Both the position numbers and the translations under genes were made by a program. A stretch of DNA of 56,095 nucleotides from positions 1 through 56,095 of the forward strand of contig JAILOK010000042.1 of NCBI GenBank assembly GCA_024690825.1, written 5' to 3'. The notes under the pieces were generated by a model, which was not told the origin of the DNA, made no database searches, and worked only from the letters and a program-made list of their open reading frames with translations. Below, piece by piece: positions 1 through 56,095 of the stretch. The stretch is from Lachnospiraceae bacterium. GTDB taxonomy: Bacteria; Bacillota; Clostridia; Lachnospirales; Lachnospiraceae. Each line of letters starts with the position of its first letter. Positions within the stretch are counted from its first letter, which is position 1.

Positions 1-1
1 C

Positions 2-3000
2 ATCCTGCCGGAGACTCTTCAATCGGTGGGAAGCAATATTTTTAACAAATGTACCGGTATCAAAAAAGTCACTCTGAAGTCTGTTCAGTTGCAGGATCTT
101 AAAGATGCCTTCAGCGGCTGTTCATCTTTGGAAGATATGGAGATCTCCGGATCCTGCCGGATCATCCCGAATACCTTGTTCTGCAGAACACCCATCTCGT
201 CCTGCGTGATCCCGGATCAGATAAAAACGATCGGAGAAAGTGCTTTCAAGGAATGCCTGAGTCTTAACTCTGTCAGCCTGGGTAGAGTTGAGAACATCGG
301 CAGCTATGCATTTCAGGGTTGTAAAGCATTAACGGAACTTAAGCTTCCCGAAACCGTTTCGGCAATAGGAAAAAATGCCTTTTCTGATTGTGCTTCGCTC
401 GAAAGGATCCGGTTTGACTGTAAGAACGCTGAAACCGGGGGGAGTTACGGAGCACCTTTCCAGTCCGATAAGAACATCGAAGAGGTCCGTTTCGGGAAAT
501 CTGTTGAGGTGATACCCGAAGCTCTTTTTGAAAAATCCTATGTCCGGGCGGTATATATCGAAGCCGATAATGTTACTCTTTCAAAGAAAAGCTTTTACGA
601 ATGCGATGAACTGAAGGAGATGTATTTTGCCGGCCGTCATTATGATTTTGAAAATGACACAGTTTTAAAATCCACACCCCAGGTGACGATATACGCAGGA
701 CGCAGGTCCGACGCATTCTGCTATGCCCTGAAAAATCATCATAAATACTCTGTTTACGATAATGATGTCTCGGACAGCTATCTTGATTATTCAAAGACCG
801 GTATTAAGACAAAAAATTATTCGGGCACCTCAGGCTATCTGGAACTTGATATTGATTATGCCGTAAAAAACAGAACCGAAGATCTGACAGGCGGCAGCAT
901 CGAGGTGTTTGTTGGAGAGAATGCTGCGCTTTTTGGCGAAAAACCCTTGAAAGTCAACGGAGTTGAAAAGACATGCAACATCAATCACGGAACACTTTCC
1001 ATACCCGTGACAGCACCTTCAGGCCATATTGAGATCGCCCTTTCTGTGGCGGAGATCAAAGAAAAACAGGGGATGTATGCCAGATTTGCCTCGTCTGATT
1101 ATGAAAAGAGAGAGGTCATCGGCACCCTTGTCATAGGTTCTGATCTTGTGACCATCGAAACAGAACCGAAAACCAAACATACACAGATCAGCGTGAACGG
1201 CTGCGCTCCCGCTGATACGGAGGTAAAGCTCTTCATAGACGGTACGGAAAAAAGTACCGTAAGGTCAAACAAACTCGGATACTACGAGGGAAGTCTTGAA
1301 CTGCCCTCACCTGAAACAGGAAAAAAATATACCGTTTCGGCAAATGTGAGTATAGACGGCAAACTGTATGGCGCCTCAAAGAGTGTGGTATATGATGCAG
1401 GTGCCGTAGAGGTCACAAGATTTGATTATTATTACTACACCATACATAAGGGCACGAGAAAACTCGATCTTCTCGCCGCTCCCGACAAAGCGATGGTATA
1501 TTGTGCTCCATCACACGGAAATCAGTTCTGTGTCAATGTAGATAACCGTGAAGATGTAGACAAGGTCTATGTCATCAGCAATAAAAACGGGGAGAAAAAG
1601 AATGTAGAGCTTAAGTGGAACGACAGGCTCAACTGCTATTACACAGATGATTATTTTGACAGTACTAACCATTCATATGTTCCCGGAGAAATGTCCCTTT
1701 TCTATACAAAGAAAAAGGACACGGAGCCTTCTGATTTCGGGCATTTTTCCGATCAGACATTTGCGGAAGAAGCCGCACAAACCGAAGAAAAGCTAAAAAA
1801 CAAATATGAGCTTCCCGATTCACTGAAAGTTCAGACAAAGGAAGTTTATGAAGATACTGCTGACAGATATTCGGCAAAACTTACCAACAGCAGCGGAAAG
1901 AGTTTTTCTGTCAAAGTTGCCGTGCACAGATCGCAGGACCCCGATTTTGCAAGTATTAAAAGGCAGATCGCAAGGGACATGGTGCATGTTTCCGCAAGCC
2001 GTTATGCGGCCGGTTATGTGGAAAACGGCAATGTAAGGTCCTATGTATACGATCAGATTGATGATAAACTTCAGGAGATCGTGATAAACGGTTTTTCGGA
2101 TTATACCGGAATCCCGTTAAACAGCGCCAGGGATTTTTATAAAGCAGCCTATGAAGGCGACATGCTGTCCGCTTACAAGGCCCTTGTGGTCGAGGCAACG
2201 GGAGTTGACGGCGATTACGCAGATGTTGCCTTTGAATTCATGGATATAACATTTGATACCTTCGCCGAGTACAAGAGGATCGAATGCTCCAATATGAGTC
2301 CCGAGGAAAAGGCAGCGGCCATGGAGGCTCTTGAAAGACAGGAGTGTCAGAGGCTTGGTCTTTTGGCAGTCCAGCTTACCGGTGTGATCTGTATGGACAT
2401 CGGTATGAAAATGCTGGAGACCGGTAACCCCTGGGGACTGGCTGTTCTTGCGGCAGGTCATATTCTTAAGACCTATGCGGATTGGTACAATAATGTCTAC
2501 AAAGGAGAAGGCCTCGGGATAGGAGAATTCCTTGTCTATTATTTAAGTCTCAGGTTCATCATTGACCCGAGCGGTGTTGTATACGAGGGCGTCTCGTCCA
2601 ATTACCTGCCGGATGTGCGGGCGACCATATATTATCAAAACGGCAATGAAGAAGTACAGTGGGATGCTGCGGAATATATGCAGAAAAATCCGCTCCTGAC
2701 CGATCAGGAAGGAGCCTATGCATGGGATGTTCCGGAAGGAAAATGGCGCGTTAAATTTGAAAAGGACGGATATGTAACGACTTATTCGGACTGGATGGAT
2801 GTGCCTCCCGAGCAGACAGATGTGAACATCGGAATGATATCAACCAAAGCTCCTGAAATAAGCCTGGCCCGCATCAGGCAGGCCGGGATCGAGCTTGATT
2901 TTTCGCAGTACATGAAGCCTTCTTCCATGTCGGGTATCAAGGTATATGACAGCAATGATGATCTGCTTGATTACGAACTGATCTATGATACCTCAGAAAC

Positions 3001-4336
3001 CGATGGAGAGGGTAATGTGCTTGCCGATAAATTCCTGCTTAAGTTTAAGGATCACGCTATCGTAAAAAATGCTCAGTACCGTGTGGAAACGGGAGCGGAG
3101 ATAGTTAACTACTGTGGAACGGCTTTGACTGCGAAAACATTAAACATCACTGCCGAGCCGGTACAGACCATCTGTGTGAAAGATGATATCAATGTGGCCT
3201 ACGCAACGACCATCGATGTTCCGGTAAAGATCGAAAACTACGACGGCAGCGACACGCTTGAATGCAGGGATTATAATGACCTCGTTGTATCCGTGCAGGT
3301 TGGAACTCCGGATTTGTCGGGAAATGCCGTAATGACGGTTTCCGGCCGGATGCCCGGACAGAGCACGGCAGAGCTTGGCTTTGCAAACGGATATGACAGC
3401 ACGACAGTAACATTTAACGTAGGTGAAAACTCCGATACGGAGCTTGCACCGCCTTCGGAGGCAGAGACCGATCCATGGAACGCGGTGCCCGTACCGACGC
3501 CTGCACCTGAACCTGCGCCGACGCCTACACCAACACCAACACCTACACCGACGCCCGCGCCGACACCCACGCCGGATCCTTCCCCCGAACCTGATCCGGG
3601 AAGTGAGGAAAGGGAATATGAAGAGGAGACCGGTGACTCGTCGCCCTATACGGAAGGCGGTTACATGGTCAAGGGTCAGAAGCGCGATATCAGCGGTCTG
3701 TTTTCTGATTCTCCCGAACAGTGCACCAAATATAAGGTGGATCCGAAAAATGCGGCAACAGTGAGCAAAAAGGGCATCATGCAGGCAAAGAAAGCAGGGA
3801 CAGTCCATATTACCGGATTTTATAAAGACGGAGAGGAATGGGTTGAAGGCGGCACAGTCGAGATAAATATCGTAAAGGCATCCTTTGAGAAAAAGGAAGT
3901 GAATCTGCTTTCGGGCGCTAAAGATCTTAAGTTCGGAGTAAGGAAAATAAATCCCATGAAGAGCGAATTTGCCGCTTCAAAGTGGAAATCCTCCAAAAAA
4001 TCCGTTGCCGATATCGATCCCGTCACGGGAGTCATAACGGTAAAAAAGACCGGCAAGACAAAGATCACGGCTTTCTACGATAACGCAAAGTACAGCTTTA
4101 CCCTGAACACCAGGATACAGGGTATGAAGCAGAAGAATGTCTCTTTGAAGGTCGGAAAGACAAAGAAACTTTCATTAAAGTACAAGACTAAGGATGTGGT
4201 GTGGCAAAGCGGTAATGAGGAAGTGGCTTCCGTGGATCCATCCACCGGAAAGGTCACAGCAAAGTCAAAGGGAACTGCCGAAATAACAGCTGTAAAGGAT
4301 AAGTTCCAATACACCTGTACGGTAAAGGTAAAATAG
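2..4336 (+). CDS. BspA-type leucine-rich-repeat surface protein with C-terminal Ig-like domains (5' end outside window)
   Basis: The reading frame is open from base 2, and the residues before the first possible start (ILPETLQSVGSNIF) already fit a BspA-type leucine-rich repeat, so the GTG at 26 is internal and the true start lies upstream. Numbering from that GTG: LRR_5-like repeats fill about residues 1-240; a carboxypeptidase-regulatory-like beta domain lies near 870-940; an SbsA-like Ig region near 945-1040; a Pro-Thr linker near 1150-1190; and three Big_2-like Ig domains run to the end at 1436. No LPxTG motif is seen. The family is secreted and usually binds host or plant surfaces or other cells. 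The ligand here is unknown, and the export signal must lie outside the window. A hairpin terminator follows. Confidence 0.85.
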   Translation: MLPETLQSVGSNIFNKCTGIKKVTLKSVQLQDLKDAFSGCSSLEDMEISGSCRIIPNTLFCRTPISSCVIPDQIKTIGESAFKECLSLNSVSLGRVENIGSYAFQGCKALTELKLPETVSAIGKNAFSDCASLERIRFDCKNAETGGSYGAPFQSDKNIEEVRFGKSVEVIPEALFEKSYVRAVYIEADNVTLSKKSFYECDELKEMYFAGRHYDFENDTVLKSTPQVTIYAGRRSDAFCYALKNHHKYSVYDNDVSDSYLDYSKTGIKTKNYSGTSGYLELDIDYAVKNRTEDLTGGSIEVFVGENAALFGEKPLKVNGVEKTCNINHGTLSIPVTAPSGHIEIALSVAEIKEKQGMYARFASSDYEKREVIGTLVIGSDLVTIETEPKTKHTQISVNGCAPADTEVKLFIDGTEKSTVRSNKLGYYEGSLELPSPETGKKYTVSANVSIDGKLYGASKSVVYDAGAVEVTRFDYYYYTIHKGTRKLDLLAAPDKAMVYCAPSHGNQFCVNVDNREDVDKVYVISNKNGEKKNVELKWNDRLNCYYTDDYFDSTNHSYVPGEMSLFYTKKKDTEPSDFGHFSDQTFAEEAAQTEEKLKNKYELPDSLKVQTKEVYEDTADRYSAKLTNSSGKSFSVKVAVHRSQDPDFASIKRQIARDMVHVSASRYAAGYVENGNVRSYVYDQIDDKLQEIVINGFSDYTGIPLNSARDFYKAAYEGDMLSAYKALVVEATGVDGDYADVAFEFMDITFDTFAEYKRIECSNMSPEEKAAAMEALERQECQRLGLLAVQLTGVICMDIGMKMLETGNPWGLAVLAAGHILKTYADWYNNVYKGEGLGIGEFLVYYLSLRFIIDPSGVVYEGVSSNYLPDVRATIYYQNGNEEVQWDAAEYMQKNPLLTDQEGAYAWDVPEGKWRVKFEKDGYVTTYSDWMDVPPEQTDVNIGMISTKAPEISLARIRQAGIELDFSQYMKPSSMSGIKVYDSNDDLLDYELIYDTSETDGEGNVLADKFLLKFKDHAIVKNAQYRVETGAEIVNYCGTALTAKTLNITAEPVQTICVKDDINVAYATTIDVPVKIENYDGSDTLECRDYNDLVVSVQVGTPDLSGNAVMTVSGRMPGQSTAELGFANGYDSTTVTFNVGENSDTELAPPSEAETDPWNAVPVPTPAPEPAPTPTPTPTPTPTPAPTPTPDPSPEPDPGSEEREYEEETGDSSPYTEGGYMVKGQKRDISGLFSDSPEQCTKYKVDPKNAATVSKKGIMQAKKAGTVHITGFYKDGEEWVEGGTVEINIVKASFEKKEVNLLSGAKDLKFGVRKINPMKSEFAASKWKSSKKSVADIDPVTGVITVKKTGKTKITAFYDNAKYSFTLNTRIQGMKQKNVSLKVGKTKKLSLKYKTKDVVWQSGNEEVASVDPSTGKVTAKSKGTAEITAVKDKFQYTCTVKVK

Positions 4337-4356
4337 TTACAAACGGATTTTTTAAG

Positions 4357-4396
4357 AAGCGGCACAGAGCTGTCGCCTTAACAGTCTGCCGCTTTT
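4357..4396 (+). terminator. Rho-independent terminator after the LRR gene
   Basis: AAGCGGCA at 4357-4364 pairs with TGCCGCTT at 4387-4394; CTGT/ACAG inside the loop can extend it, and the 3' arm runs into TTTT. The 3' arm lies inside the promoter of the next gene. Confidence 0.65.
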
Positions 4397-4406
4397 ATGT
4401 TATAAT
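4378..4406 (+). promoter_or_regulatory. Sigma-A-type promoter of the HD-GYP hybrid kinase
   Basis: TTAACA at 4378-4383 and a consensus TATAAT at 4401-4406 are 17 bases apart. Transcription would begin about 35 bases before the kinase start codon. The promoter overlaps the terminator of the previous gene. Confidence 0.65.
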
Positions 4407-4448
4407 CGGGCAGACTGTTTTGTTTATGGATGCCATAAAGGACTAAAA

Positions 4449-7400
4449 ATGTATCAGGTCGTACTTACTTTTCAGATATTCAGCATCATAGCGCTGTTCA
4501 TAGAAACCATCGTGGTCTTCAAAAACTGGAGGAGCACGGTGCATTCCTGGCTGTTTCTAAGCTGTACCGCCACGCTCATAAATAATATAGGCTACCTTTT
4601 CGAACTGCTCAGCAGCACGGAAGAAGCCTACATGACAGCATTGAAGATATCCTATTTTGGAAGGATATGGACTATCTACGCCCTTTTCATGTTCGTTGCC
4701 GAATTCGTCCGCGCAAAGCTTCCCCGCTACATGAAATATGTTCTGTCGGCCATAAATACCGTCACGTATCTGATCGTCATAACGACGGAAAAGACAGGTC
4801 TTTATTATGCGTATACGACATATACGCATAACGGGAGTTTTCCGATCTTTTATCATGTTGACGGGATATGGCATATGTTATGGTCCGGGATGATAATGTT
4901 CTACACGGTCTTTGGCATGACCATTCTTATCCTGGCATATGTAAGGGAAAAAAGAAGTATCGCAAAAACCAGGATATTCATGGTCATCCTTGCAATAGCC
5001 ACACAGACATTCTTTGTTTTTATCGAAACATTCAAACTTATCCCCTTTATCGAGCAGGTATATGATGTGACCATGCTCAGCTTCCCCATAGCAGCAGTCT
5101 TTATGTTCATAGCGATCTTCCGTTATGATCTCCTTGATACCGAGGATCTTGCCAAGGAGTATGTGGTAAATGAACTGTCGGAGGGCATCATAGCCGTTGA
5201 TCTGGAAAATGATGTGAGGTTTTATAATAAATCCGCCCTGTCGATCTTTCCGGCGCTTACCGTAAATCCGGAAAGCGTGATCAGGAGGATCAGGAGAAGG
5301 ATTAAAAACAATAAACCCCTGAAGGTGAACGGCAGGATCTATTCCGCCGAAGAAAATACGCTCATGCAGAACGGCAATCCTTCGGGCACGCTCTTCTCAC
5401 TGGCCGATGATACCGAGCACTTCCGCTATATGTCGGAACTTGAGGAACAGAAGACTCTGGCTGATGCGGCAAACAAAGCAAAGTCTGCCTTTCTTGCAAA
5501 TATGTCCCATGAGATCAGGACGCCCATAAATGCCGTGCTCGGTATGGACGAGATGATCCTGCGTGAGAGCAGGGAAAAGGATATCATTTCCTATGCCTCC
5601 GATATCAGATCCGCGGGGCGCACCCTTTTGTCCCTTATCAATGATATCCTTGATTTTTCAAAGATCGAGGAAGGAAAGATGGAGATCATCCCGACACAGT
5701 ATGAGCTTTCATCCCTGATCGGCGATCTTGTAAATATGATAAAGGACCGCGCGGAAAAGAAAGGCCTTCATTTTGAGGCGGATGTGGAAAGCACCATTCC
5801 GCATGTATTATATGGAGACGAGATCCGCATCAAGCAGGTTGCCTTAAATCTTCTTACCAACGCGGTCAAATATACCGAGACAGGAACGGTAAAGCTAGAG
5901 GTTTCGCATGTAAAACATGAGAATGAGGAAATAGATCTCTGTATTTCGGTGTCAGACACCGGCATCGGAATGAAGCCGGAGGATATGACCAGGCTCTTTT
6001 CTCCTTTTTCGAGGATAGAGGAAAAGAGAAACCGCACCATCGAGGGCACGGGTCTGGGCATGAGCATAGTGGAGCAGCTGCTGGCGCTCATGGATTCAAA
6101 GCTTGATGTGCAGAGCAGATACGGAACAGGCTCCACCTTTTCCTTTGCTGTCAGACAGAAAGTCATAAAGGACAGTCCCATAGGAGACTTTAATGCAAGA
6201 TACGAAAAAGCGGTTCATGCTCCCGGCCAGTACAGGGAACTTTTTCACGCGCCCGACGCAAGAGTGCTCGTGGTGGATGACAATGAAGTCAATCTTACCG
6301 TCATCACAAATCTGCTCAAAGGAACACAGATAAAGGTTGACACCGTCCTTTCCGGAAGAGAAGCGATAGTACAGTGTACCAAAAATGATTATGATGTCTG
6401 CTTCATCGATCATATGATGCCTGAGATGGACGGCATAGAGACTCTGCATGAGCTTCAAAAGCAGGATGCGGGAAGGGGAATCAGTCCCGTGTATGTCGCG
6501 CTTACGGCAAATGCAGTTTCGGGAGCGCGCGAGAGATATCTGAATGCCGGTTTTACCGATTATGTATCAAAGCCCGTTGACGGAGCAAGACTTGAAGAAC
6601 TGCTCCGCAGTTACCTGCCCTCAGAAAAGATCAAGGAAGTAAAAAAAGACGAAACCGGCACGGCGGTTACGGATAATAAGGACAGACTCAGAAATGTCCT
6701 TGTCGTGGATGATGATGAAGTCATATGCGTGACCGTAAAGGAGATACTCGGCAGATCTTTTATTGTGCAAAGCTGCATGGACGGCAATGAGGCACTTATC
6801 ATCGCAAAGAACGATCATCCCGATCTCATACTGCTTGACATCAATATGTCCGGCATGAACGGTTTTGAAGTGTTTGAAAAATTAAAGGAAAACGGGTCCA
6901 CAAAGGACATCCCCGTGATGTATATCACTGCCGACGAGGACAGGGAAAAGGAAGCTGCGGCGTTAAAAAACGGTGCCCAGGATCTGATCAGAAAGCCCTT
7001 CGTCCCCGAAGTTCTCCTGCAGCGCTGCAAGCGTACCATAGCCCTTGACAGATATCAGAAGAACCTGCAGGGAGAAGTTGACAGGCAGACAGACCGCGCC
7101 GAAAGACTCAACCAGGAAATGATGTTCGCGCTTTCCAGGGCAGTCGACGCAAAGGATCATTATACGAACGGCCATTCGGAGCGTGTGGCATCCTATTCGG
7201 CGGAGATCGCCAGGAGACTCGGAAAGAGTTTTGAGGAACAGAAAAAGATCTATGAGATGGGCCTGCTTCATGACATAGGAAAGATCGGCGTGCCCGAGGA
7301 GATAATAAACAAAACGGCAAAGCTTACCGATGAGGAATTCGAGCGCATCAAAGAGCATACCACCATCGGATACAATATCTTAAAAGACCTGACCGATATG

Positions 7401-8396
7401 CCTGAGCTTTCAAAGGGGGCCAGGTCGCATCATGAAAAATATGACGGCAGCGGATATCCGGATCATCTTTCGGGTGACGCCATCCCCGAGGAAGCGCGCA
7501 TCATCTGCGTGGCCGACTGCTATGACGCCATGACGAGTACAAGGACCTATTCAAAGCCCAAAGACCAGCAGGTGGTAAGGGCCGAGATCGAAAGGTGCAA
7601 GGGAAAGCACTTTGATCCCGTGATAGCAGATGTCATGATCGCCATGATAGATGATGACAAAGACTATATCATGAACGAGCTAAATGACGGGAGGAGCATC
7701 TGGAAGGGAAGGGAACTGCTGCTTGAACCTGTAAAGATCAGAGCAGAGGATACCGTTTCCGGAAGTGAGGAAGCACAGGATATTCCCGACGGGGATACGG
7801 CAGAAGCAGATATTCCCTCCCGGATAGAAAATATAGAGCAGATCGATGTCAAAGCGGGCATTGCAAACTGCGGAGGAAAGGAGAGCTTCCTTTCTGTCCT
7901 TGATGTGTTTGGAAGTACTGCCGGGCAGAAGGCGGACGAGATCGAAAAGCTTTATAATGAGAATGATATTGAAAACTATACGATAAAGGTCCATGCGCTC
8001 AAAAGCTCTGCCCGCATAATAGGAGCAGCAAAGCTTTCGGACAGGGCAAGGCTTCTTGAGGAGGCGGGAAAGAAGAACGATACGGATTATATTTCGGCCA
8101 ATACAAAGGAGCTGCTTTCGATGTACAGGGCGCTTGAGGAGGAACTGTCTTCGGGGGACAAAGAGCCGGAAAAACGCCCCGGACTTTCGGATGAAGAACG
8201 AAAGGAAGCATTCAACACCATATCCGAAATAGCCGGCAGCATGGATTTCGGAATGATGGAGGATCTGTTAAAGGATCTGGAAGGGTACGATCTGTCGGAG
8301 GGAGACAGGAAGATACTTAAAGACATAAGGGGCAGGCTGATGGATCTTGACTGGGACGGTATCACGGAAATAACAGCCGGGATCATCGGTTCATAA
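4449..8396 (+). CDS. 7TM hybrid histidine kinase with two receivers, HD-GYP and HPt domains
   Basis: A 1315-residue membrane signalling protein. Seven hydrophobic segments lie in about residues 5-230, then a PAS-like linker. The dimerisation and phosphoacceptor helix is SHEIRTPINAVLGM (His354); the ATPase domain shows NLLTNAVKY, DTGIGM and GTGLGMSI. Receiver 1 has Asp654 (FIDHMMPEMDG, later SKPV) and receiver 2 Asp797 (LLDINMSGMNG, later RKPF). The HD-GYP domain keeps HDIGK (His941-Asp942), HHEKYDGSGYP and the downstream D, so it is predicted to be an active cyclic-di-GMP phosphodiesterase. The HPt domain has HALKSS (His1182). An AAAGGA site precedes the ATG. The receiver protein 27 bases downstream is the probable phosphorelay target. 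The input signal is unknown; the order of domains is unusual and argues for intramolecular phosphate relay controlling cyclic-di-GMP. Confidence 0.93.
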   Translation: MYQVVLTFQIFSIIALFIETIVVFKNWRSTVHSWLFLSCTATLINNIGYLFELLSSTEEAYMTALKISYFGRIWTIYALFMFVAEFVRAKLPRYMKYVLSAINTVTYLIVITTEKTGLYYAYTTYTHNGSFPIFYHVDGIWHMLWSGMIMFYTVFGMTILILAYVREKRSIAKTRIFMVILAIATQTFFVFIETFKLIPFIEQVYDVTMLSFPIAAVFMFIAIFRYDLLDTEDLAKEYVVNELSEGIIAVDLENDVRFYNKSALSIFPALTVNPESVIRRIRRRIKNNKPLKVNGRIYSAEENTLMQNGNPSGTLFSLADDTEHFRYMSELEEQKTLADAANKAKSAFLANMSHEIRTPINAVLGMDEMILRESREKDIISYASDIRSAGRTLLSLINDILDFSKIEEGKMEIIPTQYELSSLIGDLVNMIKDRAEKKGLHFEADVESTIPHVLYGDEIRIKQVALNLLTNAVKYTETGTVKLEVSHVKHENEEIDLCISVSDTGIGMKPEDMTRLFSPFSRIEEKRNRTIEGTGLGMSIVEQLLALMDSKLDVQSRYGTGSTFSFAVRQKVIKDSPIGDFNARYEKAVHAPGQYRELFHAPDARVLVVDDNEVNLTVITNLLKGTQIKVDTVLSGREAIVQCTKNDYDVCFIDHMMPEMDGIETLHELQKQDAGRGISPVYVALTANAVSGARERYLNAGFTDYVSKPVDGARLEELLRSYLPSEKIKEVKKDETGTAVTDNKDRLRNVLVVDDDEVICVTVKEILGRSFIVQSCMDGNEALIIAKNDHPDLILLDINMSGMNGFEVFEKLKENGSTKDIPVMYITADEDREKEAAALKNGAQDLIRKPFVPEVLLQRCKRTIALDRYQKNLQGEVDRQTDRAERLNQEMMFALSRAVDAKDHYTNGHSERVASYSAEIARRLGKSFEEQKKIYEMGLLHDIGKIGVPEEIINKTAKLTDEEFERIKEHTTIGYNILKDLTDMPELSKGARSHHEKYDGSGYPDHLSGDAIPEEARIICVADCYDAMTSTRTYSKPKDQQVVRAEIERCKGKHFDPVIADVMIAMIDDDKDYIMNELNDGRSIWKGRELLLEPVKIRAEDTVSGSEEAQDIPDGDTAEADIPSRIENIEQIDVKAGIANCGGKESFLSVLDVFGSTAGQKADEIEKLYNENDIENYTIKVHALKSSARIIGAAKLSDRARLLEEAGKKNDTDYISANTKELLSMYRALEEELSSGDKEPEKRPGLSDEERKEAFNTISEIAGSMDFGMMEDLLKDLEGYDLSEGDRKILKDIRGRLMDLDWDGITEITAGIIGS

Positions 8397-8423
8397 CAAT
8401 CTTTATATGACCTGGAGGATATA

Positions 8424-9200
8424 ATGGATAATGATCAAAAACAGGGTGAAGTGATAGTCATAAGCTCCACGGAAAGTTTTCTGGCAAAGAGTCTGATAGG
8501 AAAGATCACATCAAATGATATTAAAGCCACGCTTTCACACGGAGAGATAAAAGATATCGAGCCGAAACGGGAGAACCTCGAGCTGGTCGTGCTCTTTATG
8601 GGTGAGGATATCGAGAATATGACTGAGTCGCTGGTCTACCTTAAGGATCTTGCAAGCGATCTTGAACGCAGGATCATACTCATAGGGGAGCAGGACCAGT
8701 ATGATATCGTCAAAAAGACGGTGCCGGAGCATCTGATACTTGAGTGGTTCAAAAGACCTCTTGTCATGGATGATCTGTTAAACTGTATTTTCAAATACAT
8801 GGAAAACAATACGGGCGAGCATGCCAAAAAGACAGTTCTCATAGTTGACGATGACATCACCTACATGCGTACGGTTTATGAATGGCTCAAAGACAGATAT
8901 CATGTCGGTATGGCAGGAAACGGCGTGCAGGCCATAAGTTATCTTGCAAAGAACAAAGCGGATCTTGTGCTGCTTGATTATGAGATGCCCATCGCAAACG
9001 GACCGCAGGTGCTTTCCATGCTCAAAAACGATTCACAGACGGAAGAGATCCCTGTCATGTTTCTGACCGGACACGGTGACAGGGAAAGCGTTCTTTCCGT
9101 GGTCGGACTTTCACCGGTGGATTATCTTTTAAAGACCATAACCAAGGCGGAGCTTCTGCAGAAGCTTGATGATTTCTTCGCAAAAAGAGCGAAACACTGA
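8424..9200 (+). CDS. Tandem pseudo-receiver/receiver response regulator without output domain
   Basis: 258 residues. The first half (about 10-120) has a receiver-like pattern but lacks the acidic pocket and phosphoacceptor, so it is a degenerate receiver. The second half is a full receiver: VLIVDDD near 139-145, phosphoacceptor Asp185 in LLDYEMP, and FLTGH. The conserved Lys is followed by Thr (LLKTITK) rather than the usual Pro. There is no DNA-binding or enzymatic domain, so it probably acts by protein contact, as CheY or Spo0F does. It follows the HD-GYP/HPt kinase with a GGAGG site and is likely to exchange phosphate with that HPt. It is clearly paralogous to the protein at 36791-37549. 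Confidence 0.88.
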   Translation: MDNDQKQGEVIVISSTESFLAKSLIGKITSNDIKATLSHGEIKDIEPKRENLELVVLFMGEDIENMTESLVYLKDLASDLERRIILIGEQDQYDIVKKTVPEHLILEWFKRPLVMDDLLNCIFKYMENNTGEHAKKTVLIVDDDITYMRTVYEWLKDRYHVGMAGNGVQAISYLAKNKADLVLLDYEMPIANGPQVLSMLKNDSQTEEIPVMFLTGHGDRESVLSVVGLSPVDYLLKTITKAELLQKLDDFFAKRAKH

Positions 9201-9223
9201 CAGGTTTTTATCGAAGGATCAGG

Positions 9224-9961
9224 ATGGATATCAAAGATACTGATTTTCTGAATAAGTTTATGAAGATGGCAGATGAATGTTACCGGATGGGCTGGCATGA
9301 AAGAAACGGCGGCAACATGTCCTACAGAATGACTGAAAGTGACGTCAGGGAAGCTGCTCCCTTTTTCGATGCCAATAACGCATGGAAAAAACTTGATGTC
9401 GCCGTTAAGGGTCTTTCGGGTGAGTATTTTCTTGTCACCGGCAGCGGGAAGTATTTCAAAAATATAAGCGCGGATCCTGAAGACACACTCTGCATTCTTC
9501 AGATCTCGCCTTCCGGAGAAAGTTACTGTATCCTATGGGGACTTGAAAACGGAGGGGCTCCGACTTCCGAACTTGCAAGTCATCTGCTGAACCATGAAGT
9601 AAAAAAACACGTATCATCCGGGAACTGCAGGATCATGTATCATGCCCATCCCGAAAATGTCATAGCGCTTTCTTTTGTCCTGCCTTCAGACGGAAATGTT
9701 TTTACAAGAAGGCTGTGGGAGATGATGCCTGAGTGTCCGCTGACCTTTCCCGAGGGCCTGGGATATGTGCCTTTTCTGCCTGCAGGAAGCATCGAACTTG
9801 GCAGGGCCACATCGGAGCAGATGAAGGAGCACAATGCAGTCGTCTGGGAACATCACGGACTCTTTGCTGCAGGAGTTTCCTTTGACGAAACCTTCGGACT
9901 TTTCCACACCGTCGAAAAAGCTTCATCAATCCTTGTGAAGGTCCTTTCCATGAAATCCTGA
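9224..9961 (+). CDS. rhaD: Rhamnulose-1-phosphate aldolase
   Basis: Cleaves L-rhamnulose 1-phosphate to dihydroxyacetone phosphate and L-lactaldehyde in rhamnose catabolism. The 245 residues align along most of the length of the class II zinc aldolase RhaD: WHERNGGNMS near the N-terminus, TGSGKYFKN for phosphate binding, PTSEL with the catalytic Glu116, zinc ligands His140 and His142 in HAHPEN, and the third ligand His211 in EHHG. The start has an AAGGA site. The C-terminal tail of about 25 residues present in the enterobacterial enzyme is missing. No rhamnose kinase, isomerase or regulator is nearby, so the rest of the pathway must be elsewhere; a related 1-deoxyketose phosphate substrate is possible. 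Confidence 0.88.
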   Translation: MDIKDTDFLNKFMKMADECYRMGWHERNGGNMSYRMTESDVREAAPFFDANNAWKKLDVAVKGLSGEYFLVTGSGKYFKNISADPEDTLCILQISPSGESYCILWGLENGGAPTSELASHLLNHEVKKHVSSGNCRIMYHAHPENVIALSFVLPSDGNVFTRRLWEMMPECPLTFPEGLGYVPFLPAGSIELGRATSEQMKEHNAVVWEHHGLFAAGVSFDETFGLFHTVEKASSILVKVLSMKS

Positions 9962-9978
9962 TTTTTTTTGTGGATGTC

Positions 9979-10053
9979 AATAATGCAGTATGTGTTTTGT
10001 GAACGGCTCGGACAGTTCTAAGCTTATCGTTCACAAAACACATCTGCATTATT
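9979..10053. repeat. Long inverted repeat downstream of rhaD
   Basis: Arms at 9979-10004 (26 bases) and 10029-10053 (25 bases) are reverse complements except for one extra base, with a 24-base centre. The arms begin AATAATGCAG and end TTTTGTGAAC. No clear T-run follows on either strand, so it is not a typical terminator, though it could end the rhaD transcript. It could also be a small palindromic element. It opens the 379-base gap before recA. Confidence 0.7.
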
Positions 10054-10105
10054 TCATCTGCAAAGAGAAAAAAATATGCGTCCCGTACGAAGAAAATCCC
10101 CGTGC

Positions 10106-10134
10106 TTGCAATTGCTGTCAAAGAATGATATGAT
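10106..10134 (+). promoter_or_regulatory. Possible distal promoter in the rhaD-recA gap
   Basis: TTGCAA at 10106-10111 and TATGAT at 10129-10134, 17 bases apart. It would transcribe 10141 onward into recA. Downstream lie a small hairpin (GCGGC/GCCGC near 10173-10186) and a perfect AAAGGAGGT at 10223-10231 with no obvious gene after it. Weak evidence. Confidence 0.3.
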
Positions 10135-10258
10135 CTGTTTCAGTCCGTTTCATGCGGACATTCAAAAGAAATGCGGCATTCGCCGCGGATAAAATCCTCA
10201 CGGAAATAAGAAAATAAGAAGGAAAGGAGGTATAATTGCACATTTTGTGTTTTTTGTG

Positions 10259-10311
10259 TTGACAAAGCACAATATTTACGCTACTATTGTCAAAGAACAG
10301 AACAACTGTTC
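10259..10311 (+). promoter_or_regulatory. recA promoter with LexA (DinR) operator
   Basis: TTGACA at 10259-10264 and TACTAT at 10282-10287 are 17 bases apart. GAACAACTGTTC at 10300-10311 is an exact match to the Gram-positive SOS box core GAAC-N4-GTTC, placed just after the expected transcription start. This is the standard arrangement for LexA repression of recA in Firmicutes. Confidence 0.85.
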
Positions 10312-10340
10312 GATTTTCAAATCTGAGATTGGAGAGAAAA

Positions 10341-11399
10341 ATGGATAATTCAGAAAAAGCAAAAGCACTTGATATTGCGATATCACAGATCGAAAAAGAA
10401 TTCGGCAAAGGAGCCGTGATGAAGCTGGGTGAGAGCACGACGGATTTAAGCATCGGAGCCATCCCCACCGGTTCTTTAAGCCTTGATGTGGCACTCGGCA
10501 TCGGCGGCATTCCCAGGGGAAGGATAGTAGAGATCTACGGTTCAGAATCCTCCGGAAAGACCACCCTGACACTTCACATGATAGCGCAGGCACAGAAACT
10601 CGGAGGCATAGCGGGATTCATTGATGCGGAGCATGCTCTTGATCCCGAATACGCAAAAAACATCGGTGTTGATATCGACAATCTGTATATATCCCAGCCG
10701 GATTCCGGTGAGCAGGCGCTCGAGATAGCAGAGACCATGGTCCGTTCCGGAGCACTCGATATAGTTGTTATTGACTCGGTGGCAGCGCTCGTTCCCAAAG
10801 ATGAGATCGACGGCAACATGGGTGATTCCCATATGGGACTGCAGGCAAGGCTCATGTCACAGGCTTTGAGAAAGCTTACCGGTATCATAAACAAGACGAA
10901 CTGTACGGTTGTATTTATTAACCAGCTTCGTGAGAAGATCGGCGTGATGTTCGGAAATCCCGAGACCACGACCGGCGGAAATGCGCTCAAGTTCTACGCT
11001 TCCGTAAGGATGGATGTCAGGAGGATAGACAAGATACAGCAGGCAGGGCAGGTCATAGGAAGCAGGACCAGGGTAAAGGTTGTAAAGAACAAGGTAGCGC
11101 CGCCCTTCAAGCAGGCGGAATTTGACATCATGTACGGAAAGGGAATCTCATCATCGGGAGATCTCGTTGATCTTGCGGCAAATATCGATGTGATAAACAA
11201 ATCCGGCGCATGGTACGCCTATAACGGAGAAAAGATCGGACAGGGCAGGGAAAATGCAAAGCAGTATCTGGAGGAAAATCCTGCCGTTTATGAGGAGATC
11301 GACAAAAAGGTCAGGGCTCATTACGGACTTATCGACGCAGAGGAAGCGGAAGAGCCCAAGTCAAAAAAGAAGGGATCAAAGGAAACCTCACAGGAGTAA
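10341..11399 (+). CDS. recA: Recombinase RecA
   Basis: Forms filaments on single-stranded DNA, catalyses strand exchange and stimulates LexA self-cleavage. 352 residues, the usual length. The Walker A loop is [10 protein letters not shown], Walker B is [10 protein letters not shown], and loop 2 includes [17 protein letters not shown]. The C-terminal tail is charged. The ATG at 10341 is chosen because it follows GGAGAG and gives [11 protein letters not shown], as in homologues; the frame stays open upstream but that part lies across the SOS box. The promoter and LexA box show SOS control. recX follows after six bases. Confidence 0.98.
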
Positions 11400-11405
11400 G
11401 ACCGG

Positions 11406-12032
11406 ATGTATATATACAGACTTGAACCTTACAGAAAGAACAGGGTAAAAGTATATTTCGACGAGGGATCACCGGCGTTTGTCCTCTATGAAAAAGAGAT
11501 AGAGAAATACGACATAAAAGAGGGACAGGAACTTGCCGGTGAAACCTACGAACTGATCAAAAAAGAAGTACTGATAAAGCGTGCCGTTTCGCGCACGCTT
11601 TATCTTTTGGACGCTTCGGCAAAAACGGAAAGCGCTCTGAAAAAGAAACTGAGGGAAGGCTTTTATCCTGAGGAAGTCATAGAAGAAGCGGTAAGGTACG
11701 CCAAAGAAAAGCATTATATCGATGATGAGTATTATGCATCAGCCTACGCCGAAAAAAAGAAGACATCAAAGTCAAAATGGATGATAAAAAAAGAACTTCA
11801 GCAAAAGGGGATAGACCCTGCCACAGCGGAGGAAGTCTTTTCGGGAATGGAGATCGATGACAGGGAGACCATAGCCGGGATACTGGAAAAAAAGATCCCC
11901 CGCGGTTCGGCGGTGGACCGGAAAACAGCCGAAAAGATAAAGAGAAGCCTGCTCACAAAGGGGTTTGCCTATGATGACATCAGGGCGGCGTTTTCGACAC
12001 ACATGCTTGACATAACATATAAATCGGATTAA
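11406..12032 (+). CDS. recX: Regulatory protein RecX
   Basis: 208 residues with the RecX pattern of tandem three-helix repeats, including ALKKKLREGFYPEEVIEEAV, YIDDEYYASAYAEKK, and KSKWMIKKELQQKGI. RecX binds the groove of RecA filaments and limits their growth or activity. The start lies six bases after the recA stop, so the two genes share the SOS promoter. The N-terminal 50 residues are an extension common in Firmicute homologues. Confidence 0.92.
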   Translation: MYIYRLEPYRKNRVKVYFDEGSPAFVLYEKEIEKYDIKEGQELAGETYELIKKEVLIKRAVSRTLYLLDASAKTESALKKKLREGFYPEEVIEEAVRYAKEKHYIDDEYYASAYAEKKKTSKSKWMIKKELQQKGIDPATAEEVFSGMEIDDRETIAGILEKKIPRGSAVDRKTAEKIKRSLLTKGFAYDDIRAAFSTHMLDITYKSD

Positions 12033-12076
12033 AATAGGTTGGTTAAAAATTTAATAGTAGGAGGTACTTCTGTACA

Positions 12077-13630
12077 ATGAACGCAGTCTTAATTGCGATC
12101 TTTGCAGTAGTACTGGTAGTAGCGGTAATAATCGCCTATCTGATCGGAGGCAGCAGACAGAAAAAGGATTTTGAGACCAAAGTAGGAAATGCCGAAGAGA
12201 AGGCAAGACAGATAATCGATGATGCACTCAAGGAAGCTGAAGAAAAGAAGCGTGAAGGACTTCTCGAGGTCAAAGAGGAATCTATCAGGAAACAGAACGA
12301 GATAGAACGTGAGACCAAGGAGAGACGCGCAGAGGTTCAGAGGCTTGAGAGAAGAGTACAGCAGAAAGAGGAATCTGTTGACAAAAAGGCGGATGCGATA
12401 GAAAAACGCGAGGCCAGTTGTGCGGCAAAGGAAGAAGAGCTGAAAAAACTGCAGGAAAAAGCTGCAAAGCTCAACGAAGAACGTGTACAGGAACTTGAAA
12501 GAATATCAGGACTTACCTCTGAACAGGCAAAAGAATATCTTTTAAAAATTGTTGAAGACGACGTGAAGCACGAGTCCGCGGTCATGATCAAGGAATACGA
12601 GACGCGGGTAAAAGAAGAAGCAGAAAAGAAAGCAAAGGAGTATGTCGTTAACGCCATCCAGCGCTGTGCAGCCGATCAGGTCAGCGAAGCAGCCATTTCG
12701 GTGGTACAGCTTCCCAATGATGAAATGAAGGGAAGGATCATCGGACGAGAGGGCAGAAACATCAGGACCATTGAAACACTCACAGGTGTGGATCTGATCA
12801 TCGATGATACTCCGGAGGCAGTGATCCTTTCGGGATTTGATCCGATCAGGAGAGAGGTTGCCAGAGTGGCACTCGAAAAGCTCATCGTTGACGGGCGTAT
12901 CCATCCGGCAAGGATCGAGGAAATGGTCGAAAAAGCCCAGAGAGAGATCGAGACCGAGATCCGTGAAGAAGGAGAGGCCGCTGCGCTTGAAGTCGGAGTG
13001 CATGGCATCCATCCCGAACTCATCAGGCTTCTTGGCAAGATGAAGTTCAGGACCAGCTTCGGACAGAACGCTCTGAAGCATTCGATCGAGGTGGCACAGC
13101 TTGCCGGACTTCTGGCATCCGAGATAGGAGGCATAGATGTAAGGCTTGCAAAAAGAGCCGGTCTGCTCCATGACATCGGGAAGGCGGTTGACCACGAGAT
13201 GGAAGGCACGCACATTCAGCTTGGTGCCGACCTTTGCAGGAAGTACAAGGAAAATGCAGTTGTACTCAATGCAGTGGAATCGCATCACGGAGATGTGGAG
13301 CCCACAAGCCTCATAGCTTGTCTCGTACAGGCTGCGGACACCATTTCGGCGTCAAGGCCGGGCGCGAGAAGAGAAACTTTAGACAATTACACGAACAGAC
13401 TCAAACAATTAGAAGATATTGCCGACTCCTTCAAGGGAGTTGAAAAATCATTTGCCATTCAGGCGGGCAGGGAAGTCAGGGTAATAGTAGTTCCCGAACA
13501 GGTTAGTGATGCGGACATGGTACTCATTGCCAGAGATATTGCAAAGCGTATCGAAGGCGAGATGCAGTATCCCGGTCAGGTGAAGATAAGCATGATCAGG
13601 GAGTCCAGAGTCACGGATTATGCAAAATAG
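12077..13630 (+). CDS. rny: Ribonuclease Y
   Basis: Membrane-anchored endoribonuclease that starts mRNA turnover. 517 residues: one N-terminal membrane helix (about 4-24), a long charged coiled coil (about 30-200), a KH RNA-binding domain with [15 protein letters not shown] near 219-233, and an HD phosphohydrolase domain with HSIEVAQ and [12 protein letters not shown]. An AGGAGGT site lies 12 bases before the ATG, with a small GTAC-TTCT-GTAC palindrome in between. The recX-rny gap is short, so it may be read from recA as well as from its own start. A strong terminator follows. Confidence 0.97.
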
Positions 13631-13639
13631 TATCGATGA

Positions 13640-13675
13640 ACACGGGCAGGATCTTAAGATCCGCCCGTGTTTTTT
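13640..13675 (+). terminator. Rho-independent terminator of recA-recX-rny
   Basis: ACACGGGC at 13640-13647 pairs with GCCCGTGT at 13663-13670; after a one-base bulge, GGATC/GATCC closes a TTAA loop. A T-run continues to 13675. Confidence 0.9.
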
Positions 13676-13698
13676 ATGTGATTTTTTTGAATACATTT

Positions 13699-13736
13699 TT
13701 GACAGGGATAGCCTAAGATGTTATAGTTAATAACAT
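13699..13736 (+). promoter_or_regulatory. Promoter and palindromic operator of the TetR gene
   Basis: TTGACA at 13699-13704 and TATAGT at 13722-13727, 17 bases apart. A perfect inverted repeat, ATGTTAT-AGTTA-ATAACAT at 13718-13736, covers the -10 box. Its position fits autorepression by the TetR-type protein encoded next. Confidence 0.7.
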
Positions 13737-13788
13737 AATAAAAGAGATCATTATACTTTTTTATGAAATATTGAGGGACATTCAGGCA

Positions 13789-14433
13789 ATGGGTAAAGGA
13801 AAAAGTCCTGCAAAAACAGAGGCTACGCGGAATGCGTTTTTGGAGAAGAGCTATGAGCTGTTCTCCGCTAAGACAATAGAATCCGTGACGATGTCAGAGA
13901 TCGCAGAGGCGAGCGGATACAGGAATATGACCCTGTACCGCTATTTTCCGTCCAAGCCTGTCCTTGTCGTCGCCGTGTCCGCGTGGAAATGGGATCAGTT
14001 TGCACAGGAGATCTGGGACAGCTGGGAGAAGGAAGGTTATGACGACAAAATGAGCGCGGCTGCGCATTTCGAGCTGTATCTGGATTTTTTCCTGAAGCTT
14101 TTTAAGGATCACAGAGATTTCCTTAGTTTTAACCAATGTTTTAATGTGTATATCAGGTCTGAGCGGATCGATCTGGGGACATTCGGCCCGTATCGGGAAA
14201 TGATCGGCAGGATGAAGGATCACTTTCACAATACTGTGTATCTGAAGGCACAGCAGGATCACACCATCCGGACAGATGAGACGGAGGAGGAGATTTTATC
14301 CAAGACGCTCCACCTGATGCTTGCGGCGGTAACCAGATACGCCGTCGGTCTGCTGTATACGGAGAGCGGATTTGACGCGGTAAAGGAGCTGGAGTTTTTG
14401 AAGACTGTGATCCTTGAGAAATACAAGAGCTGA
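13789..14433 (+). CDS. TetR/AcrR-family transcriptional regulator
   Basis: 214 residues from the ATG at 13789. The N-terminal helix-turn-helix is typical: ATRNAFLEKSYELFSAKTIE, then VTMSEIAEASGYRNMTLYRYFPSK. The C-terminal half is the variable all-helical ligand-binding and dimer domain. A TTG at 13771 would add six residues, but the ATG is preferred because TGAGGG lies upstream. The promoter carries a palindrome over the -10 box, so autorepression is likely. No efflux pump or enzyme is adjacent, so the effector and the other targets are unknown. Confidence 0.88.
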   Translation: MGKGKSPAKTEATRNAFLEKSYELFSAKTIESVTMSEIAEASGYRNMTLYRYFPSKPVLVVAVSAWKWDQFAQEIWDSWEKEGYDDKMSAAAHFELYLDFFLKLFKDHRDFLSFNQCFNVYIRSERIDLGTFGPYREMIGRMKDHFHNTVYLKAQQDHTIRTDETEEEILSKTLHLMLAAVTRYAVGLLYTESGFDAVKELEFLKTVILEKYKS

Positions 14434-14472
14434 TCATTGATCGGAGACGACCGGCAGAAAAGAATATAATTA

Positions 14473-14508
14473 TTGACCATAATATTATGATTGTATATAA
14501 TAATATAC
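14473..14508 (+). promoter_or_regulatory. hipBA promoter with two palindromes
   Basis: TTGACC at 14473-14478 and TATAAT at 14496-14501, 17 bases apart. A perfect palindrome GTATAT-AATA-ATATAC at 14493-14508 covers the -10 box, and ATAATATTAT lies at 14479-14488. Expected transcription start is at about 14508, right next to the ATG at 14509. Confidence 0.7.
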
Positions 14509-14832
14509 ATGGACAAACAGAGAAAATCAAATAAAGTTGTTATTATGCCACGCATGGCTAAACAACTGGAACAGATGGGAGAACAGATAAAGCTTGCAAG
14601 ACTCAGAAGAGGATATAAAACAGGCATTATTGCGGAAAGAGCTGGAATTACAAGAGCAACGCTTTGGAAAGTAGAGAAAGGAGATCCCGGCGTTGCGATA
14701 GGAATATATGCGAAGGTTCTTGCTGCCATTGGATTGCCTGATGATATCCTGATGCTTGCAAAAGATGATGAATTGGGCCATATCATACAGGATTCCGAAT
14801 TGCTGAAAAAACATACGAGAAAAGATAAATGA
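14509..14832 (+). CDS. hipB: HipB-type antitoxin (XRE-family helix-turn-helix)
   Basis: 107 residues with an XRE DNA-binding domain: GEQIKLARLRRGYKTGIIAERAG, then ITRATLWKVEKGDPGVAIGIY. It overlaps hipA by four bases (ATGA), the usual antitoxin-toxin coupling. Such antitoxins bind HipA and repress their own operon. The ATG at 14509 coincides with the predicted transcription start, so the message may be leaderless; no ribosome binding site is visible. An internal ATG at about 14545 is possible but also lacks one. Confidence 0.85.
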   Translation: MDKQRKSNKVVIMPRMAKQLEQMGEQIKLARLRRGYKTGIIAERAGITRATLWKVEKGDPGVAIGIYAKVLAAIGLPDDILMLAKDDELGHIIQDSELLKKHTRKDK

Positions 14833-16064
14833 GAGAATTTGAGGTACATGCAGGATGGCTGGAACCTCCTGTGCTTGTGGGAAAATGCCGTATAGATTCA
14901 GCCAGAGGGAAAGAAACGATTGCCTTTGCATATGATGAAAGCTGGCTGTCAAAGCATCCTTCGTTTCAGATCGATCCGGATATTGTATCCGCGAGCGGTT
15001 GGCAATATCCTCCGTCGAATAAGATGTGCTTTGGCTTTTTGTCAGATGCGGCTCCTGACAGATGGGGCAGGAGACTGATGGACAGAAGAGAGGCTGTTTT
15101 TGCAAAAGAAGAAAACAGGCCTAAAAGAAAACTCATGGAAAGCGACTATATCCTGGGCGTTCATGACAAAGGGCGAATAGGCGGTATCAGGTTTTTTGAT
15201 CCCCAAAAGAGTGAGTATCTTTCATCGGGACAGACTCTTGCCGCACCACCTATGGAAGCGTTAAGAAAGCTGGAACAGGCATCTAAGGGCTTTGAAGTAT
15301 CAACGGATGAAGGATCAAAAAAGTGGTTAAAGAATCTCCTGGAACCCGGTTCTTCTCTGGGAGGTGCACGTCCAAAAGCAAATGTTGTGGATGAAAACGG
15401 AAATCTGTGGATCGCCAAATTTCCGTCTGTGAACGATGAGACAGATGTGGGCGCATGGGAAATGGTTGCACACAGACTGGCTGAAAAATGCGGAATTAAG
15501 GTTCCTGAGGCAAGATCCTTAAAGCTTTCCGATGCCGGTACGACCTTTTTGACAAAAAGGTTCGACCGTAAAGGAGAATGCAGGATCCACTATGCTTCTG
15601 CTATGACTCTTTTGGGATGTACGGATGGCCAGGATGAGCAAATGAGTTATCCGGATATTGCCGGGGCGATAGAAAGATTCAGCGTTGATCCGGATAGCGA
15701 TCTTAGGGAACTTTGGGAAAGAATGGTTTTTAATATCTGTATATCGAATACGGACGATCATCTCAGAAATCATGGTTTTCTCTTAAATGGCGATGGCTGG
15801 GAGCTGTCTCCGGCATTTGATATGAATCCCGACTGTGACAGAGAGACGCTTTCACTGGTTATTTCTAAGACAGATAAAAAGGATATCAGAGAGGCAATAC
15901 TTGCAGCCGGATATTTCAGGATCTCCGAAAAGGAGGCGGCTGACCGGGCAGCCCAAATAAGGGATATAGTGGATGATTCGTGGAGAAAAGAAGCAAAGAA
16001 ATGTTCCATACGCTCAGGTGAGATCGAAAAGATGAGCGCTGCATTTATAAAATGTGAAAAGTAA
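14829..16064 (+). CDS. hipA: HipA-type serine/threonine kinase toxin
   Basis: 411 residues, normal length for HipA. The N-terminal subdomain contains FGFLSDAAPDRWGRRLM; the Gly-rich ATP-binding loop is SLGGARPKA; the catalytic loop is ISNTDDHLRNHGFL; and the metal-binding motif is AFDMNP. Known HipA toxins phosphorylate glutamyl-tRNA synthetase, or another tRNA synthetase, and cause growth arrest or persistence. All key residues appear intact, so an active toxin is predicted. It overlaps hipB by four bases and is cotranscribed with it. Confidence 0.92.
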   Translation: MREFEVHAGWLEPPVLVGKCRIDSARGKETIAFAYDESWLSKHPSFQIDPDIVSASGWQYPPSNKMCFGFLSDAAPDRWGRRLMDRREAVFAKEENRPKRKLMESDYILGVHDKGRIGGIRFFDPQKSEYLSSGQTLAAPPMEALRKLEQASKGFEVSTDEGSKKWLKNLLEPGSSLGGARPKANVVDENGNLWIAKFPSVNDETDVGAWEMVAHRLAEKCGIKVPEARSLKLSDAGTTFLTKRFDRKGECRIHYASAMTLLGCTDGQDEQMSYPDIAGAIERFSVDPDSDLRELWERMVFNICISNTDDHLRNHGFLLNGDGWELSPAFDMNPDCDRETLSLVISKTDKKDIREAILAAGYFRISEKEAADRAAQIRDIVDDSWRKEAKKCSIRSGEIEKMSAAFIKCEK

Positions 16065-16140
16065 AAGGCGGAAAGTCGGGAAACAGATGAGGAAATTTAC
16101 GGCTGATAAGTTGTTTTCATGGAAACAGGAGGGGAAGACC

Positions 16141-19099
16141 ATGAGGAAAATGAATAATATCGGAAAAAAGATCGCTGTGCTGGGATTAGCTGTGACGATG
16201 CTTATCAGTCAGGTCCCTGTGGCAGCGTTTGCGGCGGAGCCCGTTTCTGAAGCTGAAACAGAAGAAACGGAAGTCACGACCGGGGAGACTAAAACAGAAG
16301 AACCGGCAAAAACAGAAGAATCCTACAAAATCCGGAGTTTTGACTTATACTGTAGAGCCGTTTGTTTCAGATGCCGGCGTGCTGTCCTATACCGTGAGTA
16401 AGGCACACTCCAGTGATACAGGTACCATTCAGGTTGCTGCTGAAACGCAAAATTACAATGACGTGACCTTTACCATCAAAATCAAATTCTCTGAAAAGGC
16501 TTGTGTGAAGTTGAAAACCGGATCTTCCGTGACCTTGATAAACAACACTCTGACCTATGGACAGAAGCTTTCCACACTGGAGTTCAATGATTCAGCGGTA
16601 TTTGTTGTTGTGGGTGATGATAGCGAGAGTCCGATAAAGGGAACGCTTGCATGGAAGCATCCGGATTCCATACCGGCTGCAGGTACCACATCGGCGGTAT
16701 GGGTATTTACCCCGGAGGTGTCGGGAAATTATGAATCCCTTGAGGGCTTTGCAGCGATCACTGTGAATAAGGCATCTATCGAGGGAGCAGTGGTCACGCT
16801 GGGTCCGGGACTTACCTTTAGTGGCAGTGAGCAGACCCGGACCGTATCGAAGGTGGAGCTTGAGGATGGTACAGATATTACTTCATCCTGTGATATTACA
16901 GATAATAAGAAAACGAATGCCGGAACATATACCCTTAAGGTGACGGCTAAAGCAGACAGTGCTTATTCGGGTACTGTAACGAAGGATTTCAGTATCGCAA
17001 AGAAGACCATAACTCCGACTGTCACCCTGACGGGAGGGGATTCTTATCAGTATACCGGTGATGACATTACTCCGGGATATCAGGTTAAGGACGGGAAAAC
17101 GGCTCTTGCTTCAACGGACTATTCGGCAGTTTTCAGCGATAATAAGGACGTCGGAACAGCCAGACTTACTGTCAGCGCTAAAACAGACGGAAATTACAGC
17201 TTTGATGATAAAGTAAAGGAATTTACCATTACGAAAGCCTCCCATACTGATGTATCGGTATCGGGATCGGCGAAATATGGTCTGAGCGGAAAGGTGCAGC
17301 TTGAAAGCTATGTTGAACCTCTGGGCAGTTTGGGTACGATCTCTGTTACGGATACGTATAATGTCTTAGACGGAACGCCCTCATTAACCGGAAATGTTCT
17401 GGACTACAGGTTTAAGAACGTTCCGGGAAATGTGGGAAAGAAGGCAGTAGTCACTATTCCTGTGGAGAATCCGAAAAATTATGATGATTATAATATCGTT
17501 GCCACGCTTGAGGTCATAGACTGCGAACATCTTCACACAGAGATACAAAATGAAGAAAAACCCACCTGCTCGAAAGAAGGTTATAGCGGAGATGAGGTCT
17601 GTACGGATTGCGGATATACAGTTAAGCGAGGAAACAGCATACCCAAAGATCCGGATAATCACAGCTGGGATGAAGGTGTTGTTACAAAGAAACCCAACAT
17701 CCTTACGAAGGGTGAAAAACTTTATACCTGCGTAAGGTGCAGATAAAAGCGCTATGAAGAACTGCCATGCGAAGAACGGGAAGATGGTCAGGATATGAGC
17801 GACCTACGTGAGGATCTGGGCACCTTAAGCGGTGATGCCGCGCCGAAGGTTGAGGAAAAGACAAACGAAGACGGCAGCAGGCAGGAGACCGTGACCATCG
17901 GAGGCGAGAAGGTTTCGGAGATCATAACCGGTCCGGACGGTAAAGAGACCGTGGAATCAAAGATCTGGGCCGGAGGACTGAAGAGTTCCTATGCTTACAC
18001 CGGCTCTGCTAAGGTTCTGATCAAAGCCGTTTCGGATAAGAATAAAATGCTTTCGAATGCAAAGGTGAAATTCGACCAAAAATCATATCCCTATACGGGA
18101 GGCGAGATCATACCGAAATACGAGCTTACGCTCGGAGGAAAGACGCTTAAGGAAGGTACTGATTATAAACGTGTGAGCCTTTGCAATAATACGGATCCCG
18201 GAACCGCAACAGTGGTGTTTGAGGCGATGGGCAGCAGTTTTGTTGGAAGCAAAACGGCGACATTTAAGATCAGCGGAAAGAAGGAAATAAAAGAAGGGGC
18301 ATCATTCACATTTACCTGTCCCGAAAGCGTACCCTACGCAAAAGGCGGCGCAAAGCCTTCCGTTACTGTTACGGATAATGATAACCATGCCATGCTTAAG
18401 GAGGGGAAGGACTACACCCTTTCATACTCAAAGAATAAGTCAGTGACAAATGGAGCAAAGAGTGGAGAAGTTAAAGTAAAGGGCAAGGGAGATTATAAGG
18501 GCAGTGTAATGCTTAAATACGCCATAGCGCAGCAGAGCCTTAAGGCGGGCGGCATAAGCATCGTGGCTTCAGACCAGTTTACGACAAAAGCGAAGCTGAA
18601 AGCTCCGAAGATCACGATTACCGATGTTGACGGGAAGAAGCTTAAGGCAGGCACTGATTATACCGTGGGAACTCCGGACACTTCCGATCCGGCAAACACT
18701 GACACAAAGGGTATCGTTAAGGTCACGGTAACCGGCAAGGGCGCTTATAAGGATGAAATTGTTGCGGTCCATCGGTATGAGGATAAGACCTCAGATATAA
18801 GCAAAGCGAAAGCTGTTAAAACGATCGAGGACCAGATCTATACCGGGAATGCAGTAAAGCTTTCAAATGCCGAACTTACAGGCGTGCTTACCGCAAAAAA
18901 CAAAGCCGGAACCGATGTTGTTCTGGTGCCCGGAACGCACTTTACGGTCAAAGGCTATGCAAACAATGTAAAGAAGGGAACTGCGAAGGTGACCCTGCAG
19001 GGAATCGGGGATTTTGCCGGGACAAAGACCGTAAACTTTAAGATCGTGCAGAAAAAGGTGGATTACAAGGGTGCTCTTATAGGAGAAAGCTGGAAGTAA
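16141..19099 (+). pseudogene. Decayed secreted MBG/Ig-repeat surface protein (frameshift plus in-frame stop)
   Basis: One ancestral gene in three pieces. The first, from ATG 16141 (AGGAGGGG upstream), encodes a clear signal peptide (GKKIAVLGLAVTMLIS, cut near AAFAAEP) and an acidic Glu-Thr linker. Near 16306-16340 the frame shifts, and the second piece carries on in the next frame with GVLTYTVEPFVSDAG and a series of MBG/YDG-like beta domains, then a Cys-rich module (VCTDCG, YTCVRCR). That frame meets TAA at 17744-17746, after which the same frame reads KRYEELPCEEREDGQDMS and continues through more Ig-like repeats to 19099. The join across TAA is seamless, so this is a nonsense mutation, not a gene boundary. 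The original was probably an adhesin-like wall protein. Confidence 0.8.
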
Positions 19100-19257
19100 A
19101 TTCAGATGAATATGAGACATTTTTGACGGTTTTTCCGCTTTTTCGTGGTTATTAAAAATTTTGTATATTTTTTTGATTTTTTATGTTATTATTAGTTTGT
19201 GTTTTTGACGCCGGTCGTTTCGGCTGAAAAGATAATCCATTGTATTGGAGGGAAAAC

Positions 19258-20157
19258 ATGGAAACTAATATCTTACTTGAGAATGGTACAAACGAGCTGG
19301 AAGTGCTTGAGTTCAAGCTTGATGACAACTGCTATGGGATCAATGTCGCAAAGATAAAGGAGATCATTTCCTATCAGCCGGTCACTCCGGTTCCGAATGC
19401 GCATCCCAGTATTGAAGGTATCTTCATGCCGAGAGATACGATGATCACGGCTATCAACCTCAAGAACTGCCTGCAGAGGGGAGTGTCGGAGGATAAGGGA
19501 TTATTCATAATCACAAACTTCAACAAACTGGATATCGCTTTCCATGTTGATTCCGTTGTCGGAATCCACAGGATATCATGGAGAGATATAATCAAACCCA
19601 ACGCGACGGTTAATAATACCGATGCGGGTGTCTCAACCGGTATCATCAAATTCGAGGACAGGCTCATAGTCATCCTTGACTTTGAAAAGATCGTTACTGA
19701 CATCAGTCCCGAGACAGGCCTTCGAGTTGAGGAGATAAAGGAACTTGGAGAGAGGGTGAGAACCGAGGTTCCGATCCTTATGGCTGAGGATTCGGCGCTC
19801 TTAAATAAGCTTATATCCGATTCCCTCAAGGAAGCAGGCTATGTTAACCTGATCGACACGGTCAACGGACAGGAAGCCTGGGATTATATTTCAAAAGCAG
19901 CTGAAGAAGGAAATGTCAAGGACAAGGTAAAACTTGTTATCACCGATATAGAGATGCCTATAATGGACGGACACAGGCTGACGAAGCTTATCAAATCTTC
20001 TGACGCGACCAGAGGCATACCGGTAGTCATATTCTCTTCACTTGTCAATGAAGAAATGAGAAAGAAGGGAGAACAGCTTGGAGCTGATGCCCAGCTTTCA
20101 AAACCTGAAATAGGAAATCTCGTCAGGATAGTAGATGAACTTGTAAGTAAATCATAA
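19258..20157 (+). CDS. cheV: Chemotaxis protein CheV (CheW-receiver fusion)
   Basis: 299 residues. The CheW-like coupling domain (about 1-160) contains VLEFKLDDNCYGINVAKIKEII and VVGIHRISW; the receiver (about 175-299) has the acidic pocket in MAEDS, the phosphoacceptor in ITDIEMPIMDG, FSS and LSKPE. CheV couples chemoreceptors to CheA, and its receiver is phosphorylated during adaptation. The ATG follows GGAGGG; the TTG upstream at 19240 is not needed. It stands alone with its own terminator, away from other che genes, which is common for cheV. Confidence 0.95.
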   Translation: METNILLENGTNELEVLEFKLDDNCYGINVAKIKEIISYQPVTPVPNAHPSIEGIFMPRDTMITAINLKNCLQRGVSEDKGLFIITNFNKLDIAFHVDSVVGIHRISWRDIIKPNATVNNTDAGVSTGIIKFEDRLIVILDFEKIVTDISPETGLRVEEIKELGERVRTEVPILMAEDSALLNKLISDSLKEAGYVNLIDTVNGQEAWDYISKAAEEGNVKDKVKLVITDIEMPIMDGHRLTKLIKSSDATRGIPVVIFSSLVNEEMRKKGEQLGADAQLSKPEIGNLVRIVDELVSKS

Positions 20158-20166
20158 GAAAACAAA

Positions 20167-20196
20167 AACCTCCGCGGAGCACCGCGGAGGTTTTTT
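20167..20196. terminator. Bidirectional terminator between cheV and the DUF6465-like gene
   Basis: CCTCCGCGG at 20169-20177 and CCGCGGAGG at 20182-20190 form a nine-pair stem with an AGCA loop. It is flanked by an A-run on the left and TTTTTT on the right, so it can stop transcription from both sides. Confidence 0.92.
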
Positions 20197-20205
20197 AATA
20201 CCGTT

Positions 20206-20403
20206 TCAGATTCCGAAACTTCCGTCAAAATCCTTATTGATAACAAAATAGCAGACAGAATTTTCAGGCTGGGGAAAGAGCTTCAGATCTTTAATGTCAG
20301 AAACCTTGTTTCCGGCGTTCTTCCAGATCTCCTGCGCTGATTTGATCATGTTTTCCTCGCTCTGTTCGCGTCCCTGAAACTGCAATACAAGATTTGTTTT
20401 CAA
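20206..20403 (-). CDS. Small DUF6465-like protein
   Basis: 65 residues on the minus strand, reading NAGNKVSDIKDLKLFPQPEN then CYFVINKDFDGSFGI. This resembles the DUF6465 family found in many Lachnospiraceae; function unknown. The predicted fold is a small alpha-beta domain with no export signal. The start is TTG, supported by AAGGAGGG at 20419-20412, eight bases away, and by the in-frame match to the family start. A minus-strand promoter lies about 170 bases upstream, leaving a long hairpin-rich leader. It shares the terminator with cheV. Confidence 0.75.
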   Translation of the reverse strand: MKTNLVLQFQGREQSEENMIKSAQEIWKNAGNKVSDIKDLKLFPQPENSVCYFVINKDFDGSFGI

Positions 20404-20428
20404 TTCGTTAACCCTCCTTAGATTTGTG

Positions 20429-20530
20429 AGCCGCTTTAAGCGGCTTGTCTGCTTGCCGCCGCGCAGCTTTAGCTGCTTCTCATCGGCGGCAATCCTTGTG
20501 TGTCAAGTCTTTCATAAAAGATTTGACACA
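20429..20530 (-). other. Three-hairpin structured leader of the DUF6465-like gene
   Basis: Three consecutive stems fill the 5' leader. Stem at 20499-20512/20517-20530: 14 pairs, one of them G-T. Nested stem at 20453-20460/20485-20492 enclosing GCAGC/GCTGC at 20463-20476. Stem at 20429-20435/20439-20445: seven pairs with a three-base loop. The last sits ten bases before the ribosome binding site as read on the minus strand. I do not recognise a known riboswitch class. Confidence 0.6.
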
Positions 20531-20570
20531 ATCAATTTGTCCACGGGTGTTATTTACCTGTCGAAAAGGC

Positions 20571-20599
20571 AGTATAGTACAGCAAATGAAAAAAATCAA
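20571..20599 (-). promoter_or_regulatory. Minus-strand promoter of the DUF6465-like gene
   Basis: Read on the minus strand: TTGATT (20599-20594) and TATACT (20576-20571), 17 bases apart. Transcription would start near 20565 and cross the three hairpins. It is back to back with the promoter at 20606-20634. Confidence 0.6.
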
Positions 20600-20605
20600 G
20601 TGAGA

Positions 20606-20634
20606 TTGCGATTTTCAGATAATAATGTTATGAT
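20606..20634 (+). promoter_or_regulatory. Promoter of the FliM-peptide miniprotein
   Basis: TTGCGA at 20606-20611 and TATGAT at 20629-20634, 17 bases apart. A bulged inverted repeat (GCCGTTATTAT with ATAATACGGC) at about 20642-20672 lies in the leader before the start codon. Confidence 0.5.
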
Positions 20635-20711
20635 ATATGTTGCCGTTATTATCGGCTGATAAATAATACGGCAGCATGTCACTGTAATTATTTTTACAAA
20701 AGAGGTTATTT

Positions 20712-20921
20712 ATGGACGGACTTTCACCGGAACAACAGGCGTTGTTTGCAAGCATTATGGGCAATTCATCCCAGGCACAGGCTGTCAATCCTACGATACC
20801 GACACCTGCACCTGCGCCGGCAGCACCGGCGGCACCGGCAGCTCCGGCCGGGGGAGGAAATGAAAACAGGATTCTTTCCCAGGCTGAGATAGACGCTCTT
20901 ATTGCGTCTATGGCAGGTTGA
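20712..20921 (+). CDS. 69-residue protein with a C-terminal FliM-like CheY-binding motif
   Basis: Begins MDGLSPEQQALFASIMG, then an Ala-Pro-rich flexible linker, and ends NRILSQAEIDALIASMAG. The ending closely matches the N-terminal peptide of FliM (SILSQAEIDALLNG in E. coli), which binds phosphorylated CheY; FliN and FliY proteins carry similar motifs. No other domain, signal peptide or membrane helix is present. The start has AAGAGG upstream and a promoter at 20606-20634. It sits between cheV and a membrane protein with a related motif. It may be a soluble sink or adaptor for a CheY-like receiver. That role is inferred; the protein is not a truncated FliM. Confidence 0.75.
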   Translation: MDGLSPEQQALFASIMGNSSQAQAVNPTIPTPAPAPAAPAAPAAPAGGGNENRILSQAEIDALIASMAG

Positions 20922-20959
20922 CACAAAGAGTATTCTTTAAAGGATCATTATCTTAAAAG

Positions 20960-23362
20960 ATGAGCACGGATGAAGATTATTTAGACCAGCTCTTACATGC
21001 TGTTACCGAAAATTACAGAGAGGAACAGGGGATAACAGGAGAACCTGAACCGGAGGTTGGAGAAAAATTTGTGTCCAACCCCGAAGCTGTTCTCACATCG
21101 GAACCCCTGGTGGAACATATCCCCGAACCGGAACCGATCCCCGAATCCCTGCAGGAGATGGGCGCGGAGCCGGATATCGAACCTATACCGGAAACAATAC
21201 CGGAGCAGGAGCCTGTGGAAGAACAGACTCCTGATTTTGGTGTCCAAAACCCTGCGGAAGAAGTACTGTTTGATGCTTCAGCACCACAGGATATGCCGGC
21301 AGAAGGAATACCTGTAGACATGCCGATGGAAGAAATGCCCATGGACATGCCGATGGAAGAAATGCCCATGGACATGCCGGCAGAAGAAATGCCCATGGAC
21401 ATGTCGATGGAAGAAATACCCATGGACATGCCGATGGAAGAAATGCCTGCGATGGAAGAAGCACCGCAGATGTCAGACGATCCCAATCACATGATGACGC
21501 CGGAGGAGATCGCTGCAATGATAGAATCTGCCGAAAATGCTGCAACGGATGAAACTCCGGCAGAGGATATCCCGGCAGAGGATATCCCGGCAGAGGATAT
21601 TCCGATGGAAGATATTCCGATGGAGGATATCCCGGCAGAAGATATTCCGATGGAGGATATCCCGGCAGAGGATATTCCGATGGAGGATATCCCGGCAGAA
21701 GATATTCCGATGGAAAATATCCCGGCTGATGAGCCCGTGCCGGAGGAGCCTTTATCGGAAGATGCGGATGACGGTCCCATAGACTTTGGTTTTGAAGGCA
21801 TGGATGCCATGCCCGCCGAGGAAGAACCGGCCACATCTGACATATTGGGTGATCTGGGTCTTTCCGGTGCCGATGCATCAGAACTCGATGTTACCGACCT
21901 GATCGATGAAATGCCCAAGGATGAGGAGCTCGACGAGATAAATGATCTTCTGATCAAAAATGACAACAGCGAAATGGTTGAGGATGATCTCCTCTCCATG
22001 CTTGACGGAAGTGCGGAAAATGAAGAAGGAAGCATAGATGAAGAGATTAGAGTTCAGGACGACTCCGATGGAGAAGAAGCTTCGGATGATGATAAAGGAT
22101 CAAAAAAGAAGAAGCGCGGCAGAAAAGAAAAGAAGAAGAAAGGTGATGAAGAGCCTCTCCTCGATGCAGAAGGAAATCCGGTCCAAAAGAAAGGCCTTCT
22201 CGCGCGCATTTCGGAATTCCTCTTTGCCGGGGATGATGAAGATGATGAGGAATCGCAAGGCGCTGTCGAAGCAGTTGGCCAGGACGGAACGCTTGTTGCG
22301 AATCCCAGCGAGCAGACTCTTGAAAATAATGAAGTAATCAGAGAGGTTGACAGCGAGGAAGAGGAAGGCAAGAAAAAGAAGAAAAAGAAGAAGGAAAAGA
22401 AAGAAAAGCCGAAGAAGGAAAAGAAGCCGAAGAAGGAAAAGAAACCTGCGGAGCCGGAGGTGCCCGAAAAGAAGCTTCCGAGGAAGAAGGTCATAGCGGT
22501 GGCGCTGTTCTTTACCTCCTTCCTTGCAGCCATAACATTCTGTACCTTTGCCTTTGCGAATATCGGATATGAAAGCGCCGCAAAGACAAATTATGAAAAA
22601 GGAGATTATGAGGGAGCTTATGAATCCCTGACAGGACTGGATCATATATCGGATGAGAGCAGGGAAATCTTTAACAAATCCTTCGTACTGATGAGACTGC
22701 AGAGAAGGATCAATGCCTTTAATGAATACGAGCAGAGAGAGGATGCCCTGGGAGCGATAGATTCTCTCATAGAGGGCGTGCGTATCAGAGACAGGATCTG
22801 CGATTACGCAGACAGTCTGGGAGTCGGATCCGAATTCGAATCGCTTTACGGCGAGATACTGGGTTATCTGACAGATCTTTTCGGAGTTGATGAGACCAGG
22901 GCCAGAGAACTCTATGAGATGACCGATGATGTGGAATACACCATGGCCCTGCTTGATATAGTTGAGCCCGGTTGGAACGAGGACATAGTTCCGACTGTAG
23001 AGCTTACGGAGGGTGGACAGGGAATAGAATTTGCCGAGGACGGACTCACGGTTGACAACGCCTTGAGAAATCAGCCCGAACCGGAAGAAGAACCTTCCGG
23101 GGAAGAAGTTCCGGAAGAAGAAATATCTGATGATGAAGGCGGGTGGGACGAAGAAGAGGAAGAAGATTCTGACGCATCCTATACCGAACCGAGCATTACC
23201 ATCACCCCCGATGATTCAACGGTGATAATACCGGAGGGTACCCAGTTAAAGGTGACCCCAAAAGATTCAAATGTTCCGCAGACCGGAGGTGAGCCTTCCG
23301 GACAGCCGCTTTACCAGTTCAATGTCAGACGGGATGCCAACGGAAACTATGTGCAGGATTAG
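20960..23362 (+). CDS. Membrane protein with MPMEE and xEDIP pentapeptide repeats
   Basis: 800 residues, function not recognised. Residues 1-180 are acidic and Pro-rich with repeats of (M/A)EEMPMDMP; MMTPEEIAAMIESAEN near 178-193 resembles the FliM-type motif of the preceding gene; about 200-260 is a tandem xEDIP array; about 375-510 alternates acidic stretches and Lys-rich blocks. A single membrane helix (VIAVALFFTSFLAAITFC, about 512-530) follows the positive region, so the N-terminal two thirds should be cytoplasmic. The outer part begins with a TPR-like helical domain (NYEKGDYEGAYESL) and ends in an acidic low-complexity tail. It lies 38 bases after the miniprotein and is likely cotranscribed. 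Confidence 0.8.
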   Translation: MSTDEDYLDQLLHAVTENYREEQGITGEPEPEVGEKFVSNPEAVLTSEPLVEHIPEPEPIPESLQEMGAEPDIEPIPETIPEQEPVEEQTPDFGVQNPAEEVLFDASAPQDMPAEGIPVDMPMEEMPMDMPMEEMPMDMPAEEMPMDMSMEEIPMDMPMEEMPAMEEAPQMSDDPNHMMTPEEIAAMIESAENAATDETPAEDIPAEDIPAEDIPMEDIPMEDIPAEDIPMEDIPAEDIPMEDIPAEDIPMENIPADEPVPEEPLSEDADDGPIDFGFEGMDAMPAEEEPATSDILGDLGLSGADASELDVTDLIDEMPKDEELDEINDLLIKNDNSEMVEDDLLSMLDGSAENEEGSIDEEIRVQDDSDGEEASDDDKGSKKKKRGRKEKKKKGDEEPLLDAEGNPVQKKGLLARISEFLFAGDDEDDEESQGAVEAVGQDGTLVANPSEQTLENNEVIREVDSEEEEGKKKKKKKKEKKEKPKKEKKPKKEKKPAEPEVPEKKLPRKKVIAVALFFTSFLAAITFCTFAFANIGYESAAKTNYEKGDYEGAYESLTGLDHISDESREIFNKSFVLMRLQRRINAFNEYEQREDALGAIDSLIEGVRIRDRICDYADSLGVGSEFESLYGEILGYLTDLFGVDETRARELYEMTDDVEYTMALLDIVEPGWNEDIVPTVELTEGGQGIEFAEDGLTVDNALRNQPEPEEEPSGEEVPEEEISDDEGGWDEEEEEDSDASYTEPSITITPDDSTVIIPEGTQLKVTPKDSNVPQTGGEPSGQPLYQFNVRRDANGNYVQD
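21562..21735 (+). repeat. 15-base tandem repeat array inside the coding region
   Basis: About eleven to twelve copies of a 15-base unit encoding AEDIP or MEDIP, in two alternating versions (one starting CCGGCAGA, one CCGATGGA). The array is in frame, so gain or loss of units would change protein length without a frameshift. A second array of a longer unit lies at about 21316-21450. Confidence 0.85.
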
Positions 23363-23390
23363 CGAAGGGTGTGCCTATTAGGGAAATAAT

Positions 23391-23999
23391 ATGATAGCTA
23401 TAGTTGATTATGATGCGGGAAATATTAACAGCGTCGAGAAAGCAGTCAGGCATTTGGGCTTTGAATGCGTAACGACAAGGGACAAAGATGAGATCGCCAA
23501 TGCGTCTTCTCTGATACTTCCCGGTGTCGGAGCGTTCGGAGACGCGATGTCAAAGCTTTCAGGATACGGTCTCGATTCCGTGATAAAGGATTATATTTCG
23601 TCGGGCAGACCGTTTCTCGGGATCTGCTTAGGGCTTCAGCTTCTGTATGAGGAAAGCGAGGAAAGTCCCGGTGTAAGGGGGCTTGGCATATTAAAGGGCT
23701 CAATAAAGAAGATTCCCAAAAAGGACGGATTAAAGGTTCCGAACATCGGATGGAATTCCCTTGAGTTTCCAAAAAAAGGCAGACTGTTTGAAGGACTTAA
23801 TGAGGGCACATTTGTATATTTTGTCCATTCTTATTATCTGGATGCGGCGGATAAGGATACCGTAAAGGCAGCTATCGAATACGGTACGCGGATAGATGCT
23901 TCAGTTGAAAAGGACAATGTTTTTGCATGTCAGTTCCACCCGGAGAAGTCATCATCGGAAGGATTAAAGATACTTCGGAATTTTTTGGAGATCGGATAA
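23391..23999 (+). CDS. hisH: Imidazole glycerol phosphate synthase, glutaminase subunit
   Basis: 202 residues of class I glutamine amidotransferase. The nucleophile is Cys79 in GICLGLQLL; His and Glu are in QFHPEKS; the oxyanion region is [10 protein letters not shown]. It supplies ammonia to HisF for histidine and AICAR production. hisF starts one base after its stop. The other histidine genes are not in this window. Confidence 0.97.
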
Positions 24000-24000
24000 A

Positions 24001-24768
24001 ATGTTTACCAAAAGGATCATTCCCTGCCTTGATGTGGATAACGGAAGGGTGGTAAAGGGAGTAAATTTTGTAAATCTTGTGGATGCGGGAGACCCTGTAT
24101 CGGTTGCAAAGGCTTATGACAGCGAAGGCGCCGATGAGCTGGTGTTTCTTGATATAACAGCATCCTCGGACAAGAGAAAGACCGTGGTGGACATGGTTGA
24201 AAAAGTCGCCGAAACGGTTTTCATACCTTTTACTGTAGGAGGCGGCATCAGATCTACGGATGACTTTAAGGAGATCCTACGGGCAGGCGCGGACAAGGTT
24301 GCCGTAAACAGCGCGGCATTAAATGATCCTTCCCTGATCGGAAGGGCTGCGGAAAAATTCGGAAGCCAGTGCGTGGTGCTTGCCGTTGATGCAAAAAGGA
24401 AGCCGGACGGCTCCGGCTTTACGGTATACAAAAACGGCGGAAGAGTCGATATGGGCATCGATGCCGTTGAGTGGGTAAAGGAAGGCGTGAAAAGAGGAGC
24501 CGGAGAGATACTCCTTACCAGCATGGACTGTGACGGAACAAAGGCCGGTTTTGATATTGAGCTTACCCGGGCAGTTTCGGAGGCTGTTGAGGTCCCCGTC
24601 ATAGCATCCGGCGGAGCGGGCACGCTTGAACACTTCTATGAGGCGCTGACTGAAGGAAAGGCCGATGCAGCCCTGGCCGCGTCACTCTTTCACTTCAGGG
24701 AACTGTCCATAGACGAGGTCAAGAATTATCTTCGTGACAGGGGGGTGGCAGTCAGATGCCGGGGCTGA
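24001..24768 (+). CDS. hisF: Imidazole glycerol phosphate synthase, cyclase subunit
   Basis: 255-residue (beta/alpha)8 barrel. [17 protein letters not shown] carries the catalytic Asp; the second, in [11 protein letters not shown], is also present; phosphate loops are VGGGIRS and ASGGAGT. It joins ammonia to PRFAR, giving imidazole glycerol phosphate and AICAR. AICAR can feed the purine genes downstream at 26714-28618. It overlaps ung by 13 bases. Confidence 0.97.
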
Positions 24769-25433
24769 CCGGAGACTGGCTTGAGGCCGTCGGTGAAGAG
24801 TTTTCGAAACCCTACTACAGGGAACTCTACGATTTTGTAAAGAACGAATACAGCAGATATACGGTTTACCCGCCGTCGGGAGATATCTTTAACGCGATGC
24901 ACTATACTCCGTTAAAGAAGGTCAGGGCAGTGATCCTGGGTCAGGATCCCTATCATGAGCCGGGACAGGCGCATGGGCTTTCCTTCTCGGTAAAACCGCC
25001 TACAGCCATACCTCCCTCCTTAAGGAACATTTATAAGGAACTGAACATGGAGCTTGGCCTGAAGATACCGAACAACGGATACTTAAAAAAATGGGCGGAT
25101 GAAGGAGTGCTTTTATTAAACGCAGTGCTCACGGTAAGAGCCGGACAGGCGGCTTCGCATCAGAAAAAAGGCTGGGAGACATTTACCGATGCCGTGATAA
25201 GAGCCGTAAACAGAAAGGATTCACCCGTAGTATTCATGCTCTGGGGAAGATATGCAAAGGACAAGGCAGCGCTGCTTGATAATAAAAACCATCTGGTGCT
25301 TACAGCCGCTCACCCAAGTCCGTTGTCTGCAAATAACGGATTTTTCGGATGCGGACATTTTAAGGCCTGCAATGAATTTCTGATGAAGAACAACGAGGAA
25401 CCCATAGACTGGCAGATTGAGGATATATTATGA
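24756..25433 (+). CDS. ung: Uracil-DNA glycosylase
   Basis: 225 residues, family 1. Water-activating motif [18 protein letters not shown], the uracil-binding segment LLLNAVLTV, and the DNA-intercalation motif [14 protein letters not shown]. It removes uracil from DNA in base-excision repair. The start lies inside the end of hisF and has a GGGGGG ribosome binding site; the stop overlaps the next start as ATGA, so translation is coupled through hisF-ung-lysA. Confidence 0.97.
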
Positions 25434-26704
25434 AAAAAATACCATTTATTGACAAGGCGAAAGCAGAAGAGATCGCGAAAACTTTTCCCACGCCGTTCTA
25501 TCTTTATGATGAGAAGGGTATCAGGGAAAATGCCGCAAAAGTAAAGGAAGCATTTTCGTGGAATAAGGGATTTCGGGAGTATTTTGCCGTCAAGGCAACA
25601 CCGAATCCTTTCATACTGAAGATATTTAAGGATTTCGGTTTCGGCTGTGACTGCTCGTCAATGGCGGAACTGAAGCTTGCAAAAGCAGCCGGATTTTCCG
25701 GTGACGGGATAATGTTTTCATCCAATGAAACACCGGCATGTGAATATGAATATGCTTCAAAGATCGGAGCGATAATTAATTTTGATGATATCACTCACAT
25801 AGATTTTTTTGAGAAGAATGTCGGAAAGATACCGGAGACGATATGCTGCAGGTTCAATCCCGGCGGATATTTTTCCATAGCAAATTCCATCATGGACAAT
25901 CCGGGCGAATCGAAATACGGGATGACGAGAAAGCAGATGACAGAGGCATTCCGCATACTTAAGGGAAAGGGATGCAAAAAGTTTGGCATCCATGCTTTTC
26001 TTGCAAGCAATACGGTGACGGAGGAGTATTATCCCACTCTTGCAGGCCAGCTCTTTGAACTTGCATCGGAACTTCAGAACGAGACCGGCGTCCTCATTGA
26101 TTTTATTAATCTTTCGGGCGGCGTGGGTATTGATTATACTCCGGAGCAGAAATCAAACGATATCATGAAGATCGGACAGGGAGTGAAGGAACAGTATGAA
26201 AAGATCCTTGTTCCCGCAGGTCTTAAGGATGTAAAGATATTTGCCGAGATGGGAAGGTTCATGATGGGACCTTACGGCGCTTTGATCACGCGGGCAGTTC
26301 ATGAAAAGCATATTTACAGGGAGTATATAGGCGTGGATGCATGTGCCGCGAACCTGATGAGACCGGCGATGTACGGCTCCTATCATCATGTCACGGTTCT
26401 CGGAAAGGAGGATGTTCCCGCCGATCACAAATATGATGTGGTAGGTTCCCTGTGTGAGAATAATGACAAATTTGCGATTGAAAGAATGCTGCCCAGGATC
26501 GATATCGGGGATCTGCTTTTCATCCACGATACCGGGGCTCACGGCTTTGCCATGGGATATAATTATAACGGCAGACTCAGGTCATCGGAGATACTGCTGA
26601 AAGAGGACGGAAGTTATGAACTTATAAGAAGGGCGGAAACTCTGTCGGATTACTTTGCAACCTTTGACTGTTTTGACGAATATAAGGAATTATTCGAAGA
26701 ATGA
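25430..26704 (+). CDS. lysA: Diaminopimelate decarboxylase (PLP-dependent)
   Basis: 424 residues of the alanine-racemase-like barrel decarboxylase family. YFAVKATPNP holds the PLP lysine; LSGGVGIDY is the Gly-rich phosphate loop; EMGRFMMG and VVGSLCENNDKFA are the substrate-side motifs. The last differs from the CESGD of typical LysA, so a related amino-acid decarboxylase is possible, but length and the other motifs fit LysA. It makes L-lysine from meso-diaminopimelate, the same precursor that MurE (49872-51341) adds to the wall. Translation is coupled to ung by an ATGA overlap. Confidence 0.8.
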   Translation: MKKIPFIDKAKAEEIAKTFPTPFYLYDEKGIRENAAKVKEAFSWNKGFREYFAVKATPNPFILKIFKDFGFGCDCSSMAELKLAKAAGFSGDGIMFSSNETPACEYEYASKIGAIINFDDITHIDFFEKNVGKIPETICCRFNPGGYFSIANSIMDNPGESKYGMTRKQMTEAFRILKGKGCKKFGIHAFLASNTVTEEYYPTLAGQLFELASELQNETGVLIDFINLSGGVGIDYTPEQKSNDIMKIGQGVKEQYEKILVPAGLKDVKIFAEMGRFMMGPYGALITRAVHEKHIYREYIGVDACAANLMRPAMYGSYHHVTVLGKEDVPADHKYDVVGSLCENNDKFAIERMLPRIDIGDLLFIHDTGAHGFAMGYNYNGRLRSSEILLKEDGSYELIRRAETLSDYFATFDCFDEYKELFEE

Positions 26705-26713
26705 GGAGGATTT

Positions 26714-27427
26714 ATGCAGTACACAGATCTGTTTAAGGAGGTTTCCTCGGTCTCATATCCGGGAAGGGGTATAGTGACGGGAAAGAGTGAAGACGGAAAG
26801 CATGCGGTGATAGCCTATTTCATCATGGGCAGATCCGAAAATTCGAGGAACAGGGTTTTTGTGGAAGACGGTGACGGGATAAGGACGAAAGCTTTTGATG
26901 AAAAGAAACTGTCCGATCCTTCGCTGATAATCTATCATCCTGTCAGGGTCTTTAATGATACCACGATAGTCACCAACGGCGATCAGACAGATACCGTATA
27001 TGTCGGGATGCAGGAGGGAAAGACCTTTGAGGAATCCTTAAGGCTTCGGGAATTTGAGCCGGACGGTCCGAATTATACTCCCAGGATATCCGGCTGTGTC
27101 CGCACCGGAAAGGACGGATTGTCGTACAGTCTTTCGATACTGAAAAGCGATAACGGTGATGATGTCCAGTGCAACAGATATACTTTTTCCTATGAGGGAA
27201 AGCCGGACGGGAAGGGACATTATATACATACATATAAAAGTGACGGGGATCCGCTTCCAAGCTTTGAGGGAGAACCCACGCCGGTACTTATTAAGGGGGA
27301 TATCGATGCATTTACGAACGGTCTGTGGGAGGCCCTGGATGCAGACAATAAAGTGTCGCTTTTTACGAGATTTATCGATATCTCTACGGGAGAATATGAA
27401 AGCAGGATCATAAACAAGTTAGGATAA
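26714..27427 (+). CDS. IMP cyclohydrolase, stand-alone PurO-like
   Basis: 237 residues of the IMP cyclohydrolase family first described for archaeal PurO, not the MGS-like domain of bacterial PurH. Recognisable stretches are YPGRGIV near the N-terminus, MGRSENSRNRVF, and YTPRISG near the middle. It closes FAICAR to IMP, the last step of purine synthesis. The ATG follows GAGGA. The AICAR transformylase follows after 12 bases, so the two proteins together replace bifunctional PurH. Confidence 0.9.
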   Translation: MQYTDLFKEVSSVSYPGRGIVTGKSEDGKHAVIAYFIMGRSENSRNRVFVEDGDGIRTKAFDEKKLSDPSLIIYHPVRVFNDTTIVTNGDQTDTVYVGMQEGKTFEESLRLREFEPDGPNYTPRISGCVRTGKDGLSYSLSILKSDNGDDVQCNRYTFSYEGKPDGKGHYIHTYKSDGDPLPSFEGEPTPVLIKGDIDAFTNGLWEALDADNKVSLFTRFIDISTGEYESRIINKLG

Positions 27428-27439
27428 CGGGAGGAAGCA

Positions 27440-28618
27440 ATGAAAGAACTTTCGCTTAAATACGGATGCAATCCGAACCAGAAACCTTCAAGGGTCTATA
27501 TGGAAAACGGGAGAGAGCTTCCCATAGAGGTCCTGAACGGAAAGCCAGGATATATCAATCTGCTTGATGCCTTAAACGGATGGCAGCTTGTAAAGGAACT
27601 TAATGAGGCTACCGGTCTCCCGGCGGCTGCATCCTTCAAGCATGTTTCGCCTGCCGGAGCGGCTGTCGGATTTCCGTTAAGCAGTGTGGAAAAGAAGATC
27701 TACTGGGTGGAACAGTATGGCGAACTGACGCCGCTTGCCTCTGCCTATGCCAGAGCCAGGGGAGCGGACAGGATGTCATCCTTCGGTGATTTCATTGCGC
27801 TTTCGGATGTATGTGATGTCATGACCGCACGCATCATCAAGAGCGAGGTTTCCGACGGTATAGTAGCGCCGGGTTATGAAGATGAGGCGCTTGAGATACT
27901 TAAAGCCAAGAAGAAGGGAAACTATGCCGTGATAAAGATGGATCCCAGGTACTGCCCGGATCCCGTGGAGCGCAAGCAGGTTTACGGAGTGACCTTCGAA
28001 CAGGGAAGAAATGATTACAGGGTAAGAAAAGAAGTCTTAAATAATATAGTGACCGAGAATAAAACACTTCCGGAAAATGCCGCGACGGATCTGATGATCG
28101 CGCTTATTACGCTGAAGTATACTCAGTCGAATTCGGTGTGCTACTGCAAGGACGGCCAGGCCATAGGAGTCGGCGCCGGCCAGCAGTCAAGGATCCACTG
28201 CACGAGGCTTGCCGGCAATAAGGCTGACAACTGGTTTCTGCGTCAGGCTCCGCAGGTGCTCGAACTCCCTTTCAGGGAGGATATAGGAAAACCTGACAGG
28301 GACAATTCCATAGACCTGTATATCGGCGAGGATTACAGGGATGTTCTTGATGAGGGCAGATGGCAGCAGATATTTACAAAAAGGCCCGATGTATTTACGC
28401 CCGAGGAAAAAAGAGCATGGCTTAAAAGAAACACCGGAGTTTCTTTAGGCTCGGACGCTTTCTTCCCGTTTGGTGACAATATAGAGCGCGCGGCACGGAG
28501 CGGAGTGAAATATGTTGCCCAGCCCGGAGGATCGGTCAGAGACGATAATGTGATAAAGGCCTGCAATGACCATGGCATGGTCATGTGCTTCACCGGTATG
28601 AGACTGTTTCATCATTAA
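27440..28618 (+). CDS. purH: AICAR formyltransferase, stand-alone (PurH C-terminal domain type)
   Basis: 392 residues equal to the transformylase half of PurH, with no cyclohydrolase half. It begins LKYGCNPNQKPS and contains the active-site Lys-His pair in AASFKHVSPAGAAVG and the C-terminal PGGSVRDD motif. It transfers formyl from 10-formyl-tetrahydrofolate to AICAR. Stand-alone forms of this type occur in Clostridia. GGGAGGA precedes the start. Confidence 0.93.
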   Translation: MKELSLKYGCNPNQKPSRVYMENGRELPIEVLNGKPGYINLLDALNGWQLVKELNEATGLPAAASFKHVSPAGAAVGFPLSSVEKKIYWVEQYGELTPLASAYARARGADRMSSFGDFIALSDVCDVMTARIIKSEVSDGIVAPGYEDEALEILKAKKKGNYAVIKMDPRYCPDPVERKQVYGVTFEQGRNDYRVRKEVLNNIVTENKTLPENAATDLMIALITLKYTQSNSVCYCKDGQAIGVGAGQQSRIHCTRLAGNKADNWFLRQAPQVLELPFREDIGKPDRDNSIDLYIGEDYRDVLDEGRWQQIFTKRPDVFTPEEKRAWLKRNTGVSLGSDAFFPFGDNIERAARSGVKYVAQPGGSVRDDNVIKACNDHGMVMCFTGMRLFHH

Positions 28619-28632
28619 GAAAGGAGGTCCCT

Positions 28633-29565
28633 ATGATCTATACCGTGACATTCAATCCCGCGCTGGATTACATCATCCATCCGGAGGAGGAAATGACCTT
28701 CGGAAAGATAAACAGGAGCAACAAAGAGGAGTTTTATTACGGCGGAAAAGGCATAAATGTTTCGCTCGTCTTAAACAGCCTTGGTGTCGACAGCATAGCC
28801 CTTGGTTTTATCGCAGGCTTTACAGGGTTTGCGATCGAACACGGTATCAGGAGGAAGGGGATACAGACTGATTTCATACGCCTTGAGACCGGGATCTCAA
28901 GGATCAATGTAAAGATCAGGCAGGATGAAAAAGAAACCTCCTTTAATGCCGCAGGTCCGAGACCGGGCAATGATGATGTGAAGGCTTTCATGCGCAAGCT
29001 CGATATCCTTGAGGAAGGCGACTATATAGTGCTGGCCGGAAGCGTTCCTTCAAACATGCATGAGGATATATATGAGCGCATAATGAGACGCGTGGCGGAT
29101 AAGAATGTCAACACGGTGGTGGATGCCGAGGGACAGCTTCTTTTAAAGACACTGCCGCTTCATCCTTTTCTGGTCAAGCCCAACAAGGCAGAGCTTGGCA
29201 GGCTCTTTGATGTAGTGATCAAAAAAGAAGACGATATTGTAAAATACGGGAAAAAGCTTCAGCAGATGGGAGCAAGGAATGTCCTCGTATCGAAAGGTGA
29301 AGACGGGGCGGTCCTTATTCCCGAAGAAGGCAAAACCAAAAAGATAGGTGTTCCGGAGGGACGCGTTATCAATACAACGGGTGCCGGAGATTCCATGGTA
29401 GCAGGATTTCTGGCCGGTTATCTGAAAAACGGAGACTATGGAAAGGCTCTCAATCTTGCAACAGCGGCTGCTTCAGCCACTGCCATTTCGGAGGGACTCG
29501 GAGAAAAGTCCACGATCATGATGCAGCTTGAAAAGATCAACAACGGCATGATGACCAAGAAATGA
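28633..29565 (+). CDS. fruK: 1-phosphofructokinase family kinase
   Basis: 310 residues, PfkB/ribokinase fold. NPALDYI at the N-terminus, the substrate segment YYGGKGINVSLVL, and the ATP/anion-hole signature NTTGAGDSMVAGFLAGYL with the catalytic Asp. Most likely phosphorylates fructose 1-phosphate; tagatose-6-phosphate kinase is the main alternative. An AAGGAGG site fixes the ATG at 28633. PTS enzyme I starts four bases after the stop, but no fructose permease or HPr gene is next to it. Confidence 0.88.
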   Translation: MIYTVTFNPALDYIIHPEEEMTFGKINRSNKEEFYYGGKGINVSLVLNSLGVDSIALGFIAGFTGFAIEHGIRRKGIQTDFIRLETGISRINVKIRQDEKETSFNAAGPRPGNDDVKAFMRKLDILEEGDYIVLAGSVPSNMHEDIYERIMRRVADKNVNTVVDAEGQLLLKTLPLHPFLVKPNKAELGRLFDVVIKKEDDIVKYGKKLQQMGARNVLVSKGEDGAVLIPEEGKTKKIGVPEGRVINTTGAGDSMVAGFLAGYLKNGDYGKALNLATAAASATAISEGLGEKSTIMMQLEKINNGMMTKK

Positions 29566-29569
29566 AGTT

Positions 29570-31309
29570 ATGAAGGGGAAGCGTAGACTATTAAAGGGGA
29601 TAGGAGTCTGTGACAGGATAGGTGTCGGCAAGGCTGTAGTCATAAGGGAGATAAAGCCTGTTTATGCCGAAAAGAGCAGACGCGGCGTAAAAAAAGAGAC
29701 AAAGCGTTTTGAGCTGGCTGAAGAGGTCTTTACGGACCAGCTCAAGCATCTCATAGAATATGCCAGAAAGGATGTCGGAGACGCCGAGGCGGATATCCTG
29801 GAAGGTCAGCTAATTCTTTCGACAGACTCGTCGATCTCAAGGCAGGTCAGGGAAAAGATAGAACAGGGACTTTCCGCAGAGTATGCGGTTGAGTCCGTGT
29901 GTAAAAAATACATTTCATCCTTTACGGATTCGGAAGACCCGTCACTTAAGGAAAAAGCGGACGATATCCGCGATATCATGAACGGTCTTCTGGTAATGAT
30001 ATCCGGAGAAGGAAGCATTCCAATGATGGATATTCCCGATGGATCCGTCATCATAGGGCGTGAACTCAATCCGGCCCTCATCACATCCCTCTATAATAAA
30101 AAAATACACGGCATAGTCACGGAAAGCGGCAGCGGTTCAGGCCATGCGGCTCTGATAGCGCGCTCTCTTTCCATACCTGCTGTTTTTTCCGCAAGCGGTG
30201 TTATGAGACTTGTCGTAAGCGGACAGGAAGTCATCGTAAACGGCAATGAAGGAATAGTTTATATTAATCCTTCAAACGAAGACAAAAAGATAAACGCAGG
30301 AAAAAAGAAGGAACTTGAGGAATGTTTAAGGGTACTTCAGAAATACAGGGATATACCAACGAAAACCGCGGATGGTATTTCCTGCAGGGTTATGTGCAAT
30401 ATCGGCTCCTTTGAAGAGGCTGAGGCTTCCACATCGAACGGGTGTGAGGGAATCGGCCTGTTTCGAACGGAGCTTATCTTCCAGCATGATTTTACTGAAC
30501 CTGCGGAAGATGAACAGTACGAGATGTACAGAAGAGTGGTGCTTTCTTCAAGGGGTAAGGATGTGGTAATAAGGACCCTTGATATCGGGGGAGACAAGAT
30601 GATGCCGTTCTTTGCAATGGGCGCCAGGGGAAGGGCCGCGCTTGAAAAGAATCCCTTTCTCGGACTTCGCGGTATTAGGCAGAGCCTGGCATACAGGGAT
30701 CATTTCATAACTCAGATAAAGGCGATACTGCGCGCGGCGGTACACGGGAATGTATCCATTATGCTTCCCCTTGTGACAAATATCGATGAACTGAGGGAAA
30801 CAAAAAGGATAATCATACAGGCTGCGAAGGAACTTGAAGCCGAGGAGAAGGAATATAAATACGGGATCCCTCTGGGAGTGATGATAGAAACGCCGGCAGC
30901 GGTCTTTATCGCTCCGGATATCGCGCGCGAAGTTGATTTTCTGTCCATAGGAAGCAACGATCTCATTCAGTATGTCATGTGCGCGGAAAGGGGAAATCCC
31001 GGCGTGGAATATCTGTCATCAGTGTTCGAACCGGCCGTGCTCAGGGCTGTTCATGCGGTCATAGAGGCAGCGCACTCTCAGGGCATCAAGGTGAGCATGT
31101 GCGGTGAAGCAGCCCGTGATAAAAGGCTGATACCGCTTCTTGTGGCATGGGGTCTTGATGACTATTCCGTTAATGTTTCCAGTGTTGCCGCGGTGCGAAG
31201 GGAAATAGCGCGGTACAAAAAGGATGATGCTATTAAGATGGCTGAAAAGGTTCTTGCCATGTCTGCCCGTCAGGATATCGAAAAATATCTGGAATCGAGT
31301 GTGTATTAA
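29570..31309 (+). CDS. ptsI: Phosphoenolpyruvate-protein phosphotransferase (PTS enzyme I)
   Basis: 579 residues with the normal three parts: N-terminal HPr-binding helices, the phosphohistidine swivel domain, and the PEP-binding barrel. The active His is in SGSGHAALIAR; the usual sequence around it is SHTAIMAR, so the loop is a variant. The barrel has GIGLFRTELIF, GSNDLIQY and the catalytic Cys in VSMCGEAARD. It starts sugar uptake by passing phosphate from PEP to HPr. The ribosome binding site is weak and the gene probably depends on coupling to fruK, four bases upstream. Confidence 0.92.
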   Translation: MKGKRRLLKGIGVCDRIGVGKAVVIREIKPVYAEKSRRGVKKETKRFELAEEVFTDQLKHLIEYARKDVGDAEADILEGQLILSTDSSISRQVREKIEQGLSAEYAVESVCKKYISSFTDSEDPSLKEKADDIRDIMNGLLVMISGEGSIPMMDIPDGSVIIGRELNPALITSLYNKKIHGIVTESGSGSGHAALIARSLSIPAVFSASGVMRLVVSGQEVIVNGNEGIVYINPSNEDKKINAGKKKELEECLRVLQKYRDIPTKTADGISCRVMCNIGSFEEAEASTSNGCEGIGLFRTELIFQHDFTEPAEDEQYEMYRRVVLSSRGKDVVIRTLDIGGDKMMPFFAMGARGRAALEKNPFLGLRGIRQSLAYRDHFITQIKAILRAAVHGNVSIMLPLVTNIDELRETKRIIIQAAKELEAEEKEYKYGIPLGVMIETPAAVFIAPDIAREVDFLSIGSNDLIQYVMCAERGNPGVEYLSSVFEPAVLRAVHAVIEAAHSQGIKVSMCGEAARDKRLIPLLVAWGLDDYSVNVSSVAAVRREIARYKKDDAIKMAEKVLAMSARQDIEKYLESSVY

Positions 31310-31332
31310 GGCGGTGTTAAAAGGAGAAAAAT

Positions 31333-33384
31333 GTGGACGACATTAAAAAAGAACGGTTGATGATATCTATCATTACCGTATCCGGGATCGGAAACATAGC
31401 CGAAAGCATCATTGCCGGATGGGAATTATGGGTGATACCGATCATCATCATCGGTACCATCTGCATCTGGTGGATGCATTTTGCGCAGAAATCCGATATC
31501 AGGATCAGAACCAATGTTTATTTTGTCTTTGCGGCATTTCTGGGCTTTTATCACGGAGTTCACGATGTCAGTTTTTTTGATGTCTCGGTGGTTGCGCTCA
31601 TCATGATGGCAACATTTATGATGGCTGACCGTGCAGTTCTGCTGAATCTGATCCTTTTTGAATATGTCATGCTGATGGCGATCCAGTCTGCCATGCTTTT
31701 CCGTCATCCCGGAGTGGATGTAACCCCTGTTTTTATTATACGGACCCTGCTGCATGCGGGAGTTGTGCTGTGCATGTATTTTATCGGCCGCATCCTGGTC
31801 AGAAGCAGGATAAATGCCGGAAGGAAGCTTGACGAATGGAAGGAAGCGGTAAGAGAGAACGATCATGACATGGAGGATTTCCTTTCCAATATCTCCCATG
31901 AACTGCGTACACCGGTAAATGTGATAAGCGGCATGACGACACTGCTTCAGAAAGATAATGACTGTGATGAGCTTGATTCGATCCGTGATGCCGGTGTCAG
32001 ACTTGCGGATCAGATAGAGGATATCCAGGATTATACGGAGATAAAAAGAGGCGAGCTTCTTGTTGAGGAGGATAATTATACGATCATCTCTCTCATCAAT
32101 GATGTTGTCGCAAACTACAGAATGAATAAAAAGAGGGACGATCTGGAATTTATAGTGGATCTGGCACCCGATACTCCTGCTGTGATGAAGGGAGATATCA
32201 AAAAACTTCACAAGCTCTTCAGACATCTCATTGACAATGCTGTCAAATTCACAGGACGCGGCGGCATATATATAAAGGTCTTTCCCGTGGTCCGGGAATA
32301 TGGCGTCAACCTTACGATCGAAGTGTCGGACACGGGTATGGGAATGACGCGTACGGACATCGCCCGTGTTTCAAAGGGAATGTATCAGGCCAACAAAAAA
32401 AGAAACCGCAGCACCGGAGGCATAGGCATAGGACTTCCCATAGTATACGGTTTTGTCCACAGGATGGGAGGGTTTGTAAAGATAAACAGCAAGAAAGGAA
32501 GAGGGTCCACGGTCCGTCTTTCGATCCCTCAGGATGTGATCGATCCTTCCCCCTGTCTTGCGGTAAAGGACAAGGTGGAGGGAGATCTGGTTTTCTACAT
32601 AAAGCCCGAAAAGTACACAGTGCCCGAGATAAGGGAATACTACAGGAATATGTCCGTGAATCTGGCAACGGGGCTGAAAGCAAGGCTGTACAGCGCCGGA
32701 GAGCCGGGAGAGCTTGAAAGACTGATAAAGGATCTTGATGTGTCATATATTTTCACCGGAGAGGAAGAATACACGGCAGATCATGAGATGCTTGATGAGC
32801 TGTCAGCGAAAGGCTGCAGAGTGGTGGTGTCCGCAAACGACGGATTCAGACCGGAAAAGGAAAGCGGCGTTTTGGTGATGCAAAAGCCCCTCTATGGGTT
32901 CCCGGTTGTCTGCATATTAAACGGTGAGGAAAATCTCGCAAATGAGAACACCGAAAAGGTCAGATTTACGGGAGTCAGCGCCCTCGTCGTGGATGATGAG
33001 CCCATGAACCTGGTCGTGGCTACGGGTCTTTTAAGGGAATACAGGATGTTTGCCGATACCGCTGAAAGCGGAAGGGAAGCAGTGGAAAAATACAGGAACG
33101 GTGAATATGATGTGGTTTTCATGGACCATATGATGCCAGGAATGGATGGCGTTGAAGCGATGAAACACATAAGAGAGGCGGCGGATGAGAGCGGCAGGAA
33201 GCCGGTTATCATTGCCCTGACAGCAAATGCCCTAAGCGGTGCAAAAGAGATGTTCACGAGGGAAGGATTTGACGGTTTCATTGCCAAGCCCATCAATCTG
33301 ACGGAATTTGAAAGGGTCATGAAACGTGTTCTGCCCGAAGACCTGATTAAACAGGAAGGGAGGGATGAGCATGAGACCCTTTGA
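31333..33384 (+). CDS. Membrane hybrid histidine kinase with one receiver
   Basis: 683 residues. The first 160 hold about five to six membrane helices, with no extracellular sensor domain of size. Then HisKA with SHELRTPVNVISG (His189), ATPase with HLIDNAVKF, DTGMGM and GGIGIGLPIVYGF, a linker of about 140 residues, and a receiver (Asp598 in FMDHMMPGMDG, then IAKPI). It has no HPt domain, so it probably donates through the HPt of the next gene. The start is GTG, preceded by AAGGAG; an ATG two bases earlier is out of frame. It overlaps the following kinase gene. Confidence 0.92.
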   Translation: MDDIKKERLMISIITVSGIGNIAESIIAGWELWVIPIIIIGTICIWWMHFAQKSDIRIRTNVYFVFAAFLGFYHGVHDVSFFDVSVVALIMMATFMMADRAVLLNLILFEYVMLMAIQSAMLFRHPGVDVTPVFIIRTLLHAGVVLCMYFIGRILVRSRINAGRKLDEWKEAVRENDHDMEDFLSNISHELRTPVNVISGMTTLLQKDNDCDELDSIRDAGVRLADQIEDIQDYTEIKRGELLVEEDNYTIISLINDVVANYRMNKKRDDLEFIVDLAPDTPAVMKGDIKKLHKLFRHLIDNAVKFTGRGGIYIKVFPVVREYGVNLTIEVSDTGMGMTRTDIARVSKGMYQANKKRNRSTGGIGIGLPIVYGFVHRMGGFVKINSKKGRGSTVRLSIPQDVIDPSPCLAVKDKVEGDLVFYIKPEKYTVPEIREYYRNMSVNLATGLKARLYSAGEPGELERLIKDLDVSYIFTGEEEYTADHEMLDELSAKGCRVVVSANDGFRPEKESGVLVMQKPLYGFPVVCILNGEENLANENTEKVRFTGVSALVVDDEPMNLVVATGLLREYRMFADTAESGREAVEKYRNGEYDVVFMDHMMPGMDGVEAMKHIREAADESGRKPVIIALTANALSGAKEMFTREGFDGFIAKPINLTEFERVMKRVLPEDLIKQEGRDEHETL

Positions 33385-36300
33385 ACGGATCAAAAAAAAG
33401 ATAGGCGATTATCTGTTTGATTCATCGATATATGTAAAAGACAGGACTTTTGTGCTGTTTACTGTCTGTGAACTGGCGGCCCTGCTGTTGAACTCGATCA
33501 TAGGTTTCATCCTCGGAGAGGTGTTCTCTTCCGTATTTGTGTCACTTGTCGGAGTGGTTGCCGGACTCCTGATCATTTATATTTTTGCAAAAAAAGGCAG
33601 GATGGAAACAGCAAAGATCGTCCTGACGCTTGTACTTGTACTGGTCTTAAGGCCGTTGTCCTATTTCTCAAAAGGCGGAATAGACAACGGAACGCTGATC
33701 ATGTTCCTTATCGGGGGTTATTATCTGGTACTGGTCCTTGACGGGAAATTCCGTATCTTTATGTGCATTCTTGATACGGTGATCCTTATCATATGCGGCA
33801 GTGTGGCCTATTATCACCCTGAGCTTCTTCCCGCATATTCTCGTGAAAACGATTTTATCTATTCCTATGTCCAATATATAATTGCGTTTGTCGTGCTTAC
33901 GATACTCATTACCTTCTGGACAGCGATCTTGAAAAAGGAGACACAGAAGGCCGATGAAAAATCCAGAGAACTGGAAGAACTGAACAGATCCCAGAGCAGA
34001 TTTTTCTCCAGCATGAGCCACGAGATACGGACCCCTATCAATACGGTCCTGGGGCTTAATGAGATAATACTTCGTCAGGAGGATGCATCCGAAGAGATAA
34101 AAAAGGACGCCAGAAGCATCCAGGGTGCGGGAAAGATGCTGCTTGCTCTCATCAATGACATCCTCGATATTTCAAAGATAGAAGCCGGAAAAATGGATAT
34201 AGTGCCTGTAAACTATAATGTATCATCCCTTCTTTCCGAGATCGTCGATATGATCTGGCTCAAAGCCGATGAAAAAGGCCTTAAATTCAATGTCGATATA
34301 GATCCCGATGTGCCGGAAATACTGTTCGGCGATGAAGTGCGGATCAAACAGATCCTGATAAATCTTCTCAATAACGCTGTCAAGTACACTAAAGAGGGCT
34401 CCGTGGGCTTGCACATGGAATGTGAGTTTCCCGAAGGCAGGAATGCGCTTTTAAGGGTCGTTGTATCCGATACCGGAATGGGGATCAAGCCTGAGGCTCT
34501 GCCGCATCTTTTTGACACATTTCAGAGAGTTGATGAAGAAAAGAACCGTTATATAGAGGGAACGGGCCTGGGTCTTTCGATCGTAAAACAGCTTGTAGAG
34601 ATCATGGACGGCCGGATCACCGTGAACAGTGTTTATGGCCAGGGCTCTTCCTTTACTGTTGAGGTAAAACAGGGAATATCATCCGATAAACGCATAGGTG
34701 ATATAAGTGTGACAAATACCGGAAGCATCACGGGATCGGAAAAATTCAGACACAGATTCAGGGCGCCGTCCGCAAGGATCCTCATCGTGGATGACAATGA
34801 GATGAACCTCCAGGTCGAGCAGAAGCTGATCGAAGGAACGAAAATGACTGTGGATCTGGCTCTTTCCGGAGAGGAAGCGCTTACCAAAACACTTCAGAAC
34901 CGTTATGATGTCATCTTTATGGATCATCTGATGCCGGAGATGGACGGTATAGAATGCTATGAAAAGATCCGCCTTCAAAAGGGAGGCCTCAATACAAGTG
35001 TTCCGGTCATAGCGCTCACTGCAAATGCCGGCGGAGAGAATATCGAACTGTATAATAATACCGGATTTGACGGTTATCTTGTAAAGCCTGTTTCCGGCAG
35101 GCAGCTGGAGGATATGCTTATGGCTCATCTTCCGGGAGAAAAGGTGATCGCGATCGGTGAGAGCGGAATGACGGTTTCTGCGATGAGCACGGCAAGCGGA
35201 TATGCCAGAAAGAAACCGGTGATCATTGCAACAAGCTCCATGAGTGACCTGCCGGCGGATGTATTAAAAGAACTTCAGATAGAGATCGTTCCTTATAAAG
35301 TCACTACAGAAGACAGAGTGTTCTTTGATAATATTGATATTGATTCCGACGAACTGGTCAGGTATATGGGCGATGAATTAAAACCGACTTTGTCGGAACC
35401 GCCTTCGGAGGATGAACTTGTAAGCTTCTTTGCAGTCGGACTGCAGAGGGCTCATCATCTGATATATATCACTCTCACTACGGGAAGCAGCAGGGAGTAC
35501 GGATGGGCTGTTAATGCGGCTAAATCCTTTGACAATGTTACCATTATAAACTCCGAGAACATGTCGAGCGCAACAGGTATCCTTGTACTGATCGCCGCAA
35601 GGCTTGCTTCACAGAACCTGCCGGTAGAAAAGATCATATCGGGACTTGAGGAGGCTAAAACAAAGATCAGCTGCAGCTTTGTGATCAGAAATACCGAGGT
35701 TATGGCGCGGCGCGGCAGGATAAGTCCTTTCATGAACGGAGTGCTGGGAACTTTGTGGCTGCGGCCTGTACTCAGGGTTAAAAATGATAAACTGGGTGTA
35801 GGCTCTTTCCTGTTCGGAGATGACAGGAGATGCTACGAGAAATATATAAAGAGCGCGATACCTTCCGGCGTAACGCCTGATACATCGATCGCTTTTATCA
35901 CCTATGCGGGAATGGAGGAAGAGGATCTGATCTGGATAGAGGAGAAGCTTAAGGAAAAGATCTCGTTCGAAAAGATCATATTCCAGAAAGCATCCGCCGG
36001 CATCACATCAAACTGCGGTCCGGGAACCTTCGGCATCATTTACATGGTCAGGAGTGATCACAATTATAATCTTGGAGCGTTTTTTGCGGATGAAAAAGCA
36101 GATTATCTTGAGCCTTATGAAGATGACGGGCCGGATGAACCGGATGCTGCGGATGAGCTGCATGAACAGGAAAATGATAAGCCTGCCTCAAAAGAGGTGA
36201 AGTGGTATGAAAACATCCCCGAACTTGATGTTGAAGCAGCTGTAAAAAACAGCGGATCAGAGGAAGCATTCCTGTCGGTGCTGAAGATCTATTATGATTC

Positions 36301-36775
36301 TTTTGAGACCAGATCCGGGGAGATACAGGAATTCTATGACCAAAAGGATTGGGAAAACTATACCATCAAAGTGCATGCCCTGAAGAGCAGTTCGAGACTT
36401 GTCGGAGCCATGAAACTGGGAACTGATGCCGAAGCGCTCGAAATGGCAGGCAAGCAGGGGGATATTGACTATATAACGGGTCATCATGATAAAATGATGG
36501 ACGGATACCGGGCCATAAGAAATAAGCTTGATGCGGGATTTGGCAGACAGAGGGAAGGACTGCCTGAGATACCCCCGGAAATACTTGCCGATGCTTACGG
36601 AGGCATTGCGGAATTTGCGGACAACATGGATTATGAGCTTGTTAAAATGGTCATGGATTCGGTGATGGAATACAGACTGCCTCCGGATGACGAAGAGCGG
36701 TTTGACCGGATACAGAAAAAACTGTCACAGATGGACTGGGACGGGATCAAAGAGACTGTACATGAAGTGATATAG
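33371..36775 (+). CDS. Membrane hybrid histidine kinase carrying a DegV fatty-acid-binding domain and HPt
   Basis: Residue numbers count from an alternative ATG at 33365, two codons upstream; 33371 is preferred because GGAGG then lies seven bases away. Membrane helices fill about 28-195. HisKA has SHEIRTPINTVLG (His219), ATPase has NLLNNAVKY, DTGMGIK and GTGLGLSI, and the receiver has Asp520 in FMDHLMPEMDG, then LVKPVS. Residues about 617-890 are a complete DegV domain: IIATSSMSDLPADVLKEL, IEIVPYKV, LSEPPSEDELVSFF, LTTGSSREYG, INSENMSSATGILVL, RRGRISPF and the final CGPGTFGIIY. DegV proteins bind a fatty acid and, as FakB, present it to FakA. The C-terminus is an HPt domain (HALKSSSRLVGA, His1004). 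Phosphorelay gated by a lipid is inferred. Confidence 0.9.
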   Translation: MRPFERIKKKIGDYLFDSSIYVKDRTFVLFTVCELAALLLNSIIGFILGEVFSSVFVSLVGVVAGLLIIYIFAKKGRMETAKIVLTLVLVLVLRPLSYFSKGGIDNGTLIMFLIGGYYLVLVLDGKFRIFMCILDTVILIICGSVAYYHPELLPAYSRENDFIYSYVQYIIAFVVLTILITFWTAILKKETQKADEKSRELEELNRSQSRFFSSMSHEIRTPINTVLGLNEIILRQEDASEEIKKDARSIQGAGKMLLALINDILDISKIEAGKMDIVPVNYNVSSLLSEIVDMIWLKADEKGLKFNVDIDPDVPEILFGDEVRIKQILINLLNNAVKYTKEGSVGLHMECEFPEGRNALLRVVVSDTGMGIKPEALPHLFDTFQRVDEEKNRYIEGTGLGLSIVKQLVEIMDGRITVNSVYGQGSSFTVEVKQGISSDKRIGDISVTNTGSITGSEKFRHRFRAPSARILIVDDNEMNLQVEQKLIEGTKMTVDLALSGEEALTKTLQNRYDVIFMDHLMPEMDGIECYEKIRLQKGGLNTSVPVIALTANAGGENIELYNNTGFDGYLVKPVSGRQLEDMLMAHLPGEKVIAIGESGMTVSAMSTASGYARKKPVIIATSSMSDLPADVLKELQIEIVPYKVTTEDRVFFDNIDIDSDELVRYMGDELKPTLSEPPSEDELVSFFAVGLQRAHHLIYITLTTGSSREYGWAVNAAKSFDNVTIINSENMSSATGILVLIAARLASQNLPVEKIISGLEEAKTKISCSFVIRNTEVMARRGRISPFMNGVLGTLWLRPVLRVKNDKLGVGSFLFGDDRRCYEKYIKSAIPSGVTPDTSIAFITYAGMEEEDLIWIEEKLKEKISFEKIIFQKASAGITSNCGPGTFGIIYMVRSDHNYNLGAFFADEKADYLEPYEDDGPDEPDAADELHEQENDKPASKEVKWYENIPELDVEAAVKNSGSEEAFLSVLKIYYDSFETRSGEIQEFYDQKDWENYTIKVHALKSSSRLVGAMKLGTDAEALEMAGKQGDIDYITGHHDKMMDGYRAIRNKLDAGFGRQREGLPEIPPEILADAYGGIAEFADNMDYELVKMVMDSVMEYRLPPDDEERFDRIQKKLSQMDWDGIKETVHEVI

Positions 36776-36790
36776 GAGGGACCTTAAAAG

Positions 36791-37549
36791 ATGATCCACA
36801 ACAAAGTACTGATAGCTGCACCGGCAGAGGGTTTTATCATCAAGGGAATAGAGACAAAACTTCAAAGCATCGGTGTTGAATCGGAATACATAGCTCCCAG
36901 AGTAAAAGAGATCGAGAGCAGATGGAAGAATGCGGATCTGATCATAATCTATACCGATGACAGCATCTCGACTGTTGTTGATGTGCTCATGTACATAAAG
37001 GAAATCTGCTCAAAGTCGGATCTTCAGATCATGGTGATAGGCGCAAAAACAGAATACGAGACAGTAAATAAATATATACCGGATGGATTCATATTCAGGT
37101 TTTATGAAAGACCGCTTGATATGGACAACTTCCTGTCCGATGTGGAAAACTATATGAATGAGGACTCCAGACAGGCATTAAAAATGAGTATCCTCATTGT
37201 GGATGATGATGTGTCATACATGACCATGATAATGGACTGGCTCAGGGACAGATACCGTGTATCACTTGCAAATTCCGGCATGCAGGCCATAACCTGGCTT
37301 ACAAAAAATCATGCCGATCTGATACTGCTCGACTATGAAATGCCGGTCACAACCGGACCCCAGGTCCTTGAAATGATCAGATCCGAAGAAACAATGGCTG
37401 ACATCCCCGTCATGTTCCTGACGGGAAAGAAAGATAAAGAAAGCATCATGAAGGTGCTCGCTCTCAAGCCCGTAGGCTATCAGCTGAAAACGGTGACAAA
37501 AGAAGAACTGCGCACCAACATCGCAAACTTCTTCGCATCCCGGAAATGA
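36791..37549 (+). CDS. Tandem pseudo-receiver/receiver response regulator without output domain
   Basis: 252 residues, paralogous end to end with 8424-9200. The N-terminal half is receiver-like without phosphorylation residues; the C-terminal half is a full receiver with ILIVDDDVSYM, Asp181 in LLDYEMP and FLTGK. Lys is again followed by Thr (QLKTVTK) in place of Pro. With no output domain it should signal by protein contact. It lies 15 bases after the DegV-HPt kinase, which is its likely phosphodonor. A terminator follows. Confidence 0.88.
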   Translation: MIHNKVLIAAPAEGFIIKGIETKLQSIGVESEYIAPRVKEIESRWKNADLIIIYTDDSISTVVDVLMYIKEICSKSDLQIMVIGAKTEYETVNKYIPDGFIFRFYERPLDMDNFLSDVENYMNEDSRQALKMSILIVDDDVSYMTMIMDWLRDRYRVSLANSGMQAITWLTKNHADLILLDYEMPVTTGPQVLEMIRSEETMADIPVMFLTGKKDKESIMKVLALKPVGYQLKTVTKEELRTNIANFFASRK

Positions 37550-37552
37550 AAA

Positions 37553-37582
37553 AAATATCCCCCGGTTAAAGGGGGATATTTT
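37553..37582 (+). terminator. Rho-independent terminator of the second phosphorelay cluster
   Basis: AAATATCCCCC at 37553-37563 pairs with GGGGGATATTT at 37571-37581 around a seven-base loop, ending in TTTT. The A-run on the left allows it to stop minus-strand transcription of the tRNA as well. Confidence 0.88.
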
Positions 37583-37641
37583 AATGCAGGTAGTGGACTT
37601 GCGACGGCGCGAAGCGCCTAGTCCCCGAAGGGGGAACCCAC
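37583..37641 (-). repeat. Broken copy of the tRNA-Leu 3' end with a double-hairpin insert
   Basis: 37583-37601 repeats the acceptor and T-arm 3' half of the adjacent tRNA (TGCAGGTAGTGGACTTG against TGCAGGTAGTGGGACTTG), and 37634-37641 repeats the other T-arm half (GAACCCAC). About 32 bases are inserted at the T-loop. The insert consists of two hairpins with GAA loops, GGCGC-GAA-GCGCC and CCCC-GAA-GGGG. Confidence 0.75.
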
Positions 37642-37647
37642 TGTTAA

Positions 37648-37730
37648 TGCAGGTAGTGGGACTTGAACCCACACATAGTCACCTACGGCAGATTTTGAGT
37701 CTGCTGCGTCTGCCATTCCGCCATACCTGC
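37648..37730 (-). tRNA. tRNA-Leu, anticodon CAA
   Basis: 83 bases on the minus strand. The acceptor stem GCAGGTA pairs with TACCTGC; the anticodon stem-loop is GCAGA-CTCAAAA-TCTGC, with CAA as anticodon, reading UUG; there is a class II variable arm (CGTAG-GTGA-CTATG) and a T-arm GTGGG-TTCAAGT-CCCAC. The CCA end is not encoded. No other tRNA is adjacent. Confidence 0.93.
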
Positions 37731-37919
37731 AACATCCCATATCTTAACATATACCTCAGTCCGATTCAACCTTGCCTTTCAGTCCATACCATATATAGTA
37801 AAAATATTTGACTTATTTACAAAGATTATGATGTATTTTTCAAAAAGTTATGTTACTATATATCTTGTACGAGTGTGTTTTTGTGTTGGGTGTTTTTTAT
37901 TATACACGGAGGTATTGAT

Positions 37920-38816
37920 ATGGCAGATATGGAGATTAATGTAAACAGAAATCCGATACAGGTAAATGATACAAGGATCCCGGTAAAGCCCGAGAGACCT
38001 GACACTGCCCCCAAGACGCAGGAAACTGAAGGGACGGCGCAAAGCAGGCCGGAGATCACTCCGGAGCTTGCTCCCAAAGAGAGGATCGAGGAGACTCTTG
38101 AAAATGTTGTTTCGGTATCAGAGGACGGAGATACTGTCCAGGTTACCGAAGAGAGCAGCGAGCGTCTTGAAGAGGATGCTTTCGGAAAGATGGCTGTCAG
38201 GAGCGAAAACAACGCCGTCGAAAACAGAGATGACACTGAGAGAAGGGAAGAAACCGGAAATATCCAGACGGTACAGAATACCGCCGATACAAAAAATGAT
38301 AAAAATGAAAAAAATACTCCTTCCCCCACGCGTGAAAGGATAGAGAAGGCTGCCGATCCCAATAAGCCCGATCCCGCAAAGGAAAGGCTTAAGGCTCAGA
38401 GAGAAAGTGATGAAAGACGCAAGGAAATAATAAAGGACATGGTAAAGTCCGATAAGAACGAAAAGGATGCTGACCGGATCAACGATAAAAAGGAAGAGCA
38501 GAAGGTACAGCAGAATATAACCACTTATACGGGTTATACAAAAGAACAGCTTCAGAAGATGGTCCGCGACGGACAGATCTCCCAGAATGACTACAACAAG
38601 GAAATGGACGCAAGAAAGGAGAGAACCGAAGAAGCCGTGGACCGCAATAATGAATTTTCAAGAGACATGGCTGCGGATATTGCAAAAGAGGAGCAGGCCG
38701 AAAGGACGGCCCAGGAGATGCGTACGGTCTTTTCGGAGGATTCAAATGATGTTCCCGATGCCGAAACCCGTGCAGAGGTACTTAACAGACTACAGGATTT
38801 CAACCTGAATAATTGA
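37920..38816 (+). CDS. Hydrophilic low-complexity protein of unknown function
   Basis: 298 residues, rich in Glu, Lys, Asp and Arg, with no signal peptide or membrane helix. The first 150 residues look disordered; the remainder is predicted helical or coiled. The one ordered-looking motif is YTGYTKEQLQKMVRDGQISQ (about 202-221), which resembles short oligomerisation helices, such as those of SHOCT domains. The ATG at 37920 is chosen because GGAGG lies seven bases upstream. The next unknown gene follows after 16 bases, so they probably form a unit. I do not recognise a family. Confidence 0.65.
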   Translation: MADMEINVNRNPIQVNDTRIPVKPERPDTAPKTQETEGTAQSRPEITPELAPKERIEETLENVVSVSEDGDTVQVTEESSERLEEDAFGKMAVRSENNAVENRDDTERREETGNIQTVQNTADTKNDKNEKNTPSPTRERIEKAADPNKPDPAKERLKAQRESDERRKEIIKDMVKSDKNEKDADRINDKKEEQKVQQNITTYTGYTKEQLQKMVRDGQISQNDYNKEMDARKERTEEAVDRNNEFSRDMAADIAKEEQAERTAQEMRTVFSEDSNDVPDAETRAEVLNRLQDFNLNN

Positions 38817-38832
38817 TGAGCGTTTATTGAAC

Positions 38833-40035
38833 ATGAGTGATGTGTTTGGCGGACTGCTGGATGCTATTGACATAGATCTGCTTACCAGCGGCTACAGAAG
38901 AAAATATATCGGCCAGCTTGAAGTATATAAGGAGTATTTTTCCAGAAGCATAGAGCAATACAAAAAACGGCAGGACCTTACCTTTATGGAAAAGATCTCG
39001 CCGGGTTCCAAAAAGGAGAGGGAGGATACCGATAAAAGGAATATCTCCCAGCTCGTGGACTACATAGACCTGCTCGGAGACATCTACGAAAAATGCAGTT
39101 ATTTCCTTCCGGATGACGAGTCCGGTACAGGCATAAGGGAAGAGTACGATTACCTGATGTCCCGCTTAAATGACATGAAGTCGCAGACGGACGGGGACGA
39201 GATAACCGAGTGGCTTCTTGACGGCGAGGCGGCCAATCAGGAACTTCTGAAAAGATGCTTTGCCGCGGAAAGATCCGTCATAGATTCCCTCACAAATCTC
39301 CATCATTTTCTTGTGGGAATAAAGGCGCTTAAGGCGGACGAATTCAAAGACTGGCAGAGAGCCAAACTCATACAGGACAGATGCGCGGAAAAGATCCTTG
39401 AGCAGAAGTTCGAGGGCGTGGACTGCATAGACTGTCTGAACAGGGCTTTAAACAGCATAGGCGAGGATACCTGGCAGAAAATGGACAAGGTATCGCAGAA
39501 GCTTATCGTGAGCGCGGAGATACTGCTTGAGCGCATTCCGGCAAATTCGGATTTTGATTACGCAGCTGTCTGCCTGACGGCAACGAAGGCTCTGGAGATA
39601 GAGATGGGAAAGAGGTACTTCGTTGATTACATCAGATATTCCCATGACAACAATATCAGAAATCTTACCAGCGGCCTTATAAAGGACGGAGAGTGCACCA
39701 GATCGGAGGCTGAGTTCTCCTTTGAATTTCTGGAGGGCATCACGGGCTATACCGTAGATTCCCGGGGCAATATGAAGGTGATCCCCAAATACAGCGGGGA
39801 TAATATGGTGTTTCTGGAGTACGCCTACAAGCATCTGACGGACACCTCATCCAAGCAGGACAGCGAAGAAATGGTGAGAAATCAGGTGTTTGCGGCCAAT
39901 GTGATAAAGAATAATTTCAGGGACGCGGCAGCACTCGGAGGTCGCCTGTCCTACAATGACGCAAGAGAATGCATGGATTATCTGATAGATGAACAGAGAG
40001 CATTCGGGATCATACTTGAACAGTTCAAGAAATAA
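38833..40035 (+). CDS. All-helical protein of unknown function
   Basis: 400 residues, predicted almost wholly helical and soluble. Landmarks are YIGQLEVYKEYFSRSIEQY near the N-terminus, CIDCLNRALNSIGEDTW in the middle, and LTATKALEIEMGKRYFVDYI. The last may belong to a HEPN-like helical bundle, but the RxxxxH catalytic motif of HEPN nucleases is not seen, so I make no call. The ATG at 38833 has no good ribosome binding site (a TTG at 38827 is an alternative); translation is probably coupled to the preceding gene. Confidence 0.65.
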   Translation: MSDVFGGLLDAIDIDLLTSGYRRKYIGQLEVYKEYFSRSIEQYKKRQDLTFMEKISPGSKKEREDTDKRNISQLVDYIDLLGDIYEKCSYFLPDDESGTGIREEYDYLMSRLNDMKSQTDGDEITEWLLDGEAANQELLKRCFAAERSVIDSLTNLHHFLVGIKALKADEFKDWQRAKLIQDRCAEKILEQKFEGVDCIDCLNRALNSIGEDTWQKMDKVSQKLIVSAEILLERIPANSDFDYAAVCLTATKALEIEMGKRYFVDYIRYSHDNNIRNLTSGLIKDGECTRSEAEFSFEFLEGITGYTVDSRGNMKVIPKYSGDNMVFLEYAYKHLTDTSSKQDSEEMVRNQVFAANVIKNNFRDAAALGGRLSYNDARECMDYLIDEQRAFGIILEQFKK

Positions 40036-40054
40036 AAAGATACATATGTACATG

Positions 40055-40084
40055 AAAACGCCCCCTTACTTTGAAGGGGGCGTT
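40055..40084. terminator. Convergent terminator for 38833-40035 and the YvyF-like gene
   Basis: AACGCCCCCTT at 40057-40067 pairs with AAGGGGGCGTT at 40074-40084 around six bases. AAAA on the left gives a T-run for minus-strand transcription; the + strand side is weaker. Confidence 0.85.
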
Positions 40085-40097
40085 CATATTACTGATA

Positions 40098-40508
40098 TTA
40101 TTTCAGGAATCTCATCTTGTTTCCGTCAGCCAGCTTCTTTTTGGGCTCCGGTTTGGGAGCTTCGGGCTTTGCGATGGCATTGCCGAGTCCTCTTGCAACA
40201 TCCTGTTTGCACTTTTCACAGAAACGGCCTGAAAGGATCTTGGTACCGCAGTTTTCGCATGTCAGATCGGATCCTTCTATAGAGCCGAACACCAGACGTT
40301 CTTCCCGAAGCCACTGCCTGATAAGTCCTACTTCGATCTCGCAGGCTTCGGCAACAGCTGCCACAGTTGTGTGGGGATTGTTCCGGATATACTCCTTTGC
40401 CTTTGTGAAGTCCTCCTCCTGAGCCTTCCTGCATGTCGGGCAGATATGCGGTCCGCTCACATAGTTATAGATCATTCCGCACTTTCTGCAGTTTTCAACA
40501 CTACTCAT
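40098..40508 (-). CDS. yvyF: YvyF-type flagellar-operon protein (zinc ribbon, HTH, zinc ribbon)
   Basis: 136 residues. An N-terminal zinc ribbon (CRKCG, CPTC), a helix-turn-helix-like middle (TTVAAVAEACEIEVGLIRQWL), a second ribbon (CENCG, FCEKC), and a basic Pro-Lys tail. This layout matches B. subtilis YvyF, a protein of the flagellar regulator operon. Its exact activity is not settled; DNA or RNA binding is suggested by the fold. Here it is alone on the minus strand, not beside flgM or flgK. AAGGAGGT precedes the ATG. Confidence 0.8.
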   Translation of the reverse strand: MSSVENCRKCGMIYNYVSGPHICPTCRKAQEEDFTKAKEYIRNNPHTTVAAVAEACEIEVGLIRQWLREERLVFGSIEGSDLTCENCGTKILSGRFCEKCKQDVARGLGNAIAKPEAPKPEPKKKLADGNKMRFLK

Positions 40509-40615
40509 ATCGTTAACCTACCTCCTTAAATATGGATTTCCCTTTTATTTCCCTTTTGGAATTATTATGATAACATACAATGCAGTTGGGGTCAAAAGGT
40601 AATGAGGAAAAATCA

Positions 40616-40990
40616 ATGGAAAAAAGAATAAAAAATTATCTTGGATATCTTGAAGGAATATGTATACCGGAACTTTCGGAAGAAGAACTAGCCGTATTGA
40701 AAAGTGAACTTCTGAACCAGATAGCCTTTTTTTCGCATGAACGCCTCATCCACCTGCTGGTCACGCTTTTCTTTGCCCTTTTTACCGTCATATCAATGGC
40801 AGCATTTATAATCACATCATTTCTTGGCCTGGGAGTGCTTTCGCTCTTATTTCTCGTGCTGCTCATCCCCTACATCAGACATTACTACATCCTTGAAAAC
40901 AGCGTCCAGAAAATGTATGTATTCTACGACCGCATCGCTGTGGAATCTTTCAAAGGAGATCGGAATCTGATATTTTCCAACTTCAGATGA
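40616..40990 (+). CDS. Small membrane protein of unknown function
   Basis: 124 residues from the ATG at 40616 (TGAGGA upstream); an earlier ATG at 40580 lacks a site. Two adjacent membrane helices span about 45-90 (LLVTLFFALFTVISMAAFII, then LGVLSLLFLVLLIPYI), with a charged amphipathic N-terminus and a soluble tail. No family recognised. Both termini are probably cytoplasmic. Confidence 0.65.
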   Translation: MEKRIKNYLGYLEGICIPELSEEELAVLKSELLNQIAFFSHERLIHLLVTLFFALFTVISMAAFIITSFLGLGVLSLLFLVLLIPYIRHYYILENSVQKMYVFYDRIAVESFKGDRNLIFSNFR

Positions 40991-41028
40991 AACTGAAATG
41001 ATTCGCTAATTTGCCCGGCGGAGCGTGG

Positions 41029-41071
41029 GTCGTTTTGAAAATCAGTTTACGACGCGAAAAAAGACTGATTT
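41029..41071 (+). other. Possible H-type pseudoknot downstream of the small membrane protein gene
   Basis: GTCGT at 41029-41033 can pair with ACGAC at 41049-41053, and AAATCAGT at 41039-41046 with ACTGATTT at 41064-41071. The arms interleave, which is the topology of a pseudoknot or of two exclusive hairpins. It lies upstream of the nrdD promoter. Confidence 0.3.
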
Positions 41072-41103
41072 CAAGCACAATCATGAGTGGTGATACTGTA
41101 CTC

Positions 41104-41187
41104 TTGACTTCGTGTGGGATATTGACATATACTGTTAAAGCACAAGATATTGTGTCCAGGGTGACATAATACCACAATAAGTGCTGT
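41104..41187 (+). promoter_or_regulatory. nrdD promoter with paired NrdR-type boxes
   Basis: TTGACT at 41104-41109 and TATACT at 41128-41133, 18 bases apart. GCACAAGATATTGTGT at 41140-41155 matches the NrdR consensus ACACWATATATWGTGT at 14 of 16 positions. A weaker second box at 41172-41187 (11 of 16) begins 32 bases later, three helical turns, the usual spacing of NrdR box pairs. A second -35-like TTGACA is at 41122-41127. Confidence 0.8.
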
Positions 41188-41226
41188 TTTTTGTGTGTTT
41201 ACAGGTTGTTTTCATGGAGGAGAAAT

Positions 41227-43398
41227 ATGGATAGCGCAGAGCAGGTCAATTATTCAAAGCAGTACAGACCCGCAAAGGAAGTCAGGGTGATCAAAAAGGA
41301 CGGGACCCTTGAAAAGTTCAATATCCAGAAGGTCCTTGACGCGGTGGCAAAGAGCGCATACCGCGCATTGACACAGTTTTCTGAGAACGAAAAGATATTT
41401 ATCTGTGAAAGAGTGATAAAAAAGATCGATGACGACGGGGCAGACAGGATCCCCATTGCCATGATGCATAATATCGTGGAGAGCGTGCTTGAGGAAGTAA
41501 AGCCCATAGTTGCCAAAAGCTACAGGGATTACCGCAATTACAAGCAGGATTTTGTCAGGATGATGGATGAAGTGTACAGGAGGAGCCAGTCCATCATGTA
41601 TGTCGGTGACAAGGAGAATTCCAACACCGATTCAGCGCTCGTTTCCACAAAGAGATCCCTGATATTCAATCAGTTCAACAAGGAGCTTTATCAGAAATTC
41701 TTTATGACCACAGAGGAACTCCAGGCCTGCCGTGACGGATATATCTATATCCACGACATGTCAGCCAGAAGGGATACCATGAACTGCTGTCTTTTTGATG
41801 TGGAGCATGTTCTTAAGGGCGGTTTTGAGATGGGAAATATCTGGTACAACGAGCCGAAGACACTTGATGTTGCTTTTGATGTCATCGGCGACATCGTTCT
41901 TTCGGCGGCGAGCCAGCAGTATGGCGGATTCACCGTTCCTTCCGTCGAACTGATACTTGAGCCCTACGCGATCAAATCCTACGATAAATACAGAAAGAAA
42001 TATACAGAGCTTGGCATAGCGCCCGAAAAAGTGGAGGAGGTTGCCGTTGCGGATGTCCAGAGAGATTTTGAGCAGGGCTTCCAGGGATGGGAATACAAAT
42101 TCAATACCGTGGCATCAAGCCGCGGAGATTACCCGTTTATCACCGTGACAGCGGGTACGGGTACCGGAAGGTTTGCCCGTATGGCAACGATCACCCTTCT
42201 TAATGTCAGAAAGGGCGGAGAGGGAAAAGCCGACTGCAAAAAGCCGGTTCTCTTCCCGAAGATCGTATTCCTTTATGATGAAAACCTGCATGGCCCCGGC
42301 AAGGAACTTGAGGATGTGTTTGAAGCCGGCATAGAGTGCTCGGCCAAGACCATGTATCCCGACTGGCTCTCGCTTACGGGAGAGGGATATATTGCGAGCA
42401 TGTACAAAAAATACGGAAAGATCATTTCGCCGATGGGCTGCAGGGCCTTCCTTTCACCCTGGTATGAAAGAGGCGGCATGCATCCGGCAGACGATAATGA
42501 TGAACCGGTCTTTGTTGGCAGGTTCAATATAGGCGCGGTATCCCTTCACCTTCCGATGATACTTGCAAAATCAAGGCAGGAGAGCAGGGATTTCTATGAA
42601 GTTCTTGATTATTACTTAAATCTCATCAGACAGCTGCATATCAGGACCTATGCTTATCTTGGCGAGATGAGGGCATCCACCAATCCTCTGGCATATTGCG
42701 AGGGCGGCTTCTATGGCGGACACCTTGATATCCATGACAAGATCAAGCCTTTATTAAAGAGCGCCACTGCTTCGTTCGGAATAACCGCCTTAAATGAGCT
42801 GCAGCAGCTCTATAACGGCAAGTCCATTGCAGAGGACGGACAGTTTGCCCTGGATGTTCTCGAATATATCAACAAGAGAATAAACGAATTCAAGGAGGAA
42901 GACGGAAACCTCTATGCTATCTACGGCACTCCGGCGGAGAATCTGTGCGGCCTTCAGGTGAAACAGTTCCGCAGGAAATACGGCATAGTCGAAAATGTCT
43001 CCGACAGGGAATATGTTTCGAACTCCTTCCACTGCCATGTGACGGAGGATATGACTCCGATCGAAAAGCAGGACAGGGAATACAGGTTCTGGGAGCTTTC
43101 GAACGGAGGCAAGATCCAGTATGTCAGATACCCTGTTGATTATAATGTGGGAGCGGTAAGGACTCTCGTCCGCCGCGCCATGGAAATGGGACTTTACGAG
43201 GGTATCAATCTCTCGCTTGCTTATTGCGATGACTGCGGACACCAGGAGCTTTCGATGGATGTCTGTCCCGTATGCGGGTCACGCAATCTGACCAAGATCG
43301 ACCGCATGAACGGTTATCTGTCATACTCCAGAGTGCACGGAGATACCAGACTTAATGATGCCAAGATGGCAGAGATAAAAGAGAGGGTGAGCATGTGA
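41227..43398 (+). CDS. nrdD: Anaerobic ribonucleoside-triphosphate reductase
   Basis: 723 residues from the ATG at 41227, fixed by GGAGGAG. An N-terminal ATP-cone (about 15-110) senses ATP and dATP; the glycyl-radical barrel follows. Near the C-terminus are a four-Cys zinc site (CDDCG, CPVCG) and the glycyl radical loop RMNGYLSYSR. It makes deoxyribonucleotides from NTPs without oxygen. The upstream reading frame is open to 41191 but covers the second NrdR box, so it is not used. It overlaps nrdG by four bases. Confidence 0.97.
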   Translation: MDSAEQVNYSKQYRPAKEVRVIKKDGTLEKFNIQKVLDAVAKSAYRALTQFSENEKIFICERVIKKIDDDGADRIPIAMMHNIVESVLEEVKPIVAKSYRDYRNYKQDFVRMMDEVYRRSQSIMYVGDKENSNTDSALVSTKRSLIFNQFNKELYQKFFMTTEELQACRDGYIYIHDMSARRDTMNCCLFDVEHVLKGGFEMGNIWYNEPKTLDVAFDVIGDIVLSAASQQYGGFTVPSVELILEPYAIKSYDKYRKKYTELGIAPEKVEEVAVADVQRDFEQGFQGWEYKFNTVASSRGDYPFITVTAGTGTGRFARMATITLLNVRKGGEGKADCKKPVLFPKIVFLYDENLHGPGKELEDVFEAGIECSAKTMYPDWLSLTGEGYIASMYKKYGKIISPMGCRAFLSPWYERGGMHPADDNDEPVFVGRFNIGAVSLHLPMILAKSRQESRDFYEVLDYYLNLIRQLHIRTYAYLGEMRASTNPLAYCEGGFYGGHLDIHDKIKPLLKSATASFGITALNELQQLYNGKSIAEDGQFALDVLEYINKRINEFKEEDGNLYAIYGTPAENLCGLQVKQFRRKYGIVENVSDREYVSNSFHCHVTEDMTPIEKQDREYRFWELSNGGKIQYVRYPVDYNVGAVRTLVRRAMEMGLYEGINLSLAYCDDCGHQELSMDVCPVCGSRNLTKIDRMNGYLSYSRVHGDTRLNDAKMAEIKERVSM

Positions 43399-43892
43399 GA
43401 TACCATAATATCACCCATGACGACATGAAAAACGGGGACGGCCTCAGGGTTGTGCTTTGGGTGGCAGGCTGTTCCCATAACTGCATCGGCTGTCAGAATC
43501 CGGTCACCTGGGATCCGAACGGAGGCCTTCCTTTTGATGAGGAGGCCAGAAACGAGATCTATGACCAGCTTTCAAAGAAATACATATCAGGCATCACCTT
43601 TTCGGGAGGAGATCCCTTTCATGTCATGAACATACAGGAAGTCAGAAAGCTTGCCGCCGAGATAAAGGAAAAGTATCCGGAAAAGACTGTATGGGTCTAT
43701 ACGGGAGAACTTTGGGAGAACATAAAGGATGATGTTCTCATGAAATATACGGATGTACTCGTGGACGGACCCTATATGCAGGAACTTGGCGACAATACGC
43801 TTCGATGGAAGGGAAGCAGAAACCAGCGGGTCATAGATGTGAATGAAAGCTTAAAGTCGGAAAAGGTCGTGCTGCACTGTCCCGAATATTAA
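43395..43892 (+). CDS. nrdG: Anaerobic ribonucleotide reductase activating enzyme
   Basis: 165-residue radical SAM enzyme. CSHNCIGC is the CX3CX2C cluster motif, and FSGGDP the SAM-binding GGE-like motif. It uses S-adenosylmethionine to make the glycyl radical on NrdD. The start is GTG in a GTGA overlap with the nrdD stop, giving translational coupling. No clear + strand terminator follows. Confidence 0.97.
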   Translation: MRYHNITHDDMKNGDGLRVVLWVAGCSHNCIGCQNPVTWDPNGGLPFDEEARNEIYDQLSKKYISGITFSGGDPFHVMNIQEVRKLAAEIKEKYPEKTVWVYTGELWENIKDDVLMKYTDVLVDGPYMQELGDNTLRWKGSRNQRVIDVNESLKSEKVVLHCPEY

Positions 43893-44040
43893 AAAACACC
43901 CAAACGGCCGTTCCCCCGTCGATTGACTCCTAGCAATGCTAGGTGGGTTGCCACCGTCCCATGCTCTGTCTTCCGCTCTCGCTTTCGCGCCCGGGCAAGC
44001 CCGGATGGCGGCCTGACATCGATGAGATCAAGTATGAGCA
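43891..44040 (-). ncRNA. Candidate structured RNA on the minus strand
   Basis: A block that looks more GC-rich than its surroundings and has no convincing gene. Read on the minus strand it contains CCGGG-CTTG-CCCGG (44004-43991), CGC-GAAA-GCG with a GNRA loop (43989-43980), GGTGG-CAAC-CCACC (43955-43942), CCTAGC-ATT-GCTAGG (43943-43929) and the palindrome AACGGCCGTT, and ends in a six-base U-run at 43896-43891. Size and layout are reminiscent of IscB-associated HEARO/omega RNA, but no IscB gene is present, so this is only a suggestion. Confidence 0.35.
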
Positions 44041-44126
44041 TCCCTTTTAAAGTATCTGTAGGTTCAATTATAACGGGAGGTATCGAACCGCTCAGGCTGA
44101 TATAATTATACGGATAATATTAATTC

Positions 44127-44155
44127 TTTTCAAGATGCCTTGTTTGTGTTAGAAT
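44127..44155 (+). promoter_or_regulatory. Promoter of scfAB
   Basis: TTTTCA at 44127-44132 and TAGAAT at 44150-44155, 17 bases apart. The leader of about 48 bases contains two overlapping hairpins, GGGCA/TGCCC (44168-44181) and GCCC/GGGC (44178-44191), the second followed by TTTT and the ribosome binding site. Confidence 0.5.
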
Positions 44156-44209
44156 GTAGAGCTGTATGGGCAATTGTGCCCTTTTACGGGCTTTTAAGGA
44201 GGATTTAAG

Positions 44210-44356
44210 ATGAAACACATTAGGACACTGAATACCGCTGATTACAAAAAGAGCACCAAAACAGGCGGATGCGGCGAGTGCCAGACATCATGCCAGTCAG
44301 CGTGCAAGACATCATGCACGGTTGGCAATCAGTCCTGCGAAAATAAAAACAGATAA
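44210..44356 (+). CDS. scfA: SCIFF ranthipeptide precursor (six cysteines in forty-five residues)
   Basis: 48 residues: leader MKHIRTLNTADYKKSTKTGG, then Cys at 21, 24, 28, 32, 36 and 43, with the core CGECQTSCQSACKTSC typical of SCIFF. The radical SAM maturase installs thioether bridges from Cys sulfur to neighbouring residues. SCIFF is almost universal in Clostridia; work in some clostridia points to a signalling role, but its function is not settled. An AAGGAGG site lies just upstream, and scfB starts seven bases after the stop. Confidence 0.97.
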   Translation: MKHIRTLNTADYKKSTKTGGCGECQTSCQSACKTSCTVGNQSCENKNR

Positions 44357-44363
44357 ATGACTT

Positions 44364-45740
44364 ATGATCCACAGGTACAGGAATAACGGCTTCAATATAG
44401 TCCTTGATGTAAATTCCGGAGCCGTGCATGTGGTGGATGATACGGTATATGATCTGATACCGCTCATGGAAGATGATCCGGATATACCGGATGATAAACT
44501 CATCGGAAAGATGGGCCCGGGTGTAGATGCCGGAGATATCCGTGAAGCAGCTTCTGAGATCAGAGAACTTTTCCACGCGGGCACCCTTTTTTCAAAGGAT
44601 GTGTTCGAACCTTATATGGAGAGGTTTACGGCGCAGAAAAGCGAAACGCCCGTGATCAAGGCGCTGTGCCTTCATATAGCCCATGACTGCAACTTAAGAT
44701 GCGCCTACTGCTTTGCGGGAGACGGCGAGTATCATGGCAGGAAGGCGCTGATGAGTTATGAGGTCGGAAAGAAGGCGCTTGACCTTTTGATAAGATCCTC
44801 CGGAAGCAGGGTCAATCTCGAGGTTGATTTTTTCGGCGGAGAACCGACGCTCAATTTTGATGTGGTGAAAAAACTTGTCATGTACGGACGGAGCCGTGAA
44901 AAGGAGTGTAATAAGAAATTCCGGTTCACTCTTACCACCAACGGCCTGCTCCTTGACGATGATATCCTTTCCTTTGCAAACAGTGAGATGGGAAATCTCG
45001 TTCTTTCGATAGACGGCCGCAGACAGGTCAATGACCGGATGCGTCCGACAGCCGGAGGGAAGGGCTCCTATGATGTGATCATGCCGAAGTTTAAAAAGGC
45101 GGCGGCATCAAGGGATCAGACAAACTACTATGTCAGGGGCACATACACGCATTTCAACACGGATTTTGCAAACGATGTGCTGCATCTGCACGATGAAGGC
45201 TTTGAGCAGATATCAGTCGAGCCCGTGGTCAGCGATCCGAAAGAGGAATATGCCATAAAGGAAGAGGATATACCGGTTCTGCTTGAACAGTACGATATCC
45301 TGGCCCGAGAGATAATAAAGAGAAGGAAAGAAGGAAGGTTTATAAACTTTTTCCATTTCATGATCGATCTTGAAGGCGGACCCTGTGTGGCAAAGAGGCT
45401 TTCGGGATGCGGCGCAGGTACGGAATACCTTGCGGTGACGCCTTGGGGAGACCTTTATCCCTGCCATCAGTTTGTGGGAAATGAAGACTTTCTTCTGGGA
45501 AATGTTGACGAGGGCATAAAAAACACAGAACTTGCATCAAAATTTGCCGCCTGCAATGTATATACCAAAAAGGAATGCAGGGACTGTTTTGCGAAGTTTT
45601 ACTGTTCCGGAGGATGCATGGCAAATTCTTTCCATGCATCGAAAGACATAAACGGACATTACGAAACGGGATGTATCTTACAGCGCAAGAGAATTGAGTG
45701 CGCTATCATGATAAAAGCAGCGTTAAGCGAAGAACAATAA
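44364..45740 (+). CDS. scfB: SCIFF thioether maturase, radical SAM/SPASM
   Basis: 458 residues. An N-terminal peptide-recognition domain (about 1-95), the radical SAM cluster CNLRCAYC, the GGEP motif in DFFGGEPTLNF, and a C-terminal SPASM region with its clusters (GCGAGTEY, YPCHQF, CRDCFAKFYCSGGC). It forms the thioether links in the adjacent ScfA. No protease or exporter gene is adjacent, although the Sec subunit secDF follows directly. Confidence 0.96.
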   Translation: MIHRYRNNGFNIVLDVNSGAVHVVDDTVYDLIPLMEDDPDIPDDKLIGKMGPGVDAGDIREAASEIRELFHAGTLFSKDVFEPYMERFTAQKSETPVIKALCLHIAHDCNLRCAYCFAGDGEYHGRKALMSYEVGKKALDLLIRSSGSRVNLEVDFFGGEPTLNFDVVKKLVMYGRSREKECNKKFRFTLTTNGLLLDDDILSFANSEMGNLVLSIDGRRQVNDRMRPTAGGKGSYDVIMPKFKKAAASRDQTNYYVRGTYTHFNTDFANDVLHLHDEGFEQISVEPVVSDPKEEYAIKEEDIPVLLEQYDILAREIIKRRKEGRFINFFHFMIDLEGGPCVAKRLSGCGAGTEYLAVTPWGDLYPCHQFVGNEDFLLGNVDEGIKNTELASKFAACNVYTKKECRDCFAKFYCSGGCMANSFHASKDINGHYETGCILQRKRIECAIMIKAALSEEQ

Positions 45741-45770
45741 AGAAAGAAGAGAAACAGGAGAGCAATTATT

Positions 45771-48062
45771 ATGAAAAAATCGACATCGGCTATTTTGTTG
45801 GTAATCCTTTTGGCAGTGGTAGGAGCTTTGGCGTATCCCTCCTATCTGATCGTGCGGGATACGATGAACACGCCCGGACAGGGTAATTCGATCAAACTAG
45901 GACTTGACCTTGCCGGCGGTGTGAGCATAAAGTATCAGGCTACCGGAGAAAAGGCTCCTTCGACTGAAGACATGGCAGATACGATCTACAAGCTTCAGCA
46001 GAGGGTTGACGGATATTCGACCGAGGCGCTGGTCTATCAGGAAGGCAGCGACCGTATCAATATCGAGATCCCCGGTGTCAGCGATGCAAACGAGATCCTT
46101 GAAGAACTCGGAAAGCCCGGATCACTGTACTTCATATCACAGACAGACAGTGAAGGAAATGAAAACTACGAATTCAACGGTCTGACCTATGATCTGACAA
46201 AGAGCATCAAAGAACTTGAGGAAGACGGTTCGATAGTCTGCAGCGGAACGGATGTCATTTCTTCAGAGGCAGGTTCCATCAACAAAAACGGACAGAGAGA
46301 ATATGTAGTCAACCTCACATTCAACGAAGCGGGCACCAAGGCTTTTGCCGATGCAACGACAAAGGCATATTCAAAGGGAGAGACCATAGGTATTTATTAT
46401 GATGATGCTTTCGCATCCGTTCCTGTGGTAAACGAGCCCATCACCGGCGGACAGTGCCAGATCTCCGGACAGGATGATTATGAAGAAGCAAAGAGACTTG
46501 CTTCCACGATCAGGATCGGTGGTCTTAAGGTTGAGCTGGAAGAGCTTTCATCATCGGTAGTCGGCGCTCAGCTCGGATCCAAAGCGATCCAGACCTCGCT
46601 TCTTGCAGCAGGTATCGGCATCGGCGTCATCATCCTTTTCATGATCGTCATTTACTGGATAGCAGGTGTATCTGCATCTTTGGCACTCATTGCCTACACA
46701 GAGATAGTCATCTGTCTCCTGGGTGCTTTTTCGATCACTCTTACCCTTCCGGGTATCGCAGGTATCATCCTTTCAATAGGTATGGCGGTTGATGCGAACG
46801 TGATCATCTTTGCCCGTATCAGGGAAGAGATCGCAGAAGAAAAGGAAGTGGGCGCTTCCATAAAGCAGGGCTACAGTAAGGCGCTGTCGGCCATCATCGA
46901 CGGAAATGTGACAACTCTTATCGCTGCGGCGATACTTGGAATAAGAGGAACAGGTACGGTAAAGGGCTTTGCGGTTACGCTGGCTTTGGGTATCGTGATC
47001 TCGCTTTTCACCGCCCTGGTAGTTACAAGGCTCTTCATGAACTCACTCTACGGACTCGGCTTAAAGGATGCGAAATTCTACGGTAAGGCAAAGGCAAGAA
47101 AACCTATAAATATCACCGGAAAGAAGGCTGTATATTTTGTCATATCGATCATCCTTGTTATTTCGGGCCCCATATTCATGGCAAAGAATGCTTCATCCAT
47201 CGGACATATCTTAAACTTCTCACAGGAATTCCTCGGAGGAACATCATCTACAGTAGATCTTGGAAAGGATTATACCGTGGAGGAACTTGAGAACGGAGTC
47301 GGAGCTGCAGTTGCAAAGGTAAATGACGGCAATGCGCCTCTTATCTCAAAGGTTGCCGGCACGACACAGGTCGTTATCAAAACAAAGACCTTGAGCCTTG
47401 AAGAGAGAGAACAGTTCGACGAGATACTTGAAAATGATTTCAATGTATCCGAGGATGATATCCAGATGGAGACCATTTCATCCACCATCAGTTCCGAAAT
47501 GCAGAGGGATGCGGTACTTGCAAGTGTCATCGCCCTCCTGTGCATGCTGGTATATATCTGGTTCAGATTTAAGGATGTCCGTTTCGGCGCGGCTTCTGTT
47601 ATCGCTCTTTTACATGATGCCCTCGTTGTAGTCGCCTGCTACGCCATCACTCAGATATCGGTCGGAGGAACATTCATAGCATGCGTGCTTACCATTATCG
47701 GTTACTCGATCAATGCGACCATAGTCATCTTTGACCGTATCAGGGAGAACCTTAAGCTCATGGGCAAGAGCAGCCTTGATGAGGTTGTGAATACTTCCAT
47801 CACACAGACACTTTCAAGATCGGTGTTCACATCGCTCACAACATTTATCACGGTATTCTTCCTGTATCTGCTCGGAGTATCTTCGATCAAGGATTTTGCT
47901 CTGCCTTTGATGGTAGGTGTTGTCTGCGGTACTTATTCATCGGTATTCCTTGCAGGAAGCATCTGGTTTGTCTTAAGGACAAAAATAGCGTCAAAGAAGG
48001 CTGCTGCGGAGCCGGTTAAGGCACAGGAAAACAAATCAAACAAAAAGGGAAAGAAAAAGTAA
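45771..48062 (+). CDS. secDF: Protein translocase SecD/SecF fusion
   Basis: 763 residues. The SecD half has an N-terminal membrane helix, the D-motif KLGLDLAGGVSI, a periplasmic-type domain and five helices with IAGIILSIGMAVDANVIIFARIREE. The SecF half begins near 440 and has the matching LTIIGYSINATIVIFDRIRENL. It pulls exported chains through SecYEG using the proton or sodium gradient. Fused SecDF is usual in Firmicutes. The end is Lys-rich. A terminator follows. Confidence 0.97.
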   Translation: MKKSTSAILLVILLAVVGALAYPSYLIVRDTMNTPGQGNSIKLGLDLAGGVSIKYQATGEKAPSTEDMADTIYKLQQRVDGYSTEALVYQEGSDRINIEIPGVSDANEILEELGKPGSLYFISQTDSEGNENYEFNGLTYDLTKSIKELEEDGSIVCSGTDVISSEAGSINKNGQREYVVNLTFNEAGTKAFADATTKAYSKGETIGIYYDDAFASVPVVNEPITGGQCQISGQDDYEEAKRLASTIRIGGLKVELEELSSSVVGAQLGSKAIQTSLLAAGIGIGVIILFMIVIYWIAGVSASLALIAYTEIVICLLGAFSITLTLPGIAGIILSIGMAVDANVIIFARIREEIAEEKEVGASIKQGYSKALSAIIDGNVTTLIAAAILGIRGTGTVKGFAVTLALGIVISLFTALVVTRLFMNSLYGLGLKDAKFYGKAKARKPINITGKKAVYFVISIILVISGPIFMAKNASSIGHILNFSQEFLGGTSSTVDLGKDYTVEELENGVGAAVAKVNDGNAPLISKVAGTTQVVIKTKTLSLEEREQFDEILENDFNVSEDDIQMETISSTISSEMQRDAVLASVIALLCMLVYIWFRFKDVRFGAASVIALLHDALVVVACYAITQISVGGTFIACVLTIIGYSINATIVIFDRIRENLKLMGKSSLDEVVNTSITQTLSRSVFTSLTTFITVFFLYLLGVSSIKDFALPLMVGVVCGTYSSVFLAGSIWFVLRTKIASKKAAAEPVKAQENKSNKKGKKK

Positions 48063-48078
48063 TAAAAACGGGTTTAGG

Positions 48079-48112
48079 GAGCCGGCTGTATTAAAGCCGG
48101 CTCTTTCGTTTC
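48079..48112 (+). terminator. Rho-independent terminator of secDF
   Basis: GAGCCGGCT at 48079-48087 pairs with AGCCGGCTC at 48095-48103 around GTATTAA, followed by TTTCGTTTC. Confidence 0.88.
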
Positions 48113-48136
48113 AGTAAGCGAAGAAGAAAAAGGCCG

Positions 48137-49858
48137 ATGAGCGTAAAAGAACAGTGGTTTGAAAAAAGAATAGGGGGAGATTACAGGGCGCTGGCTGCGG
48201 AATATTCCTTAAGCCCCGTGACGGCAAGGCTTCTTGCAAACAGAGGTATAAAGGGCATTGATGCCGTGACGGAATATTTCAGCGAAGATCTAAAGGGTGT
48301 CAATGCCTATGAGGATCTGCCCGATCAGGAAAAAGCCGTATCCCTTATCATAAAAAAGATATCGGAAAAAAAGAAAATGAGGGTCATCGGCGACTATGAT
48401 ATAGACGGAGTCTGTGCTGCATATATACTCACATCGGCCATAAGAAAGGCGGGAGGAGATGTTGATCACAGGATCCCCCACAGAGTCAATGACGGTTACG
48501 GATTAAACGACCGGCTTGTGAGGGAAGCCTTTGATGACGGCACGGATACGATAATAACCTGCGATAACGGGATATCGGCGATATCACAGGCAAAGCTTGC
48601 AAAAGAACTGGGGATGGATATGATCATAACCGATCACCACGAGATCCCCTTTCATACAGAAGATGAAAAGGTGGTCTATGACATCCCGGAAGCGGATGCC
48701 GTGGTCGACCCCAAACTTCCCGGCAGCAGATACGGATACACTGATATATGCGGCGCGGTTGTCGCCTATAAACTCATGCTCGCGCTTTTTGACAGGATGG
48801 GAATAGACAGCGGCAGCCTTGAGGATCTCATCGAGATCGCGGCTTTTGCGACCATAGGCGATGTGATGCCGTTGACGGGTGAAAACAGGAGACTGGTCAG
48901 CGTGGGCCTGAAAAGACTCTCTGAGACCTCAAATCCGGGTCTTAAGGCGCTCATTTCAGAACAGGGGATAGAAGGCAAAAAGATATCCGTATATCATGTG
49001 GGCTTCGTTCTCGGTCCCTGCATCAACGCGACCGGAAGGCTTGACAGCGCGGAAAAGGCCCTGCAGCTGCTTTTTGAGACGGATGAGGAAAAAGCAAAGG
49101 AATATGCCCATACGCTTGTCGTCATGAATGCTGAAAGAAAGGAAATGACCGAGACAGCCTGCAGGGAGGCGGTAAGGACAGCTGAACTTTCCGAATATCA
49201 AAAGGACAGGGTGCTTGTCATCTATATGCCGGATGTACATGAAAGCATCGCGGGGATAGTGGCCGGCAAGGTCCGTGAAAAGACGGGAAAACCCTGCTTT
49301 GTGCTTACAAAAAGCGGTGACTTTGTAAAAGGCTCGGGAAGATCCATAGAAGAGTATGATATGTACAGGGCAATGAACGAAGCGGGAGGCCTTCTGACAA
49401 AGTTTGGCGGACACAGGATGGCCGGCGGTCTTTCAATGCCTGAGGATAATGTCTTACCGTTCAGGAAACGCGTAAATGAGAACTGTACCCTGACGGAAGA
49501 TGATATAATTCAAAAGATACGTTTTGATATGGTGCTCCCGTTTGCCTATGCCGGCACGGATCTTGTATCAGAGATCGAAAAACTCGAACCCTTCGGGACA
49601 GGCAATCCCGGACCGCTTTTTGCGGCAGCAAATGTAAAGGTATCATCCGTCCGCATTGTAGGCAGGAAAAAGAATGTCCTGACAGCAAGGGTGACAGACG
49701 AGGCAGGGACAGTGAAAGATGCGGTATTTTTCGGTGATGTGGAGGAATTTAAGGATTACTGCGAAGGACACGAAAAGATAAGCATACTTTACAATATAAA
49801 GACGGACGAGTATAAAGGCACGGAGAAGGCCGTTATAACCATCTCACACTACAGGTAA
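48137..49858 (+). CDS. recJ: Single-stranded-DNA-specific exonuclease RecJ
   Basis: 573 residues of the DHH/DHHA1 family. Metal-binding motifs are VIGDYDIDGVCAAYIL, ITCDNGISA and ITDHHEIP, the DHHA1 part has GSGRS and GGHRMAGG, and the C-terminal OB-like domain binds DNA. It degrades single strands 5' to 3' in recombination and mismatch or base-excision repair. It begins the run recJ-murE-priA-def-fmt-rsmB. Confidence 0.95.
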   Translation: MSVKEQWFEKRIGGDYRALAAEYSLSPVTARLLANRGIKGIDAVTEYFSEDLKGVNAYEDLPDQEKAVSLIIKKISEKKKMRVIGDYDIDGVCAAYILTSAIRKAGGDVDHRIPHRVNDGYGLNDRLVREAFDDGTDTIITCDNGISAISQAKLAKELGMDMIITDHHEIPFHTEDEKVVYDIPEADAVVDPKLPGSRYGYTDICGAVVAYKLMLALFDRMGIDSGSLEDLIEIAAFATIGDVMPLTGENRRLVSVGLKRLSETSNPGLKALISEQGIEGKKISVYHVGFVLGPCINATGRLDSAEKALQLLFETDEEKAKEYAHTLVVMNAERKEMTETACREAVRTAELSEYQKDRVLVIYMPDVHESIAGIVAGKVREKTGKPCFVLTKSGDFVKGSGRSIEEYDMYRAMNEAGGLLTKFGGHRMAGGLSMPEDNVLPFRKRVNENCTLTEDDIIQKIRFDMVLPFAYAGTDLVSEIEKLEPFGTGNPGPLFAAANVKVSSVRIVGRKKNVLTARVTDEAGTVKDAVFFGDVEEFKDYCEGHEKISILYNIKTDEYKGTEKAVITISHYR

Positions 49859-49871
49859 GAGGAGGAAAGGA

Positions 49872-51341
49872 ATGAAGCTTTTATCAGACCTTTTAAAAGA
49901 TCTTGAATATGAGGCGTCGGGAGAACCGGTGGAAGGCAGACAGATCGACAGGCTCATCTTTGATTCGAGGAAGCTTTCAAAGGACTGCATCTTCGTATGC
50001 ATCACAGGCGCTAATTTTGACGGACATGATTTTGCAAGCGAAGCAGCAAGGATGAAGGCTTCGGCGATCGTTATCGAAAAGGATGTGCTCCTTCCCGAAG
50101 ATAATTCGCTCTGCATTATCAGGGTTGCCGATACAAGGCGCGCTCTGGCTCTCCTTTCGGCGGCATATTTTGACCATCCGGCAGAAAAATTAAAGACGAT
50201 AGGCGTGACGGGGACAAAGGGAAAGACGACCACCACCTACCTCATAAAACACATGCTTGAAAGCGCGGGACACAAGGTCGGTCTTGTGGGCACCATAGAA
50301 ACGATAATCGGAAGCGAGCATATACCTTCAAAAAATACAACTCCCGAATCCTATACCCTTCAGCAGTATTTTTCGGAAATGGTAACCCTGGGAATAGATA
50401 CTGTTGTAATGGAGGTGAGCTCCCAGGCACTTATGATGCACAGGACCGACGGATTTGTCTTTGACCTGGGTGTATTTACGAACATCAGCCCGGATCATAT
50501 CGGACCCAACGAACACAGTGACTTTGACGATTATCTTCACTGCAAAAGCCTGCTTTTCAGAAACTGCGTGACGGGTATCTTAAACGGCGATGATGAGCAT
50601 CTGGACGGCATCTTAAAGGATCATACCTGTACGGTGGAAACTTTCGGACTTTCAAAAAAGAATGACTTAAGAGCGGAAAATGTCGAATTGATCAACAACG
50701 GCAACACTCTGGGAGTAGGTTTTGATGTGAAGGGGCTTATGGAATTTAAGGCTGTATCATCCTTCCCGGGAAGATTTTCCGTATATAATGCTCTGTGCGC
50801 TATAGCAGTATGCAGGCATTTTGATGTCAGCACCGCTGATATGTGCGATGCGCTCAAAAATGCGAAAGTAAAAGGAAGGATAGAGATGGTCCCCATGCCC
50901 GCAAACTTCATACTCATGATAGATTATGCCCACAATGCCATGGCCCTTGAAAGCCTGCTTACCACCCTGCGTGAATACGAACCGGGAAGACTTGTCTGTC
51001 TGTTCGGCTGCGGCGGCAACAGATCAAAATTGCGCAGGTTTGAGATGGGAGAGGTCAGCGGAAAACTGTCGGATCTGACCATAATCACATCTGACAATCC
51101 ACGCTTTGAGGAACCGCAGGACATAATGGATGACATAGAGACAGGCATCAAAAAGACCGACGGCAGATACATAATGATCATTGACCGGAAAGAGGCGATA
51201 GCCTATGCCATAAATCATGCCTGCGACGGTGATGTGATAGTGCTTGCCGGAAAAGGCCATGAGGACTATCAGGAGATACGCGGCAATAAGTATCCCATGG
51301 ATGAGAGGGAGATAATAAAGGGGATCCTTTCGGGATCATAA
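49872..51341 (+). CDS. murE: UDP-N-acetylmuramoyl-tripeptide synthetase, meso-diaminopimelate type
   Basis: 489 residues. The Mur ligase ATP loop is GVTGTKGKTTTTYLI, and the carbamylated-lysine region and C-terminal domain are present. The motif DNPR at 408-411 specifies meso-diaminopimelate rather than lysine, so the wall should be of the A1-gamma type. It fits with lysA in the window. GAGGAGGAAAGG upstream of the ATG is a strong site; 13 bases separate it from recJ. Confidence 0.96.
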   Translation: MKLLSDLLKDLEYEASGEPVEGRQIDRLIFDSRKLSKDCIFVCITGANFDGHDFASEAARMKASAIVIEKDVLLPEDNSLCIIRVADTRRALALLSAAYFDHPAEKLKTIGVTGTKGKTTTTYLIKHMLESAGHKVGLVGTIETIIGSEHIPSKNTTPESYTLQQYFSEMVTLGIDTVVMEVSSQALMMHRTDGFVFDLGVFTNISPDHIGPNEHSDFDDYLHCKSLLFRNCVTGILNGDDEHLDGILKDHTCTVETFGLSKKNDLRAENVELINNGNTLGVGFDVKGLMEFKAVSSFPGRFSVYNALCAIAVCRHFDVSTADMCDALKNAKVKGRIEMVPMPANFILMIDYAHNAMALESLLTTLREYEPGRLVCLFGCGGNRSKLRRFEMGEVSGKLSDLTIITSDNPRFEEPQDIMDDIETGIKKTDGRYIMIIDRKEAIAYAINHACDGDVIVLAGKGHEDYQEIRGNKYPMDEREIIKGILSGS

Positions 51342-51373
51342 CGGGAACCGGACATTAAAAAGGTTACTTTAAG

Positions 51374-53365
51374 TTGAAAAGATACGCTGATGTCATAGTG
51401 GAAATTTCACATGAAAAGCTGGACCGCACCTTCCAGTACAGGATACCTGAAAAACTTGCAGACGAGGTTAAACTTGGAAGCCGCGTGACTGCTCCCTTCG
51501 GAAACGGAGGCAGACTGATATCCGGATATGTGGTGGGCATCTCCGATAAGTCCGTGATCGAAGAGGAGAAGATTAAGGATATCATGGAGGTCACTTTTTC
51601 GGAAGAGTCCGAGAGGTCGACCGATGTGCTTTTGGAACTTGCGGCGTGGATGAAGGAAAGGTACGGGGGCACAATGATAAATGCCCTCAGGTGCGTGCTT
51701 CCGATAAAAGCTCCCGTAAGAAAGACAAAGACTAAGGATGATATAATACTTGAAAAGACGGGAACCCGTATAACGGGATTAAGCCCCGGACAGACGGAAA
51801 TAATAAATACATTCAAAAGATCCTATGAAAGCGGAGACAGGACCCCGATGCTTATCTTCGGGGTTACGGGTTCCGGAAAGACGGAAGTATACATAGATAT
51901 GATCGAAGAGGTCGTAAAGAGCGGGAAGCAGGCAATAATGCTGATACCCGAGATCGCGCTGACAAGACAGACAGCTATGAGATTTTATGACCGCTTCGGT
52001 GACAGAGTATCATATCTTCATTCCAGACTGTCAAAGGGTGAGAGATACGACAGATTTCAGAAGGCAAAGAACGGTCAGATAGATGTAATGATAGGTCCGA
52101 GGTCTGCGCTGTTCACGCCGTTTCCGGATCCGGGCATAGTGGTTATGGATGAGGAGCATGACAACAGCTACCGTTCCGAATCCATGCCTAAATATAATAC
52201 GAGAGAAACGGCCGAGAAGCTGTGTTCCCTTACCGGAGCCGCCTTTGTAATGGGATCCGCCACACCTTCCATTGATGCTTTCTGTTTAGCCCAAAGCGGG
52301 AAATACAGGCTTTTAAGACTCCCTGAAAGAGTATCGGGCAGACTGCCGAAGGTTGTGATCAAGGACATGAGGCAGGAACTTCAAAACGGAAACAGATCCA
52401 TGTTTTCCGAAGAACTTAAAAACCTCATGGAAGACAGGCTCAAAAAGCATGAACAGATTATGCTTTTTCTGAACAGAAGGGGATATGCAGGCTTTGTGAG
52501 CTGCAGAAAATGCGGTTTCGTATATAAGTGTCCGCACTGCGATGTTTCACTGATACATCACAGAAACGGAAAACTGATCTGCCATTACTGCGGGCATGAA
52601 GAGGAAATGAAAAAAACATGTCCGTCATGCGGTTCGAAATATATAGGAGGCATGAGGGCAGGCACCGAACAGGTGGAATCAAAGCTAACGGAGCTTTTTC
52701 CGAAAGTCAGGGTTCTGCGCATGGATATGGACACCACGAGAAAGAAGGGGGATTACGAAAGGATCCTGAAAGCTTTCTCGGAGCATAAGGCGGATATACT
52801 CATCGGCACTCAGATGATAGTAAAGGGACATGATTTTGCCGATGTCACCCTGGTGGGAATACTTGCCGCGGATCTTTCACTTCATATAAGCGATTTCAGG
52901 GCGGGAGAGAGAACCTTCGAGCTTCTGACCCAGGCAGCGGGAAGAGCCGGCAGGGCAAAGGATGACGGCATGGTGGTGATCCAGACCTATGATCCCGAAA
53001 ACCCGGCAGTGAAGCTTGCGGCAGCACAGGATTACGAAGGCTTTTATTCCGAAGAGGCGTCCTACAGGCAGCTTTGCGGGTATCCTCCGTTCATGCATAT
53101 GATGACAGTGACGGTGCTTGATGAAGACAGGCAGTCGGCTGAAGATTTCATACAAAAGTGCGCGGATGCGGTAAAGGGCGAGGGGATCTTTGCAGTAGGC
53201 CCCGCCGATGCGGTCATATCGAAGATAAAAGATGTTTACAGGAAATGCTTTTTTGTAAAGAGTATGGATCATGATAAACTGATATCCGTAAAGGACGAGA
53301 TAGAAAAGATAAAAGAGGATGATGAAAATTTTAAGGGCAGAATGGAGATAGATTTCAATGTCTGA
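51374..53365 (+). CDS. priA: Primosomal protein N' (replication restart helicase PriA)
   Basis: 663 residues. The N-terminal DNA-binding domain (about 1-100), helicase loop FGVTGSGKTEVYI, DEEHDNSYRSE (DEAH-type box), and eight zinc cysteines (CRKCG, CPHC, CHYCG, CPSCG). It reloads the replicative helicase at stalled forks. The start is TTG giving MKRYADVIVEI as in homologues; its ribosome binding site is weak (AAAGG), so translation may depend on the upstream gene. Confidence 0.96.
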   Translation: MKRYADVIVEISHEKLDRTFQYRIPEKLADEVKLGSRVTAPFGNGGRLISGYVVGISDKSVIEEEKIKDIMEVTFSEESERSTDVLLELAAWMKERYGGTMINALRCVLPIKAPVRKTKTKDDIILEKTGTRITGLSPGQTEIINTFKRSYESGDRTPMLIFGVTGSGKTEVYIDMIEEVVKSGKQAIMLIPEIALTRQTAMRFYDRFGDRVSYLHSRLSKGERYDRFQKAKNGQIDVMIGPRSALFTPFPDPGIVVMDEEHDNSYRSESMPKYNTRETAEKLCSLTGAAFVMGSATPSIDAFCLAQSGKYRLLRLPERVSGRLPKVVIKDMRQELQNGNRSMFSEELKNLMEDRLKKHEQIMLFLNRRGYAGFVSCRKCGFVYKCPHCDVSLIHHRNGKLICHYCGHEEEMKKTCPSCGSKYIGGMRAGTEQVESKLTELFPKVRVLRMDMDTTRKKGDYERILKAFSEHKADILIGTQMIVKGHDFADVTLVGILAADLSLHISDFRAGERTFELLTQAAGRAGRAKDDGMVVIQTYDPENPAVKLAAAQDYEGFYSEEASYRQLCGYPPFMHMMTVTVLDEDRQSAEDFIQKCADAVKGEGIFAVGPADAVISKIKDVYRKCFFVKSMDHDKLISVKDEIEKIKEDDENFKGRMEIDFNV

Positions 53366-53380
53366 AAGGAGTGTAAAACA

Positions 53381-53899
53381 TTGGCTGTAAGAAATATCAG
53401 AGAGATTGGAGACGAGATCCTTCTTAAAAAAGCAAAAGAGGTCACAAAGATCAATGAACGAACGGAAGAACTGATCGACGATATGATCGAGACCATGTAC
53501 GAAGCAAACGGGGTGGGACTTGCCGCTCCTCAGGTGGGCGTCCTGAAGCGGATAGTAGTGATCGATACCTCGACGGATGAAGAGGAGGACGGACTTCTGG
53601 TCCTTATCAATCCCGTGATCACGGATACTGAGGGCGAACAGAGAGGCAGTGAAGGATGCCTTTCGGTTCCGGGCAAGACCGGGATAGTGACAAGACCGGA
53701 AAAGGTCACGGTAAAATTCTTCGACAGGGATATGAATGAACAGACACTTGAAGCGGAGGGCCTGCTTGCGCGTGCCGTCTGTCATGAGTGCGATCATCTC
53801 GAAGGAAAGCTCTATGTTGAGCTGGTTGAAGGCGAGCTTATGGATGTAAACAGCCTGAAAAAAGATGAAGATGAAGAAGAAAACGGGGAAGAAGCATAG
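53381..53899 (+). CDS. def: Peptide deformylase
   Basis: 172 residues with the three metal-site motifs: GVGLAAPQVG, EGCLSVPG and HECDHLEG. It removes the formyl group from new N-termini. The start is TTG with GAAAGGAG nine bases upstream. The C-terminal tail is acidic (KKDEDEEENGEEA). It directly precedes fmt, the enzyme that adds the formyl group to Met-tRNA. Confidence 0.97.
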   Translation: MAVRNIREIGDEILLKKAKEVTKINERTEELIDDMIETMYEANGVGLAAPQVGVLKRIVVIDTSTDEEEDGLLVLINPVITDTEGEQRGSEGCLSVPGKTGIVTRPEKVTVKFFDRDMNEQTLEAEGLLARAVCHECDHLEGKLYVELVEGELMDVNSLKKDEDEEENGEEA

Positions 53900-53902
53900 G
53901 AT

Positions 53903-54835
53903 ATGAAGATAGTATTTATGGGAACTCCCGATTTTTCGGTGGGCATAATAAATGCGCTAAAGCATTCAAGGCATGAGGTCGTCATGGCCGTTACCCAGCC
54001 TGACAGGCCTAAAGGACGGAGCGGTAAGCTTGTGCCCTGTCCGGTCAAGGAATATGCTGTAAAAGAAGGAATAAAGGTGTATCAGTGCGAAAAGATAAGA
54101 GATGGCGGATCCGTGGAGGTATTAAAGTCCTGCGGGGCCGACATCTTTGTCGTTGCGGCATTCGGTCAGATATTGTCGGAAGAGATACTTAATATGCCGC
54201 GGTACGGCTGCATCAATGTCCACGCTTCCCTTCTTCCGAAATACAGGGGAGCTTCGCCCATACAGCAGGCAATACTTGACGGTGAAAAGGTGACGGGCGT
54301 CACCATAATGCAGATGGATAAGGGACTTGATACGGGAGATATACTGATCTCCGAAGAAGTTGCCATAGATGAAAAGGAGACCGGAGGCAGCCTCTTTGAA
54401 AAACTTGAAGCGGCCGGCAGCTCTCTTATAATCAGGGCGCTCGACGGTTTGGAAAAGGGAGAACTTAAACCACGCAGACAGGATGAAAGCATGTCTTCCT
54501 ACGCGGGAATGATAAAAAAGGAAAGAGGAAAGATAGATTTTGCAGGCAGGGCGGAAGATATAGAAAGACTTGTCAGGGCTTTCGACCCCTGGCCGAGCGC
54601 ATGGACCTGCCTCTGGGGCAGGACCTTAAAGATCTGGAAAGCCGATGTGGTCGAGAACCCGGGCCGGGAAAAGCCCGGAACCGTCATAGGTGTTGAAAAG
54701 GATTCATTTACTGTTGCCTGCGCTGAGGGCGCGCTTAAAGTAATAGAACTCCAGTATGAAGGCAAAAAGAGGATGAACACCAAAGATTTCCTGCTGGGAA
54801 ATGATCTGAAGGAAGGAGAGGCCCTGGGATCATGA
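53903..54835 (+). CDS. fmt: Methionyl-tRNA formyltransferase
   Basis: 310 residues. N-terminal Rossmann domain MKIVFMGTPDFSVGIINAL, folate-site motif INVHASLLPKYRGASPIQ, then GVTIMQMDKGLDTGDIL; C-terminal OB-like tRNA domain. It formylates initiator Met-tRNA. It starts three bases after def and its stop overlaps the rsmB start (ATGA). Confidence 0.97.
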   Translation: MKIVFMGTPDFSVGIINALKHSRHEVVMAVTQPDRPKGRSGKLVPCPVKEYAVKEGIKVYQCEKIRDGGSVEVLKSCGADIFVVAAFGQILSEEILNMPRYGCINVHASLLPKYRGASPIQQAILDGEKVTGVTIMQMDKGLDTGDILISEEVAIDEKETGGSLFEKLEAAGSSLIIRALDGLEKGELKPRRQDESMSSYAGMIKKERGKIDFAGRAEDIERLVRAFDPWPSAWTCLWGRTLKIWKADVVENPGREKPGTVIGVEKDSFTVACAEGALKVIELQYEGKKRMNTKDFLLGNDLKEGEALGS

Positions 54836-56095
54836 CGGATGTGCGCATGACGGCCCTTGACATCCTGCTGCAGTACGACGGCTCAAAAATGTTTCTTTCC
54901 GATCTCGTCAGGGCTTCTCTTGACAAGTACTCATATCTGGAGGAGCGTGACAGGGCCTATATAAAAAGCGTCGTGACAGGATGTGTTGAAAAGAGAATAG
55001 CCCTCGACTATATCATCGACCGTGTCTCGAAAGTCAGGACCGCAAAGATGAAGAAGGTCGTAAAGCTCATCATAAGGATGGCTTCATACGAGATATTTTT
55101 CATGGATCATATTCCCGCCAGAGCCTCCGTCAATGAGGCAGTAAGACTGGTAAAAAAGAAGCATATCTCACAGCTTTCAGGCTTCGTAAATGCCGTAACA
55201 AGGCAGGTTTCGGCACTCTTTGAAGAAGGAGGGGATATCTGGCCCGATACAAAGACGAGATATTCTTGTCCCGATATAATATACTCCCTTCTGACAGATA
55301 CCTATGGGACTGAGACTGCGGACAGCATAATAAAAGCGTCCGACGAGGTAGGACCCGGATATATAAGAATCAATACCCTTAAAACCAATACGGATTCACT
55401 GATGAAAAAACTGAAAGCAGAGGGCGTGGAGGCTGAAAAAACACCGCTTTCGGAAAATGCGCTGAAGGTTTCCGGGCTCATCCCCGGGCAAAGCCGCGCC
55501 TTTAAGGACGGCCTATTCACGGTCCAGGATCTGTCGGGGATCGCATCCCTTGATGCCGCCGGTATAAAGGAAGGCATGACGGTCATCGACCTTTGCGCCG
55601 CCCCGGGCGGAAAAGCCTGTACCGCGGCAGAGTACATGCATCAGACCGGAAGGGTGCTCGCTTTTGATATCAGTGAAGCAAAGACGGAAAAAATAAATGA
55701 AAATATTGCAAGACTGGGCCTTGAAAACATTGAGACCAAAGTGAAGGATGCCCTGTTATTTGATGAAACCTTAAAAGAAACAGCAGACCTTGTGATCGCC
55801 GATCTTCCGTGCACCGGACTCGGGGTCATGGGACGAAAGGTTGACATAAAGTACAGAATCCAAAAAGAGGATATAGAAAACCTGGCCATGCTTCAAAGAC
55901 AGATCCTTGATAATGCCGTCCGCTATGTAAAACCCGGCGGAAAGCTCCTCTTTTCCACCTGCACGATCACAAAAGAAGAAACCGTCAGCCAGAGAGACTA
56001 CATCAGAAATAAACCCGGATTTAACCTCGTTTCCGAAAGACAGTTCCTGCAGGGCATCGATCCCTGCGACGGCTTCTATTACGCAGTATTTATGT
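54832..56095 (+). CDS. rsmB: 16S rRNA (cytosine-967-C5)-methyltransferase, cut by the window end
   Basis: Open to the last base with no stop; 421 codons seen, so only a short C-terminal part is missing. A NusB-like RNA-binding domain (about 1-135) is followed by the methyltransferase: SAM-binding DLCAAPGGKACT, then the two catalytic cysteines in ADLPCTGLG and FSTCTIT. The ATG overlaps the fmt stop by four bases, so translation is coupled. Confidence 0.95.
   Translation, partial: MTDVRMTALDILLQYDGSKMFLSDLVRASLDKYSYLEERDRAYIKSVVTGCVEKRIALDYIIDRVSKVRTAKMKKVVKLIIRMASYEIFFMDHIPARASVNEAVRLVKKKHISQLSGFVNAVTRQVSALFEEGGDIWPDTKTRYSCPDIIYSLLTDTYGTETADSIIKASDEVGPGYIRINTLKTNTDSLMKKLKAEGVEAEKTPLSENALKVSGLIPGQSRAFKDGLFTVQDLSGIASLDAAGIKEGMTVIDLCAAPGGKACTAAEYMHQTGRVLAFDISEAKTEKINENIARLGLENIETKVKDALLFDETLKETADLVIADLPCTGLGVMGRKVDIKYRIQKEDIENLAMLQRQILDNAVRYVKPGGKLLFSTCTITKEETVSQRDYIRNKPGFNLVSERQFLQGIDPCDGFYYAVFM

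Follow-up and report, generated by a model that had tools for sequence, protein, structure and literature searches.

The DegV/FakB proteins are known as carriers of fatty acids, and the DegV fold resembles that of PTS EIIA-Man. The second messenger c-di-GMP, which also bears on the locus described in this study, is linked to motility. According to the available passages of PMC8892158 and PMC9136124, Arg205 of S. aureus FakB1 serves in docking to FakA and to the membrane, Arg173 is required for the FakA reaction, and Thr62, Ser95, Ser171 and His270 form a network around the fatty-acid carboxylate. The available part of PMC8892158 also calls Arg205 and Arg173 completely conserved across the FakB family, and reports that mutations in the carboxylate network destabilise FakB proteins. 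For RpfC/RpfG, the available passages of PMC5391125 describe a membrane hybrid kinase that is switched on by a fatty acid, together with an HD-GYP protein that degrades c-di-GMP. This system of DSF signalling in Xanthomonas is the nearest functional analogue of our locus, in which a DegV domain is built into a membrane hybrid histidine kinase. The first-pass annotation of the locus knew of no described system of this kind; likewise, no description of a DegV-kinase fusion was found in the available passages of the open-licence papers searched, and the DegV passages of PMC3146951, PMC3533761 and PMC3091722 hold nothing on such a fusion.

Like the hybrid-kinase phosphorelays, the DegV kinase in the window (the whole stretch of 56,095 nucleotides that was analysed) possesses HisKA, HATPase, receiver (REC) and HPt domains together with their phosphosites. 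It scores below the cut-offs of the nearest NCBIfam profiles, which are TorS, BarA and LuxQ, and the system differs from such phosphorelays in that two paired kinases have one HPt between them, in addition to the DegV domain. The module is like RpfC/RpfG in having a membrane hybrid kinase that bears REC and HPt domains; several relatives also have a receiver-HD neighbour of the HD-GYP class. We observed that a kinase-REC-HPt protein adjoins a receiver-HD protein in relatives such as L043, L044, L049 and L050, and that each of the three partner kinases examined (those of the window, L115 and L116) displays five hydrophobic stretches. A fatty-acid signal would be a further likeness, which is only hypothetical for the DegV module. 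Comparatively, the DegV module has a second kinase that carries the DegV domain, the window module has no HD-GYP neighbour, and the domain scan detected no HPt in the window's partner kinase.

Gene and domain composition

The features of the window that concern this study are as follows.

31333..33384, + strand: partner hybrid kinase, 683 aa, with membrane region-HisKA (H189)-HATPase-middle domain-REC (D598); overlaps the DegV kinase gene by 20 bases
33365..36775, + strand: DegV hybrid histidine kinase, 1136 aa, with membrane region-HisKA-HATPase-REC-DegV-HPt-C-tail
33533..33931, + strand: N-terminal membrane region, residues 57-189, five hydrophobic stretches by hydropathy; conservation below that of the kinase, receiver, DegV and HPt domains
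33992..34189, + strand: HisKA, residues 210-275 (Pfam), phospho-acceptor H219
34328..34672, + strand: HATPase_c, residues 322-436 (Pfam)
34778..35119, + strand: receiver domain (REC), residues 472-585 (Pfam), acceptor D520
35225..36046, + strand: DegV domain, residues 621-894 (Pfam PF02645, TIGR00762, PDB sequence matches, AlphaFold2/Foldseek)
36278..36463, + strand: HPt domain, residues 972-1033 (Pfam), acceptor H1004
36791..37549, + strand: companion protein, 252 aa, with a C-terminal receiver (domain scan); probable phosphate acceptor

The first-pass annotation had the DegV kinase start at 33371. Its frame and strand hold, but the open reading frame (ORF) opens at 33365, and 33371 is the next in-frame ATG, so that residue numbers counted from there are 2 lower than those used here. 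The protein has the HisKA histidine, the HATPase and the receiver aspartate of a hybrid histidine kinase, and the phosphosites H219, D520 and H1004 are all present. The earlier description of a complete DegV domain between the receiver and the HPt of a membrane hybrid kinase is borne out by the PF02645 match at residues 621-894, and all the motifs that it named are found in the translation. This match reaches 133 bits (cut-off 27, E 1.2e-38) and spans 275 of the 280 profile positions (4-278), and the independent curated model TIGR00762 gives 145 bits with a cut-off of 99.7. Searching the DegV segment against PDB sequences yielded 20 matches, all of them DegV/FakB-type or unnamed proteins, with a best E of 2e-20.

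Moreover, an AlphaFold2 model of the REC+DegV part (7 sequences in the alignment, mean pLDDT 80) returned the DegV/FakB fold, as the best 45 of the 50 Foldseek rows listed against the PDB are DegV/FakB structures with TM values of 0.76-0.87 by target length, many of them titled as fatty-acid bound. Both the profile search and the modelling, which had been put forward as checks in the first-pass annotation, came out in favour of a DegV domain. The model of the DegV-HPt-tail part, with three sequences, was poor (mean pLDDT 45) and was set aside. Between the window protein and seven relatives, identity is 42-68% in the DegV domain, 15-49% in the membrane region and 65-87% in the kinase.

Two candidate features were rejected. 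The middle domain of the partner kinase was considered as a true receiver, and its similarity to the profile is weak (hhalign probability 5%, E 0.007). A link to the PTS was considered for the PTS enzyme I-like gene at 29570-31309, just upstream of the partner; the same-genus relative L055 carries YfhO at that place, and for this reason the gene was not counted in the module.

Distribution of the fusion

Eight DegV matches were detected in the window's genome. Two fall in short ORFs (about 300 aa) and six in long ones (725-1149 aa), and local domain searches showed that all six of the latter contain kinase, receiver and DegV domains. The same genome has one FakA-like gene, with a second match below the cut-off. 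In the family survey, a receiver-DegV profile built from an alignment of 41 sequences matched at least 48 of the 299 sampled family genomes at E<=1e-90, including G654 only via the split L117, G559 only via a copy cut by the contig edge, and G622 via the permuted L115 gene. This bears on the count of HisKA-REC-DegV-HPt proteins called for in the first-pass annotation, and signifies that the fusion is not isolated. In the class sample, at least 12 of 391 genomes matched at E<=1e-70, of which six from the window's family and three from one other family carry the full fusion and three have free DegV proteins only. At least 12 of 398 genomes matched in the phylum sample; three belong to the window's family and carry the fusion, and the other nine have only free DegV proteins. 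Since these alignment searches scored only 4 to 8 candidates per genome, each copy number per genome is a minimum, and a genome counted as negative could still contain a copy. The named relatives are five Lachnospiraceae bacteria and one Eubacterium sp. Within the samples searched, part of one family has the fusion as an established feature, and it spreads only slightly beyond that family.

Pairing of the kinases and the single HPt

The DegV ORFs considered here comprise 75 rows from 74 loci, with L019 outside the table. Seventy of them bear a kinase; the five rows without a kinase in the ORF are L116, L117 and the cut or partial ORFs L040, L166 and L198. We observed that 64 of the 70 kinase-bearing DegV ORFs are immediately preceded, on the same strand, by another hybrid kinase of a distinct type, at a gap that ranges from -80 to +96 and is most commonly -4. 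The loci with no immediate partner (L051, L119, L123, L129, L133 and L193) are split, interrupted or at a contig edge, and a partner or partner-like pieces are found close by in L051, L123, L129 and L133.

The reverse search gave a similar picture, as 57 of the 60 partner-type matches listed at E<=1e-200 in the 299 family genomes lie within 8 kb of a same-strand DegV gene. Beyond these, the partner in G615 precedes a DegV kinase of which the first 124 aa are present before the contig ends; this piece is 96% identical over 96 residues to the L119 kinase on another contig of the same genome. The remaining two partners, in G022 and G134, extend past the ends of the contigs that carry them. In the class sample, at least 5 of 148 genomes have the partner, and all five also have the DegV kinase. 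As a control, 20 hybrid kinases were hand-picked, and 2 of these have a same-strand kinase neighbour within two genes. The H-box is present in 68 of the 70 DegV kinases. The place of the DegV domain varies among the relatives, being C-terminal, before the HPt, or N-terminal as in L115, where it precedes the membrane region, kinase and receiver. Separately, the free DegV ORF of L117 was seen to overlap an HK-REC ORF, which points to a possible frameshift or split gene.

No pair has two HPts. Among the 64 pairs, the HPt belongs to the partner in 48 cases and to the DegV kinase in 13, the window included; three pairs have it on neither kinase and no pair has it on both (Fisher p 4e-11, kinship ignored). 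In the alignment, the HPt histidine is present in 49/49 HPt-bearing partners and in 17/17 HPt-bearing DegV ORFs. As for the three pairs with the HPt on neither kinase, a separate HPt gene adjoins in L061; in L115 the DegV ORF reaches the contig end, and an HPt ORF of 123 aa is found further upstream; and in L191 an incomplete receiver ORF extends past the end of the contig. Outside the 64 pairs, L133 has a receiver-HPt protein, and L116 is a 414-aa DegV-HPt protein without a kinase. The HPt-tailed DegV kinases form one clade of 15 rows (SH-aLRT 83). From this distribution, the HPt seems to have moved more than once, two of them never occurring in one pair. The simplest reading, which we infer from gene content, is that both kinases feed the same HPt. 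Adjacency alone need not mean one HPt, as in the control L207 the neighbouring kinases each carry their own.

Neighbouring genes and possible output

We scored as a c-di-GMP enzyme any protein with a GGDEF or an HD-GYP-class HD domain (Pfam HD_5 in the examples scanned). On the same strand and within two genes, 33 of the 64 pairs have such an enzyme, 17 have a lone receiver only and 14 have neither. Comparatively, the enzyme lies within two genes in 5 of the 20 controls, giving a Fisher p of 0.04 with kinship ignored. The enrichment beside the modules is modest. The window module has no c-di-GMP enzyme within two genes. Receiver proteins of about 252 aa, such as its companion protein, also adjoin other hybrid kinases of the family. 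Additionally, a chemoreceptor gene was found upstream of the partner in four pairs scanned (L182, L185, L187 and L197), and the DegV kinases of L182, L185 and L187 belong to one diverged branch of the tree, where they are labelled L034, L032 and L031.

Conserved residues and the ligand pocket of the fused DegV domains

For residue analysis, 61 fused and 46 free DegV domains were aligned, with the numbering of S. aureus FakB1. Arg205 is kept in 0/61 fused domains, as against 44/46 free ones. His270 is kept in 1/61 against 44/46, its position being Asn in 57 of the 61 fused domains. Arg173 is preserved in 23/61 against 45/46, and Ser95 in 36/61 against 45/46. In the window domain, the positions of Arg205, His270, Arg173 and Ser95 are occupied by F817, N883, R785 and S709, respectively, and the position of Thr62 is ambiguous (Leu676 by phmmer against PDB chains, Ser677 by MAFFT). 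The window domain is thus similar to FakB1 and PF02645 in its whole-profile match, its fold and the retained Ser95 and Arg173 positions; it differs from FakB in its fusion to a kinase, its separate clade, the absence of Arg205, as in all 61 fused domains, and the Asn at the His270 position, as in 57 of the 61.

A quick DegV tree with a midpoint root, giving SH-aLRT values only and no bootstrap, separates the 61 fused domains, along with L117 and the DegV-HPt protein, from the rest by a long branch (SH-aLRT 100), and the fused DegV domains are one clade. L117, one of the 46 free proteins, groups inside this clade; its gene may have been split or frameshifted. The fused domains also have their own strongly conserved columns. 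Because Arg205 is absent in 61/61 and the His270 position is Asn in 57/61, the fused domains are probably not substrates of FakA. They look like a domain with a new, retained function, neither decaying nor working as a FakA substrate.

Nine FakB1 positions, named as tunnel, lid or dynamic residues in the available part of PMC8892158, were examined for the ligand question. Seven of them (94, 121, 162, 191, 267, 271 and 276) are hydrophobic, Cys counted, in 50-61 of the 61 fused domains, with position 271 being mostly Cys (45/61 fused, 14/46 free). Position 158 is Thr, Ser or Cys in 58/61 fused domains and varies among the free proteins too, where it is hydrophobic in 26/46; position 165 is Thr in 37/61 fused domains. 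A lipid-like ligand for the fused domain is plausible on these residues. Given the Asn that replaces His270 in 57/61, the ambiguity at Thr62, the retention of Ser95 in 36/61 and the residues just named at positions 158 and 165, the ligand may be something other than a long-chain fatty acid, and such a plain fatty acid is not as sure a candidate as the first-pass annotation took it to be.

Discussion

The best reading of the DegV domain in the kinase is that it has a regulatory role and probably senses a ligand. As the whole explanation, we propose a phosphorelay of two kinases and one HPt in which DegV is a former carrier turned into an input for a lipid-like ligand, and we give this a probability of about 0.5. 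Two membrane hybrid kinases would be made from adjacent, often overlapping genes, and the receivers of both would feed the single HPt of the module. The HPt would then pass phosphate to a separate receiver protein, probably the 252-aa protein in the window and, in many relatives, a c-di-GMP enzyme with a receiver fused to it. In the second kinase, the DegV domain would be a former fatty-acid carrier now serving as a regulatory input, with the fold kept and the docking arginine lost; it would most likely bind a lipid-like ligand (a fatty acid or a derivative), whose occupancy would bias the kinase or phosphatase activity of the pair. The shared phosphate flow, the existence and class of the ligand, and the direction of control are what we infer in this scheme, and lipid sensing by the DegV kinase is a reasonable hypothesis. 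A fuller history, which we put forward only tentatively, is that the carrier domain was captured a single time in an ancestor of these gut/rumen bacteria. Having shed the surface by which it docks to FakA, it would now act as lipid receptor in a phosphorelay of paired kinases that sets c-di-GMP or chemotaxis.

It is conceivable, though on balance doubtful, that DegV binds no ligand and serves instead as a scaffold, its docking or dimer surface keeping the two kinases and the HPt in one complex. The changed residues of the carboxylate network would suit this role, as would a domain whose place in the chain varies and yet is accompanied by the partner kinase in 64/70 loci. However, a scaffold would not be expected from seven of nine pocket positions that stay hydrophobic in 50-61 of the 61 fused domains, and the Asn at the His270 position (57/61) with the Cys beside it (45/61, against 14/46 in free domains) suggests a changed site more than decay.

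Alternatively, the domain may sense a smaller or more polar ligand, not a fatty acid, in a remodelled pocket, which would agree with the same Asn and with the Thr, Ser or Cys at position 158 in 58/61 fused domains. We regard this as unlikely, as position 158 also varies in the free proteins, the other tunnel positions remain hydrophobic, and the best 45 of the 50 Foldseek rows are DegV/FakB structures, many of them titled as fatty-acid bound.

The mechanism suggested in the first-pass annotation, in which a bound fatty acid gates the passage of phosphate from the kinase's own receiver to the HPt behind DegV, follows the domain order of the window protein and of the HPt-tailed clade (15 rows). 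As stated it cannot be general: the HPt lies on the partner, with none behind DegV, in 48/64 pairs, the DegV domain is N-terminal in the permuted L115, and L116 joins DegV and HPt without a kinase. We therefore hold this gating to be very improbable. Least credible of all is a working, membrane-tethered FakB that would supply FakA with fatty acid for making phospholipids, for although the genome has a FakA-like gene and the window domain keeps Arg173, Arg205 is absent in 61/61 fused domains, Arg173 is kept in only 23/61, and two free DegV proteins are available in the genome.

Returning to the phosphorelay with DegV as a lipid-like-ligand input, this study adds the module of paired kinases, the finding that no pair has two HPts, and a DegV clade without the FakA-docking arginine. 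The co-encoded kinases offer a natural case of two kinases probably converging on one phosphotransfer domain. One DegV clade appears to have left the carrier role for signalling, with six copies in the window's genome, and the module, which often has c-di-GMP genes as neighbours, points to a possible lipid-sensing switch. If the captured-carrier history is true, the module would be an intracellular fatty-acid sensor for motility, with a logic like that of RpfC/RpfG and a different fold. If DegV does sense fatty acids, the gut/rumen Lachnospiraceae would have a means of coupling lipid status directly to c-di-GMP or chemotaxis.

Architecture and neighbourhood of the DegV genes in relatives

With reference to the relatives' genomes, it was observed that the DegV domain also occurs in other gene architectures. 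A permuted order, in which an N-terminal DegV domain is followed by six hydrophobic stretches, a kinase and a receiver, was noticed in locus L115 (4432-7305), in an open reading frame that extends up to the contig end. In locus L116, a DegV-HPt protein of 414 aa without a kinase (4887-6131) is flanked by a partner-type kinase (559 aa), in which no middle domain was found, and by a receiver-GGDEF gene. Locus L040 harbors two DegV-HPt genes (2-1324, incomplete as it is cut by the locus start, and 4174-7605); between these lie a receiver gene and the gene of a partner kinase.

Upstream of the partner, a methyl-accepting chemotaxis protein with the MCP signalling domain was detected in all four loci scanned (L182, L185, L187 and L197). 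The gene immediately upstream of the kinase pair in the window is PTS enzyme I-like, and is absent from the corresponding place in a same-genus relative (L055).

Other genes of the window

29570-31309 (+), PTS enzyme I-like gene
40098-40508 (-), YvyF-like flagellar-region protein
4449-8396 (+), 1315-aa protein whose N-terminus is of the 7TM histidine-kinase type
8424-9200, 258-aa receiver protein, next after the 1315-aa protein

The YvyF-like protein scored 101 bits against TIGR03826, below the cut-off of 124. In the 1315-aa protein, HisKA and HATPase are joined in a single chain by two receiver stretches, an HD_5 domain of the HD-GYP class and an HPt; the protein appears to hold a complete phosphorelay toward c-di-GMP within one polypeptide.
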